NCBI GenBank assembly: GCA_027020665.1
Contig: JALUVJ010000108.1
Coordinates: forward strand, 1 to 39,672
Source: Nitrospira sp.
Lineage (GTDB): Bacteria > Nitrospirota > Nitrospiria > SBBL01 > JAADHI01
Direction: 5' to 3'
Length of the DNA: 39,672 bases
Shown: positions 1 to 39,672 of the stretch, piece by piece
How the letters are laid out: each line of letters begins with the position of its first letter
Numbering within the stretch: the first letter of the stretch is position 1
Position numbers and translations under genes: made by a program
Notes under the pieces: generated by a model
Database searches by the model: none
What the model was told of the DNA's origin: nothing
Seen by the model: only the letters and a program-made list of their open reading frames with translations

Positions 1-1
1 G

Positions 2-118
2 GAATTGATCAAACGGCCAACCTACGAATCACAGGAGCAGACCCGTTTGGATACCGCGACGACGGACGATCACATGTTGCAAGAAGGTGATGAGCGCATC
101 TTGATCGGCGGAGAATAA
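2..118 (+). CDS. Cupredoxin/carboxypeptidase-regulatory-like protein, 3' end only (first of three tandem paralogues)
   Basis: The window opens inside a reading frame that runs 38 codons to a TAA. It is absent from the ORF track because it has no start here. The translated tail (RPTYESQ, then LQEGDERILIGGE) aligns almost residue for residue with the C-terminus of the next gene (RPLYESQ, then LHEGDDRLIISD), so this is the end of a third paralogue. Only the extreme C-terminal tail is visible; the copper-site and regulatory-like domains seen in its neighbours would lie left of the window. It is followed by about 135 bp of AT-rich spacer before the next copy. Paralogy is directly seen; function is inherited by inference from the two full copies. 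Confidence 0.85.
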   Translation, partial: ELIKRPTYESQEQTRLDTATTDDHMLQEGDERILIGGE

Positions 119-186
119 TCTTTTCCTTAATCTCTATTAAAAAATTGCACACTTGTTATGGAGAAGAAGGCGCTCATGTTCTGATT

Positions 187-216
187 TTGACTTATTGATT
201 CAATTTTTATTATCTT
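187..216 (+). promoter_or_regulatory. Putative sigma70-type promoter for the second paralogue
   Basis: TTGACT and TATCTT separated by 18 bp lie in the AT-rich spacer, about 40 bp before the start codon. The -35 match is good (5/6) and the -10 only fair (4/6). The rest of the 119-253 spacer shows no other recognisable feature. Confidence 0.4.
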
Positions 217-253
217 ATTCCCGGTTAAACGGATTTTAGAGGAAGGAGTGGCT

Positions 254-1189
254 GTGAAAAACTTACTTTTCTGTGCGCTTGTATGGTTTTTTTTTCTAGA
301 AGCCGTTTTGACACATTCCAAGGTATTTGCTTACGAAGAAGTTGATGTCAGTCGGGGGGGAAGCATAAAAGGACGGATTACCTTAAAAGGAGACATCCCT
401 CCCCCAAGAGTTTTTTCTCTTTCGTTGTACCCCTTTGGCTCTTTTTGCAAAAAAATTTCGAATGGCAACGGCCATGTTTTTCTCAAAGACTTCATTGTAA
501 ATGACAATGGCGGTCTTTGGGATGTCGTCATTGCCGTGCAAGGCGTAAAAAAAGGGAAACCTTTTCCCCTGATTCAAAGAGAATTTGTTGCCACCGATTG
601 TATGTTTCATCCTGCTGATGTTGCCGCGCGTGAGCAGTTCTTTATGGATGATATGGGTCGCATGCACCATGAACATCCTAATGTGGCTATTTTGGAAAAC
701 CACCAGCCTATCTCTGTTGTCAATCACGATCCGATTATCCACAATATTCAGGTTTTTCAAAACGAACGCGGTAATATCATCTTGAATGCTCCGCTTCCGG
801 TTTCGACCCGGCCCCGGGGCGGGGCCTTGCACTTTGACCGAGGTAAACGCATTTCTCAGATGATCTGCGGCCTGCATGAATTTATGCAAAGTTGGGGGTT
901 TGTGGTCGATAATCCCTACTATGCGATGACGGAAAAGGATGGCACATACGTTATTGATCATTTGCTGCCGGGAGAATATATCGTGAGTATTTGGCACCCG
1001 CATTACCCGGTATATGAGCAGAAAATCTCAATGACGGAAAATGGCGTGATCGTGCTTGATTTTGAATTTGACGCAAGTCTTGTCAGGCGGCCGCTCTATG
1101 AATCACAGAGACGTTTTCGAATGGACCCTGCTACTCCGGATGAACACCGGCTCCATGAAGGGGATGATCGACTCATTATTTCAGATTAA
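254..1189 (+). CDS. Exported cupredoxin-like protein with carboxypeptidase-regulatory-like domain (second paralogue)
   Basis: Predicted periplasmic or surface copper-site protein of 311 residues. A hydrophobic signal peptide ends near KVFA, before YEEVD. An N-terminal beta-rich domain (GGSIKGRITLKG, one Cys) comes first. A cupredoxin-like segment follows, with a His in NHDPIIHNI and the cluster CGLHEFM, i.e. Cys-x2-His-x2-Met, the type 1 copper spacing known from amicyanin. A carboxypeptidase-regulatory-like beta-sandwich (DGTYVIDHLLPGEYIVSIWHPH) and a short acidic tail close the protein. I place the start at GTG 254 rather than the track's GTG 248, because AAGGAG at 243-248 would overlap the latter but sits 5 nt before the former. 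It carries a His-rich insert (HHEHPN) in the middle that the third copy lacks. Electron transfer or copper handling is an inference; no redox partner gene is visible in the window. Confidence 0.8.
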   Translation: MKNLLFCALVWFFFLEAVLTHSKVFAYEEVDVSRGGSIKGRITLKGDIPPPRVFSLSLYPFGSFCKKISNGNGHVFLKDFIVNDNGGLWDVVIAVQGVKKGKPFPLIQREFVATDCMFHPADVAAREQFFMDDMGRMHHEHPNVAILENHQPISVVNHDPIIHNIQVFQNERGNIILNAPLPVSTRPRGGALHFDRGKRISQMICGLHEFMQSWGFVVDNPYYAMTEKDGTYVIDHLLPGEYIVSIWHPHYPVYEQKISMTENGVIVLDFEFDASLVRRPLYESQRRFRMDPATPDEHRLHEGDDRLIISD

Positions 1190-1208
1190 TTGAGGAATGC
1201 GCTATAAT
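1180..1208 (+). promoter_or_regulatory. Putative promoter for the third paralogue
   Basis: A perfect TATAAT (1203-1208) lies 17 bp downstream of TTCAGA (4/6 match to TTGACA) at the very end of the preceding gene. The -10 sits inside a weak inverted repeat (TTGAGG...CCTCAA, about 1189-1214). A roughly 130-bp leader would precede the GTG start. It holds a repeated TGAATCGA word but no riboswitch that I recognise. Confidence 0.4.
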
Positions 1209-1341
1209 GCCTCAACAAAAGGTTTAGGGCGTGTCGATATTCAACTGGGAGGGGAATTTTTGTTCTGAATCGATACGACTGGGATTACCAAAATGAATCG
1301 AATGTATATTTTGATTCTTATGGAACCATAGGAGAAAGACC

Positions 1342-2313
1342 GTGATTAGGAAGATAATTATTTCATTATTGTTATCGTTTGTTTTTTTAAGTGGAAATTC
1401 ACCGCAGGTTTGGGCTTACGAAGAAGCCCCTGTTCGAAACGGAGGCACTTTAAAAGGCAGGGTTTTTTTGAACGGCCCTCCGCCGCCCGACCGGGTCTAT
1501 CACTTGATTTTTTCTCCGAACATTGATTTTTGCCGGGGGATTTCGGACGGAGACGGTAATCGCATTTTGAAGGAGTTTCAAACTTCCGCTGATGGAGGCT
1601 TCCAAGATGTCATTATTGCGATTGTGGGGGTTAAAAAAGGAAAGCCCTTTGGCATGACGCCGATTGTATGGCTGGAAGATTGTGAGATGCGGCCCTTTGT
1701 CACGCCGGTCAGAAATAACCATCCGGTGACCATCGCAAGTAACGATCCGGTGGTACACGGTATTCAGGGCTATTCGCTTGATAGTGACTACACCTTTCAG
1801 ATGTTTAACAAGCCTGTCCCGCCAAAATCCAATGTGCAGGAAAAGATTCACTTTCGTGAAGGGCACTATATTTTCAGAACGCAATGCGGTATGCATGACT
1901 ATATGCAGTCATGGGGCCTGGCGGTTGGAAATCCCTACTTCGCGGTTACAGATCAAAACGGCAGTTTTGAAATTGTAAATGTGCCTCCCGGAGAATATGA
2001 TGTGATCGCGTGGCATCCGCATATGGATGTTCAGGCACAACCTGTGACGATTCAAGCGAATGGGGAAGTCGAAATGGGGTTTATTTTTGAGTCGAAGGAG
2101 GTTCGGATTCCCTTACACGATCTTCAAACCAGCTACCGTTTGCAGACGTGGTTGCAAGAAGACCACTTGGTCCCGCCAACTGTGAAGACTCAGACGCACA
2201 ATGCGCCGGACGCATTGCTTAAACCTTTTACTTGGCAGGAAAGAAGCAAACATTATCGGGTGAATTCACGACCAGATACAGATGCGGATGTGGATTCACC
2301 CGAATCGAAGTAA
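1342..2313 (+). CDS. Exported cupredoxin-like protein with carboxypeptidase-regulatory-like domain (third paralogue)
   Basis: A 323-residue paralogue of the preceding gene. The signal peptide (1-25) ends at QVWA before YEEAP. The N-terminal beta domain spans about 30-105 with a conserved Cys in DFCRG. The cupredoxin-like part spans about 105-195, with candidate copper ligands His139 (SNDPVVHG), Cys182, His185 and Met188 (CGMHDYM). A carboxypeptidase-regulatory-like domain (DQNGSFEIVNVPPGEYDVIAWHPH region) spans about 196-250. The GTG start has GGAG 7 nt upstream. Unlike the other two copies it lacks the EGD(D/E)R tail and has an unrelated 70-residue C-terminus that ends in an acidic DTDADVDSPESK segment. 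That tail overlaps the converging PBP gene on the other strand. Ligand residues are seen; copper binding and an electron-transfer role are inferred. Confidence 0.8.
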   Translation: MIRKIIISLLLSFVFLSGNSPQVWAYEEAPVRNGGTLKGRVFLNGPPPPDRVYHLIFSPNIDFCRGISDGDGNRILKEFQTSADGGFQDVIIAIVGVKKGKPFGMTPIVWLEDCEMRPFVTPVRNNHPVTIASNDPVVHGIQGYSLDSDYTFQMFNKPVPPKSNVQEKIHFREGHYIFRTQCGMHDYMQSWGLAVGNPYFAVTDQNGSFEIVNVPPGEYDVIAWHPHMDVQAQPVTIQANGEVEMGFIFESKEVRIPLHDLQTSYRLQTWLQEDHLVPPTVKTQTHNAPDALLKPFTWQERSKHYRVNSRPDTDADVDSPESK

Positions 2314-3530
2314 GCGGAGAGCCCCTCTTTGGCAACCTGGGGGGCGGTAATATGCCAAACGGGATCGTTGACGACCATCGCGGCGACGACGATTTCAGGG
2401 TTTTCAAGGGGGGCCATTGCGACAAACCATGTGTACCTGCCCTTGGGCGTTTTCCCGCGCAGTGAGCCGGTTTTTCCGCCGATGCTGATTTTCCGAATGC
2501 TTTTTTCACGATAGCGTTGTCGGAAGATATTTTTAACCGTTCCGCTCTGAACCGTTTCTCCCATCATTTTTTTCAGCTCCGCTGCCGTATCCGGAGCAAT
2601 AGCCTGCTTCAGCACTTTCGGCGTGCAGGCGTAAAGTGCTTCTCCGGCTAAGCTTGTCACCATATCGACCATACAAGGGCTCATCATCACCCCTTCATTT
2701 GCAATAGCTGATGTCATTAATGCGGCATGAAGAGGTGAGATGCCGACCTTTCCAAACCCGGCGGCTGTTTTTTCAAGCCCGCCGGTATCTTCCGTAATAT
2801 CCATCCGGCTGATCTCAATGGGGCTTTCAAAGGGGATGCGGTGGTTGAATTGAAAGCGTTCTCCGTAGTCGATCAATGTCGGGATATCCAGCCAGCGGTT
2901 TGCCACCTTGGCAAAAACGACGTTGTTTGATTTGCCAAAAGCCTCGGCCAAGGACATCTTGAGCTTGTCTTTTTCGGGGTTGTCCTTCCAATAAGCGGGT
3001 TTGAGACGATTAAATTCGCCACGGTAGGAAATGTCGATATCGGCTGAAACCCGTTTTTCTTCGACAGCGGCTGCTGCGGTGATGACTTTAAAAAGCGAAG
3101 CAGCAGGGTAACTTGCCTGCAAGGCAATATTTTTCTTGTGCGGTTCACGGGCGGAATAGTCGGCTAAAGCCAAAATTTTCCCTGTTTTGGGAGAGATGGC
3201 GACAAACGCGCCGTAGGGAACTTTATAGTGCTCGAAGTAGTTTTCAACCCGCTGTTGGATTCTCGTATCCAAAGTGTAGCTTGCTCTAATGCCGTTTTCA
3301 AAATGCGTGACATATTTTCCGTTTTCGACTTGATCCAGTTTGGGGTAAAAATTTTGGAAGCGGATGGATGTTTCTTCAAGGATGAGTGGCGTATTGGCCA
3401 AGGGATCTTCAGTGAAAGCGCCCCAGGCCCAGGTGCCGAGTAAAACAAAAAGTGCGGCACAAAGAGAAAAAAAGAGGGTGCCTGCGTGCTTTTTTAGATT
3501 TTTTTTCTTACGGTAACGATTTTTTTTCAT
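2253..3530 (-). CDS. Penicillin-binding protein transpeptidase (class B-like, single TM)
   Basis: A short PBP of 425 residues: a basic N-terminus, one membrane anchor (about 15-37), a linker, then the D,D-transpeptidase domain. All three active-site motifs are present: SLFK (Ser145 nucleophile), SNN (201-203) and KTGS (353-356). There is no glycosyltransferase domain and the usual long class B pedestal is nearly absent. I take ATG 3530 as the start. The track's extra 35 residues read back into the divIVA coding region and are low-complexity basic/aromatic sequence. The Shine-Dalgarno is poor either way (AGGA about 14 nt upstream), so translational coupling to divIVA, which ends 44 nt before, is possible. 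It is the last gene of the supercluster, and its final 61 bp overlap the converging cupredoxin gene. A likely role is peptidoglycan crosslinking at a DivIVA-marked site (inference). Confidence 0.88.
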   Translation of the reverse strand: MKKNRYRKKKNLKKHAGTLFFSLCAALFVLLGTWAWGAFTEDPLANTPLILEETSIRFQNFYPKLDQVENGKYVTHFENGIRASYTLDTRIQQRVENYFEHYKVPYGAFVAISPKTGKILALADYSAREPHKKNIALQASYPAASLFKVITAAAAVEEKRVSADIDISYRGEFNRLKPAYWKDNPEKDKLKMSLAEAFGKSNNVVFAKVANRWLDIPTLIDYGERFQFNHRIPFESPIEISRMDITEDTGGLEKTAAGFGKVGISPLHAALMTSAIANEGVMMSPCMVDMVTSLAGEALYACTPKVLKQAIAPDTAAELKKMMGETVQSGTVKNIFRQRYREKSIRKISIGGKTGSLRGKTPKGRYTWFVAMAPLENPEIVVAAMVVNDPVWHITAPQVAKEGLSAYFDSGESTSASVSGREFTR

Positions 3531-3574
3531 CAGAGGCGTTCGAGTTCCTGAATGAAAGAAATATCTGCTGTCGC

Positions 3575-4066
3575 TTAGATTTTCATATTGTCGGGCATAT
3601 CTGGGCTGACTTCGGCGCTTTCTTTTTCCGCCCATTCAATATCACGCTCCAGGCTCTGGATTAAGGTGCGTATTTTTTCAAGCAGGTAGCCTTTTGCACG
3701 CTGCAGATTCATGATTTCACCCTGAAGTTGGTTCTCGCGCCGGACGGCTTCCGCTGTAATTTCCTCTGCGCGGACTTCTGCTTGTCGAATAATCAGGTTC
3801 CCCTCCTCTTGTGCATTGGCCTTGACACTTTCCATGGCCTTTTGTGCCATCAGGAGTGTTTCTGTGAGGGCGCCCTCTGTTTTTTCCAATTCGGAAATGG
3901 TTTTGGATTGTTTTTCCTCCTGGTCTTTATAGTCTGCTAATTTGCCCAGCAGCTCTTCCAGGTCGTCTGCCAAGCCTTCGATGAAGGCATCGACTTCCAG
4001 GGTGGAATAGCCTCTGAAGCCTTTTTTGAAAGAAATTTGCCGAAGTTCCAAAGGTGTCAGTTTCAT
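3575..4066 (-). CDS. divIVA: DivIVA-domain protein
   Basis: A 163-residue protein starting MKLTPLELRQISFKKGFRGYSTLEVDAF, the conserved N-terminal membrane-curvature-sensing DivIVA domain. It is followed by a long charged coiled coil (about 30-150) without transmembrane segments. DivIVA proteins assemble on negatively curved membrane at septa and poles and recruit other factors. The track starts at TTG 4072, but ATG 4066 has GAGAGG 6 nt upstream and gives the canonical N-terminus. It sits between yggT and a PBP gene, the usual position downstream of ftsZ in many Gram-positives and some diderms. The acidic C-terminal tail (SPDMPDNMKI) is unremarkable. Family assignment is firm; whether it acts in division, polarity or wall growth here is not visible. 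Confidence 0.93.
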   Translation of the reverse strand: MKLTPLELRQISFKKGFRGYSTLEVDAFIEGLADDLEELLGKLADYKDQEEKQSKTISELEKTEGALTETLLMAQKAMESVKANAQEEGNLIIRQAEVRAEEITAEAVRRENQLQGEIMNLQRAKGYLLEKIRTLIQSLERDIEWAEKESAEVSPDMPDNMKI

Positions 4067-4126
4067 GCTCAACCTCTCTTGATGGGGCTTATTTTACCAG
4101 CCGATTTGTATTGCATTCACCTATAA

Positions 4127-4426
4127 CTATCCAAGTCGCTGCGCGATGCCAAAAAGGGTGCCGATCAAAAATCGCTGTAAAAACATAATGATAAGAATGA
4201 CGATTATCGGAGAAAGGTCCAGCCCGGTGCTGTAGCTTCCGGTCCACCTTCGAATGGGGTAGAGTACGGGTTCGGTTACTTTATAGAGGAATTGAACGAT
4301 GGGGTTGTAGGGATCCGGGCTTACCCAGGATAAAATAGCACGCGCAATGATGATATACAGATAGAATACAAGCACGTAATCCAGGATATACGCGATGGCC
4401 GAAATTAGATTTGATAATACGAACAT
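4127..4426 (-). CDS. yggT: YggT family membrane protein
   Basis: A 99-residue integral membrane protein with two hydrophobic stretches (about 3-35 and 70-95) separated by the family hallmark ILSWVSPDPYNPIVQFLYKVTEPVLYPIRR. YggT/YlmG proteins are small inner-membrane proteins usually encoded beside yggS, proC and divIVA. They have been linked to cell shape, division or osmotic behaviour, but the biochemical role is unsettled. ATG 4426 was chosen over the track's GTG 4447 because AGGAG lies 8-9 nt upstream of it. The 86-bp gap to proC holds no convincing gene. Confidence 0.92.
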   Translation of the reverse strand: MFVLSNLISAIAYILDYVLVFYLYIIIARAILSWVSPDPYNPIVQFLYKVTEPVLYPIRRWTGSYSTGLDLSPIIVILIIMFLQRFLIGTLFGIAQRLG

Positions 4427-4512
4427 GAACACTTCTCCTGAAGACACATGACACGATACTGGCGCGATTGAAGTAGAACTCTCTTAATTTTTTTGGCCAT
4501 CTTATCTCAAAA

Positions 4513-5337
4513 TCAGGTCTTTCCCAATTCTTTTGAACGCTGTGTGGCGGCTTCAACGGCATCAATAAAGGCCGCTCGGATATTGCCTGCCTCAAGCGCA
4601 TGTAATCCGCTGATCGTCGTGCCGCCCGGCGAGGCGACAAAATCCTTAAGCCGTGCGGGGTGTTCATTGCTTTCACTGGCCATTTTGGCCGCCCCCAAAA
4701 CCGTTTGTGCGGCGAGCGCCTGGGCGATTTTTCTGGGAAGCCCGGCTTTAACGCCACCGTCGGCGAGTGCTTCGAGCATCACAAACGCAAAGGCCGGGCC
4801 GCTTCCCGAAAGCCCTGTGACGGCATCCAGATGGCTTTCATCCAGTACCCAGGTTTTTCCGATGGCATCGAAGATCTGCAATGCGCGCTTGAGATGTGCC
4901 GCATCAACACCTTTCCCCGGGGCTAAAACCGTAGCGCCGATTTGCACCTTTGCGGGGGCGTTGGGCATGGCCCGTATGATTTGAGATTCGCGCGCCAGTC
5001 CCGCGGCCAAACGGGATAAAGGCACACCCGCTGCGACGGAAATGAGGAGCTTTGCTCCCAATTCCGAGCGAATTTCCGCGAGCACCGCTTCAACCGTTTT
5101 GGGTTTAACGCCGAGGATCACGAGTTCCGCCTCTCGAACGGCTTCACGGTTCGAGTGTGTTGTTCTTATTTTATAAGATTGATGGAGTGTTTTTAAACGA
5201 TTTTCCGAAAGATCCGAAGCCATCAGCGCCGGGGCTTTACAAAGGTCCGCGTCAAGCACGCCTTTGATGATGGCTTCCGCCATGTTACCCGAACCCAGAA
5301 AAGCGATTTGAACGGCCGGTTTTTTTTGTGATTTCAT
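4513..5337 (-). CDS. proC: Pyrroline-5-carboxylate reductase
   Basis: A 274-residue cytoplasmic enzyme that reduces 1-pyrroline-5-carboxylate to proline with NAD(P)H, the last step of proline synthesis. The N-terminal Rossmann motif is IAFLGSGNMAEAIIKG. The C-terminal dimerisation domain has the family signature TGLSGSGPAFAF and SPGGTTISGLHALE. The length is normal. The start ATG overlaps the yggS stop (ATGA), so the two are translationally coupled. Its presence beside yggS is a long-standing conserved linkage, in line with the role of YggS in PLP and amino-acid homeostasis. Confidence 0.97.
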   Translation of the reverse strand: MKSQKKPAVQIAFLGSGNMAEAIIKGVLDADLCKAPALMASDLSENRLKTLHQSYKIRTTHSNREAVREAELVILGVKPKTVEAVLAEIRSELGAKLLISVAAGVPLSRLAAGLARESQIIRAMPNAPAKVQIGATVLAPGKGVDAAHLKRALQIFDAIGKTWVLDESHLDAVTGLSGSGPAFAFVMLEALADGGVKAGLPRKIAQALAAQTVLGAAKMASESNEHPARLKDFVASPGGTTISGLHALEAGNIRAAFIDAVEAATQRSKELGKT

Positions 5338-6011
5338 TCCGTTCTTCTCCCGAAGATGGCCGTACCGGGTCGCACCCAGCTTGCCCCTTCTTCAATGGCG
5401 ACTTCAAAGTCACCGGACATGCCCATCGAAAACTTATTGAGTCCGAGTTCTTGCCCCAATTGCCGCAATTTTGAAAAATAAGGTCTTGCGGTTTCCGGGT
5501 CTTTCGAGGCGGGCGGCAGCGTCATCAAACCTTGCAGTGCGAGATGGGGCAATGTTCGGACGGCCTTCACCAAGCCTGGGGTTTCTGAGACGGGAATCCC
5601 GTGTTTTGACGCTTCTCCCGCGATATTGACTTCAATCAAAATGGCTTGCGTCATGCCTTGGCGTGCAGCCTCCTTTTCTATTTTTTCGGCCAAGCCGAGG
5701 GAATCGACCGAATGAATCAAATCAAAAACACCGACCGCTTTTTTGACCTTGTTGCGCTGAAGCGGCCCGATCAAATGCAAGGCATCGATTTTATGAATCA
5801 GCCCCGAATCCACAAATTTGGCCCGTGCCTCCTGAACCCGGTTTTCCCCGAAAATACGGACGCCCCACCGTATCGCTGCTTGGATTTGGGGGATATCTCT
5901 TGTTTTCGAGGCCGCGACGAGCGTGACGTCACCGGGTGAACGGCCTGAGCGTATTGCAGCCTTTTCAATCGCATCGGACACCCGATCCAGCGCCGCAGAA
6001 ATCGAAATCAT
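5334..6011 (-). CDS. yggS: YggS family PLP homeostasis protein
   Basis: A 225-residue alanine-racemase-fold protein that binds pyridoxal phosphate without known catalytic activity and buffers cellular PLP. The PLP lysine is in TLVAASKTRD. GENRVQEA, the HLIGPLQRNK segment, the MGMSGDFEVAIEEGA motif and the terminal VRPGTAIFG are all family hallmarks. The track extends the frame 46 residues upstream into pgeF. ATG 6011 starts MISISAALDRV, lies 4 nt after the pgeF stop, and restores normal family length. The stop overlaps the proC start. Confidence 0.96.
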   Translation of the reverse strand: MISISAALDRVSDAIEKAAIRSGRSPGDVTLVAASKTRDIPQIQAAIRWGVRIFGENRVQEARAKFVDSGLIHKIDALHLIGPLQRNKVKKAVGVFDLIHSVDSLGLAEKIEKEAARQGMTQAILIEVNIAGEASKHGIPVSETPGLVKAVRTLPHLALQGLMTLPPASKDPETARPYFSKLRQLGQELGLNKFSMGMSGDFEVAIEEGASWVRPGTAIFGRRTE

Positions 6012-6015
6012 CGGG

Positions 6016-6753
6016 CTAGAGTAACATAATCCCGCTGACCATGTTGCCCCTCTTTTTTTTGTCTCTGCGAAAAGAGTAAAAAAGATTGGGCAGGCAACTT
6101 GTGCAGAGGCCCGCTGAAGCGATATGGTCCGTCGGCACACCGGCGCCAAGCAATTGCAAACGATTGAGCCGGATCAAGTCCAATTGCCATTTTCCCTCTT
6201 CCTGTTTTTCGGACTCCTGATGCAGCACGGCGTGAGCATGAGGCGTCTGTTTTTCGACAGCCGCCACAACATCCGAGGCGACTTCGAAACAGCAGGAATG
6301 GATTGCGGGCCCGATGCCGGCAAAGATATTTTCCGGTTTGGCCCCGTACACCGCGATCATTTTTTGTACGGTTTTGTCCGCAATATTGCGCACACTGCCG
6401 CGCCACCCGGCATGAATTGCGGCCGTCACCCGCTTGACGGGATCGCTCAGGAGAATGGGGACGCAGTCCGCAGTGCCCACTGAGATAAAACGATTGGGAA
6501 TTTCCGTTACCAGGGCATCGCCTTCAATGGCCTGAAGCAGGGCAGATATCGGTGCTTTGGGCACGGGTTGCACCCGATCCCCGTGTACCTGCCGCAGCCG
6601 GATCGGTTTGTAGTGTTCAAGGTCGCTATTTCCCAGAAAGCGTGTTCCGAAGAGATGGAAGACCCCCGGATGATTTAACACGGGCAGTTGAAGATAGCTT
6701 CGCCCGTTGTTTTGCACCCAATGATACGTTTGGCAATGTTCTTCCGCGAGCAT
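6016..6753 (-). CDS. pgeF: PgeF/YfiH family laccase-domain protein (peptidoglycan editing factor)
   Basis: A 245-residue member of the multicopper-oxidase-unrelated YfiH family. Characterised members act on purine nucleosides, and in E. coli the protein prevents misincorporation of L-Ser for L-Ala in UDP-MurNAc-peptides. The metal-binding motifs are visible: RQVHGD, the VGTADCVPILL Cys, IHAGWRGSV and GIGPAIHSCCFEV. The start is set at ATG 6753, whose A is shared with the ftsZ stop (TGATG), instead of the track's GTG 6792 inside ftsZ. Its place directly after ftsZ is typical of Nitrospirota, Firmicutes and deltaproteobacteria and fits a peptidoglycan quality-control role. Confidence 0.94.
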   Translation of the reverse strand: MLAEEHCQTYHWVQNNGRSYLQLPVLNHPGVFHLFGTRFLGNSDLEHYKPIRLRQVHGDRVQPVPKAPISALLQAIEGDALVTEIPNRFISVGTADCVPILLSDPVKRVTAAIHAGWRGSVRNIADKTVQKMIAVYGAKPENIFAGIGPAIHSCCFEVASDVVAAVEKQTPHAHAVLHQESEKQEEGKWQLDLIRLNRLQLLGAGVPTDHIASAGLCTSCLPNLFYSFRRDKKKRGNMVSGIMLL

Positions 6754-7925
6754 CAATCGACCTGATTCCTTAAAAAGGTGGGGATGTCCCACAAGTCTTC
6801 TCCGTACTTCGGCGCCTCCTGCCGTTCCTCCCGCAGCACTTTTCTTAAATGCGCCACCTTTTCACGACTGCTTTGCTGAGAGGCCTGCACGGTTTCAGTC
6901 GCTTTGGTTTCAAAGACGATTTCGTCTTCAATCTCGGGTTTGATTTCTTTCTTTTTCTCCATGTTTTCAAAGCCGGTTGCGATCACCGTGACACGCACCT
7001 CGTCATCAGGCATTTGCTCCGAAATCACGGCCCCGAAAATAATATTGGCATCGATGTCCACCGATTTTTGAATGATGGAAGACGCTTCGCTGACCTCGTG
7101 AATGGAAAGATTCTTTCCACCCGTCACGTTGAGCAGCACACCGCGTGCGCCTTCAATCGAGCTTTCTTCCAGAAGCGGGCTGGAGATGGCGATTTGTGCT
7201 GCGTCGACGGCGCGGTTTTCACCCTGAGCAATGCCCATGCCCATGACGGAACGTCCCATGTGCGACATGACGGTCCGCACATCCGCAAAATCCACATTCA
7301 TCAGGCCCGGTGTGGTGATTAAGTCCGAAATGCCTTGAACCGCCTGCCGCAGCACGTCGTCGATGACCAGAAAGGATTCCGTGAGCGGCGTGCCGCGTTC
7401 AACAACATCTAAAAGTTTTTGGTTCGGAATGATAATGACCGAATGACATCCTTTTTTAAGTTCCGCCAAACCTTCTTCGGCTTGTTTGACACGTCGCGGC
7501 CCTTCAAAATCAAAGGGTTTGGTGACCACGCCGACGGTCAGGATGCCCATCTCTTTTGCAATGTTGGCGATGACCGGGGCCGCCCCTGTGCCCGTGCCGC
7601 CCCCCATGCCGGAGGTGACAAAGACCATGTCCACATCAGTCAGCATTTCACGAATGACATCTACGGATTCGAGCGCCGCTTCACGGCCGATTTGCGGGCG
7701 GCCGCCTGCACCCAAACCGCGTGTTAGCTTTGTGCCCAACTGCAACTTCTGAGGCGATTTTGAAAGATTTAAGGCCTGAATATCGCTATTGGCCGCAATA
7801 AAATCCACGCCCTCGACATCGGAACGAATCATGTTATTGATGGCATTGCAGCCGCCGCCGCCGACACCGATGACCTTGATGCGCGCCGCCATTGAATTTT
7901 GTTCTTCTTCATCAAATAAAAACAT
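6753..7925 (-). CDS. ftsZ: Cell division GTPase FtsZ
   Basis: A 390-residue tubulin homologue that polymerises into the Z-ring. The N-terminal GTPase domain has [14 protein letters not shown] and the tubulin signature GGGTGTG (108-114). The T7/synergy region [15 protein letters not shown] is intact. A variable linker (about 325-375) leads to the conserved C-terminal peptide [12 protein letters not shown], the docking site for FtsA and other partners. It has the strongest Shine-Dalgarno in the cluster, AAGGAGGT 5 nt before ATG, and is separated from ftsA by an 82-bp spacer with a hairpin, suggesting independently tuned expression. Length and motifs are normal. Confidence 0.99.
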
Positions 7926-7943
7926 GTGACCTCCTTAAATTGA

Positions 7944-7968
7944 AGGGGAGCGTTCCCTGCGCTCCCCT
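7944..7968 (-). promoter_or_regulatory. GC-rich hairpin between ftsA and ftsZ
   Basis: A perfect 9-bp inverted repeat, AGGGGAGCG/CGCTCCCCT with a 7-nt loop, lies in the 82-bp ftsA-ftsZ spacer. Read in the direction of transcription it ends about 10 nt before the AAGGAGG of ftsZ. The following TCAATTT is a poor U-tract, so it looks less like a full terminator than an attenuator, RNA processing site or stability element. Confidence 0.6.
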
Positions 7969-8007
7969 AAATGTTGAAAAACGCTTGCAGATACCAGAGC
8001 TTCCTAA

Positions 8008-9228
8008 TTAAAAAAATCCTTTGACCCAATTTCGCATCCGTAGAAACATTTTTTGTTTTCCATGACGCCGCACTTCTTTTTTCTCTCGTCCTCTGAAGGC
8101 GTACAAGGTGAGACCCACGCCGGTTGAAAATTGGGGTGTATTGACCACATCGATCAATCCGCCCACATCGCTCGGCACGCCGAGACGGACAGGCAGCCCC
8201 AGGACGCGTTCGGCCACTTCAATCATGCCCTTAAAAGAAGCGGTGCCGCCTGTGATAACCACCCCGGAGGCCACACGATCCTGATCGCCCAATTTTTCAA
8301 GTTCTTGTGCTACGAGTGAAAAAATTTCCTCGGCCCGCGGTTCGATGATTTCCGCAAGCAACTGGCGCGAAAGTTGACGCGGCGGCCGTCCGCCCACGCT
8401 GGGCACTTCGATGACTTCATGTTCATCCAACAAATCAACCGAGGCGCAGCCGTATTGGATTTTGATTTTCTCCGCGTCGGCACGCGGTGTTCTCAGGCCG
8501 ATGGCGATGTCGTTTGTAAAATGCGTGCCGCCGATGGGAATCACCGCCGTGTGCCGTACGCCGCCATCCACAAAAGTTGCAATATCCGTCGTACCGCCGC
8601 CGATATCCACGACCGCCACACCCAACTCTTTTTCCTCCGGCGTGAGAATGGCCTCGCTGGATGCGATGGGTTGCAGGATCATTTCCACCATGTCCAGCCC
8701 GCCGCGCTGAATGCTTTTTTCAATATTTTGCGCGGCCGTGACCGCACCCGTGATGATGTGGACAATGACCTCCAGGCGCACACCCGACATGCCGAGCGGC
8801 TCCTTAATGCCGTCCTGTTGGTCGATCACAAATTCCTGAGGCAGCACGTGAAGAATTTTCTGATCGTCAGGAATGGAGAGGGCTTTGGCCGCATCCAGCA
8901 CGCGGTCGATATCGGTCTGCGAGACCTCCTGATCTTTGACGGCAACCACGCCGCTGCTGTTGAAACCTTTGATGTGTCCGCCGGCGATGCCGGTGTAGAC
9001 GTTGCCGATATCGACGCCCGCCATCAGTTCAGCCTCTTCCACGGCGCGTTTGATGGATTTCACCGTGCTTTCGATATTGACCACCATGCCTTTTTTGAGA
9101 CCGATTGAAGGATGGGTGCCGATGCCGATGATGTCGATGCGTTTGTCATCGATGACTTCGGCGACAATCGCGCAGATTTTTGTAGTGCCGACATCCAGTC
9201 CGACAATAATGTCTTCTCCCTTGGACAT
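8008..9228 (-). CDS. ftsA: Cell division protein FtsA
   Basis: A 406-residue actin-fold ATPase that tethers FtsZ filaments to the inner membrane and signals to the late divisome. The phosphate-1 motif IVGLDVGTTKICAIVAE is at the N-terminus. The SHS2/1C subdomain and the phosphate-2 motif VVDIGGGTTDIA follow, and VVITGGTASFKG forms the adenosine-site motif. The C-terminus FLRMRNWVKGFF is the expected amphipathic membrane-targeting helix. The ATG is preceded by AGGAGG with a 6-nt spacer. Length is normal. Confidence 0.98.
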   Translation of the reverse strand: MSKGEDIIVGLDVGTTKICAIVAEVIDDKRIDIIGIGTHPSIGLKKGMVVNIESTVKSIKRAVEEAELMAGVDIGNVYTGIAGGHIKGFNSSGVVAVKDQEVSQTDIDRVLDAAKALSIPDDQKILHVLPQEFVIDQQDGIKEPLGMSGVRLEVIVHIITGAVTAAQNIEKSIQRGGLDMVEMILQPIASSEAILTPEEKELGVAVVDIGGGTTDIATFVDGGVRHTAVIPIGGTHFTNDIAIGLRTPRADAEKIKIQYGCASVDLLDEHEVIEVPSVGGRPPRQLSRQLLAEIIEPRAEEIFSLVAQELEKLGDQDRVASGVVITGGTASFKGMIEVAERVLGLPVRLGVPSDVGGLIDVVNTPQFSTGVGLTLYAFRGREKKEVRRHGKQKMFLRMRNWVKGFF

Positions 9229-9253
9229 GTGGGACCTCCTTTAAAAAATCATG

Positions 9254-10093
9254 CTAAAAATAAAGCGTATCGGGCCTGCGTTCCGTCTCTTCGCTCCTGA
9301 CAATCGCCATACCCGAAAAACGCAGATCAACTTCCCAGGAAGAGAGACCGCGTTTTTCAAGATCCGCTTCGATATTTAAAAATTGTTGCCACTTTTCCTG
9401 ATGTTTCTCCCGGCCCAAGTGCAGCACGCCGATTTGTTTTTTCCCTTCCGGGGCAATGAAATAGACACGCAGATTTTCGGACTCGCTCAGATCAATGAAG
9501 ACGTTTGCACGATGCTGCATGAATGCGCCCAGCGCTAGCCCTTCGGCATAGTTTTCGGGACTGATGTTAATCAATCGCGGCAGCCCGGCAGGAAAGGGGC
9601 CGCCCGTTTGCAAGGTGAGCCCTTCCTGATCCACGAGATAGGCCACCCCGGAAAGCATGAGCGGTTCATGCAAAGTGTTTTCTTTTTCATATTCGACCGA
9701 AGCCGGTTTGCGTTCGAGTACGACAATTAAAATCCGATTCGGGAAGCGTTTTTTGACCGTCGCTTCTTTAATCCACTGATGCGCAAGCAAACGTTTTTGA
9801 ATTGCTGCGATATCCACCTCAAAAAGATTTTTGCCGATAACGGATTGAAAGCGTTTATTCATCTTTTTTTCTTTTAAATGCTTGAGGCCGATCCACTGAA
9901 TTTCTTTCACTTCAAAAACAGGCAAAGTCCCCACTTGCTCAATGCCGAGCGTCAAAATGAAGAGACCGGCGCCAAAAACAAAAGCCACGACAAAAATGCG
10001 CACCCCGCCTTTCAAAGAGGTCTTGACCTGCGCCTTGGTCCGGCTGCGTTGCGGGTTTGTTTGTTTTCGTCGTTTATTGAGCTTGCTCGCCAT
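9254..10093 (-). CDS. ftsQ: Cell division protein FtsQ
   Basis: A 279-residue bitopic divisome protein. A basic cytoplasmic N-terminus (about 1-30) leads to one TM helix (GVRIFVVAFVFGAGLFILTLG). A POTRA domain (VFEVKEIQWIGLKHLKEKKM through VLERKPASVEY) and the FtsQ/DivIB beta domain follow. FtsQ links with FtsL and FtsB in the periplasm to relay activation to FtsW-FtsI. Start ATG 10093 is 2 nt after the ddl stop. Sequence conservation in this family is low, but topology, POTRA and position between ddl and ftsA make the call secure. Confidence 0.94.
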   Translation of the reverse strand: MASKLNKRRKQTNPQRSRTKAQVKTSLKGGVRIFVVAFVFGAGLFILTLGIEQVGTLPVFEVKEIQWIGLKHLKEKKMNKRFQSVIGKNLFEVDIAAIQKRLLAHQWIKEATVKKRFPNRILIVVLERKPASVEYEKENTLHEPLMLSGVAYLVDQEGLTLQTGGPFPAGLPRLINISPENYAEGLALGAFMQHRANVFIDLSESENLRVYFIAPEGKKQIGVLHLGREKHQEKWQQFLNIEADLEKRGLSSWEVDLRFSGMAIVRSEETERRPDTLYF

Positions 10094-10095
10094 GC

Positions 10096-11034
10096 TCAGT
10101 CCCCGTGTTCGATGTCGGCGGTGTTTAAAATTTGTTCAACCAGGGTGTCAAAATCGATTCCGCATTTTCGCGCCATTTCGGGCATCAGACTGGTTTCTGT
10201 CATGCCCGGCAGTGTGTTGATTTCCAAAATATAGGGTTTCATGTCCGAATCAATGAGTAAGTCCACACGGCTGTAGCCGCTGCACCCCAGGGCTTGATGG
10301 GCCTGTAACGCCAAATCGAGCAGGTGTTGGTAGACCTCCGGCGGAAGCGGCGCGGGGAAGAGGTGTTCCGACATGCCGGGGACATATTTTGCATCGTAAT
10401 CGTAAAATGCCCCTTTTGATTTGATTTCAATCGCGCCGAGCGGTTTTTCATCTAAAATGCCCACATGGATTTCCTTGCCGGAAATATAAGATTGCAGCAA
10501 CACCTTGTCGCCAAAACGAAAGGCATGCGCAAGTGCCGCTTTGATTTCGGAAGCGGTCTTGACAATCGATACGCCGACACTGGAGCCTTCGGAAACGGGT
10601 TTCACGACAAAGGGCAATTGGAGGGGTAATGGCATCGTTTCCAAGTGTCTTGTCTCTGTCTGCCTTAAAACAAGAGTTTTCGGGACGGGCAGCTTGCGGG
10701 CTTTTAAAAGACCGTCTGTTGCGATTTTGTCCATCGCGACCGCGCTGGCGGTGAGTTTTGAGCCGGTATAGGGAATGTGCATGATTTCCAGCAGACCTTG
10801 AATCGCCCCGTCTTCCCCGTAGCGGCCGTGCAGGGCAATGAAAGCCACATCGATATGTTCCCGTCTTAAGGTGAGGGCAATGTCGTGATCCACATCGATG
10901 GGGATTTGGTGATAACCGAGCCTGGCCAGTGCCGCGGAAATAGCCGCACCGCTTTTAAGCGAGATTTCGCGTTCGCTGGACAGGCCGCCCATCAAAACTC
11001 CGATGCGTTTTTCAATGAATTTCTTACTTCCCAA
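10096..11034 (-). CDS. ddl: D-alanine--D-alanine ligase
   Basis: A 312-residue ATP-grasp ligase joining two D-Ala for the MurF substrate. It has GGLSSEREISLKSG at the N-terminus, GRYGEDGAIQG, the ATP-binding segment KPVSEGSSVGVSIV, and EINTLPGMTETSLMPEMA at the C-terminus. The FYDYDAKY omega-loop contains the Tyr that characterises D-Ala-D-Ala rather than D-Ala-D-lactate ligases. The start is TTG 11034, 2 nt after the murB stop, with GGAAGG 8 nt upstream. The next in-frame ATG would delete the first beta strand. Confidence 0.96.
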   Translation of the reverse strand: MGSKKFIEKRIGVLMGGLSSEREISLKSGAAISAALARLGYHQIPIDVDHDIALTLRREHIDVAFIALHGRYGEDGAIQGLLEIMHIPYTGSKLTASAVAMDKIATDGLLKARKLPVPKTLVLRQTETRHLETMPLPLQLPFVVKPVSEGSSVGVSIVKTASEIKAALAHAFRFGDKVLLQSYISGKEIHVGILDEKPLGAIEIKSKGAFYDYDAKYVPGMSEHLFPAPLPPEVYQHLLDLALQAHQALGCSGYSRVDLLIDSDMKPYILEINTLPGMTETSLMPEMARKCGIDFDTLVEQILNTADIEHGD

Positions 11035-11036
11035 TA

Positions 11037-11981
11037 CTAAGGCCTTCCAATGATTTTGACTTCTAATTCCAGCGCGATGCCCTGCTTTTGCCGAACCGTG
11101 TCCTGTATTTTGTTGATGAGTGCAAGGCAGTCCGCCGCCTGTGCTCTACCGAGATTAATGATGAAGTTTGCGTGACGTTCTGAAATTTGTGCATCACCCA
11201 CATGAAACCCCTTCAGTCCGGCGGCCTCAATGAGCGCCCCGGCGTGGTGGCCCGGCGGGTTTTTGAAGACCGAGCCGCAGTTGGGTTTTTGCAAAGGCTG
11301 CGTAATCTGCCGCCGTTTCAGCAGGTGTTTCATGTTGTGTTCGATGATTTCACGCGCGGAGGGATGCAAAACAAATGTTGCGTCAACCACGATGCCTTCG
11401 GGAAGCTGTGTTCGACGATAAGAAAAACCGAGATCCCGTGCGGGAAGGTCGAGGCAGTGGCCGGAAGGTGCGACGAGCGTGATGCTTTCCAGTACCTCTG
11501 CGGTTTCCGCATTGGGTATGCCCGCGTTCATGGCGACCGCGCCACCCACGGAGCCTGGGATGCCGCAGGCGAATTCGAGCCCGCTCAAGCCTTGTTCCAT
11601 CGCAAAAAGGGCCAGTTTGGGGTAAGCGGCGCCGCTTTGTGCAAAGAGGCGATGGTTCCCGATCCGTTCCATGTGCTTGAAATGTTTCAAATGCAAGACC
11701 ACGCCTTCAATGCCGCCGTCTTTCACGATCAAGTTGCTGCCCTGGCCGAGTACGAAACAAGGCAATTGCAGTGCCGAGATGGCAGGCATGGCCAGGGCCA
11801 AATCCGAAACAGAAGCCGGTACAAGCAGCAAATCCGCAGTGCCCCCGACTTTAAGCGAGGTGAAAGGCGCAATCGGCGCATCCCAGTGCAGCGCACCGCT
11901 AAAACCCTGCAAGGCCGTACGGAGGTCTTCTTTCCATGCGACTGTGTTGTACTGTTCCACATTCATTGTCATGATCCCCAT
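11037..11981 (-). CDS. murB: UDP-N-acetylenolpyruvoylglucosamine reductase
   Basis: A 314-residue FAD enzyme that reduces the enolpyruvyl group to make UDP-MurNAc with NADPH. The FAD-binding PCMH fold shows PFTSLKVGGTADLL, VLGQGSNLIVKDGG and GIPGSVGGAVAMNAG. Catalytic motifs are the Arg/Tyr in FSYRRTQLP, the proton-donor Ser in GSVFKNP and a C-terminal Glu in LELEVKIIG. Three Met codons (11981, 11972, 11966) lie at the start; I keep the first because none has a decisive ribosome site. It begins 18 nt after murC. murA is not in the window. Confidence 0.97.
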   Translation of the reverse strand: MGIMTMNVEQYNTVAWKEDLRTALQGFSGALHWDAPIAPFTSLKVGGTADLLLVPASVSDLALAMPAISALQLPCFVLGQGSNLIVKDGGIEGVVLHLKHFKHMERIGNHRLFAQSGAAYPKLALFAMEQGLSGLEFACGIPGSVGGAVAMNAGIPNAETAEVLESITLVAPSGHCLDLPARDLGFSYRRTQLPEGIVVDATFVLHPSAREIIEHNMKHLLKRRQITQPLQKPNCGSVFKNPPGHHAGALIEAAGLKGFHVGDAQISERHANFIINLGRAQAADCLALINKIQDTVRQKQGIALELEVKIIGRP

Positions 11982-11999
11982 TCCGATTGCATTCTTTAT

Positions 12000-13373
12000 T
12001 TAGTCGGGTATTGCTTCGGATAAAAAGGTCTTTCCTATTTTCCAAACATCCCCTGCGCCGAGGGTCAGCACCATCATGCCGGGCCTTGTGATTTTTTTGA
12101 GCTGTTCCACAATGTCTTCAAAATCTTTCAGAAAGTAGGTTTTTCCATCACGGCGTTCGCAGACCTTTTTGAAAAAAGCCGCTCCCGTGATGCCGGGAAT
12201 GGGTGCTTCTCCTGCGGCATAAATATCGGTCAAAATCAAATGTTCAACGCCTTCAAAGGCTGTGGCCAAGGTGTCGAGGCAGTCGCGTGTGCGTGTATAA
12301 CGATGCGGCTGGAAAACCACAATCAGCGGCATGTCCCAGCCTGTTCGGGCGGCGTCAATGGCGGCCTTAATTTCGGTCGGATGATGCCCGTAGTCATCCA
12401 CAAAGATTACCCCTTCCCGTTCCCCCTGCAATTGAAAACGTCGCTGAACGCCGGAATAGGCCGCGATGCCTGCGCAAATCGCCGTGGCCGTCAGGTCAAG
12501 TTCGATGCCGACGGCGATGGCGGCCAGTGCGTTTAAAACGTTGTGCCGTCCGGGGGCGGGCAGTTCAAAATGTCCCAGCGCTTCCCCCTGATAGCTGACG
12601 TCAAAGCTGCTTTTCCAGGGATGATATTCAATGGCTTCTGCGCGTAGTTCGGCGTTTTCAGAGGTGCCGTAACTTAAGTAGCGTTTTTCAATTTGAGGGG
12701 TCATTTCCTGAAGGATGGGGTCGTCCGCGCAAAAAATGACCAAACCGTAAAAAGGAACTTTGTTCATGAAATCCAAGAAGGTTGCGCGCAGTTTTTCAAA
12801 GGTCTTGTAATAATCAAGATGCTCCTTATCCAAATTCGTAACAATGGCGATATTCGGAGAGAGTTTCAAAAACGAACCGTCGCTTTCGTCGGCCTCGGCG
12901 ACTAAAAATTCACCTTCCCCTTTTTTTGCGTGACCGTCGAAACTATTTACTTTCCCGCCGATGACGGCCGTGGGGTCAAGATGGCCTTCGGAAAGCAGCA
13001 TGGCGATCATGGTGGTCGTGGTGGTTTTGCCGTGCGCACCTGCGACGGCGATGCCGTATTTTAAGCGCATGAGTTCCGCGAGCATTTCGGCCCGGGGGAT
13101 GACCGGAATCTTTTTTTCTTTGGCGGAGACAATTTCGACATTGTTTTCCCGGATTGCGGAGGAATAGACGAGTACCTCCGCCCCTTTGATAAAACGCGCG
13201 TCGTGTCCGCGATAGATTTTTCCGCCCATTGCCTCCAGCAAAGCAGTCCGTTCGGAGGTCGCGTTATCGGAGCCGCTGACGTAAAATTTCATATTCAAGA
13301 GGATTTCCGCGATGCCGCTCATGCCCGAACCGCCGATGCCTGTGAAATGAATATGCCGGACTTTTCTGAACAT
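12000..13373 (-). CDS. murC: UDP-N-acetylmuramate--L-alanine ligase
   Basis: A 457-residue cytoplasmic ligase adding L-Ala to UDP-MurNAc with ATP. The N-terminal Rossmann-like domain is HIHFTGIGGSGMSGIAEIL, the central P-loop is GAHGKTTTTT, and the C-terminal domain has VDDYGHHPTEI. The Mur-ligase Lys/His/Asn positions (EADESDGSF, HLDYY) look intact. The track's 14 extra residues precede the consensus start. ATG 13373 gives MFRKVRHIHFTGIGG and lies 8 nt after the murG stop. Confidence 0.98.
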   Translation of the reverse strand: MFRKVRHIHFTGIGGSGMSGIAEILLNMKFYVSGSDNATSERTALLEAMGGKIYRGHDARFIKGAEVLVYSSAIRENNVEIVSAKEKKIPVIPRAEMLAELMRLKYGIAVAGAHGKTTTTTMIAMLLSEGHLDPTAVIGGKVNSFDGHAKKGEGEFLVAEADESDGSFLKLSPNIAIVTNLDKEHLDYYKTFEKLRATFLDFMNKVPFYGLVIFCADDPILQEMTPQIEKRYLSYGTSENAELRAEAIEYHPWKSSFDVSYQGEALGHFELPAPGRHNVLNALAAIAVGIELDLTATAICAGIAAYSGVQRRFQLQGEREGVIFVDDYGHHPTEIKAAIDAARTGWDMPLIVVFQPHRYTRTRDCLDTLATAFEGVEHLILTDIYAAGEAPIPGITGAAFFKKVCERRDGKTYFLKDFEDIVEQLKKITRPGMMVLTLGAGDVWKIGKTFLSEAIPD

Positions 13374-13381
13374 GGACGCTT

Positions 13382-14464
13382 CTAAACCTTTCCTGTCTCC
13401 ACGAGGGCGATGCACTGTTTTACAATATCTTCGGCGGCATTGGGATTGCCGTGCCGTAAGGCCGCATCGCCCATTTTTTTGAGCCGGGCGGAATCGAAAA
13501 TTAAAGACAGTATTGTTTTTGCAAGTCCTTCTCCGCTCAAGTCCTGATCAAAAATCATCTCGGCGGCGCCGATTTCGACAAAGGCCTTCGCATTTTCAAT
13601 TTGATGTCCTGCCGCGTAAGGGAAGGGAATCATCAGAGCCGCTTTTCCGATTGCCGCGATTTCCGAGAGCGTGCCGGCCCCGGCCCGGCTGATGATGAGA
13701 TCGGCCCTGCGGTAAGTCGTCGCCATGTCGTCGATAAAGGCTGAAACTTCTGCTTCAAGACCTGCTTGTTGATAGGCTGTCCGCACGCTCTCGCAGTCCG
13801 ACTTGCCTGTTTGATGAATAATTAGAAGGGCTTGTGCGGTTTTTTTCAAAAAAGGCAGGGCTTCAATCATGGCCTTGTTTACGGAATGTGCGCCTTGGCT
13901 TCCGCCCAAAATCAAAAGTGTCTGCGCCGCCTTGTTTTTTCGAAGCGGTGCGGCGTGCAGGATTTCGGGTCGCACCGGAATACCGAGCCGCTTGATTTTA
14001 TGGCCCGGCAGGTGTTGCTTGGAGGCTTCGAATGTTGTCACGACCAAGTGCGAAAGCGGTGCGGTGATTTTATTGACCAGTCCGGGCATGACATTGGGTT
14101 CCAGAATCACCCGTTTTATGCGAAGCAGGGTCGCCGCCAGCAGTACAGGCACGGCCACGTATCCGCCGACGCCGATGACCAGTTGCGGTTTGAATTTTTT
14201 CAAGATGCCCAGCGATTGGCGCAGGCCTTGCGGAATTGAAAGCAGGGATTTGAGTTTGCCAAAGAGCCCTTTGCCGACAAAGCCGGTTGCAGTGACCGTT
14301 TCAAGATTGAATCCTTTTTTAGGGATGGGACTTGTGCCGATGCCTTGTGAGGTGCCGATAAACAAAACTTGCGTTTCCGCCTGAAATTTTAAAAAGGTTT
14401 CAGCCAGGGCGATGCCGGGATAGAGATGGCCTCCGGTTCCGCCGCCCGCAATGACGATTTTCAT
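13382..14464 (-). CDS. murG: Lipid II synthase MurG (GlcNAc transferase)
   Basis: A 360-residue GT-B glycosyltransferase, membrane-associated on the cytoplasmic face, which converts lipid I to lipid II using UDP-GlcNAc. The N-terminal glycine loop is IVIAGGGTGGHLYPGIALAE. VIGVGGYVAVPVLLAA, EPNVMPGLVNK and the donor-site motifs LILGGSQGAHSVN and ISRAGAGTLSEIAAIGKAALMIPFPYAAGHQ are all in place. I choose ATG 14464, which overlaps the ftsW stop (ATGA), over ATG 14476. Confidence 0.98.
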   Translation of the reverse strand: MKIVIAGGGTGGHLYPGIALAETFLKFQAETQVLFIGTSQGIGTSPIPKKGFNLETVTATGFVGKGLFGKLKSLLSIPQGLRQSLGILKKFKPQLVIGVGGYVAVPVLLAATLLRIKRVILEPNVMPGLVNKITAPLSHLVVTTFEASKQHLPGHKIKRLGIPVRPEILHAAPLRKNKAAQTLLILGGSQGAHSVNKAMIEALPFLKKTAQALLIIHQTGKSDCESVRTAYQQAGLEAEVSAFIDDMATTYRRADLIISRAGAGTLSEIAAIGKAALMIPFPYAAGHQIENAKAFVEIGAAEMIFDQDLSGEGLAKTILSLIFDSARLKKMGDAALRHGNPNAAEDIVKQCIALVETGKV

Positions 14465-15648
14465 GATGCCGCCCATCCTGATTTTTTTTTGCGTGTCCGC
14501 GAAATATTGTAGAGCAGGCCGATGGCGATGCTATTGCTCAAAAGCGACGATCCGCCGTAGCTCATAAAAGGCAGCGGCAGCCCTTTGGTCGGCAGCAGTC
14601 CCGTGGCGACGCCCATGTTGAGCAGGGCGGGCAGGACGACAATCAAGGTGAACCCAATTGCCAAAATCCGCCGATATGGGTTCTCGGCTTTCAGGGCGAT
14701 GTTTGCGCCGCGCCACAAAATGCCCGAAAAAAGCAAGACAATCAGGGTGGTGCCGATCAATCCGAAGGCCTCTCCAAAAACGGAAAAAATAAAATCCGTG
14801 TGAGGCTCAGGCAGAAAAAAGAGCACTTGTTTGACTCCGGCAAGTCCGGTGCCGGTGAGGCCGCCGCTGCCCAAGGCCACCTGAGATTGAATCACTTGAT
14901 AGCCCCCTTCGGAGGCCGCCGCCCAGGGGTTTAAAAAGGTTGTGATGCGTTCCAGTCGGTAGGGGGAAGAGATGACACGGTAGATAAAAAACGGCAGTGT
15001 GACTGCGGCCACGGCAAAAAGTTGTTTGAGCGGCACGCCGCCCAAAAAAAGCAGTAATAAGGTAATGGAGAGAATGACGACGGTCGTGCCGAAATCCGGC
15101 TCCAGCAGAATGAGCATGGACATCAAGCCGATGAGAATCAGCGGCGGCATGGCGCCTTCAATGAAATGGCCCAGTTTTGCGCCTTTCTTATCAATGTAGT
15201 GAGCGAGATAAATCACGGTAAAAAGTTTGGCCAACTCCGAAGGCTGAAAGGCGATGCCTGCGATATTTAACCAGCGACGGGCGCCGTTGATTTGTGCACC
15301 GAAAATGAGAACGGCAAAGAGCAGTGCAAATACCAGCACTGCCGCGGGAATGATGCCTTTTCGAAGGCGGCCGATATTGATGCGTGATGCCAAAAAAAAC
15401 GCGAAGGCGCTGATGAACAGCCACTGTAATTGTCGTTTGATAAAATAAAAAGAGTCCTGATAGGTTTTTTCCCCAATGAGGCTGCTTGCGCTGTAAACTG
15501 TGACGAGCCCGATGAGCGTGATGCCGGAAACGATGGCGAGCAGGACCCAATCTCCTGCCGGCAGAAGGCGTGTATTGTTTTTTGCTGTGGTTTTCGGACC
15601 AAAAACCAGTGACATTTGCGCCGTGTTTTGTGTCCGGGATCGGCTCAT
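14461..15648 (-). CDS. ftsW: SEDS peptidoglycan polymerase FtsW
   Basis: A 395-residue polytopic SEDS glycosyltransferase with about ten TM segments that polymerises lipid II at the septum with FtsI. Conserved features include the NGARRWL segment, FQPSELAKL, LLEPDFGTTV, GGLTGTGLAGVKQ, PEPHTDFIFSVFGEAFG (with the catalytic-region Glu/Asp) and LPFMSYGGSSLL. ATG 15648 overlaps the murD stop and has GGAGG 7 nt upstream, so the track's 6-residue extension is discarded. RodA is related, but the dcw position makes FtsW the better name. Confidence 0.97.
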   Translation of the reverse strand: MSRSRTQNTAQMSLVFGPKTTAKNNTRLLPAGDWVLLAIVSGITLIGLVTVYSASSLIGEKTYQDSFYFIKRQLQWLFISAFAFFLASRINIGRLRKGIIPAAVLVFALLFAVLIFGAQINGARRWLNIAGIAFQPSELAKLFTVIYLAHYIDKKGAKLGHFIEGAMPPLILIGLMSMLILLEPDFGTTVVILSITLLLLFLGGVPLKQLFAVAAVTLPFFIYRVISSPYRLERITTFLNPWAAASEGGYQVIQSQVALGSGGLTGTGLAGVKQVLFFLPEPHTDFIFSVFGEAFGLIGTTLIVLLFSGILWRGANIALKAENPYRRILAIGFTLIVVLPALLNMGVATGLLPTKGLPLPFMSYGGSSLLSNSIAIGLLYNISRTRKKKSGWAAS

Positions 15649-16994
15649 GGCAATGCCTCCACACATTTTTTAAAAGCGTCGCCGCGCGCCTGATAATTCT
15701 GAAACATGTCAAAACTGGCGCAGCCGGGGGAGAGCAAGACGGTTTCGCCGGATCTTGCGATTGCCGCAGCATGGGAAACGGCAAGTTCCATTGCTTTCAT
15801 GCCGTCATTGGAATCGATGTGTTTCAGGGCGGGGTGATCCGAAAAAGCGGAAGCCATCTTGTGTCGGGCTTCCCCGATTAAAATGAGGACTCTGACTTTT
15901 TTATGGATGATTTGACGCAGGGTATCGAAATCGGCTGCCTTATCCCGTCCGCCTGCGATCAAAATGACCGGCTTCGGCATATTTGCAAGCGATTGCATGA
16001 GTGCGCCGACATTGGTGCCTTTGGAATCATTCACATAATGCACGCCTGCATGGCTGCGGATGAATGCCATGCGATGCGGCAGGCCTTTAAAAGCCTGTAA
16101 AGTTTGTGAAATGCCTTCACTTGAACAGCCGCAGAGTTGGGTGATTGCACAGGCGGCCAGGGCATTTTCGATATGATGAGCCGCCGCGCCCTTTAGCGTT
16201 TCCAAACGACAGATTTCTTCCGCTTCTCCCCAGACCGTACTCTTGATGATGCCTTCCTGAAGGTAGACGCCGCGATCCAATACGTGACTTTTGCTGAAAT
16301 AAACCGTATCGGCGGCATAGTCGGGTGGGACGGTGAGCGGATCATCGTGATTTAAAACGGCGTGATCTGCCGGGCCTTGGTTTTCAAAAATCCGCTGTTT
16401 TGTTTCTTGGTAGGTTTTAAAATCCGGATAGCGATTGAGGTGATCGGGCGTCAGATTTAAAAGTGCGGCGATGCGCGGCCGAAAATGCTGAATGCTTTCC
16501 AATTGAAAAGAGCTAAGTTCGGCGACAACAAAGTCCCATTGTGAAGCCGGGGCTTCGGAGAGCGGCAGGCCGAGGTTGCCGCCCACAAACACATTTAAAC
16601 CCCAATGTTGCAGAATTTGCCCGACCAGTGTGGTGGTTGTACTTTTGCCGTTGGTGCCGGTGATGGCGATGATGGGTGCGGTGATGCGGGAGGCCGCAAG
16701 TTCAATCTCGCCGATGATCGGGATGCCCGCTTTCTTGAGTGCTTCCGTCGGAAGTTTTGAGCGGGGCACGCCCGGACTGAGCACGATAAAATCCGTATCC
16801 GTGAGATGATGTTCACTCCAGCCCTTCAGTTTAAGCCGAATGTTGCCGGGAAGTGGCAGCGGCGGTTTTTGGGCGTTTTCATCCACAATCAGGACGTCTG
16901 CGCCTTCTCTTGCCAACAGCGTCGCAGCAGAGAGACCGCTAAGCCCCATGCCGATTACCGTGACCTTTTTCCCTTTTGCATTCTGCGTCATCAT
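15645..16994 (-). CDS. murD: UDP-N-acetylmuramoylalanine--D-glutamate ligase
   Basis: A 449-residue cytoplasmic Mur ligase adding D-Glu to UDP-MurNAc-L-Ala. The N-terminal Rossmann motif is VTVIGMGLSGLSAATLLA and the central ATP motif is GTNGKSTTTTLVG. LTPDHLNRY, NDSKGTNVGA and ILIAGGRDKAADF mark the central and C-terminal domains, and LLSPGCASFDMFQNYQARGDAF is the family end. ATG 16994 begins 3 nt after mraY; a second ATG at 16991 is equally possible. Confidence 0.98.
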   Translation of the reverse strand: MMTQNAKGKKVTVIGMGLSGLSAATLLAREGADVLIVDENAQKPPLPLPGNIRLKLKGWSEHHLTDTDFIVLSPGVPRSKLPTEALKKAGIPIIGEIELAASRITAPIIAITGTNGKSTTTTLVGQILQHWGLNVFVGGNLGLPLSEAPASQWDFVVAELSSFQLESIQHFRPRIAALLNLTPDHLNRYPDFKTYQETKQRIFENQGPADHAVLNHDDPLTVPPDYAADTVYFSKSHVLDRGVYLQEGIIKSTVWGEAEEICRLETLKGAAAHHIENALAACAITQLCGCSSEGISQTLQAFKGLPHRMAFIRSHAGVHYVNDSKGTNVGALMQSLANMPKPVILIAGGRDKAADFDTLRQIIHKKVRVLILIGEARHKMASAFSDHPALKHIDSNDGMKAMELAVSHAAAIARSGETVLLSPGCASFDMFQNYQARGDAFKKCVEALP

Positions 16995-16997
16995 GAT

Positions 16998-18074
16998 CTA
17001 TCGCAATTTCAGCGTACTTAAGCTAATGAGGCCCAAAATGATGGCGATGATCCAAAAACGCACTACGATTTTAGGTTCCTTCCAGCCTTTTAATTCATAA
17101 TGATGATGAATGGGCGCCATGAGGAAAATCCGTTTTCCGCGTGATTTAAAAGAGATGACTTGAAAAATGACGGAAAGGGCTTCCATCACAAAAATCCCGC
17201 CGACCAAAGCCAAGAGCAGTTCATGTTTTGAAATTACGGCAACGGTGCCGAGCGCGCCGCCCAGCGGCAGTGAGCCGATATCCCCCATAAAAATACTTGC
17301 CGGGTAGGCGTTAAACCATAAAAACCCCAGTGAAGCGCCAACGATGGCTCCGCAAAAAATGGCCAATTCCCCGACCCCTTTAATATATGGAATCAGTAAG
17401 TATTCTGAAAAATCGATGTGGCCGCTGACGTAGGATACGATCAAATAAGCGACTGCGGTGACCATGATGGGGCCGACTGCCAGTCCGTCGAGTCCGTCAG
17501 TGAAATTGACGGCATTCGAGGCGCCGACGATGACCAAGACCGCAAAGGGAATATAGAAGATGCCGAGGTCCGGAGTCAGGTTTTTAAAAAAAGGCACGGA
17601 AAGGATTGTCGAATAGGCGGGTGAGGTGTAAAGCCCCAGCGCCGTGATGAGGGCGACGCCGATTTGCAGGCTGAATTTGTAGCGCGGCAACAAACCCTTG
17701 GGGTCTTTTTTGATGCACTTCAAGTAGTCGTCCAAGTAGCCGATGAGCCCGAAACCTGCGGTTGAAAAAAGGGTGAGCAGGATATATCGGTTGGTCATAT
17801 CGGCCCAGAGCAGGGTGGAGGAAATGATGGCAATGAGGATCATGAGTCCGCCCATCGTGGGGGTGCCCGATTTGATAAGATGCGATTTGGGGCCGTCTTC
17901 CCGAATCGTTTGGCCCATTTGCCGTGTTTTGAGCCATTTTGTGATCCAGGGGCCGATGATAAAAGAGATGACCAGTGCCGTGACAATGGCGTAGATTGTT
18001 CTAAAGGTGATGTAGCGGAAGACATTTAAAAATGAGAAGGTCGTATGCAGGGGATAGAGGAGATTGTAAAACAT
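16998..18074 (-). CDS. mraY: Phospho-N-acetylmuramoyl-pentapeptide transferase
   Basis: A 358-residue polytopic enzyme that transfers phospho-MurNAc-pentapeptide to undecaprenyl phosphate, giving lipid I. Motifs: [19 protein letters not shown] with the catalytic Asp pair, [36 protein letters not shown] and the HHHYELKGW loop. The start ATG overlaps the murF stop (TAATG). Length and topology match the family. Confidence 0.98.
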
Positions 18075-19537
18075 TAGTTTTGATCTCCCATGCCCGTTTC
18101 ATCCAGACCGAAAAAAGGCAAAAGACGTTCTAATTTCATACCGCGGGATCCTTTGATCAGCAGGGTGTCGCCTGCCTTGATCTGTTTATTGAGTACGGTC
18201 TTCAAACCCTTGAAATCCTGATGGACTGAAACGGCTTTTTCGGGCAATCCCCCTGCGCGCGCGCCGGAAGCGAGGGTTTCTGCGTATTGTCCGAGGGCGA
18301 TGAGTCCGTCGATTCCGTGGGCGGCTACGGATTGGCCGATGCGGTGATGGGCTGTTTCCGAATAATCGCCTAATTCAAACATATCGCCCAAAATCGCGAT
18401 GCGTTTGCCGGTTTCTTGAGCCTGTTTGGCGAGCAGGTCGAGCGCGGCCTCAACCGAGGCGGGATTCGCATTGTAGGCATCGAAGATGAGGGTGATGCCT
18501 CCGGTTTTTAAGATCTGCGTGCGCTGAGACAAGGGTTGAAAATCGGAAAGCCCTTCGGCGATCTGTTTTATCGGCATGTCGAGTGCGGCTGAAATGCTCG
18601 CCGCAGCCAGCGCGTTTGAAACATGGTGGTGGCCGGGGGCGGGCAGCGTGACTGAAAGGGATTCTCCTGAACGGTTTTGGTGCAATGTAAAGGCGGTCGT
18701 TTTGCTTTCGCAGACAATGTGATCCGCGCTGAGGTCATACGCGCCCACGTTTGAAGCCAGGCCGTAAGTCCATTGTGTTGCCACTTGATCTGTCCAGGAT
18801 TTTAAGAAAACATCATCCATGTTGATGATGGCCGTGCCGGTATTTTGAAGTTTTTCAAAAAGCACCGTCTTTTCTTGGGCGACGCCTTCAAGGTTGCCGA
18901 GCCCTTCTAAATGAGCGGGGCCGATATTGGTAATGAGGCCCATCGTGGGGCGGGCGATGTCGCAGAGTCGGGCCATTTCGCCTTTTTGATTGATGCCCAT
19001 CTCGATGACGGCACTGTGGTGTTCTTCTGTCAGGCGGAGCAGGGTGAGCGGCAATCCGATGTGGTTGTTGAAGTTGCCTTCCGTTTTTAAAACAGGGCCG
19101 CGTCGTTTTAAGATGCCGGCGGTCATTTCTTTGACGGTGGTTTTGCCGTTGCTGCCTGTGATGGCGATGAGCGGCAGTGTGAAACGTTGACGATGCCAAC
19201 CTGCGAGCGACTGAAGGGCTTGCAGGGGATCATCCACAAGAATAAAAAAACGGCCCGGTTTATGAGAAAGCCATTCGTTTTTTTGTTGTGCAAAGGCTGC
19301 GCGGGAGACGACTGCGCCACTGCAGCCTTTTTGCAGGGCCGTTGCGACAAAATGATGTCCGTCAAAATGCGGGCCGGAGAGGGCAAAAAAGAGGTTGTTT
19401 TTTTTGATCGTCCGCGTATCAATTGAAATACCTTCGCAAGCCGCATTTTCGGGCGCAGTACCTTCAAGGCCGCCCGGGCAGCCTTCCAGTAAATCATCAA
19501 TTGTCCATAGTGCTTTTATCATTGACGCTGCGCCCAT
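18074..19537 (-). CDS. murF: UDP-N-acetylmuramoyl-tripeptide--D-alanyl-D-alanine ligase
   Basis: A 487-residue Mur ligase that adds D-Ala-D-Ala, completing the pentapeptide. The N-terminal substrate domain has [19 protein letters not shown], the central ATP motif is [11 protein letters not shown], with NIGPAHLEG and [15 protein letters not shown] in the central and C-terminal domains, and the family-typical [11 protein letters not shown] near the end. ATG 19537 lies 3 nt after murE with GAGGA about 10 nt upstream; ATG 19522 is an alternative start. Confidence 0.97.
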
Positions 19538-19540
19538 GCG

Positions 19541-21064
19541 TTATTTTTCCTCTGCCGCTTGTTTATTTCTTTCGACGAGTGCCTGCCGCGCACAGTCCCG
19601 GTCATCAAAGGGGATGACTTCGGAGCCGATCTGCTGATCGCTTTCGTGTCCTTTTCCGGCAATCAGCACAACATCTCCTGATTGTGCCAGGGTGATGGCG
19701 CGTGCAATGGCTTTGCGACGGTCCGCCATGATTTCGTAATCGGTTCTTTTCCCCGTTTCTGTTTCCTGAGAAGACAAACCTGCTTCAATGTCTTCAATAA
19801 TGTTGAGCGGGGCTTCGCTGCGCGGGTTGTCGGAAGTGAGTATGACGATGTCGCTTTGCGCCGATACCGCACCCATAAGCGGGCGTTTGCCGCGATCACG
19901 ATCCCCGCCGCAACCGAAGCAGGTGATGATTTTTTTCGGCGCGAGGGCCTTGACGGTGTGAATCAGTCTTTCGAGTGCATCGGGGGTATGGGCGTAATCC
20001 ACAATGACGGTGAAATTCTGCCCCAAGTCAATTTTTTCAAATCGTCCCGGCACTTGTTTCAGCGCGGCGATGCCCTCGGCAATTTGTGTCTTGGAGAGAC
20101 CGGAGGCAATACCGACGCCGACGGCGGCCAAGATATTGTAAACATTGTGACGGCCCGAAAGACGGGACACAATTTCAATTTCACCGATAGGGGTTTGTGT
20201 GTGCATCTTGAGCCCGCTTAGAGTCGATTGAAAGTGAGTGGGGTAGAGGGTGTCTTGATGCTCAATGCCGTAGCCCCAAACGCGGCCGGGTCCGGTTTCT
20301 TGTAGTTTTTGTCCCCAGGGGTCGTCTAAATTCACAATCCACCGGCCTTGTGTTTGTCCGAATAAAACTTTTTTTGCGGCGAAATAATCGTCCATCGTGT
20401 CGTGATAATCGAGATGATCCTGCGTTAAATTGGTAAACACGGCGGTTTCAAAGGTGCATCCTGCGACGCGTTCCTGATCCAAGGCATGGGAGGAGACTTC
20501 CATCACAACATCGGTCACGGTGTTTTTTCGCATCTCGGAAAAAATCTTTTGCAGATCCAGCAATCCGGGCGTGGTGTTCTTGGCTTTTTTTTCACATTGC
20601 CCGTAACGATAGGCGATGGTGCTGAGCAGGCCGGTGTTTTTTTCCGCGTGATTGAGCAGTGCTTCGACGAGGTAGGCTGTGGTCGTTTTGCCATTGGTGC
20701 CGGTGATGCCGATGAGATTGAGTTTTGACGCAGGGTAATCGAAAAAATAAGGCGCGAGGTGTTTGAGCGCCTCTTTTGTATCTTCGACTTCGATGAAGGT
20801 TGTTTGCGTGTTTTTTTTACGGTCTTTTGAAATCGGCTGCTGCAAAAGCACGGCGCTGGCCCCGCGGGCGACGGCTTCATCAATATAGTCGTGCCCGTCT
20901 TGCACGCTGCCTTTTAGTGCGACAAACAAGGTGCCGGGTGAAACGGCTTTTGAGTCAATGGCGATGTCATCGACTGTGATATTGGGTTTTCCGAGTAATT
21001 CAATCATGGTTGATTTTTCCGGGCCGGTTTCATTAAAGGTGTTGATCCAATCGTTTAAATTCAC
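19541..21064 (-). CDS. murE: UDP-MurNAc-L-Ala-D-Glu--meso-diaminopimelate ligase
   Basis: A 507-residue Mur ligase. The ATP motif GTNGKTTT is at 122-129. MEVSSHALDQERV and VDYAHTPDALE follow, and DNPR at 412-415 is the signature of enzymes that add meso-diaminopimelate rather than L-Lys, so the peptidoglycan is most likely A1gamma type. GTG 21064 overlaps the ftsI stop (GTGA). ATG 21007, with GGAA 9 nt upstream, would give a protein 19 residues shorter that begins MIELLGK and looks closer to family N-termini. I leave the longer version but regard the start as open. Confidence 0.97.
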   Translation of the reverse strand: MNLNDWINTFNETGPEKSTMIELLGKPNITVDDIAIDSKAVSPGTLFVALKGSVQDGHDYIDEAVARGASAVLLQQPISKDRKKNTQTTFIEVEDTKEALKHLAPYFFDYPASKLNLIGITGTNGKTTTAYLVEALLNHAEKNTGLLSTIAYRYGQCEKKAKNTTPGLLDLQKIFSEMRKNTVTDVVMEVSSHALDQERVAGCTFETAVFTNLTQDHLDYHDTMDDYFAAKKVLFGQTQGRWIVNLDDPWGQKLQETGPGRVWGYGIEHQDTLYPTHFQSTLSGLKMHTQTPIGEIEIVSRLSGRHNVYNILAAVGVGIASGLSKTQIAEGIAALKQVPGRFEKIDLGQNFTVIVDYAHTPDALERLIHTVKALAPKKIITCFGCGGDRDRGKRPLMGAVSAQSDIVILTSDNPRSEAPLNIIEDIEAGLSSQETETGKRTDYEIMADRRKAIARAITLAQSGDVVLIAGKGHESDQQIGSEVIPFDDRDCARQALVERNKQAAEEK

Positions 21065-22875
21065 CGCACCGGGCCGATTTTATAAACGGCATCCCGAATC
21101 AAAACCTCTGTGTGTTTTGATGTCCGGACCATTTTGGCTTTGTTTTCGGTGACCTGTGTGGGCGGAATTTCTGCGGGGGGATCGGCCTTGGGTGCTATTT
21201 TCAAATAGTGCATGATTTCTTTTGCGATGTTTGAAAAAACGGGTGCGGCGATTTCACCGCCCCAGCCTTTGCCTTCCGGTTCATCCACCATGACTAAAAT
21301 GGTGACCGCGGGATCTTCGGCGGGAAGATAACCGACAAAGGAACTCACAAACTTGTCGGGAGAATAACGCCGCGTTTCCGGATCGATTTTTTGCGCGGTG
21401 CCGGTTTTGCCGACGACGGTGTAGCCCGGCACGGCGGCACGGATGGCGGTGCCGGTCTCTGAAACGACGCTTTTTAAGATGTTTGTCATTTCGTGTGCGG
21501 TTTTTTCGGAAAGTACGCGGCGTTTGATGCGGGGCGGACTCCTGTCTTCGCCGTTTTTACCTCGAACTTCGCGAATAATTTTAGGACTCATGAGATAACC
21601 GCCGTTGGCCGTAACGGATGTCGCGGTCACCATTTGCAAGGGCGTGACGCCGATTTCCTGCCCAATGGCGATGGAAGCCAGGGAGCGCCCGGACCAATCG
21701 CGGGTGTCGCGCAGCAGGCCGGGAGATTCTCCATGCAATTCAATGCCGAGCCGTTCTCCGAAACCAAAAGCATGCGCGTAGCCTGAAAGCCGTTTGGGAC
21801 CGAGTACTTCAGCGATTTTGATGGTGCCGATGTTGCTGGAGTGTGCAATGACCTGACGAAAGGAGATGACGCCGAAAGGATCATGGTCGTGAATCGTCGT
21901 GCCGCGCACTCGATACTTGCCTTCTTCGCAATCGATGAGGTCGTCGGGGGTGACGAGGTTTTCTTCGAGCGCGGCGGCGGCAGTGATGATTTTAAAGGTT
22001 GAGCCGGGTTCGTAAAAATCGGCAATGGCCCGGTTGCGCCACTGCGCCGGGCTTGATGTCCTGACTTTGTTGGGATTGAACGCGGGCTGAACGGCCATTG
22101 AAAGGATTTCACCGTTCCAGGGGTTCATCACGATGGCCGTGCCGCCTTTCGCACCGCTGGCTTTAACCATGCGTTGTAACTCGCGTTCACTGATGTGTTG
22201 AATGTTTTCGTCAACGGTGAGGTGAAGGTCTTTGCCGGGCGTGGGGTCGATGTATTGTAAACCCTTTGGAAAGACGGATTGGCCGTGGGCATCGCGTTCC
22301 AGAATAATCGCTCCTTCCGTGCCGCGCAGGATGTGATCATGTTTTTTTTCGATGCCTTCCAGGCCTTGATTGTCGAGTCCGGCGAAACCGAGCAAGTGTC
22401 CAAAAAGGGCTTCTTTGGGATAAACCCGTTTGCTTTCCATTACGGAGCGAAGCCCTTTGATGTTCAAAGCTTCGATTTTCGCCATTTGTTCGAGGCCGAT
22501 TTTACGTTCAAGCCAGACAAAAGCTCCTTTTCTTTTGAGTTTGCGCAAGAGGCGGTCGGGGCGGACATTGAGTATTCGGGCCAATTTTTGTGCTGTTTTT
22601 TGCGGGTTTTCAATTTCACCGGGAATGGCATAAAGAGAGGGACGGTCAACATTCATGGCCAAAATATTGCCGTTTCGGTCGTAAATTGTGCCGCGTTCGG
22701 GTTCAAGTTTAACGGTTTTCTCCTGTGCCCGGTCGGCGCGCGCAAGCCAGGTGTCGTGTTCGATCCCCTGAATGAAAATCAGGCGAAGGAGTACGAGTGC
22801 AAAACCTGCGAGCAGGACGAAACGGACCGCATGCAGCGAAGCCGGTTTTGTTGAATCTGTGTCGTGTTGCGCCAT
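21061..22875 (-). CDS. ftsI: Septal transpeptidase FtsI (PBP3, class B)
   Basis: A 604-residue class B PBP crosslinking septal peptidoglycan with FtsW. One N-terminal TM (about 17-36) leads to a pedestal domain with RGTIYDRNG and LEGIEKKHD, then the transpeptidase with STFK (292-295), SSN (346-348) and KTGT (490-493). A proline-rich tail of about 40 residues follows the catalytic domain; I see no convincing PASTA repeat in it. AGGGA precedes the ATG by 6-7 nt. It lies 44 bp after ftsL, the largest gap in the 5' half of the cluster. Confidence 0.97.
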   Translation of the reverse strand: MAQHDTDSTKPASLHAVRFVLLAGFALVLLRLIFIQGIEHDTWLARADRAQEKTVKLEPERGTIYDRNGNILAMNVDRPSLYAIPGEIENPQKTAQKLARILNVRPDRLLRKLKRKGAFVWLERKIGLEQMAKIEALNIKGLRSVMESKRVYPKEALFGHLLGFAGLDNQGLEGIEKKHDHILRGTEGAIILERDAHGQSVFPKGLQYIDPTPGKDLHLTVDENIQHISERELQRMVKASGAKGGTAIVMNPWNGEILSMAVQPAFNPNKVRTSSPAQWRNRAIADFYEPGSTFKIITAAAALEENLVTPDDLIDCEEGKYRVRGTTIHDHDPFGVISFRQVIAHSSNIGTIKIAEVLGPKRLSGYAHAFGFGERLGIELHGESPGLLRDTRDWSGRSLASIAIGQEIGVTPLQMVTATSVTANGGYLMSPKIIREVRGKNGEDRSPPRIKRRVLSEKTAHEMTNILKSVVSETGTAIRAAVPGYTVVGKTGTAQKIDPETRRYSPDKFVSSFVGYLPAEDPAVTILVMVDEPEGKGWGGEIAAPVFSNIAKEIMHYLKIAPKADPPAEIPPTQVTENKAKMVRTSKHTEVLIRDAVYKIGPVR

Positions 22876-22919
22876 AAACTTCCCTCTCAGGTCAAATTCG
22901 CTGAGTGGATCTGACGAAG

Positions 22920-23219
22920 TTAGTCTTTGTTCAACCGTCGATCTAGCGCTTGTGCGGTGATGTAGACCCGTTGTTCGGGCTCGGCGTGTTTCATGCCGAG
23001 TTCCGTGAGGGCGATCTGCTCAATCCGGTCGAGCGCGCTGAGGCGTTCGACCTGAACCCGCAGTTCTTTTCGGTGGCGAAGGAGCGCATGCTTTTCTTTC
23101 TGAAGGATTTCGGTTTCGTATCCGATCTTAATGATGTCGTTTCTCTGCCAAACGGAGAGAAAGGAGACAAGTACGATCGGTGTGATTAATATGAGTGCGA
23201 CGGTGAATCTGTTTATCAT
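22920..23219 (-). CDS. ftsL: Cell division protein FtsL
   Basis: A 99-residue bitopic protein: one TM helix (FTVALILITPIVLVSFLSVW) followed by a periplasmic coiled coil (about 35-75) with the short terminal domain typical of FtsL (LGMKHAEPEQRVYI). FtsL forms a complex with FtsQ and FtsB and activates FtsW-FtsI. ATG 23219 lies 7 nt after the rsmH stop; the track's TTG 23243 adds eight residues read from rsmH. Primary sequence is weakly conserved in this family, so the call rests on size, topology and position between rsmH and ftsI. Confidence 0.9.
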   Translation of the reverse strand: MINRFTVALILITPIVLVSFLSVWQRNDIIKIGYETEILQKEKHALLRHRKELRVQVERLSALDRIEQIALTELGMKHAEPEQRVYITAQALDRRLNKD

Positions 23220-23226
23220 GTTTTTC

Positions 23227-24171
23227 TCAAGCCGCCCGTTCAAGTACGCGCAGTTTGGCGCTGCGTGCGCGCCGATTTCGCGAAATTTCGTCGGGGCCGG
23301 CGGTGATCGGTTTTTTATAAAGATTGATGTATTTAGGTTTTGAACGATATTTTGTTTCTTTTTCCCATCCGCGAAAGCAGTGTTTTACCGCGCGGTCTTC
23401 TAAAGAATGAAAAGAAATCACCACAAGTCTTCCGCCGCAGGCCAAGCGCGAGATTGCGGCTTTCAAGCCGGCTTCGATTTGTTCGATCTCATGATTGACG
23501 GCCATGCGAAGGGCTTGAAAGGTGCGCGTTGCGGGATGGATGCGGCCATGCCGGGCCTTTCTCGGTGTGGCGCGCCAGATGATGTTTTCCAATTCTTCCG
23601 TGCGTGTGATTTGTTTTTCTTCTTCTCTAAAACGCACGATCCGGGATGCGATGCGCGAGGCCCATCGCTCTTCTCCGAGTGTTTTGATGAGCAGGGTCAG
23701 TTCTTTTTCCGGAAGCCGATTGACCAGGTCGGCGGCGGTTTCTCCCGATTCGGAATCCATCCGCATGTCCAAGGGGCCTGCTTTCTGAAAAGAGAAACCC
23801 CGCTCGGCGGTATCGAGTTGATAGGACGAGATGCCGAAATCAAACAAAATGCCGTCCGCGGTTTCGATTTGGAGTGTGGCCATGATCTTGCCCAGTTCTT
23901 TAAATGCCCCTTTTTGCAAAGTCAGGCGATTTTTAAAACCCTTGAGGCGTTCGGTTGCCAATTTAAGGGCCGCTCCGTCCCGGTCGATGCCGATGACTTT
24001 TCCGTGGGGGGCGCTGGCATTTAAAATGGCTTCGGTATGTCCACCCGGACCCAAGGTGCAATCGACATAGGTTTTTCCCGGCATTTCTTGACTCGATTGA
24101 CAATTGAGGCCTTCCAAAACTTCATCAACCATGACGGGCAGATGTTTGTTTTTTACGGTAGCGTGTGACAC
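23227..24171 (-). CDS. rsmH: 16S rRNA (cytosine1402-N4)-methyltransferase RsmH (MraW)
   Basis: A 314-residue SAM-dependent methyltransferase acting on C1402 of 16S rRNA. It shows HLPVMVDEVLEGL, the SAM-binding DCTLGPGGHTEAIL, GIDRDGAAL, LFDFGISSYQLD, GFSFQKAGPLDMRMD, PATRTFQALRMAVNHE and VISFHSLEDRAVK, all family signatures. The start is GTG 24171 with AGGG 7 nt upstream; no ATG lies near the conserved N-terminus. Position after mraZ is canonical. Confidence 0.98.
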   Translation of the reverse strand: MSHATVKNKHLPVMVDEVLEGLNCQSSQEMPGKTYVDCTLGPGGHTEAILNASAPHGKVIGIDRDGAALKLATERLKGFKNRLTLQKGAFKELGKIMATLQIETADGILFDFGISSYQLDTAERGFSFQKAGPLDMRMDSESGETAADLVNRLPEKELTLLIKTLGEERWASRIASRIVRFREEEKQITRTEELENIIWRATPRKARHGRIHPATRTFQALRMAVNHEIEQIEAGLKAAISRLACGGRLVVISFHSLEDRAVKHCFRGWEKETKYRSKPKYINLYKKPITAGPDEISRNRRARSAKLRVLERAA

Positions 24172-24190
24172 GAATAATCCCTAAAACGGC

Positions 24191-24637
24191 TCAAACGCCA
24201 AAGGCGGCCAAGCCTTTTTGAATGCTCCCGAAATTCCCTGAGGTGCGTCTAAAGACGGCAGCCCATTTTTCCGGATGCCAAATCTCGAATTTGCTGTTAT
24301 TGCCGACCAGGTAAGTATCTCCGGACAAACCGGCGTGTTCACGCAGGTTTTGCGGAATGAGGATGCGTCCTTGTTTGTCTAGGCTGCATTCTGTGGCGCC
24401 GGAAAAAAGGAGACGTCTGTAATCGGATACTTCTTGATTCATGGCGGGCAACTGTTCTATCTTTTCTATAAGACGATCCCACTCAGGACGCGTGTAGACG
24501 ACAAGGCAGGACTCCAGGCCGGTGGCGAGGTATATGACCCCCTTTGGATCCTTCTTATTGATGGTTTCGCGATATTTGACCGGAATGCTTAAGCGGCCTT
24601 TTGTATCGATGGTATGGGTGAAACGTCCTAAAAACAC
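24191..24637 (-). CDS. mraZ: Transcriptional regulator MraZ
   Basis: A 148-residue protein with two tandem SpoVT-AbrB-like domains, each with the DxKGR-type motif (DTKGRLSIP and DKQGRILIP). MraZ is a DNA-binding repressor of its own dcw operon in E. coli and mycoplasmas activate or repress with it. The start is GTG 24637, giving FLGRFTHTIDTKGRL right at the family N-terminus. It is the first gene of the cluster, and its probable operator lies directly upstream. It ends 19 bp before rsmH. Confidence 0.98.
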   Translation of the reverse strand: MFLGRFTHTIDTKGRLSIPVKYRETINKKDPKGVIYLATGLESCLVVYTRPEWDRLIEKIEQLPAMNQEVSDYRRLLFSGATECSLDKQGRILIPQNLREHAGLSGDTYLVGNNSKFEIWHPEKWAAVFRRTSGNFGSIQKGLAAFGV

Positions 24638-24666
24638 CCCGGCCTGCTCCTATTTTTGGGTTTTTG

Positions 24667-24691
24667 TTTCACTATTACCCACAATTCCCCA
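24667..24691 (-). promoter_or_regulatory. MraZ-box-like direct repeat
   Basis: On the minus strand TGGGG-AATTG-TGGGT-AATAG-TGAAA forms a 10-bp-phased repeat: two TGGG half-sites and a degenerate third. Known MraZ operators are TGGG(A)-type repeats spaced by 5 bp. It starts about 6 bp after the predicted transcription start and 30 bp before the mraZ GTG, well placed for autoregulation. Confidence 0.75.
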
Positions 24692-24703
24692 CCTCTGTTT
24701 TTG

Positions 24704-24731
24704 ATTATAGGATGTATTTGGCGAATGTCAA
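24704..24731 (-). promoter_or_regulatory. Consensus sigma70 promoter of the dcw cluster
   Basis: TTGACA (24726-24731) and TATAAT (24704-24709), both perfect consensus hexamers read on the minus strand, are separated by 16 bp. The predicted start near 24697 leaves a leader of about 60 nt containing the MraZ box. The remaining spacer up to 24847 shows nothing else recognisable. Confidence 0.82.
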
Positions 24732-24847
24732 TAGTAAAAAAGCGATAAAAGCCTAAAACGTCTTACTTTTTTACCGTATTGGAATCGGGCTTGCAGTTAA
24801 GAAAAAATCGGAGTGCTTTTCAGCGTTGGAGCAAGCTTATAAAAGGA

Positions 24848-24879
24848 AAGCCGATAAAGAATAGGTCTTTTGTCGGCTT
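24848..24879 (-). terminator. Probable terminator after the repeat lipoprotein gene
   Basis: AAGCCGA...TCGGCTT arms extend inward with AAAG/CTTT-type pairs and one mismatch, and on the minus strand are followed by TCCTTTTA. It sits about 30 bp after the stop of the lipoprotein gene and upstream of the mraZ promoter, separating the two units. The U-tract is interrupted, so strength is uncertain. Confidence 0.6.
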
Positions 24880-24906
24880 ATGTTGATGCTGTCGGGGGAG
24901 TGAAGT

Positions 24907-26940
24907 TTATTGAAAGCGGTTGGATTGCACGTTTGTCGTGGTCCCGTCGTTCTGAGTCCAGACCGCGATGGCGGTGCCGTTTGCGTCCAAAGTGATTTGT
25001 GGAAATCCTGCATTGCCGAGATCGTCTGTCTCAAGTTTTTCTGCCGTTTGCCAGTTTCCGGCTTGTGTGTAGCGGCTGGCCCAGACATTGTCAAAGCTGT
25101 CTCCACTGTTTAGCTGAGCCCAGACCGCGATGGCATTGCCATTCGGGTCAAAAGTGACTTGAGGAAACCCCACGTTCGATACTGTTCCGGTCTCCAAGGG
25201 GGCCGGTGCGTCCCAAAGCGCCGTGCTGATATTGAAGCGGCTTGAGAAAATATGGAAGACTGAACCGTCAGACTGGCGCCAGAGGGCAAAAGCATTGCCT
25301 TGGGAGTCGACGGCGATTTCAGGCGTGAAGGCCTGGGTCGTTTCCGTATCGATGACAAGAGGCGGGGCGGCCCAGCCCGTTCCGGGCACGAAACGGTTAC
25401 TCATAACGTTGATTGCGCTTCCATCATCCTGAAGCCAAACCGCGATGGCTCGGCCGCTTTCATCCATTGCGATTTTGGGAATGCCGGCATCTCCGGCGTT
25501 GTCGAATTCGATGGCTTCCGCTGTTCCCCAGGAACTGCCGTCGAATCTGTTTGCAAAGATGCTAAATTGTGTGCCGTCAGACTGTTCCCAGACCGCAATG
25601 CCATTTCCATTCCGATCAACGGCAATTTGTGGCGCCTGTGCATCGTTATTTTCCGTTTCAATCGGGGTTGCCGTCGTGTCCCAAGTGCCGAGTTCTGCAT
25701 TAAAGCGCTTGCTCATGATGTTAAAAAATGATCCGTCGAATTGCCGCCAAACGGCGATGACATTTCCGTTTCCATCTACAGCGATTTGAGGGGAGTCCGC
25801 AGACCCTGTGTTGTCTGTTTCGATGCGATACGCCGCTTCCCATAAGCCTGTCGCCGCATTGAATCGGTTGGCCCAAATGTCATTTTGTGTTCCGTCACTC
25901 TGTTGCCAGACGGCGATGGCGTTTCCGTCCGAATCAAGCGCGACTTGAGGAAATCGTGCATGACCGGCATCGACGGATTCGATTAATTGGGGAGTGCCCC
26001 AACCGACTCCTTTGACATAACGGTTGGCCCAGATATTATCCGGGCCGGATGTGCCGATGTTCGTCTGAGACCAAACCGCAAGGGCATTTCCGTTTGCATT
26101 CACGGCGATTTGAGGCGAAGCGGCGTTGTTCAGTGGATCGTTTACGCTATTTAGATCTACTCCCTCGGCATTACCCCAAGTGCCGTCAGCCGTTGTAAAG
26201 GTCCAAGTATGCGGCGCGACGAGTGTTTCCCCCAAGATTCCGGTGATGCTTGTATTGAGTGTCGCGGTATAATTTGCGGCGAGTGCGAGGGGCTGTGTGG
26301 CTGTAAAACGTGCTTCAAAAACGGGTGCGGCTTCTGTATAGCCGACTGAGCCTGCGACAGAACCTGTCATCCCGCTTAAGGTAAAGTTAAGATCGGTGAA
26401 GGAGGCCGCATCCATCGGTTGGCTGAATGTTGCGGACACGCTGCTGTTTAGGGCGACGGCTGTCGCATTTTCAGCCGGTTGGGTTGTAAGTACGGCGGGG
26501 GGGATATTGACGGTAAGTTCGGGCGGAAAGACGATGTTTGTATTTTGACCCGCGATGATTTCGGCTTCCGATGCGGCGGTGGCGATGAGGGCGCCATCTA
26601 AAAAATATTGGATGATAAAGCTGTGGGTGCCCGGGCTCAGCGCGCCGGTTGTGGCAGTGACGCGATCGTTTTCCAGATCAACGGTCATGTCGATGGGGGT
26701 GCCGCCATTCACAATGAGTTGCGCGGTGATATTTTTTCCGCTTTGATGTTTTTTTAGTGCCGAAGGCAAGGGCAGGGTAAAACCGCCATCGGGTGTTTGT
26801 GTGGCGATGCGGGCTTGTTTCGGGCTTTTTCCGCATTGCGTCAGGAAAAGAGACAAGATCAGGAGGAGACAGAAGGCGGCGTCGGGTTTTCCGGAGCGTG
26901 TGTCTTGAATGCCTGAATGTATGTTAGGGCGTGCCTTCAC
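24907..26940 (-). CDS. Lipoprotein with SbsA-type Ig-like domain and eight propeller-like repeats
   Basis: Unnamed exported protein of 677 residues. A lipoprotein-like signal has a hydrophobic core LLLILSLFLTQC with Cys36 (the -1 Gln is unusual for a lipobox). After a beta-rich region comes an SbsA/Big_5-type Ig-like domain (PAENATAVALNSSVSATFSQPMD to HTWTFTTADG). The rest is eight tandem repeats of about 50-58 residues with consensus PQIAVDxxGNAIAVWxQxDG then a (N/S)RF-type strand, ending at the stop. The track's first 51 residues are Arg-rich sequence shadowing the upstream gene. I choose GTG 26940, with AAGGA 4 nt upstream, 32 nt after the preceding stop. A beta-propeller surface protein binding carbohydrate or protein is a reasonable guess; no enzymatic motif is visible. 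Confidence 0.8.
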   Translation of the reverse strand: MKARPNIHSGIQDTRSGKPDAAFCLLLILSLFLTQCGKSPKQARIATQTPDGGFTLPLPSALKKHQSGKNITAQLIVNGGTPIDMTVDLENDRVTATTGALSPGTHSFIIQYFLDGALIATAASEAEIIAGQNTNIVFPPELTVNIPPAVLTTQPAENATAVALNSSVSATFSQPMDAASFTDLNFTLSGMTGSVAGSVGYTEAAPVFEARFTATQPLALAANYTATLNTSITGILGETLVAPHTWTFTTADGTWGNAEGVDLNSVNDPLNNAASPQIAVNANGNALAVWSQTNIGTSGPDNIWANRYVKGVGWGTPQLIESVDAGHARFPQVALDSDGNAIAVWQQSDGTQNDIWANRFNAATGLWEAAYRIETDNTGSADSPQIAVDGNGNVIAVWRQFDGSFFNIMSKRFNAELGTWDTTATPIETENNDAQAPQIAVDRNGNGIAVWEQSDGTQFSIFANRFDGSSWGTAEAIEFDNAGDAGIPKIAMDESGRAIAVWLQDDGSAINVMSNRFVPGTGWAAPPLVIDTETTQAFTPEIAVDSQGNAFALWRQSDGSVFHIFSSRFNISTALWDAPAPLETGTVSNVGFPQVTFDPNGNAIAVWAQLNSGDSFDNVWASRYTQAGNWQTAEKLETDDLGNAGFPQITLDANGTAIAVWTQNDGTTTNVQSNRFQ
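24910..26121 (-). repeat. Eight tandem coding repeats (propeller-like)
   Basis: In-frame repeats of roughly 150-175 bp, each encoding PQ(I/V)(A/T)xDxxGxAxA(V/L)WxQ. The protein motif is strongly kept while spacer lengths and wobble bases differ, so they are old duplications rather than a recent expansion. Eight copies would suit a seven- or eight-bladed propeller. Confidence 0.8.
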
Positions 26941-26972
26941 TTTGTCCTTGTCTTTATAAATGCAGGGATGAT

Positions 26973-27662
26973 TTAGGGAATGCCTGCCGATACGGTTCCG
27001 GTGCCTGTGTTTGGCCGGGCCGGGCTGCTGCTTCCGCTGCCGCCTGCGGCGATGCCGCCAGCGATTACACCGACGGCAATGGTCCAAACCCACCAGCGTT
27101 TGTACCAGGGTTTTTCTTTTAGATTCGTTTCGCTTTCCGTGTCCGATGCCGTGCTGAGCCGAAAGCCTTTTTTTCCCGGGGGCAGGATGGCGGTGTTGAT
27201 ATCGGAATTTCGATCTATTTGCCCTGCGGGTGCCTTAAGTTCGACAATGAGCGGTGTGTTCGGCATGCCTTGTGTGGCGGTGTTGCCTGCTGTGTCGGAG
27301 GCTTGAATGTAATATTCCATGCCGGGCCGCCGGACGAAGCGTCGGGGAATAATGGCCAAGTATGTTGTATTGCCGATCCATTCCATCTTAAGGGTGTTGT
27401 ACTCTTTTCCGCCTGCGGTTCTATAAAACAGCAGGACCTTGTTTACGGTGCGATTGTCCTTCACCCTTGCCTGAACGATAATAGGGTCATCCAGCTTCAG
27501 TGCCGCTTTAAAGGGATCGTGTTGTATCGCGGGCGGAAAACGATCCGCCGTGTTCGGATTTTGGGCCAAAAGCGGAGTCAAGGGCGGGAAAAAGAAGGTG
27601 TGGATTGAGATCAAGAGAAATGCAATCGCCTGTTTGTTCTGTTTTTTTATGTTGATGTTCAT
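26973..27662 (-). CDS. Exported Ig-like-fold protein with C-terminal membrane segment (function unknown)
   Basis: A 229-residue protein that I do not recognise. A signal peptide or N-terminal TM (AIAFLLISIHTFFFPPLTPLLA) leads to a beta-sandwich-like domain, DPIIVQARVKDNRTVNKVLLFYR through MEYYIQASDTAGNTAT, resembling bacterial Ig/Fn3-type modules. Downstream come a charged linker and a predicted membrane helix WWVWTIAVGVIAGGIAAGG flanked by KPWYKR, ending in a Gly/Ser/Thr-rich tail. The start ATG lacks a clear Shine-Dalgarno. It sits 67 bp after the kinase gene and 32 bp before the lipoprotein gene on the same strand, so the three are probably co-transcribed; a shared envelope role is inferred. 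Confidence 0.75.
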   Translation of the reverse strand: MNINIKKQNKQAIAFLLISIHTFFFPPLTPLLAQNPNTADRFPPAIQHDPFKAALKLDDPIIVQARVKDNRTVNKVLLFYRTAGGKEYNTLKMEWIGNTTYLAIIPRRFVRRPGMEYYIQASDTAGNTATQGMPNTPLIVELKAPAGQIDRNSDINTAILPPGKKGFRLSTASDTESETNLKEKPWYKRWWVWTIAVGVIAGGIAAGGSGSSSPARPNTGTGTVSAGIP

Positions 27663-27729
27663 ATGAATAGTTTAATTTAATCCTGATATTTTGCAAATTT
27701 TAAATAAATATTACGTGTTTGTTTTGGAT

Positions 27730-29772
27730 CTACCAGATAACTTTGTCCCATTTTCCCCTGTTTTTGGGAATGATTAATTTGACTGTTTTCCAGTGATCGG
27801 GGGGGCGGGTTTTTTTGTTTTTGTGTGTGCGAAGTTCAGTGATGGAGATGATTGCTTCCGCCTGTTCCGCTTCAATGGAGAGGTCGGTGACCGAAACGCT
27901 GACGCTTTTGTAATTCTTAAAAATTTGTTTTAAGAAGGTGCTGCGGTTTTTCGACATGGTGCTCATGTTTTGAAGGGTTTTCAGATCTTTTTTTTCATAA
28001 GCGGCTGTGAGACGACTGAGGATGGCGCCCAGAGAGTCGATTTCGTTGAGCGGTAAGACCGGGTCCTTTTTTTGAGCCGCGAATTGTTTCCGAGGCGGCG
28101 GGTTCTTTTTTTTCGTCGGGGGGTTAAGCAGGGGTTTTCTTTTGTTCTGCGCTTTTTCTAAGGCCGCTTGGTTTTTTGGGGTTTTTGTTTTTTCTTTACT
28201 GAGTTTAATCAATTCGCTACGCAAAAGGGCTTCCTGCCTTTTTCTTTCTTCACGGGCTTTCCTGCGTTCTTTTTTGAGCCGCGCGAGTGCTTGTGAGGCC
28301 TTTTCCCGGGCGCGTTTTTCTTTTTCCATTCGGGATTGTTCTGCTTGTATGATTTTGCCGTGTGCGGTTTCAATGGCCCGGACATAGCCGTTATGCGACT
28401 GGCTAAAAAGGAAGTGGGCGTTTTTGAGTGTATCTCTTGCGGCGTCATAGGATTGTTTTTTGATGAGTTTCTCGGCTTCTCTCAGAAGGGCCGCGGCCCT
28501 TGTTTCCAAGTCTGCGGCTTTGTTGTAGCTTTCTTTGGCCCAGGGGCGGATTTCATCCGGAGCGGATGTTTTATGTGTGTGGGCCAGCTTTTCCTGTACG
28601 GCTTGAATTGCCGCTTTCAGTTGTGCGATTTGAAGCTGTGCGGCGGGTTTTGGTGAATTGTTTTTAAAAAAGGGCGCGGCAATTCCCGCAAAGACCAGTG
28701 TGACGATGATGAGGGCTATACTTCGCTTGGGCCATTTTTTTGTTGATTCCGATCTCTGAATTGCAGGGGTCTGCTCTTTTTTGGGTGTAACGACTGTCGC
28801 TTGGGCCTCAGATGTGCCGGTTTTTTCCCGATTTGTTTTAAAAAACGGCGGCACGGGCGGGTTGCCGCGGATTGCATGCTGTGGTGCAGCGGGTATTTTT
28901 CGGGCGGGTTGGGGAGAGAAGCTTTTTCCCTGATTTGTTTCCACTTCGGTTTTGAGTTCCTGTTTGCTTGTTTTGATTTGTTGCATGAGGGCGGAGGTGT
29001 CGGCGATGCGGTCGTCCTTGTTTTTTTTAAGCAGGTTTCTCACGAGCTTTTGCAGGGAGGGCGCGACGGGTTTATCGAAAATGAGGTCGAATTCCGCCTC
29101 ATCGTAGGCCAGCTTTTTTAGCACATCCCCCCCGGAGATTCCCGTGTAATAGGTTTGGCCCGTCAGCATTTCATACATGACCATGCCGAGGGCGTAGAGA
29201 TCGCTTCTGCCGTCGAGGGTTTCACCGCGTGCTTGTTCTAAAGACATGTATTCGGGTGTGCCGATGATGTGGTTGTCTGCGGTGAGCGAAATTTCGTCCG
29301 TCGTCGCGGCGATGCCGAAGTCGGCGATTTTGGCGACGCCGTTTTTGTTAATGATGATGTTCGCGGGTTTGATGTCGCGGTGAATGACGTTCTTATCGTG
29401 TGCATAAGCCAACGCCTTGGCCACTTGATAGGCGATGGAGAGTACAGTGCGTTGCGGCAGTTTTTTCTTTTTTAAAAGAATCTGCCGCAGGTTTTGTCCT
29501 TTAAAATATTCCATGACGATGAAATGGGTGCCCTGTTCTTCCTGCACGTCGAAGACCCGGATGATGTTTTTGTGGTCGAGACGGGCCATCGCCCGGGCTT
29601 CCCGTTGAAAGCGGTCTAAAAAGGCGCTGTCTTTTGTAAATTGGGGATGCAGGACTTTGATGGCAACAGTGCGATTGAGTGCGGTGTGCAGGGCCTCATA
29701 GATTACACCCATCCCGCCCCGCCCCACTTCGCGCTTTATTTCGTATTTCCCGGATAAAATTTTACCGATCAT
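27730..29772 (-). CDS. Membrane-anchored Ser/Thr protein kinase with extracytoplasmic NTF2-like domain
   Basis: A 680-residue eukaryotic-type kinase. The N-terminal kinase domain (about 8-265) has the glycine loop VGRGGMGVIYEA, Lys39 in VAIKVL, HRDIKPANI (131-139), ADFGIA and GTPEYMSLEQARGE; all catalytic residues are present, so it should be active. A Pro/Thr linker leads to one TM (about 351-370). Outside is a highly charged Lys/Arg/Glu/Ala coiled coil (about 375-560) and a terminal domain (SLGAILSRLTAAYEKKDLKTLQNM to the end) that looks like an NTF2/SnoaL-type cone fold. No PASTA repeats are seen. It lies 130 bp after serB and heads the envelope gene set. Substrates are unknown; the adjacent dcw proteins are only a possibility. 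Confidence 0.93.
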   Translation of the reverse strand: MIGKILSGKYEIKREVGRGGMGVIYEALHTALNRTVAIKVLHPQFTKDSAFLDRFQREARAMARLDHKNIIRVFDVQEEQGTHFIVMEYFKGQNLRQILLKKKKLPQRTVLSIAYQVAKALAYAHDKNVIHRDIKPANIIINKNGVAKIADFGIAATTDEISLTADNHIIGTPEYMSLEQARGETLDGRSDLYALGMVMYEMLTGQTYYTGISGGDVLKKLAYDEAEFDLIFDKPVAPSLQKLVRNLLKKNKDDRIADTSALMQQIKTSKQELKTEVETNQGKSFSPQPARKIPAAPQHAIRGNPPVPPFFKTNREKTGTSEAQATVVTPKKEQTPAIQRSESTKKWPKRSIALIIVTLVFAGIAAPFFKNNSPKPAAQLQIAQLKAAIQAVQEKLAHTHKTSAPDEIRPWAKESYNKAADLETRAAALLREAEKLIKKQSYDAARDTLKNAHFLFSQSHNGYVRAIETAHGKIIQAEQSRMEKEKRAREKASQALARLKKERRKAREERKRQEALLRSELIKLSKEKTKTPKNQAALEKAQNKRKPLLNPPTKKKNPPPRKQFAAQKKDPVLPLNEIDSLGAILSRLTAAYEKKDLKTLQNMSTMSKNRSTFLKQIFKNYKSVSVSVTDLSIEAEQAEAIISITELRTHKNKKTRPPDHWKTVKLIIPKNRGKWDKVIW

Positions 29773-29902
29773 GGCTCAGCTTCAGTCTATAAGTAACGGT
29801 TTTTTCACGATAACCCCAGCGCAGGTTTCGGGTGTGAATTTCCTTCTAGTAAGTATAGTGCTTTTTGCCGAGGATGGGGCCGAAGCGTCGGGATTTTGGT
29901 TT

Positions 29903-30823
29903 TTAGATCGTGAGTGCGTTGATGTCTTTGTCGGAAAATCCGAGCAGATACAGTACGCAGAGCAGGCTTTTTTGGGTGATGCTGTAGGGTGCGGCAGCGC
30001 GAACGGCGGGTTTTGCGTTGAAGGCGATGCCGAGCCCGGCCCGGTTAATCATGGGCAGATCGTTTGCGCCGTCGCCGATGGCAATGACTTGATCCAGCGG
30101 AATGCCTTCTTTTTTGGCCGCTTTTTCCATGAACGCGGCTTTTTTATCGCCGTTGACGATTTCTCCGATGACCTTCCCTGTGAGCCGGCCTGATTCTACC
30201 GCTAAACGGTTGGAATAGGCGTAATCGAGCTTCAACACGGATTGGATACGGGAAGTGAAATAATCAAAACCTCCCGACAAAACGCCTGTTTTATAACCGA
30301 GTTTTTGTAGAACGGCGAGCAGAGACTCAGCGCCCGGAGTAAAGGAAATCCGTTTGTAAACGGTTTCGAGTACGTCTGTCGAAAGCCCTTTTAAAAGGCC
30401 GACGCGTTCTATGAGCGATTCGTTGAAATTGAGTTCCCCGTTCATGGCCCGCCGGGTGATGGCGGCTACGCATTCTCCGATGCCGACTTCTTTGGCGAGT
30501 TCATCAATGACTTCGACCGGAATGAGGGTGGAATCCATATCCATTACAATGAGGCGTTTCTTCCGGCGGGCGGGCGTATCGCCTTGAATCACAATATCAA
30601 CCCCAAAGGGGCTTGCGATGTGAAGCAAGTCCCGCGTCAGCGTGGTCGAATTGAGGGCGGGCTTTGAGGTGACGAGAATTTCGATGCAGGCCAGAGGGGC
30701 TTCCGCGAGTGTCTTGATTGCCTCAATGTTGATTTGCTGATGGGTGAGATGCCGGTTCAGGCTTTCACGCAGACTTAAGGGAAGGTTTGTGCCGAGACAG
30801 GTGATGACATGTTTTGAAGCCAT
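29903..30823 (-). CDS. serB: Phosphoserine phosphatase
   Basis: A 306-residue HAD-family enzyme that makes L-serine from phosphoserine. An ACT-like N-terminal regulatory region (about 1-95) precedes the catalytic domain, which has motif I MDMDSTLIPVE with the nucleophilic Asp, motif II VLSGGFDYF, the motif III Lys in NGDKKAAFM and motif IV IGDGANDLPMI. The same two-part architecture occurs in E. coli SerB-type enzymes. ATG 30823 starts MASKHVITCLG; the track's 22 earlier residues look non-coding. Confidence 0.95.
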   Translation of the reverse strand: MASKHVITCLGTNLPLSLRESLNRHLTHQQINIEAIKTLAEAPLACIEILVTSKPALNSTTLTRDLLHIASPFGVDIVIQGDTPARRKKRLIVMDMDSTLIPVEVIDELAKEVGIGECVAAITRRAMNGELNFNESLIERVGLLKGLSTDVLETVYKRISFTPGAESLLAVLQKLGYKTGVLSGGFDYFTSRIQSVLKLDYAYSNRLAVESGRLTGKVIGEIVNGDKKAAFMEKAAKKEGIPLDQVIAIGDGANDLPMINRAGLGIAFNAKPAVRAAAPYSITQKSLLCVLYLLGFSDKDINALTI

Positions 30824-30924
30824 GAAAACGTTACTTTCCGGTGTGGAAGCGGGGCGGACGCATTTTGCTGCGTGTCTTCCTATCGCCAAAATGTTTAGTT
30901 GCGCAGTCTATTTTCAGGACACAG

Positions 30925-30953
30925 TTTATACAGTAAAGCGTGTGTATGAACAA
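30925..30953 (-). promoter_or_regulatory. Putative serB promoter
   Basis: TTGTTC and TATAAA on the minus strand, 17 bp apart, about 100 bp before the serB ATG. Spacing is ideal; the -35 matches consensus at 4 of 6. Confidence 0.45.
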
Positions 30954-31016
30954 GGTGAATTTAAAAAAACTTCTTTATTTATCAGGGAGTCAGAGCCGAT
31001 GCCTTCACGCGGTTTC

Positions 31017-31045
31017 TTGACATGCCTTCTGACATCTTTTATGAT
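31017..31045 (+). promoter_or_regulatory. Sigma70-type promoter for the LpoA-like / pyruvate carboxylase unit
   Basis: A perfect TTGACA (31017-31022) is followed after exactly 17 bp by TATGAT (31040-31045, 5/6). The predicted leader is about 120 nt. Confidence 0.7.
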
Positions 31046-31172
31046 CAAAGCCATTTTGTTTCATCATGTATCGCGGTTTTTGAGCCTCTTTTGGGGATAA
31101 AAAAACAGTCTTTTAAGCACAGAGCTTCCTCAAGTCACCCACTTGTAATCCCGGATTGCCGGTTTGAATCGG

Positions 31173-33182
31173 ATGTGTTTTAAAAATTTATTTTGGGGTG
31201 GAATTTGTTTCGTGATTTTCCCCGTGTGCGCGGTTTCAGCCCAAGATCTGCCGATTGAGATTGCGCGGGAGCGGGCACTTGCGGTGGCGCAGGATTCGGG
31301 TGCGTCGCCCGATATTCTATCGAAAAAAAACAACCCCGAAATTGAAGTTTCTCCCGAATTATTTAGTGCGGCTTCTTTCGAGGAAAAAAATCTTTTTAGT
31401 CAGGCGAAGGCCTATTTTGACCAAGGCAATTACGAAATCGCGGGTTCTTCTCTTGAGGCGTTTTTATTGGATTACCTTGACAGTCCGCTGCTGCCGGATG
31501 CCTATGTATTGCTTAGTAAGATTTATTGGTTGAAGGGGGAGGCCAACCGGGCGACAGAGTTGCTCCAGAGCTTTCTTGATCTTTTTCCGAATGAGCCGCG
31601 CGTGAATGCGGTGCGGCTGCGTTTGAGTATTTTTTATTTCGAGTTAGGCCGCTTGAAAAAAATCATGGCGCTTTGGGAGCCTGTTTCGGATGAGGTGCCG
31701 AGTAAGCTCATGGTTTATGAACACTTAATCCGGACCTATAAAACACGAAAAGATTCTTTGAGTGCATTACATGTTTTGATGAAAAAAAGGGCGATGCGCT
31801 CGGAATTTGTGACCCCGATCCTGGTCGAAGAAGAGGTGATTGCTCTGGTTCGGGGAGATTTGGGCGAGCCGGACTTGCGCACGGTTGTGGAGACTTTCGG
31901 GCCGATTTTCCCGGCGGATGAAGCGATGATGCGTTTAATGGTGCTTTACGATGCAAAGCAGGACTATTACCATGAAGAGCAAATGGCACTTCTTTTTATT
32001 GAGCAATTCCCGAGGCACCGCCATGTCGGCTCGGTGCGGCAATTGCTCGTTCAAATTAAAAACAAGATTAAGCAAAGCCGCTATCTTTTGGCGGTTATTT
32101 TGCCTTTGTCCGGGCAACTTGCCTCGTTTGGCAACCAGGCTTTGCACGGCGCTGAGCTTGCGATTCAGCTTTTTAAAGAAGAGTTGCCGGGTGCGTCTGT
32201 CGGGCTTGTGGTGCGAAATTCGGAAGAAGATCCCTCTCGTTTGCGTCTGCCCTTGGACGCTTGGTTGGAGGAGTATCATCCGGTTGCGGTCGTCGGCCCG
32301 CTTTTGAGCAAGGAAGTCAATCGTGTGGCGGCGGTGCTTCAGAAGGTCGATACGGCTTTGATTACGCCTGGCGCGACAGCGCGTCGCCTTTTTTCTTTAG
32401 GCGACACGGTATTTCGCAATGCGGTCACCAATCGCTTTTTATGCAATGCCATTGCGGAATATGCTGTTTTAGAGCTTGAGGCGGAGCGTTTTGCCGTGCT
32501 TTTTCCGGATGAGCAACTTGGACGACGCTGGGTCGATTGTTTTTCAGAAGGTGTTGTAAAGTTGGGCGGCGAGGTGGTCTTGACTGAGCGTTATCCTTTG
32601 AGTGATACGGATTTTTCCAGAACAATCCTCCGGCTCAAAAAAGCGGATTTGGAGCAGGAGGGTTTGATTGAGGAGATCGAAAATGAAGAGGGAGAAGTCG
32701 AGCCGCTTTACACGCCGGGTTTTGAGGCGATATTCTTGCCCGCGGATGCGGTGAGGGCGGGACTGATTATTCCGCAACTTTTATTTCATGAATTTAATAC
32801 GGTCGGTATTTTGGGGACTAACAGTTGGAATTCTGAGGAGTTTTTGAAGCTGGCCGGATCGTATGCCGATGGGGTGGTTTTTGCGGACGGGTTTTTTAAG
32901 GAAAGCACGGATCCGGTTGTCGAAACCTTTGTGACGCAGTATCGGGCGCGTTTTAATGATGAGCCAGATTTATTTGCGGCCCAGTCCTACGATGCCACCC
33001 GTTTGATTCTTGCGGCAATGAGAAGAGGGGCCTTGACCCCGGCCAAAGTGAAGGCCGCTATTGCGGAGACGGTGGATTTTCCGGGTGCCGCGGGTTTTAT
33101 TTATGAAATACTGGAGGGCGAGTTGATTAAAGAGCCCTTTTTTATCCAAGTCGATCAGGGAAAGTTTATCCAGGTGAACTAA
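31173..33182 (+). CDS. TPR plus periplasmic-binding-protein type I protein (LpoA/LivK-like)
   Basis: A 669-residue exported protein. A signal peptide ends at AVSA before QDLP. An alpha-helical TPR-like region (about 60-300: YFDQGNYEIAGSSLEAFL, KGEANRATELLQSFL) is fused to a type I periplasmic binding fold (about 305-665: LLAVILPLSGQLASFGNQALHGAELAIQLF, HPVAVVGPLLS, FDATRLI-like SYDATRLILAAM). The layout recalls E. coli LpoA, the outer-membrane activator of PBP1A, and also branched-chain amino-acid receptors; no lipobox is seen and no ABC transporter genes flank it. An acidic insert (EEIENEEGEVEP) interrupts the binding domain. Neither ATG 31173 nor the track's TTG 31164 has a clear Shine-Dalgarno. 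It begins a plus-strand run continuing with pycA. Confidence 0.85.
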   Translation: MCFKNLFWGGICFVIFPVCAVSAQDLPIEIARERALAVAQDSGASPDILSKKNNPEIEVSPELFSAASFEEKNLFSQAKAYFDQGNYEIAGSSLEAFLLDYLDSPLLPDAYVLLSKIYWLKGEANRATELLQSFLDLFPNEPRVNAVRLRLSIFYFELGRLKKIMALWEPVSDEVPSKLMVYEHLIRTYKTRKDSLSALHVLMKKRAMRSEFVTPILVEEEVIALVRGDLGEPDLRTVVETFGPIFPADEAMMRLMVLYDAKQDYYHEEQMALLFIEQFPRHRHVGSVRQLLVQIKNKIKQSRYLLAVILPLSGQLASFGNQALHGAELAIQLFKEELPGASVGLVVRNSEEDPSRLRLPLDAWLEEYHPVAVVGPLLSKEVNRVAAVLQKVDTALITPGATARRLFSLGDTVFRNAVTNRFLCNAIAEYAVLELEAERFAVLFPDEQLGRRWVDCFSEGVVKLGGEVVLTERYPLSDTDFSRTILRLKKADLEQEGLIEEIENEEGEVEPLYTPGFEAIFLPADAVRAGLIIPQLLFHEFNTVGILGTNSWNSEEFLKLAGSYADGVVFADGFFKESTDPVVETFVTQYRARFNDEPDLFAAQSYDATRLILAAMRRGALTPAKVKAAIAETVDFPGAAGFIYEILEGELIKEPFFIQVDQGKFIQVN

Positions 33183-33196
33183 AGTGTGTGAATCCA

Positions 33197-34618
33197 ATGT
33201 TTAAAAAGGTGTTGATTGCGAATCGTGGGGAGATTGCCTTACGGATTATTCGTGCGTGTAAAGAGTTATCGGTGGCAACGGTTGTGATCCATTCGGAGGT
33301 GGATGCGGATTCTTTGCATGTGCGTTATGCGGATGAGGCTTATTTGGTTGAGCCGGGGCCGATTGAGGGTTATCTGAGTATTTATCGGATTATCGATTTG
33401 GCCAAGCAAAAGGGGGTGGATGCTATTCATCCGGGTTACGGATTTCTGGCGGAAAACGCCGAGTTTGCGGATGCCTGTGAGGCGAACGGCATTACCTTCA
33501 TTGGCCCGCCCGCCGAGGTCATTCGAACGATGGGGGACAAAATCTCCGCCCGGCGGAAGATGATTGAAGCGGGGGTGCCCGTCGTGCCGGGTTCTGCGGA
33601 TCCGCTGGCCTCCGTGAAGGAGGCCGCGTCTTATGCGGATGAGATCGGTTATCCGGTGATGTTGAAGGCTTCTGCGGGGGGCGGCGGCAAGGGCATCCGG
33701 GTGTGTCACAGCCGGGCGGAGCTTGTACGGCTTTTCCAGGTCACGCAGTCGGAGGCGAAGGTGGCTTTTGGCAATGACACGGTCTATGTCGAAAAAAATA
33801 TTCTCTCTCCGCATCATATTGAAATCCAGGTGTTGGCGGACAAACAGGGGCATGTTGTTCACTTGGGTGAACGGGATTGTTCGATTCAAAGACGGCATCA
33901 GAAGTTGATCGAAATCGCCCCTTCGCTGCTCTTGGATGAGGGGCTTCGGGAAAAGATGGGGCAGGCGGCGATTGCGGCCGCACGTTCGGTCAATTATGTC
34001 AGCGCGGGCACGGTTGAATTTTTGGTGGATACGGATCGGAATTTTTATTTTTTGGAAATGAATACGCGCATTCAGGTTGAACATACGGTGACGGAAGAGG
34101 TGACCGGGATTGATATTGTCAAAGAGATGATCCGTATTGCGGCCGGTCAATCGATTCCCGACCGGCAGGAAGATATTTTGTTGCGGGGCCACGCGATCGA
34201 GTGCCGCATTAATGCGGAAGATCCCAAAACAAATTTCATGCCGACGCCGGGCGAGATCACCGCGTATTATTCGCCGGGAGGCATCGGGGTGCGTATTGAC
34301 GGCAATGTTTACAAGGGCTATGTCGTGCCGCCCTATTATGATTCGCTTTTGGCCAAGCTGACGGTGCGTGCAAAAACGTGGAACGGGTCCGTGCAACGTA
34401 TGAGTCGTGCATTGGATGAATTTGTGATTCGCGGTGTGAAGACGACGATTCCTTTTTTAAAGCAGGTGATGGAAGATCCTGATTTTCAAAGCGGTGCATT
34501 TGATACGAGCTATATTGAGACGCATTTGGATAAATTGAATGTCGCTACGCCTGTAAACGAGATGGATCGGGTCATTGCCATTGCCGCGGTTATTGCGGCC
34601 CATTCAAGACGAGAATAG
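33197..34618 (+). CDS. pycA: Pyruvate carboxylase subunit A (biotin carboxylase)
   Basis: A 473-residue ATP-grasp enzyme that carboxylates biotin on a carrier domain using ATP and bicarbonate. It has FKKVLIANRGEIALRIIRA, GYGFLAENAEFA, the ATP lid KASAGGGGKGIRV, RDCSIQRRHQKLIE, EMNTRIQVEHTVTEEVTG and GHAIECRINAEDP. AccC is nearly identical in family terms; I favour PycA because the next gene is a carboxyltransferase-biotin carrier protein of the pyruvate/oxaloacetate type and no accB is adjacent. ATG 33197 gives the family N-terminus. GTG 33188 has a slightly better upstream AGGTG. It begins 14 nt after the preceding stop. Confidence 0.92.
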   Translation: MFKKVLIANRGEIALRIIRACKELSVATVVIHSEVDADSLHVRYADEAYLVEPGPIEGYLSIYRIIDLAKQKGVDAIHPGYGFLAENAEFADACEANGITFIGPPAEVIRTMGDKISARRKMIEAGVPVVPGSADPLASVKEAASYADEIGYPVMLKASAGGGGKGIRVCHSRAELVRLFQVTQSEAKVAFGNDTVYVEKNILSPHHIEIQVLADKQGHVVHLGERDCSIQRRHQKLIEIAPSLLLDEGLREKMGQAAIAAARSVNYVSAGTVEFLVDTDRNFYFLEMNTRIQVEHTVTEEVTGIDIVKEMIRIAAGQSIPDRQEDILLRGHAIECRINAEDPKTNFMPTPGEITAYYSPGGIGVRIDGNVYKGYVVPPYYDSLLAKLTVRAKTWNGSVQRMSRALDEFVIRGVKTTIPFLKQVMEDPDFQSGAFDTSYIETHLDKLNVATPVNEMDRVIAIAAVIAAHSRRE

Positions 34619-34661
34619 ACATCGTGAAAAAATGTAATAAACATCAACAAAGGGAGGTCGT

Positions 34662-36542
34662 GTGGCGGATTCAAGTAAAAAAGAAGAGTTAAAGCCAAGC
34701 TTATCACCGGTTCAGTTCATGGACACCACGCTCCGGGACGGCCACCAATCGCACCTTGCCACACGGCTGAAGCTTGAGGACATGCTACCCATTGCTGAGA
34801 AAATTGATCAGGCGGGTTATGCCTTTATTGAAATGTGGGGCGGGGCGACCTTTGATTCTGCGATTCGCTATTTAAACGAAGACCCTTGGGAACGACTGCG
34901 TGAATTAAAGAAGGTGATGCCCAATACGCCATTCCAGATGTTGCTTCGGGGACAGAATTTGGTGGGCTATCGTCATTATGCGGATGATGTGGTTGAGCGT
35001 TTTATTGATCGTGCCGTTTCAAATGGGATGAATGTGTTTCGCATTTTTGATGCGCTTAATGATTTGAGAAATCTAAAAACCTCTTTCCGGGCGACGATGA
35101 AATACGGCGGCAAAGTGCAGGGGGCGTTTTGTTATACGGTGAGTCGATTTCATAACAATGATCTTTTTGTGGGTTTGGCTAAACGTTTGGAGGACATGGG
35201 TTCTGATTCGATTTGTGTGAAGGACATGGCGGGTTTGTTGTCGCCCTACGACGCCTTTGATTTGATCAGCAAATTGAAGGAGGCGATCAGTGTGCCGATT
35301 CACTTGCACACGCATGATACCAGCGCGATGGCGGTTGCAACTTATGTAAAAGCCATTGAAGCGGGTGTGGATGCCATCGATACGGCGATTTCTTCAATGG
35401 CATCGGGTACCTCGCAACCGCCGGTGGAGACCCTTGCGCGCATCCTGGAAGGGGGTGCGCGCGATCCTGAATTTGATATGTCTTTACTAACTGAAATTGC
35501 GGACTATTTTAAAGAAGTGCGAAAAAAATATCATGAGTTTGAATCGGACTATACCGGGGTGGACCCCAGGGTACTCACCTATCAGATTCCGGGTGGTATG
35601 ACCTCCAACCTTGCCCGGCAGCTTGCGGAGCAGCAGGCCCTACATCGCATGCAGGACGTTTTGGATGAAGTCCCTAAGGTTCGGGAAGATTTTGGTTTTC
35701 CGCCCTTGGTGACGCCCGCAAGTCAAATTGTGGGGACGCAGGCCACCCTCAATGTGCTCACGGGGGAGCGTTACAAGGTGATCACCAGCGAAACGAGCAA
35801 TTATTTAAAGGGCTTGTACGGCAAACCTGCGGGGCCGATCAACGAAGCGGTGCAGAAAAAGGCGATTGGAGATGATGCGCCGATTACGGGGCGTCCTGCA
35901 GATTTGCTCAATCCGGAACTTGAAGGTGCGGAGAAAGAGCTGTCCAAGGCATTGGGGAAAAAAATTGAGAATATTGAAGATGTGCTGACTTATGCCTTGT
36001 TTCCTAAGGTTGCACTTGAGTTCTTTAATCAGAAGGATCAGCCTCTTGTTAAAAAATCGGAAAAAGCACCTCAAGTCGAAGAGGTGCAGGCCCCGTTGAT
36101 CGCACCCAGTGAGTTTAACGTGAAGGTGCATGGGGAAACCTTTGAGGTGAAAGTCGGCGGCGTTGGGCATCCCGGGGAAGGGGGGCGACCTTATTTCATT
36201 TATGTCGACGGACAGCTCGAGGAAGTGATGGTCGAATCCCTTTTAGAGGTCATGCCTGCTGCCGAGGGGCGGATTGAATCACACGCGGGTGGACGCTCTA
36301 TTCGCCCCAAAGTGGCCGATGACGGGGATGTGACCACTCCGATGCCGGGGGCGGTTGTTGATATCCGGGTGAAGCTGGGCGAAAAAGTGAAAGCAGGTGC
36401 GGTTGTGCTCATTATTGAAGCAATGAAGATGCAAAGCGAGGTGCATACGGCTATCGACGGTGTGGTCCAGGCGATTCACGTTGCTGAGGGGGATCGGGTG
36501 AATCCGGATGAGGTGTTGGTAGAAGTGCGTCCGGAGGTGTAA
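34662..36542 (+). CDS. pycB: Pyruvate carboxylase subunit B / oxaloacetate decarboxylase alpha-type
   Basis: A 626-residue protein combining a carboxyltransferase TIM barrel with a biotin carrier domain. In the barrel, FMDTTLRDGHQSH carries the metal Asp, ICVKDMAGLLSP the carbamylated-Lys equivalent and HLHTHDTSAMA the metal His pair. The conserved PYC/OADA domain follows, then a linker and the C-terminal biotinyl domain with EAMKM near residue 585. The start is GTG 34662 with GGGAGG about 4 nt upstream. With the biotin carboxylase gene immediately before and no oadB/oadG sodium-pump subunits in view, a two-subunit pyruvate carboxylase making oxaloacetate is the best reading; decarboxylase alpha is the alternative. 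Confidence 0.92.
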   Translation: MADSSKKEELKPSLSPVQFMDTTLRDGHQSHLATRLKLEDMLPIAEKIDQAGYAFIEMWGGATFDSAIRYLNEDPWERLRELKKVMPNTPFQMLLRGQNLVGYRHYADDVVERFIDRAVSNGMNVFRIFDALNDLRNLKTSFRATMKYGGKVQGAFCYTVSRFHNNDLFVGLAKRLEDMGSDSICVKDMAGLLSPYDAFDLISKLKEAISVPIHLHTHDTSAMAVATYVKAIEAGVDAIDTAISSMASGTSQPPVETLARILEGGARDPEFDMSLLTEIADYFKEVRKKYHEFESDYTGVDPRVLTYQIPGGMTSNLARQLAEQQALHRMQDVLDEVPKVREDFGFPPLVTPASQIVGTQATLNVLTGERYKVITSETSNYLKGLYGKPAGPINEAVQKKAIGDDAPITGRPADLLNPELEGAEKELSKALGKKIENIEDVLTYALFPKVALEFFNQKDQPLVKKSEKAPQVEEVQAPLIAPSEFNVKVHGETFEVKVGGVGHPGEGGRPYFIYVDGQLEEVMVESLLEVMPAAEGRIESHAGGRSIRPKVADDGDVTTPMPGAVVDIRVKLGEKVKAGAVVLIIEAMKMQSEVHTAIDGVVQAIHVAEGDRVNPDEVLVEVRPEV

Positions 36543-36554
36543 AATAGGTCCATA

Positions 36555-37238
36555 ATGAATGAAATAATCCAACAAATAAGCATCATGGTGTTGCCGCTGA
36601 TTTTTGCGGTGACGCTGCACGAAGCAGCGCATGCCTGGGTGGCGGATAAAAAAGGAGATCCGACTGCGCGCCAGTTGGGGCGGATTACGATGAATCCCTT
36701 GTCTCATATTGATCTCTTCGGAACGGTGATTATTCCGCTGTTGATGTTTGTGTCGACCGGATTTATTTTTGGATACGCGAAGCCGGTTCCGGTGAATCCC
36801 CTTAATTTGAGGCGCCCCAAAGAAGATATGGCCTGGGTTGCGGCGGCCGGACCGGGCATGAACTTGATCCTGGCGGTCATCAGCGGCATTTTTTATCGCC
36901 TGCTTTCCGATCCGGCTTTTATGGGCGGAGGCGGGCTCATGGGGAGCGGGGCCTCTTTTTTTCTGTTGCCTCTGCGTGAAATGTTTCGATTTTCCGTGCT
37001 GATTAATGTTGTTTTAATGATTTTCAACTTGATTCCCATCCCTCCGTTGGATGGGGGACGGGTCTTGGTCGGGCTTTTGCCAAGGGCGCAATCACGCCTG
37101 ATTAGCAGTATTGAACCCTACGGCATGTTTGTCTTGGTCTTTGTTGTTTTTCTGGATCCTTTTGGCCTTATGAGAAAAATTGTGTGGCCGCTGGTTTCAA
37201 TTGTATCTCACTACATTTTTGGGGATTTTATCATTTGA
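36555..37238 (+). CDS. Site-2 protease-like M50 family membrane metallopeptidase
   Basis: A 227-residue polytopic intramembrane zinc protease of the short, PDZ-less M50B type common in bacteria. HEAAHAW gives the HExxH zinc motif inside the first hydrophobic region (about residue 22), and NLIPIPPLDGGRVL supplies the third ligand Asp. About five or six TM segments are present, including the AAAGPGMNLILAVISG segment. ATG 36555 has AGGT 6 nt upstream and lies 12 nt after pycB, so it is probably co-transcribed. Substrate unknown; no anti-sigma factor gene is adjacent. Confidence 0.93.
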   Translation: MNEIIQQISIMVLPLIFAVTLHEAAHAWVADKKGDPTARQLGRITMNPLSHIDLFGTVIIPLLMFVSTGFIFGYAKPVPVNPLNLRRPKEDMAWVAAAGPGMNLILAVISGIFYRLLSDPAFMGGGGLMGSGASFFLLPLREMFRFSVLINVVLMIFNLIPIPPLDGGRVLVGLLPRAQSRLISSIEPYGMFVLVFVVFLDPFGLMRKIVWPLVSIVSHYIFGDFII

Positions 37239-37257
37239 TCCTGTCCGCTTGCTTTCT

Positions 37258-37434
37258 TTAATCATGCTCCGGTTCGGCCGAGCCGTGGCGATGTACAACC
37301 TTATCTTCGTCAAAAATTTCCTGCATTTCTTCGGCAAGGCTTTCTGCTTCGTTTGGAATGCGGCGAAGTGGAATCTTAAATACGCTCTTTTCTTTCTCTT
37401 TTTTCTCTTCGCTTGGTTTTTTATCCTCTGACAT
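37258..37434 (-). CDS. Small hydrophilic protein of 58 residues (function unknown)
   Basis: Below the size cutoff of the ORF track, but well supported: GGAGGG sits 8 nt before an ATG that opens 58 codons ending in TAA. The product begins MSEDKKPSEEKKEKEKSVFK, continues IPLRRIPNEAESLAEEMQEIF, and ends GSAEPEHD. It is very charged, has a Lys/Glu-rich disordered start and a probable amphipathic helix (about 25-45), and contains no Cys, Trp or TM segment. It converges on the M50 protease gene (19-bp gap) and is divergent from moaA. A weak TGAACA-N18-TATATT lies upstream on its strand. I do not recognise the family. The two track ORFs here (37180-37431 plus, 37197-37475 minus) are shadows of this frame. 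Confidence 0.7.
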   Translation of the reverse strand: MSEDKKPSEEKKEKEKSVFKIPLRRIPNEAESLAEEMQEIFDEDKVVHRHGSAEPEHD

Positions 37435-37530
37435 TTATTTTCCCTCCGGAGATTAATTTGTTTGCAATATAGCACACCTTGTGTTTAAATGTTCAGACTA
37501 CTATGATCCTGGAGTTTTTCTTGAGTTGCC

Positions 37531-37559
37531 TTGACAGATGCTTACTGATTTTATAAAAT
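37531..37559 (+). promoter_or_regulatory. Sigma70-type promoter of moaA
   Basis: A perfect TTGACA at 37531 is followed after 17 bp by TAAAAT (37554-37559, 5/6), about 50 bp before the moaA ATG. No molybdenum-cofactor riboswitch fits in so short a leader. Confidence 0.7.
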
Positions 37560-37607
37560 TACATATATTTTTCAATAAAACGCCACCTTTTGATTGAAGG
37601 AGGAAAC

Positions 37608-38603
37608 ATGGGCGCACTGGTTGATCCATATCAAAGATCCATTACATATATGAGAGTTTCTGTCACAGATCGTTGTAATTTAAGGTGTGTTTATTGTATG
37701 CCGGAAGAGGGCTTGAACTGGACGCCTACGGATGAAATTCTTTCTTACGATGAACTACTTCGCATTATTCGTGTTGCTGCAAAAAGAGGTCTTCAAAAAG
37801 TTCGGATTACAGGGGGTGAGCCTCTTGTGAGAAAAGGTGTCATTGGTTTTATTGATCAAATGAATCAGATCCCGGGTATTGAGGAATTGGCGCTCACGAC
37901 AAATGCCGTTTTTTTAAAGCAAATGGCGGGAGATCTTTACAAGGCGGGTTTAAGACGGATCAATATCAGTCTGGATTCGCTCAATCCGAAAACCTTTGCA
38001 GAAGTGGTCCGGCGCGATATTTTTGATATGGTTTGGGAAGGGATTGAAGAAGCCGAGCGTGTGGGCTTTAAACCTTTGAAGATCAATGTGGTGCTTCAAC
38101 AAGGTGTAAATGATCATGAAGTGGCCGATTTTGTCAATTTGACGCGGCGCAAGCCCTACCACGTGCGTTTCATTGAGTACATGCCTTGCGCCAACTGGGA
38201 CACCTGGGTCAAAACCTATAAACCTTTCCAGGCCGTTGTGGATGAAGTCGAAGATAAGTTCGGCGAGTTGATTCCGCTTAATGGTGCGAATGAAGGAAAC
38301 TCCGGTCCTGCGGAAAACTTCAGGTTGCCGGGTGCGCCGGGCGTGGTGGGTTTTATTCATGCCGTAAGCCATGATTTCTGTGATACGTGTAATCGTGTTC
38401 GTCTTACAGCCGACGGTCAGATTCGCCCCTGTCTTTTCTCGGAAATTGCGGTTGATTTCCGTGATGCGCTGCGTAATGACTGTAGTGACGAAGAAATTGC
38501 AGGCTTGCTGGATCAGGTCTTGTTTGTCAAACCGGAATATCATGAGTTGGATATGATTGCGGAGCAGAAAAAATTGACGAACATGGTGAGTATCGGTGGT
38601 TGA
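37608..38603 (+). CDS. moaA: GTP 3',8-cyclase MoaA (radical SAM)
   Basis: A 331-residue radical SAM enzyme catalysing the first step of molybdopterin synthesis, GTP to 3',8-cyclo-7,8-dihydro-GTP. The SAM-cluster motif is CNLRCVYC near residue 25, followed by RITGGEPLVRKG and NISLDSL. The second [4Fe-4S] cluster that binds GTP has its ligands in FCDTCNRVRLTADGQIRPCLF. The C-terminal GG, needed for activity, is present (VSIGG). ATG 37608 has GAAGGAGG 4 nt upstream, so the track's TTG start is rejected. It is a single-gene unit: no moaC, moeA or mobA in the window. It implies molybdenum or tungsten enzymes elsewhere in the genome. Confidence 0.97.
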   Translation: MGALVDPYQRSITYMRVSVTDRCNLRCVYCMPEEGLNWTPTDEILSYDELLRIIRVAAKRGLQKVRITGGEPLVRKGVIGFIDQMNQIPGIEELALTTNAVFLKQMAGDLYKAGLRRINISLDSLNPKTFAEVVRRDIFDMVWEGIEEAERVGFKPLKINVVLQQGVNDHEVADFVNLTRRKPYHVRFIEYMPCANWDTWVKTYKPFQAVVDEVEDKFGELIPLNGANEGNSGPAENFRLPGAPGVVGFIHAVSHDFCDTCNRVRLTADGQIRPCLFSEIAVDFRDALRNDCSDEEIAGLLDQVLFVKPEYHELDMIAEQKKLTNMVSIGG

Positions 38604-38632
38604 TATTTAACAAGCAGATTAAGCCTGGATTT

Positions 38633-38668
38633 AAAATAGGGGGAAACCTGGGTTTCCCCCTATTTTTT
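38633..38668 (+). terminator. Strong rho-independent terminator after moaA
   Basis: A 16-nt perfect inverted repeat (AAAATAGGGGGAAACC / GGTTTCCCCCTATTTT) around a 2-nt centre, so about 14 bp of stem with a 6-nt loop, then continuing T residues. It ends the moaA transcript 30 bp after the stop. Confidence 0.93.
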
Positions 38669-38760
38669 TGCAAAAATCCTCAGAATTTATGTGCTTTGTG
38701 CAAAAAGGGAAATACTGTGCCCAAATTCCTCAATCGCGGAATTCGGGCTGCGCTCCGGCC

Positions 38761-38789
38761 TTGCAAAGCCGTAACGAATTAGCTATATT
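38761..38789 (+). promoter_or_regulatory. Putative promoter for the FGE-like gene
   Basis: TTGCAA (4-5/6) and TATATT (5/6) with 17-bp spacing, about 60 bp before the ATG at 38851. Confidence 0.5.
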
Positions 38790-38850
38790 GAAAAATCTTT
38801 TCCTTAAGTAAAGGCATATTTTCCTTATCTTCAACTAGAGGCTTGTATAG

Positions 38851-39672
38851 ATGATGAACCGAAAAGTGATTCTGGTTTTTTCCGGTGTCATGGTTTTTTG
38901 CACGGCACTGATTGGTATCGCTTTGGTTGTCGAATCCGTTAAATCTAAAAGAATTCAAGCCTCGACCAAAGGGCTTGAAATGCGTGAGCGGGACGTGGCT
39001 GTTGTCAAAAAAGTGGATTACAGCCAGTTTGAAACCATTAAGGGGGGAGATGGGCGTGAGATGGTGCTTATTCCCGCAGGTTCGTTCACGATGGGGGGAG
39101 GAGCGGACGGGGATCTAGATGAGCAGCCGCAGCGGGTGATTTACCTGGATGCTTTTTACATGGACAAATATGAAGTCACGAATGCTGATTACGCCCGTTT
39201 TACAAATATGCTGAAACGTCCTGGACCGATGATTCCTGTATTTGAGGACGATGAAAATTTACTCAAAGGGGACGATCAGCCCGTAGTCGGAGTGGCTTGG
39301 GTTGATGCGGTGGCCTATTGCCGTTGGGCCGGTAATCGTCTGCCGACCGAAGCGGAATGGGAAAAAGCAGCGCGAGGTGAAGACGCGGTGAAATGGCCTT
39401 GGGGTGATAGCTTTCACGCATCACATGTCAATGGGCACGGTTCTCAGGACGGGTATAAATATTCCGCCCCCGTGGGTAGTTTTGAATCAGGCCGGAGTCC
39501 TTACGGTCTTTATGACATGGCGGGCAATGTTTCAGAGTGGGTTGCGGATTGGTACGACCAATTTTATTATAAGGATGCGCCCTTTAAAAACCCGACCGGA
39601 CCGGAAGATCCCGGTATTATAAAAGTGCTTTCTTATCGCGGCGGTTCTTACAACAGCACGGCACATGATTTA
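38851..39672 (+). CDS. Membrane-anchored SUMF1/formylglycine-generating-enzyme family protein, 5' part
   Basis: An open frame of 274 codons to the window edge, missed by the ORF track because it lacks a stop. AGAGG lies 9 nt before ATG 38851. An N-terminal TM or uncleaved signal anchor (VILVFSGVMVFCTALIGIALVV) is followed by about 35 residues of linker and then a FGE-sulfatase domain: REMVLIPAGSFTMGG, YMDKYEVTNADYARF, PVVGVAWVDAVAYCRWAG, RLPTEAEWEKAARG, WPWGD, LYDMAGNVSEWVADWYD and YRGGSY. The domain end, where true sulfatase-activating enzymes carry two copper-binding Cys, lies outside the window, so whether this copy is an oxygenase or only a carbohydrate/lectin-like relative cannot be told. 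No sulfatase gene is in view. Confidence 0.9.
   Translation, partial: MMNRKVILVFSGVMVFCTALIGIALVVESVKSKRIQASTKGLEMRERDVAVVKKVDYSQFETIKGGDGREMVLIPAGSFTMGGGADGDLDEQPQRVIYLDAFYMDKYEVTNADYARFTNMLKRPGPMIPVFEDDENLLKGDDQPVVGVAWVDAVAYCRWAGNRLPTEAEWEKAARGEDAVKWPWGDSFHASHVNGHGSQDGYKYSAPVGSFESGRSPYGLYDMAGNVSEWVADWYDQFYYKDAPFKNPTGPEDPGIIKVLSYRGGSYNSTAHDL

Follow-up and report, generated by a model that had tools for sequence, protein, structure and literature searches.

Gene organization at the left end of the window

The window, i.e., the whole stretch of 39,672 nucleotides that was analyzed, constitutes one contig (C108) of a Nitrospira sp. genome that is 2.68 Mb in size and 92% complete. Judging from its relatives, the genome falls into the class Nitrospiria, on the side of the Manganitrophaceae. 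Its left end harbors three related genes in tandem, here termed copies A, B and C, of which A is represented by its tail and B and C are present in full. A sequence-only reading of this DNA had claimed such an array of at least three, with a signal peptide in each full copy, a histidine motif and a C-x2-H-x2-M motif, and all of these elements were found at the following positions:

2-118, + strand: 3' end of copy A, 38 residues plus stop codon (translation; the remainder lies beyond the contig end)
248-1189, + strand: copy B, exported cupredoxin and carboxypeptidase-regulatory-like protein, 313 aa
248-331, + strand: copy B signal peptide, predicted cleavage before YEE (by eye; Tyr29 invariant; helix 2-23 in the model)
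560-913, + strand: copy B cupredoxin domain with putative ligands His165, Cys207, His210 and Met213 (invariant columns)
917-1072, + strand: copy B carboxypeptidase-regulatory-like segment (PF13620, 22.1 bits, below the cut-off of 32.3)
1342-2313, + strand: copy C, exported cupredoxin and carboxypeptidase-regulatory-like protein, 323 aa
1342-1416, + strand: copy C signal peptide, predicted cleavage before YEE (by eye; Tyr26 almost invariant; model with a helix at 2-17)
1654-1932, + strand: copy C cupredoxin domain (invariant columns; aligned with the ligands of 5fc9)
1756-1758, 1885-1887, 1894-1896 and 1903-1905, + strand: copy C putative ligands His139, Cys182, His185 and Met188, respectively
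1936-2103, + strand: copy C carboxypeptidase-regulatory-like segment (PF13620, 30.7 bits, cut-off 32.3; PF14686, 29.4 bits, cut-off 24.4)

Copies B and C are 35% identical in an alignment and share the signal peptide cleavage context A/YEE (the slash marks the cleavage point). Both contain the N/H-D-P-x-x-H motif, which ends at His165 in B and His139 in C, followed by C-x2-H-x2-M (Cys207/His210/Met213 in B and Cys182/His185/Met188 in C). Because a Shine-Dalgarno-like sequence, GGAAGGAG, is located at about 240-247, the in-frame GTG at 254 is the likelier start of copy B. To the right of the copies, from 2253 on the opposite strand, ordinary envelope and cell-division genes were recognized by eye, including those for a penicillin-binding protein, DivIVA, YggT, ProC, FtsZ, FtsA and the rest of the dcw cluster. 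Inspection by eye also revealed, beside the dcw cluster (24907-29772), a Ser/Thr-kinase-like gene and an exported protein in which 'AVW-Q-DGT' motifs recur, as well as, at 38851-39672, an exported protein that resembles formylglycine-generating enzymes (SUMF1-like) and is cut by the window end.

A repeat at the contig end and a second locus in the same genome

Position 1 of the window coincides with a contig end that falls within a repeat. In the same genome, contig C45 encodes a multicopper oxidase (MCO) of 1663 residues with a full copy A right after it, and window positions 1-126 match the end of this copy A with 99.2% identity (one mismatch). Within the genome, the first 38 bases of the window occur only on C45 and C108. 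C45 runs on into contig C130, which opens with the same copy-A tail and then carries a CopD-like gene. Since this continuation proceeds via the shared tail, C45 and C130 together represent a second MCO locus (L009:3023-9047 on C45 and L193 on C130), which in relatives is followed by a hemerythrin gene; in G004, a member of the same genus, the second locus consists of MCO, A, CopD and hemerythrin. A further 5' fragment of an MCO gene lies at the end of contig C181 of the window's genome. Joining C45 and the window into one locus was ruled out, as the window fits the MCO-A-B-C locus of relatives: this arrangement is located beside the same dcw-side genes in G001, G003 and G004, and G002 contains A-B-C at the same place before its contig ends. 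As the repeat broke the assembly, an MCO is expected to the left of copy A, and by synteny its gene should lie immediately left of the window. The supposition that an oxidoreductase is encoded to the left thus gains support, with a giant MCO as the candidate, both from these relatives and from C45.

A predicted type 1 copper site in an unusual two-domain protein

The sequence-only reading had proposed a type 1 copper ligand set and staked it on two analyses, namely ligand conservation among homologues and structure prediction of both full copies. In homologues that were not selected by motif, all four ligands are intact (77 of 77), comprising 27 of 27 that were fetched solely for lying beside an MCO and 50 of 50 that were fetched by whole-protein similarity. 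The ligand pattern is therefore not a product of chance, and the refuting outcome named beforehand, a lack of ligand conservation in homologues, did not occur. A wider set of 184 sequences, which is biased because some of its members were retrieved with a degenerate form of the ligand motif, retains His, Cys and His throughout and the methionine in 182, the two departures affecting Met only. When 35 diverse members were aligned, Asp135, Cys64 and Cys114 (copy C numbering) proved invariant in addition to the four ligands.

AlphaFold models of copies B and C reached mean pLDDT values of 88.7 and 85.4, respectively, and showed a cupredoxin fold in each case. With both models, Foldseek matched the purple cupredoxin 5fc9 (Nmar_1307) of Nitrosopumilus and amicyanin (1id2 and others) with a probability of 1.00, the E-value of copy C versus 5fc9 being 1e-5. 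In the model of copy C, the strands stop at Cys182 and restart after Met188. A profile of the domain alone gave one plausible match in the PDB, again 5fc9 (E 0.008), and this alignment places His139, Cys182 and His185 onto the His and C-x2-H ligands of that protein. A single-sequence search of the PDB yielded no copper protein. Taken together, invariant residues, predicted fold and alignment to a solved cupredoxin bear out the proposed ligand set, and the three tandem exported proteins very probably carry a blue-copper (type 1) electron-transfer center. The likeness to amicyanin that had been pointed out holds for the C-x2-H-x2-M ligand spacing; a strict amicyanin label was discarded, given that the amicyanin family model TIGR02657 matches neither B nor C. 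The copies differ from both 5fc9 and amicyanin in their length of ~320 aa, a second beta-sandwich domain, extra cysteines and an overall identity of 8-18%.

In searches of Pfam and NCBIfam, neither copy B nor copy C matched PF00127, PF13473 or TIGR02657 above the cut-off, and PF13473 was matched by one of 17 domain sequences (E 0.011). These libraries recognize the terminal beta-sandwich of the copies and not their cupredoxin domain, so automatic annotation will miss the copper proteins. Even for the sandwich the PF13620 scores vary around the gathering cut-off of 32.3 bits, with 39.6 for the full copy A on C45, 30.7 for C and 22.1 for B. The PF13620 match begins at about position 28-30 of the 82 profile positions, and a G-x3-G-x-V-x-L-x-G-x2-P segment precedes the cupredoxin domain; we infer that the cupredoxin domain may be inserted into the regulatory-like sandwich.

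The giant multicopper oxidase and its linkage to the predicted copper proteins

The MCO consists of ~1660 residues and contains the four-copper motifs HxxHxH, HCHxxxHxxxxM and two HxH, whose residues (451/454/456, 528-530/534/539, 847/849 and 987/989) do not vary among 68 full-length sequences. Among solved structures, its closest relative is MnxG of Bacillus (9bxa; E 8e-85), likewise a long multi-cupredoxin MCO, which is aligned over most of its length and has 1227 residues in comparison to about 1660 here. Against the NCBIfam equivalog model of MnxG (NF041487), the MCO scores 114.8 bits, far below the cut-off of 3100. The partners of MnxG are MnxE and MnxF, whereas the candidate partners of the MCO described here are putative type 1 copper proteins.

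This enzyme is present in 146 of 147 sampled genomes of the class Nitrospiria. In a phylum-wide sample, the other classes returned just four weak matches, so that the MCO is essentially absent from them. It was also detected in 10 of the 11 genomes behind Nitrospinota-type loci, and these Nitrospinota MCOs are 52-68% identical to that of the window's genome. Candidatus Manganitrophus GAC4 (G017), which belongs to the same order and another family, encodes two MCOs with 72-73% identity, with members of the cupredoxin family downstream of each. At 16 of 20 MCO loci from various genera of the class, a family member lies on the same strand within 3 kb downstream; about five of the 20 were already known to have a copy when they were picked, and excluding them leaves 11 of 15. 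The chance rate for such a downstream neighbor is about 0.9% per locus, assuming a generous 20 copies per genome. At the four remaining loci (L090, L097, L098 and L102), no copy was detected within the fetched flank.

Other genes also occur in this neighborhood. A CopD-like membrane protein is encoded before or after the MCO at six loci (L043, L046, L048, L053, L190 and L191), and a small metal-binding protein follows one Nitrospira locus (L146). No CopD gene is located next to the window's own locus. At two loci of the Nitrospinota, the gene after a family member encodes a protein that combines three cytochrome c domains with one for haem b (EB_dh). In Nitrospinota stretches L139:9968-18989 and L151:1935-12443, the MCO is clustered within about 10 kb with members of the cupredoxin family and with cytochrome c proteins, of which one has the EB_dh haem b domain. 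In G013, a Rieske protein and a cytochrome b-cytochrome c fusion (L191:183-1999) are encoded ~3.5 kb upstream of an MCO/copper-protein pair (L191:5456-11369). A search of the window's own genome for the MtrB/PioB porin was negative, which is weak as a test.

Duplication and distribution of the cupredoxin family

The idea that the family diversified by duplication is borne out by a tree of 83 members. Here, C groups with last-position genes and A and B group with first-position genes of other families, while A splits from B inside the window's family. According to this grouping, the two-gene array is old and the three-gene array is younger. The order MCO-A-B-C recurs in the genus and family of the window, and an MCO with one or two copies recurs across the class Nitrospiria. 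Duplicated MCO loci each retain their own copy (L190 and L191, both fetched through the MCO). Copies that lie away from any MCO were also found (L010 and L011), so the association of the cupredoxin family is not exclusively with the MCO. The one at L011:7505-8491 (contig C68) is a distant relative whose plastocyanin score (PF00127, 20.7 bits) falls just short of the cut-off of 21.2, with no MCO in the fetched stretch.

Relation to previously described systems

A periplasmic MCO and two cupredoxin-like proteins in the NXR gene cluster were described for Nitrospina gracilis and Candidatus Nitrospira defluvii (PMC3578206). That MCO is likewise large, resembles the manganese oxidase of Bacillus SG-1 and is clustered with electron carriers. 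For Nitrospina and Nitrospira, that study already covers the MCO and its resemblance to a manganese oxidase, the location in the NXR cluster together with cupredoxin-like proteins, and the idea of a function against reactive oxygen species (ROS) (PMC3578206). The arrangement reported here differs in that two or three two-domain copper proteins follow right after the MCO, beside cell-division genes and not NXR. In our comparison, the cytochrome c/EB_dh protein of the Nitrospinota loci resembles the 'alternative NxrC' of the same study. Additionally, two novel MCOs were reported in all Candidatus Manganitrophaceae (PMC9040806), and these are probably members of the same enzyme family as the MCO of the window's genome, judging from the two MCOs of Candidatus Manganitrophus GAC4; the main text of that paper makes no mention of copper proteins beside them. 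A literature search that for the most part did not reach subscription papers found no paper in which the two-domain copper proteins, or their arrangement in tandem with the MCO, are described. The class spanned by the giant MCO includes major nitrite oxidizers and comammox Nitrospira as well as the lineage of the Mn(II) lithotroph, and the copper proteins, which standard family libraries miss, are testable candidates for its redox partners.

Proposed function and alternative explanations

The exported, putative type 1 copper proteins, encoded by the distal genes of the MCO cluster, are most likely dedicated redox partners of the MCO, a reading to which we assign a probability of roughly 0.6. 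In this model, which takes the observed genes, ligands, linkage and MCO motifs and the predicted fold as its basis, the copies would reside in the periplasm or at the surface, each having a single mononuclear type 1 copper site, and would be built from a cupredoxin domain and a carboxypeptidase-regulatory-like beta-sandwich. The first gene of the cluster, beyond the contig end, would encode the ~1660-residue four-copper MCO, a distant relative of MnxG. The cupredoxins may pass single electrons between the type 1 copper of the MCO and carriers such as c-type cytochromes, and the second domain could provide docking or stability; the direction of transfer and the substrate of the MCO are likewise a matter of prediction. 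Since nearly all members of a class of mostly nitrifiers have the cluster, it is not specific to metal oxidation.

Among the alternatives, an oxidative-stress module can be considered possible, yet on balance unlikely. It extends an existing proposal (PMC3578206) to the tandem copper proteins: in organisms that lack superoxide dismutase and catalase, the MCO would generate Mn(III) or oxidize another metal and thereby remove superoxide, with the cupredoxins as electron sink or source. The retention of an MCO similar to the Bacillus SG-1 enzyme in Nitrospina and Nitrospira without these two enzymes (PMC3578206) is consistent with this explanation, as is the near-universal presence of the MCO in the class whatever the energy substrate and its essential absence from the other classes of the phylum. 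However, a function against ROS does not in itself account for as many as two or three type 1 copper proteins dedicated to the MCO.

Alternatively, the proteins could hold or deliver copper for loading the four-copper MCO and not carry electrons. The CopD-like proteins adjoining the MCO at six loci and the small metal-binding protein at L146 speak for copper supply, and they fit it as well as they fit electron transfer; the window's own locus lacks an adjoining CopD gene. Moreover, a type 1 site with buried Cys, two His and Met ligands is suited to electron transfer and atypical of chaperones. A supply function is regarded as distinctly unlikely.

A more far-reaching version of the redox-partner model, in which a metal, e.g. 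Mn(II), donates electrons to the MCO and these reach respiration via the cupredoxins, would constitute a copper-only, energy-conserving periplasmic route. We regard this as improbable; if true, such a route would conserve energy as known Mn-oxidizing MCOs cannot. Equally improbable, if not slightly more so, is that the module serves as a conduit for manganese lithotrophy, with electrons from Mn(II) passing through MCO and cupredoxins into the respiratory chain. The relationship to MnxG and the Rieske/cytochrome b pair before one MCO locus of G013 agree with a conduit, and so do the two novel MCOs of all Candidatus Manganitrophaceae, where MCO-based Mn(II) lithotrophy would need a periplasmic carrier (PMC9040806), a role for which the copies are candidates. 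By contrast, the module is near-universal in nitrifying Nitrospiria and also found in Nitrospinota, the MCO remains below the MnxG equivalog cut-off, and Cyc2 with a porin-cytochrome complex is the preferred explanation of Mn(II) oxidation in the same study (PMC9040806). The presence of the module throughout the class weighs against restricting its role to Mn(II) lithotrophy, and manganese lithotrophy as the sole role is not favored. Finally, that the copper proteins act alone on a small molecule such as NO is hardly credible: Nmar_1307 (5fc9), the closest solved structure by fold and profile, oxidizes NO according to work cited in PMC6790972, and an NO oxidoreductase yet to be identified would benefit comammox Nitrospira (PMC6478695), but the similarity to 5fc9 is weak (E 0.008) and the open binding site of Nmar_1307, as given in a title cited in PMC6790972, differs from the near-invariant axial Met found here.

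Besides the copper proteins, a conserved protein of about 170-200 aa, exported and with no significant match to a Pfam family, is encoded near the MCO cluster on C45 (L009:1476-2075), and its homologues lie near the MCO at L047, L049, L050, L052, L053, L054, L057, L058, L059 and L146.

Follow-up and report, generated by a model that had tools for sequence, protein, structure and literature searches.

Several described systems resemble, each in part, the gene reported here. Hsp70 and Hsp90 end in EEVD, an acidic C-terminal carboxylate peptide. Protein tags of the Pup/UBact kind, which are joined to their targets via the C-terminus, have about 60 residues, with a disordered and charged N-terminus, a helical middle and a conserved C-terminal end. 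In the Enterobacteriaceae, a set of lineage-restricted intergenic small proteins is described in PMC11188072. Here we compare with these systems a 58-residue protein encoded in the window, by which we mean the whole analysed stretch of 39,672 nucleotides from Nitrospira sp. The gene, its neighbours and the signals around it are the following.

36555..37238, plus strand: M50 family peptidase, convergent neighbour, not linked to the small gene across the class
37258..37434, minus strand: small protein gene, 58 aa, of a class-wide Nitrospiria family (conservation, pN/pS)
37261..37305, minus strand: near-invariant C-terminal tail DKVVHRHGSAEPEHD, residues 44-58 (alignment)
37306..37350, minus strand: predicted amphipathic helix EAESLAEEMQEIFDE, residues 29-43 (model and hydrophobic moment)
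37375..37434, minus strand: N-terminal 20 codons, variable, charged and probably disordered (alignment and model)
37442..37447, minus strand: Shine-Dalgarno GGAGGG, 7 nt before the ATG (sequence; AAGGAG or GAGGAG equivalents in relatives)
37466..37474, minus strand: predicted extended -10 element TGcTATATT, 40 nt upstream of the ATG, with similar sequence in three congeners
37490..37495, minus strand: predicted weak -35-like element TGAACA, 18 nt from the -10 element
37608..38603, plus strand: moaA-like radical SAM protein, divergent neighbour, not linked to the small gene across the class

The 58-residue open reading frame at 37258-37434 had been proposed in the initial annotation without a strand; it exists, and lies on the minus strand, running from an ATG at 37434-37432 to a TAA at 37260-37258 and encoding MSEDKKPSEEKKEKEKSVFKIPLRRIPNEAESLAEEMQEIFDEDKVVHRHGSAEPEHD. 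It converges with the M50 gene, with 19 nt between the two stop codons, and diverges from moaA. It does not fill most of the interval between the M50 protease stop (37238) and the moaA ATG, as had been stated, but only about half of it (177 of 366 bp). The length of the frame is in itself not rare, as ATG-initiated ORFs with 58 codons or more turn up when the 366-bp interval is shuffled (first-order; 17.6% of shuffles), which would leave room for a chance ORF whose conservation is due to an RNA or to the opposite strand; shuffled intervals with both such an ORF and a GGAGG site amount to 0.1%. This reading is refuted by the class-wide match at the protein level, the low pN/pS, the retention of start and stop codons and the absence of any Rfam match at the gene, and we give it practically no credence. 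The reality of the gene is settled by conservation and not by ORF length, and we regard it as virtually certain that the predicted ORF is a genuine gene.

Searched as a single sequence, the protein hit 53 of 58 relatives at E-values up to 1, and nearly all of these hits were strong. A profile built from 36 copies was then searched against 396 genomes sampled across the phylum Nitrospirota and matched 158 of them, all among the 164 genomes of the Nitrospiria, with no match in the 232 other sampled genomes of the phylum. Records with names among the relatives include N. moscoviensis, N. defluvii, N. lenta and Manganitrophus, which identifies the class as Nitrospiria; single records under the names Nitrospinota and Nitrosospira probably represent misassigned bins. 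By these searches, nearly every genome of the Nitrospiria encodes the protein, and within the sampled phylum it is restricted to this class. Within the family of the window, pN/pS is 0.20-0.47 for the whole gene and 0.08-0.26 for the last 38 codons; synonymous sites are close to saturation. These values, well below 1, show that the gene is coding and under purifying selection, and close relatives keep the frame open with its start and stop, so that two of the checks proposed in the initial annotation, the synonymous-to-nonsynonymous ratio and the search for frame-breaking changes, speak for the gene. The family is usually single-copy. In G194 a second copy (C2:91334-91486) lies close to the first and is broken by a stop, and G335 has a second copy on another contig (contigs C58 and C80).

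Six Nitrospiria genomes had no profile match. In G002, a contig end truncates the M50 homologue and the search for moaA gave nothing, so the small gene probably belongs to a stretch that is missing from the assembly. In G005 (99% complete), M50 and moaA are both intact, on separate contigs and with other neighbours; no ORF resembling the small gene is present in the ~516 bp after M50, and neither profile nor pattern search found it elsewhere in the genome. True loss at a rearrangement is the most likely explanation, and the absence of the gene from a near-complete genome implies that it is not strictly essential. The remaining in-class misses, G258, G350, G352 and G354, are 88-94% complete. 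A pattern search with the tail returned nothing in nine genomes without a profile match.

The initial annotation described a Lys/Glu-rich disordered start followed by an amphipathic helix, and the composition pattern was rightly recognised. The N-terminal 20 residues contain 7 K/R and 6 D/E and are modelled with low confidence (pLDDT about 52-65); across the family this Lys/Glu/Pro region drifts in sequence and length. A short I-P-L segment connects it to the helix, whose hydrophobic asymmetry (moment 0.52, shuffle mean 0.23, p = 0.007) indicates that it is amphipathic. The structure model consists of this one helix (pTM 0.30) and gives no docking geometry. No transmembrane segment or signal peptide is apparent on inspection of the 58 residues, and the protein is presumably expressed and soluble. 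The tail that follows the helix, with the consensus E-D-x-V-x-H-x-[HQ]-G-x-x-E-P-E-x-D-stop, is the most conserved and probably the functional part. Among about 92 distinct C-termini, E-16, H-11, G-8, E-5, P-4 and E-3 never vary, D-1 is present in all but one (which has E), D at -15 and V at -13 are nearly fixed, and position -9 is either His or Gln, the latter in Manganitrophus and several other copies. Since the conserved motif runs right up to the stop codon, we infer that the free C-terminal end may matter. The initial annotation had overlooked the importance of this tail, the spread of the family through the whole class and the differences in start signal between lineages.

The strong ribosome site of the initial annotation was confirmed as GGAGGG at 37447-37442, with a spacing of 7 nt to the ATG, and a ribosome site is also present in the lineage of the window and in several other families. 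In four congeners the -10 region is alike. The predicted extended -10 and weak -35 elements plausibly make up a promoter. Beside this -10 element, at 37474-37485 of the minus strand, lies CACAAGGTGTG, a short inverted repeat of the form CACA-N3-TGTG that is also found in the congener L006 and is a possible operator. Manganitrophus-type copies have a TATAAT about 37-41 nt upstream together with a ribosome site. Of 87 Nitrospira-type loci, 84 have a TGTATACT box (TATANT; consensus gTGTATACT, e.g. L011, L017, L033) 6-10 nt upstream of the ATG, with a distance of 6 nt in 52 of them; the first count is an upper estimate, because loci with more than one candidate ATG were assigned the start that favours the box. 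At about 1% of the other (background) ATGs in the same loci, TATANT occurs at such a spacing. With the box so placed, the 5' end of the transcript would coincide with the ATG or lie only a few bases away from it, and the Nitrospira-type mRNA is probably leaderless. The start signal thus likely differs between lineages, a leader with a ribosome site in some and a likely leaderless start in others, and such a shift within one orthologous gene would offer a clean case for studying the evolution of start signals.

The neighbours of the small gene are alike within families and different between them. M50 and moaA flank it in the family of the window, and direct adjacency to M50 is limited to that family and a few relatives at the order level, while a PRC-barrel protein is the neighbour in Manganitrophus and a DnaJ-domain protein in another family. 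In the Nitrospiraceae and a sister family, a Cys-pair protein is encoded directly upstream (e.g. L083:6242-6601 and homologues; 119 aa, several Cys-x2-Cys pairs, no Pfam match). This protein was the closest hint of a partner that the neighbourhood offered and was rejected, as other genomes encode its homologues away from the small gene and the genome of the window yielded none, so that the adjacency is local. No neighbour is common to all families. The downstream gene has the opposite orientation at the majority of loci in the window's family and in several Nitrospiraceae, which together with the varying neighbours argues against roles in cis and for a product that acts in trans. A role as a substrate of the M50 peptidase (site-2 protease) or as an anti-sigma factor, which would call for a transmembrane segment, is disfavoured, as inspection of the 58 residues reveals no hydrophobic stretch.

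We favour, tentatively and at slightly less than an even chance, a soluble adaptor or regulator acting in trans; the suggestion of the initial annotation that such proteins may be regulators or partners is a reasonable guess. In this model, the disordered N-terminus would be a tether whose sequence is free to vary. The amphipathic helix would fit into a groove on a conserved partner, and this partner or another one would recognise the acidic tail, which contains His and ends in a free Asp carboxylate. Because the gene is kept in Nitrospira relatives, Manganitrophus and other relatives in varied contexts, the partner would be a core protein of the Nitrospiria. A more specific version, in which a hitherto undescribed Nitrospiria core protein binds a universal machine (RNA polymerase, ribosome or chaperone/protease) via the helix and the terminal-carboxylate motif and acts as a regulator specific to this class of nitrifiers and manganese oxidisers, is speculative and on balance unlikely.

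The main rival is a small protein that carries, buffers or senses metal, with the metal ion bound by the tail. The invariant or near-invariant His, Asp and Glu of the last 16 residues would suit such a role, and several of the host organisms are metal-dependent chemolithotrophs, but the second His is replaced by Gln in Manganitrophus and several other copies, the protein has no Cys, and no metal transporter or metalloenzyme recurs alongside the gene across families; we consider a metal-binding function improbable. The concentration of conservation at the C-terminus just before the stop recalls leader or arrest peptides, which act in cis and control the following gene through their own translation. 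At most loci of the window's family and at those of several Nitrospira relatives, the gene that follows points the other way and so offers no target for such control, no conserved same-strand gene lies directly downstream, and neighbours vary between families, which makes this reading very improbable. A toxin or antitoxin, or a gene of phage origin, could likewise be small, charged and partly disordered; however, no conserved partner gene travels along, the gene is usually single-copy and near-universal in the class, and the protein has no match in phages or plasmids, so that we hold this to be more improbable still. A soluble adaptor or regulator acting in trans thus remains our preferred reading.

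Nitrospira oxidise nitrite and perform complete ammonia oxidation, and Manganitrophus make their living from manganese. Usually single-copy, near-universal in the class and without a match elsewhere in the sampled phylum, the gene can serve as a class marker, and its product is a good candidate for physiology specific to the class. Peptide pull-down with the short, near-invariant C-terminus offers a direct way to search for the partner.

Searches for known relatives gave no significant match to Pfam or NCBIfam models for 36 family members, nor to PDB sequences for the small protein. Literature searches turned up no description of the family, and a keyword search of a comparative Nitrospirales study (PMC12342949) yielded no occurrence. 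On present sequence evidence, the protein is a new, unnamed orphan family of a familiar kind. With its length, charged and disordered start, helix and conserved C-terminus, it resembles a Pup/UBact tag, and the genome of the window does encode Pup-ligase homologues. However, its tail ends in EPExD and not in GGE or GGQ, no model of either database matched it, and its gene is on contig C108, whereas the Pup-ligase cluster is on contig C91. In that cluster, a separate Pup-like protein of 66 aa ending in GGE is encoded at L170:6598-6798 (G000, contig C91, minus strand), between two Pup-ligase homologues and with proteasome-subunit-like ORFs; a Pup-proteasome system thus appears to be present, and since its Pup-like protein is encoded separately, the small gene is not Pup, an identity to which we assign only a very slight probability. 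The EEVD end of Hsp70 and Hsp90 shares with the tail an acidic C-terminus with a terminal Asp carboxylate, which we take as a lead only, as no sequence relation to the small protein is shown. The small proteins of the Enterobacteriaceae (PMC11188072) are similar in being short, intergenic, without known domain and found by conservation, whereas the Nitrospiria protein is conserved class-wide and carries a near-invariant C-terminal motif.
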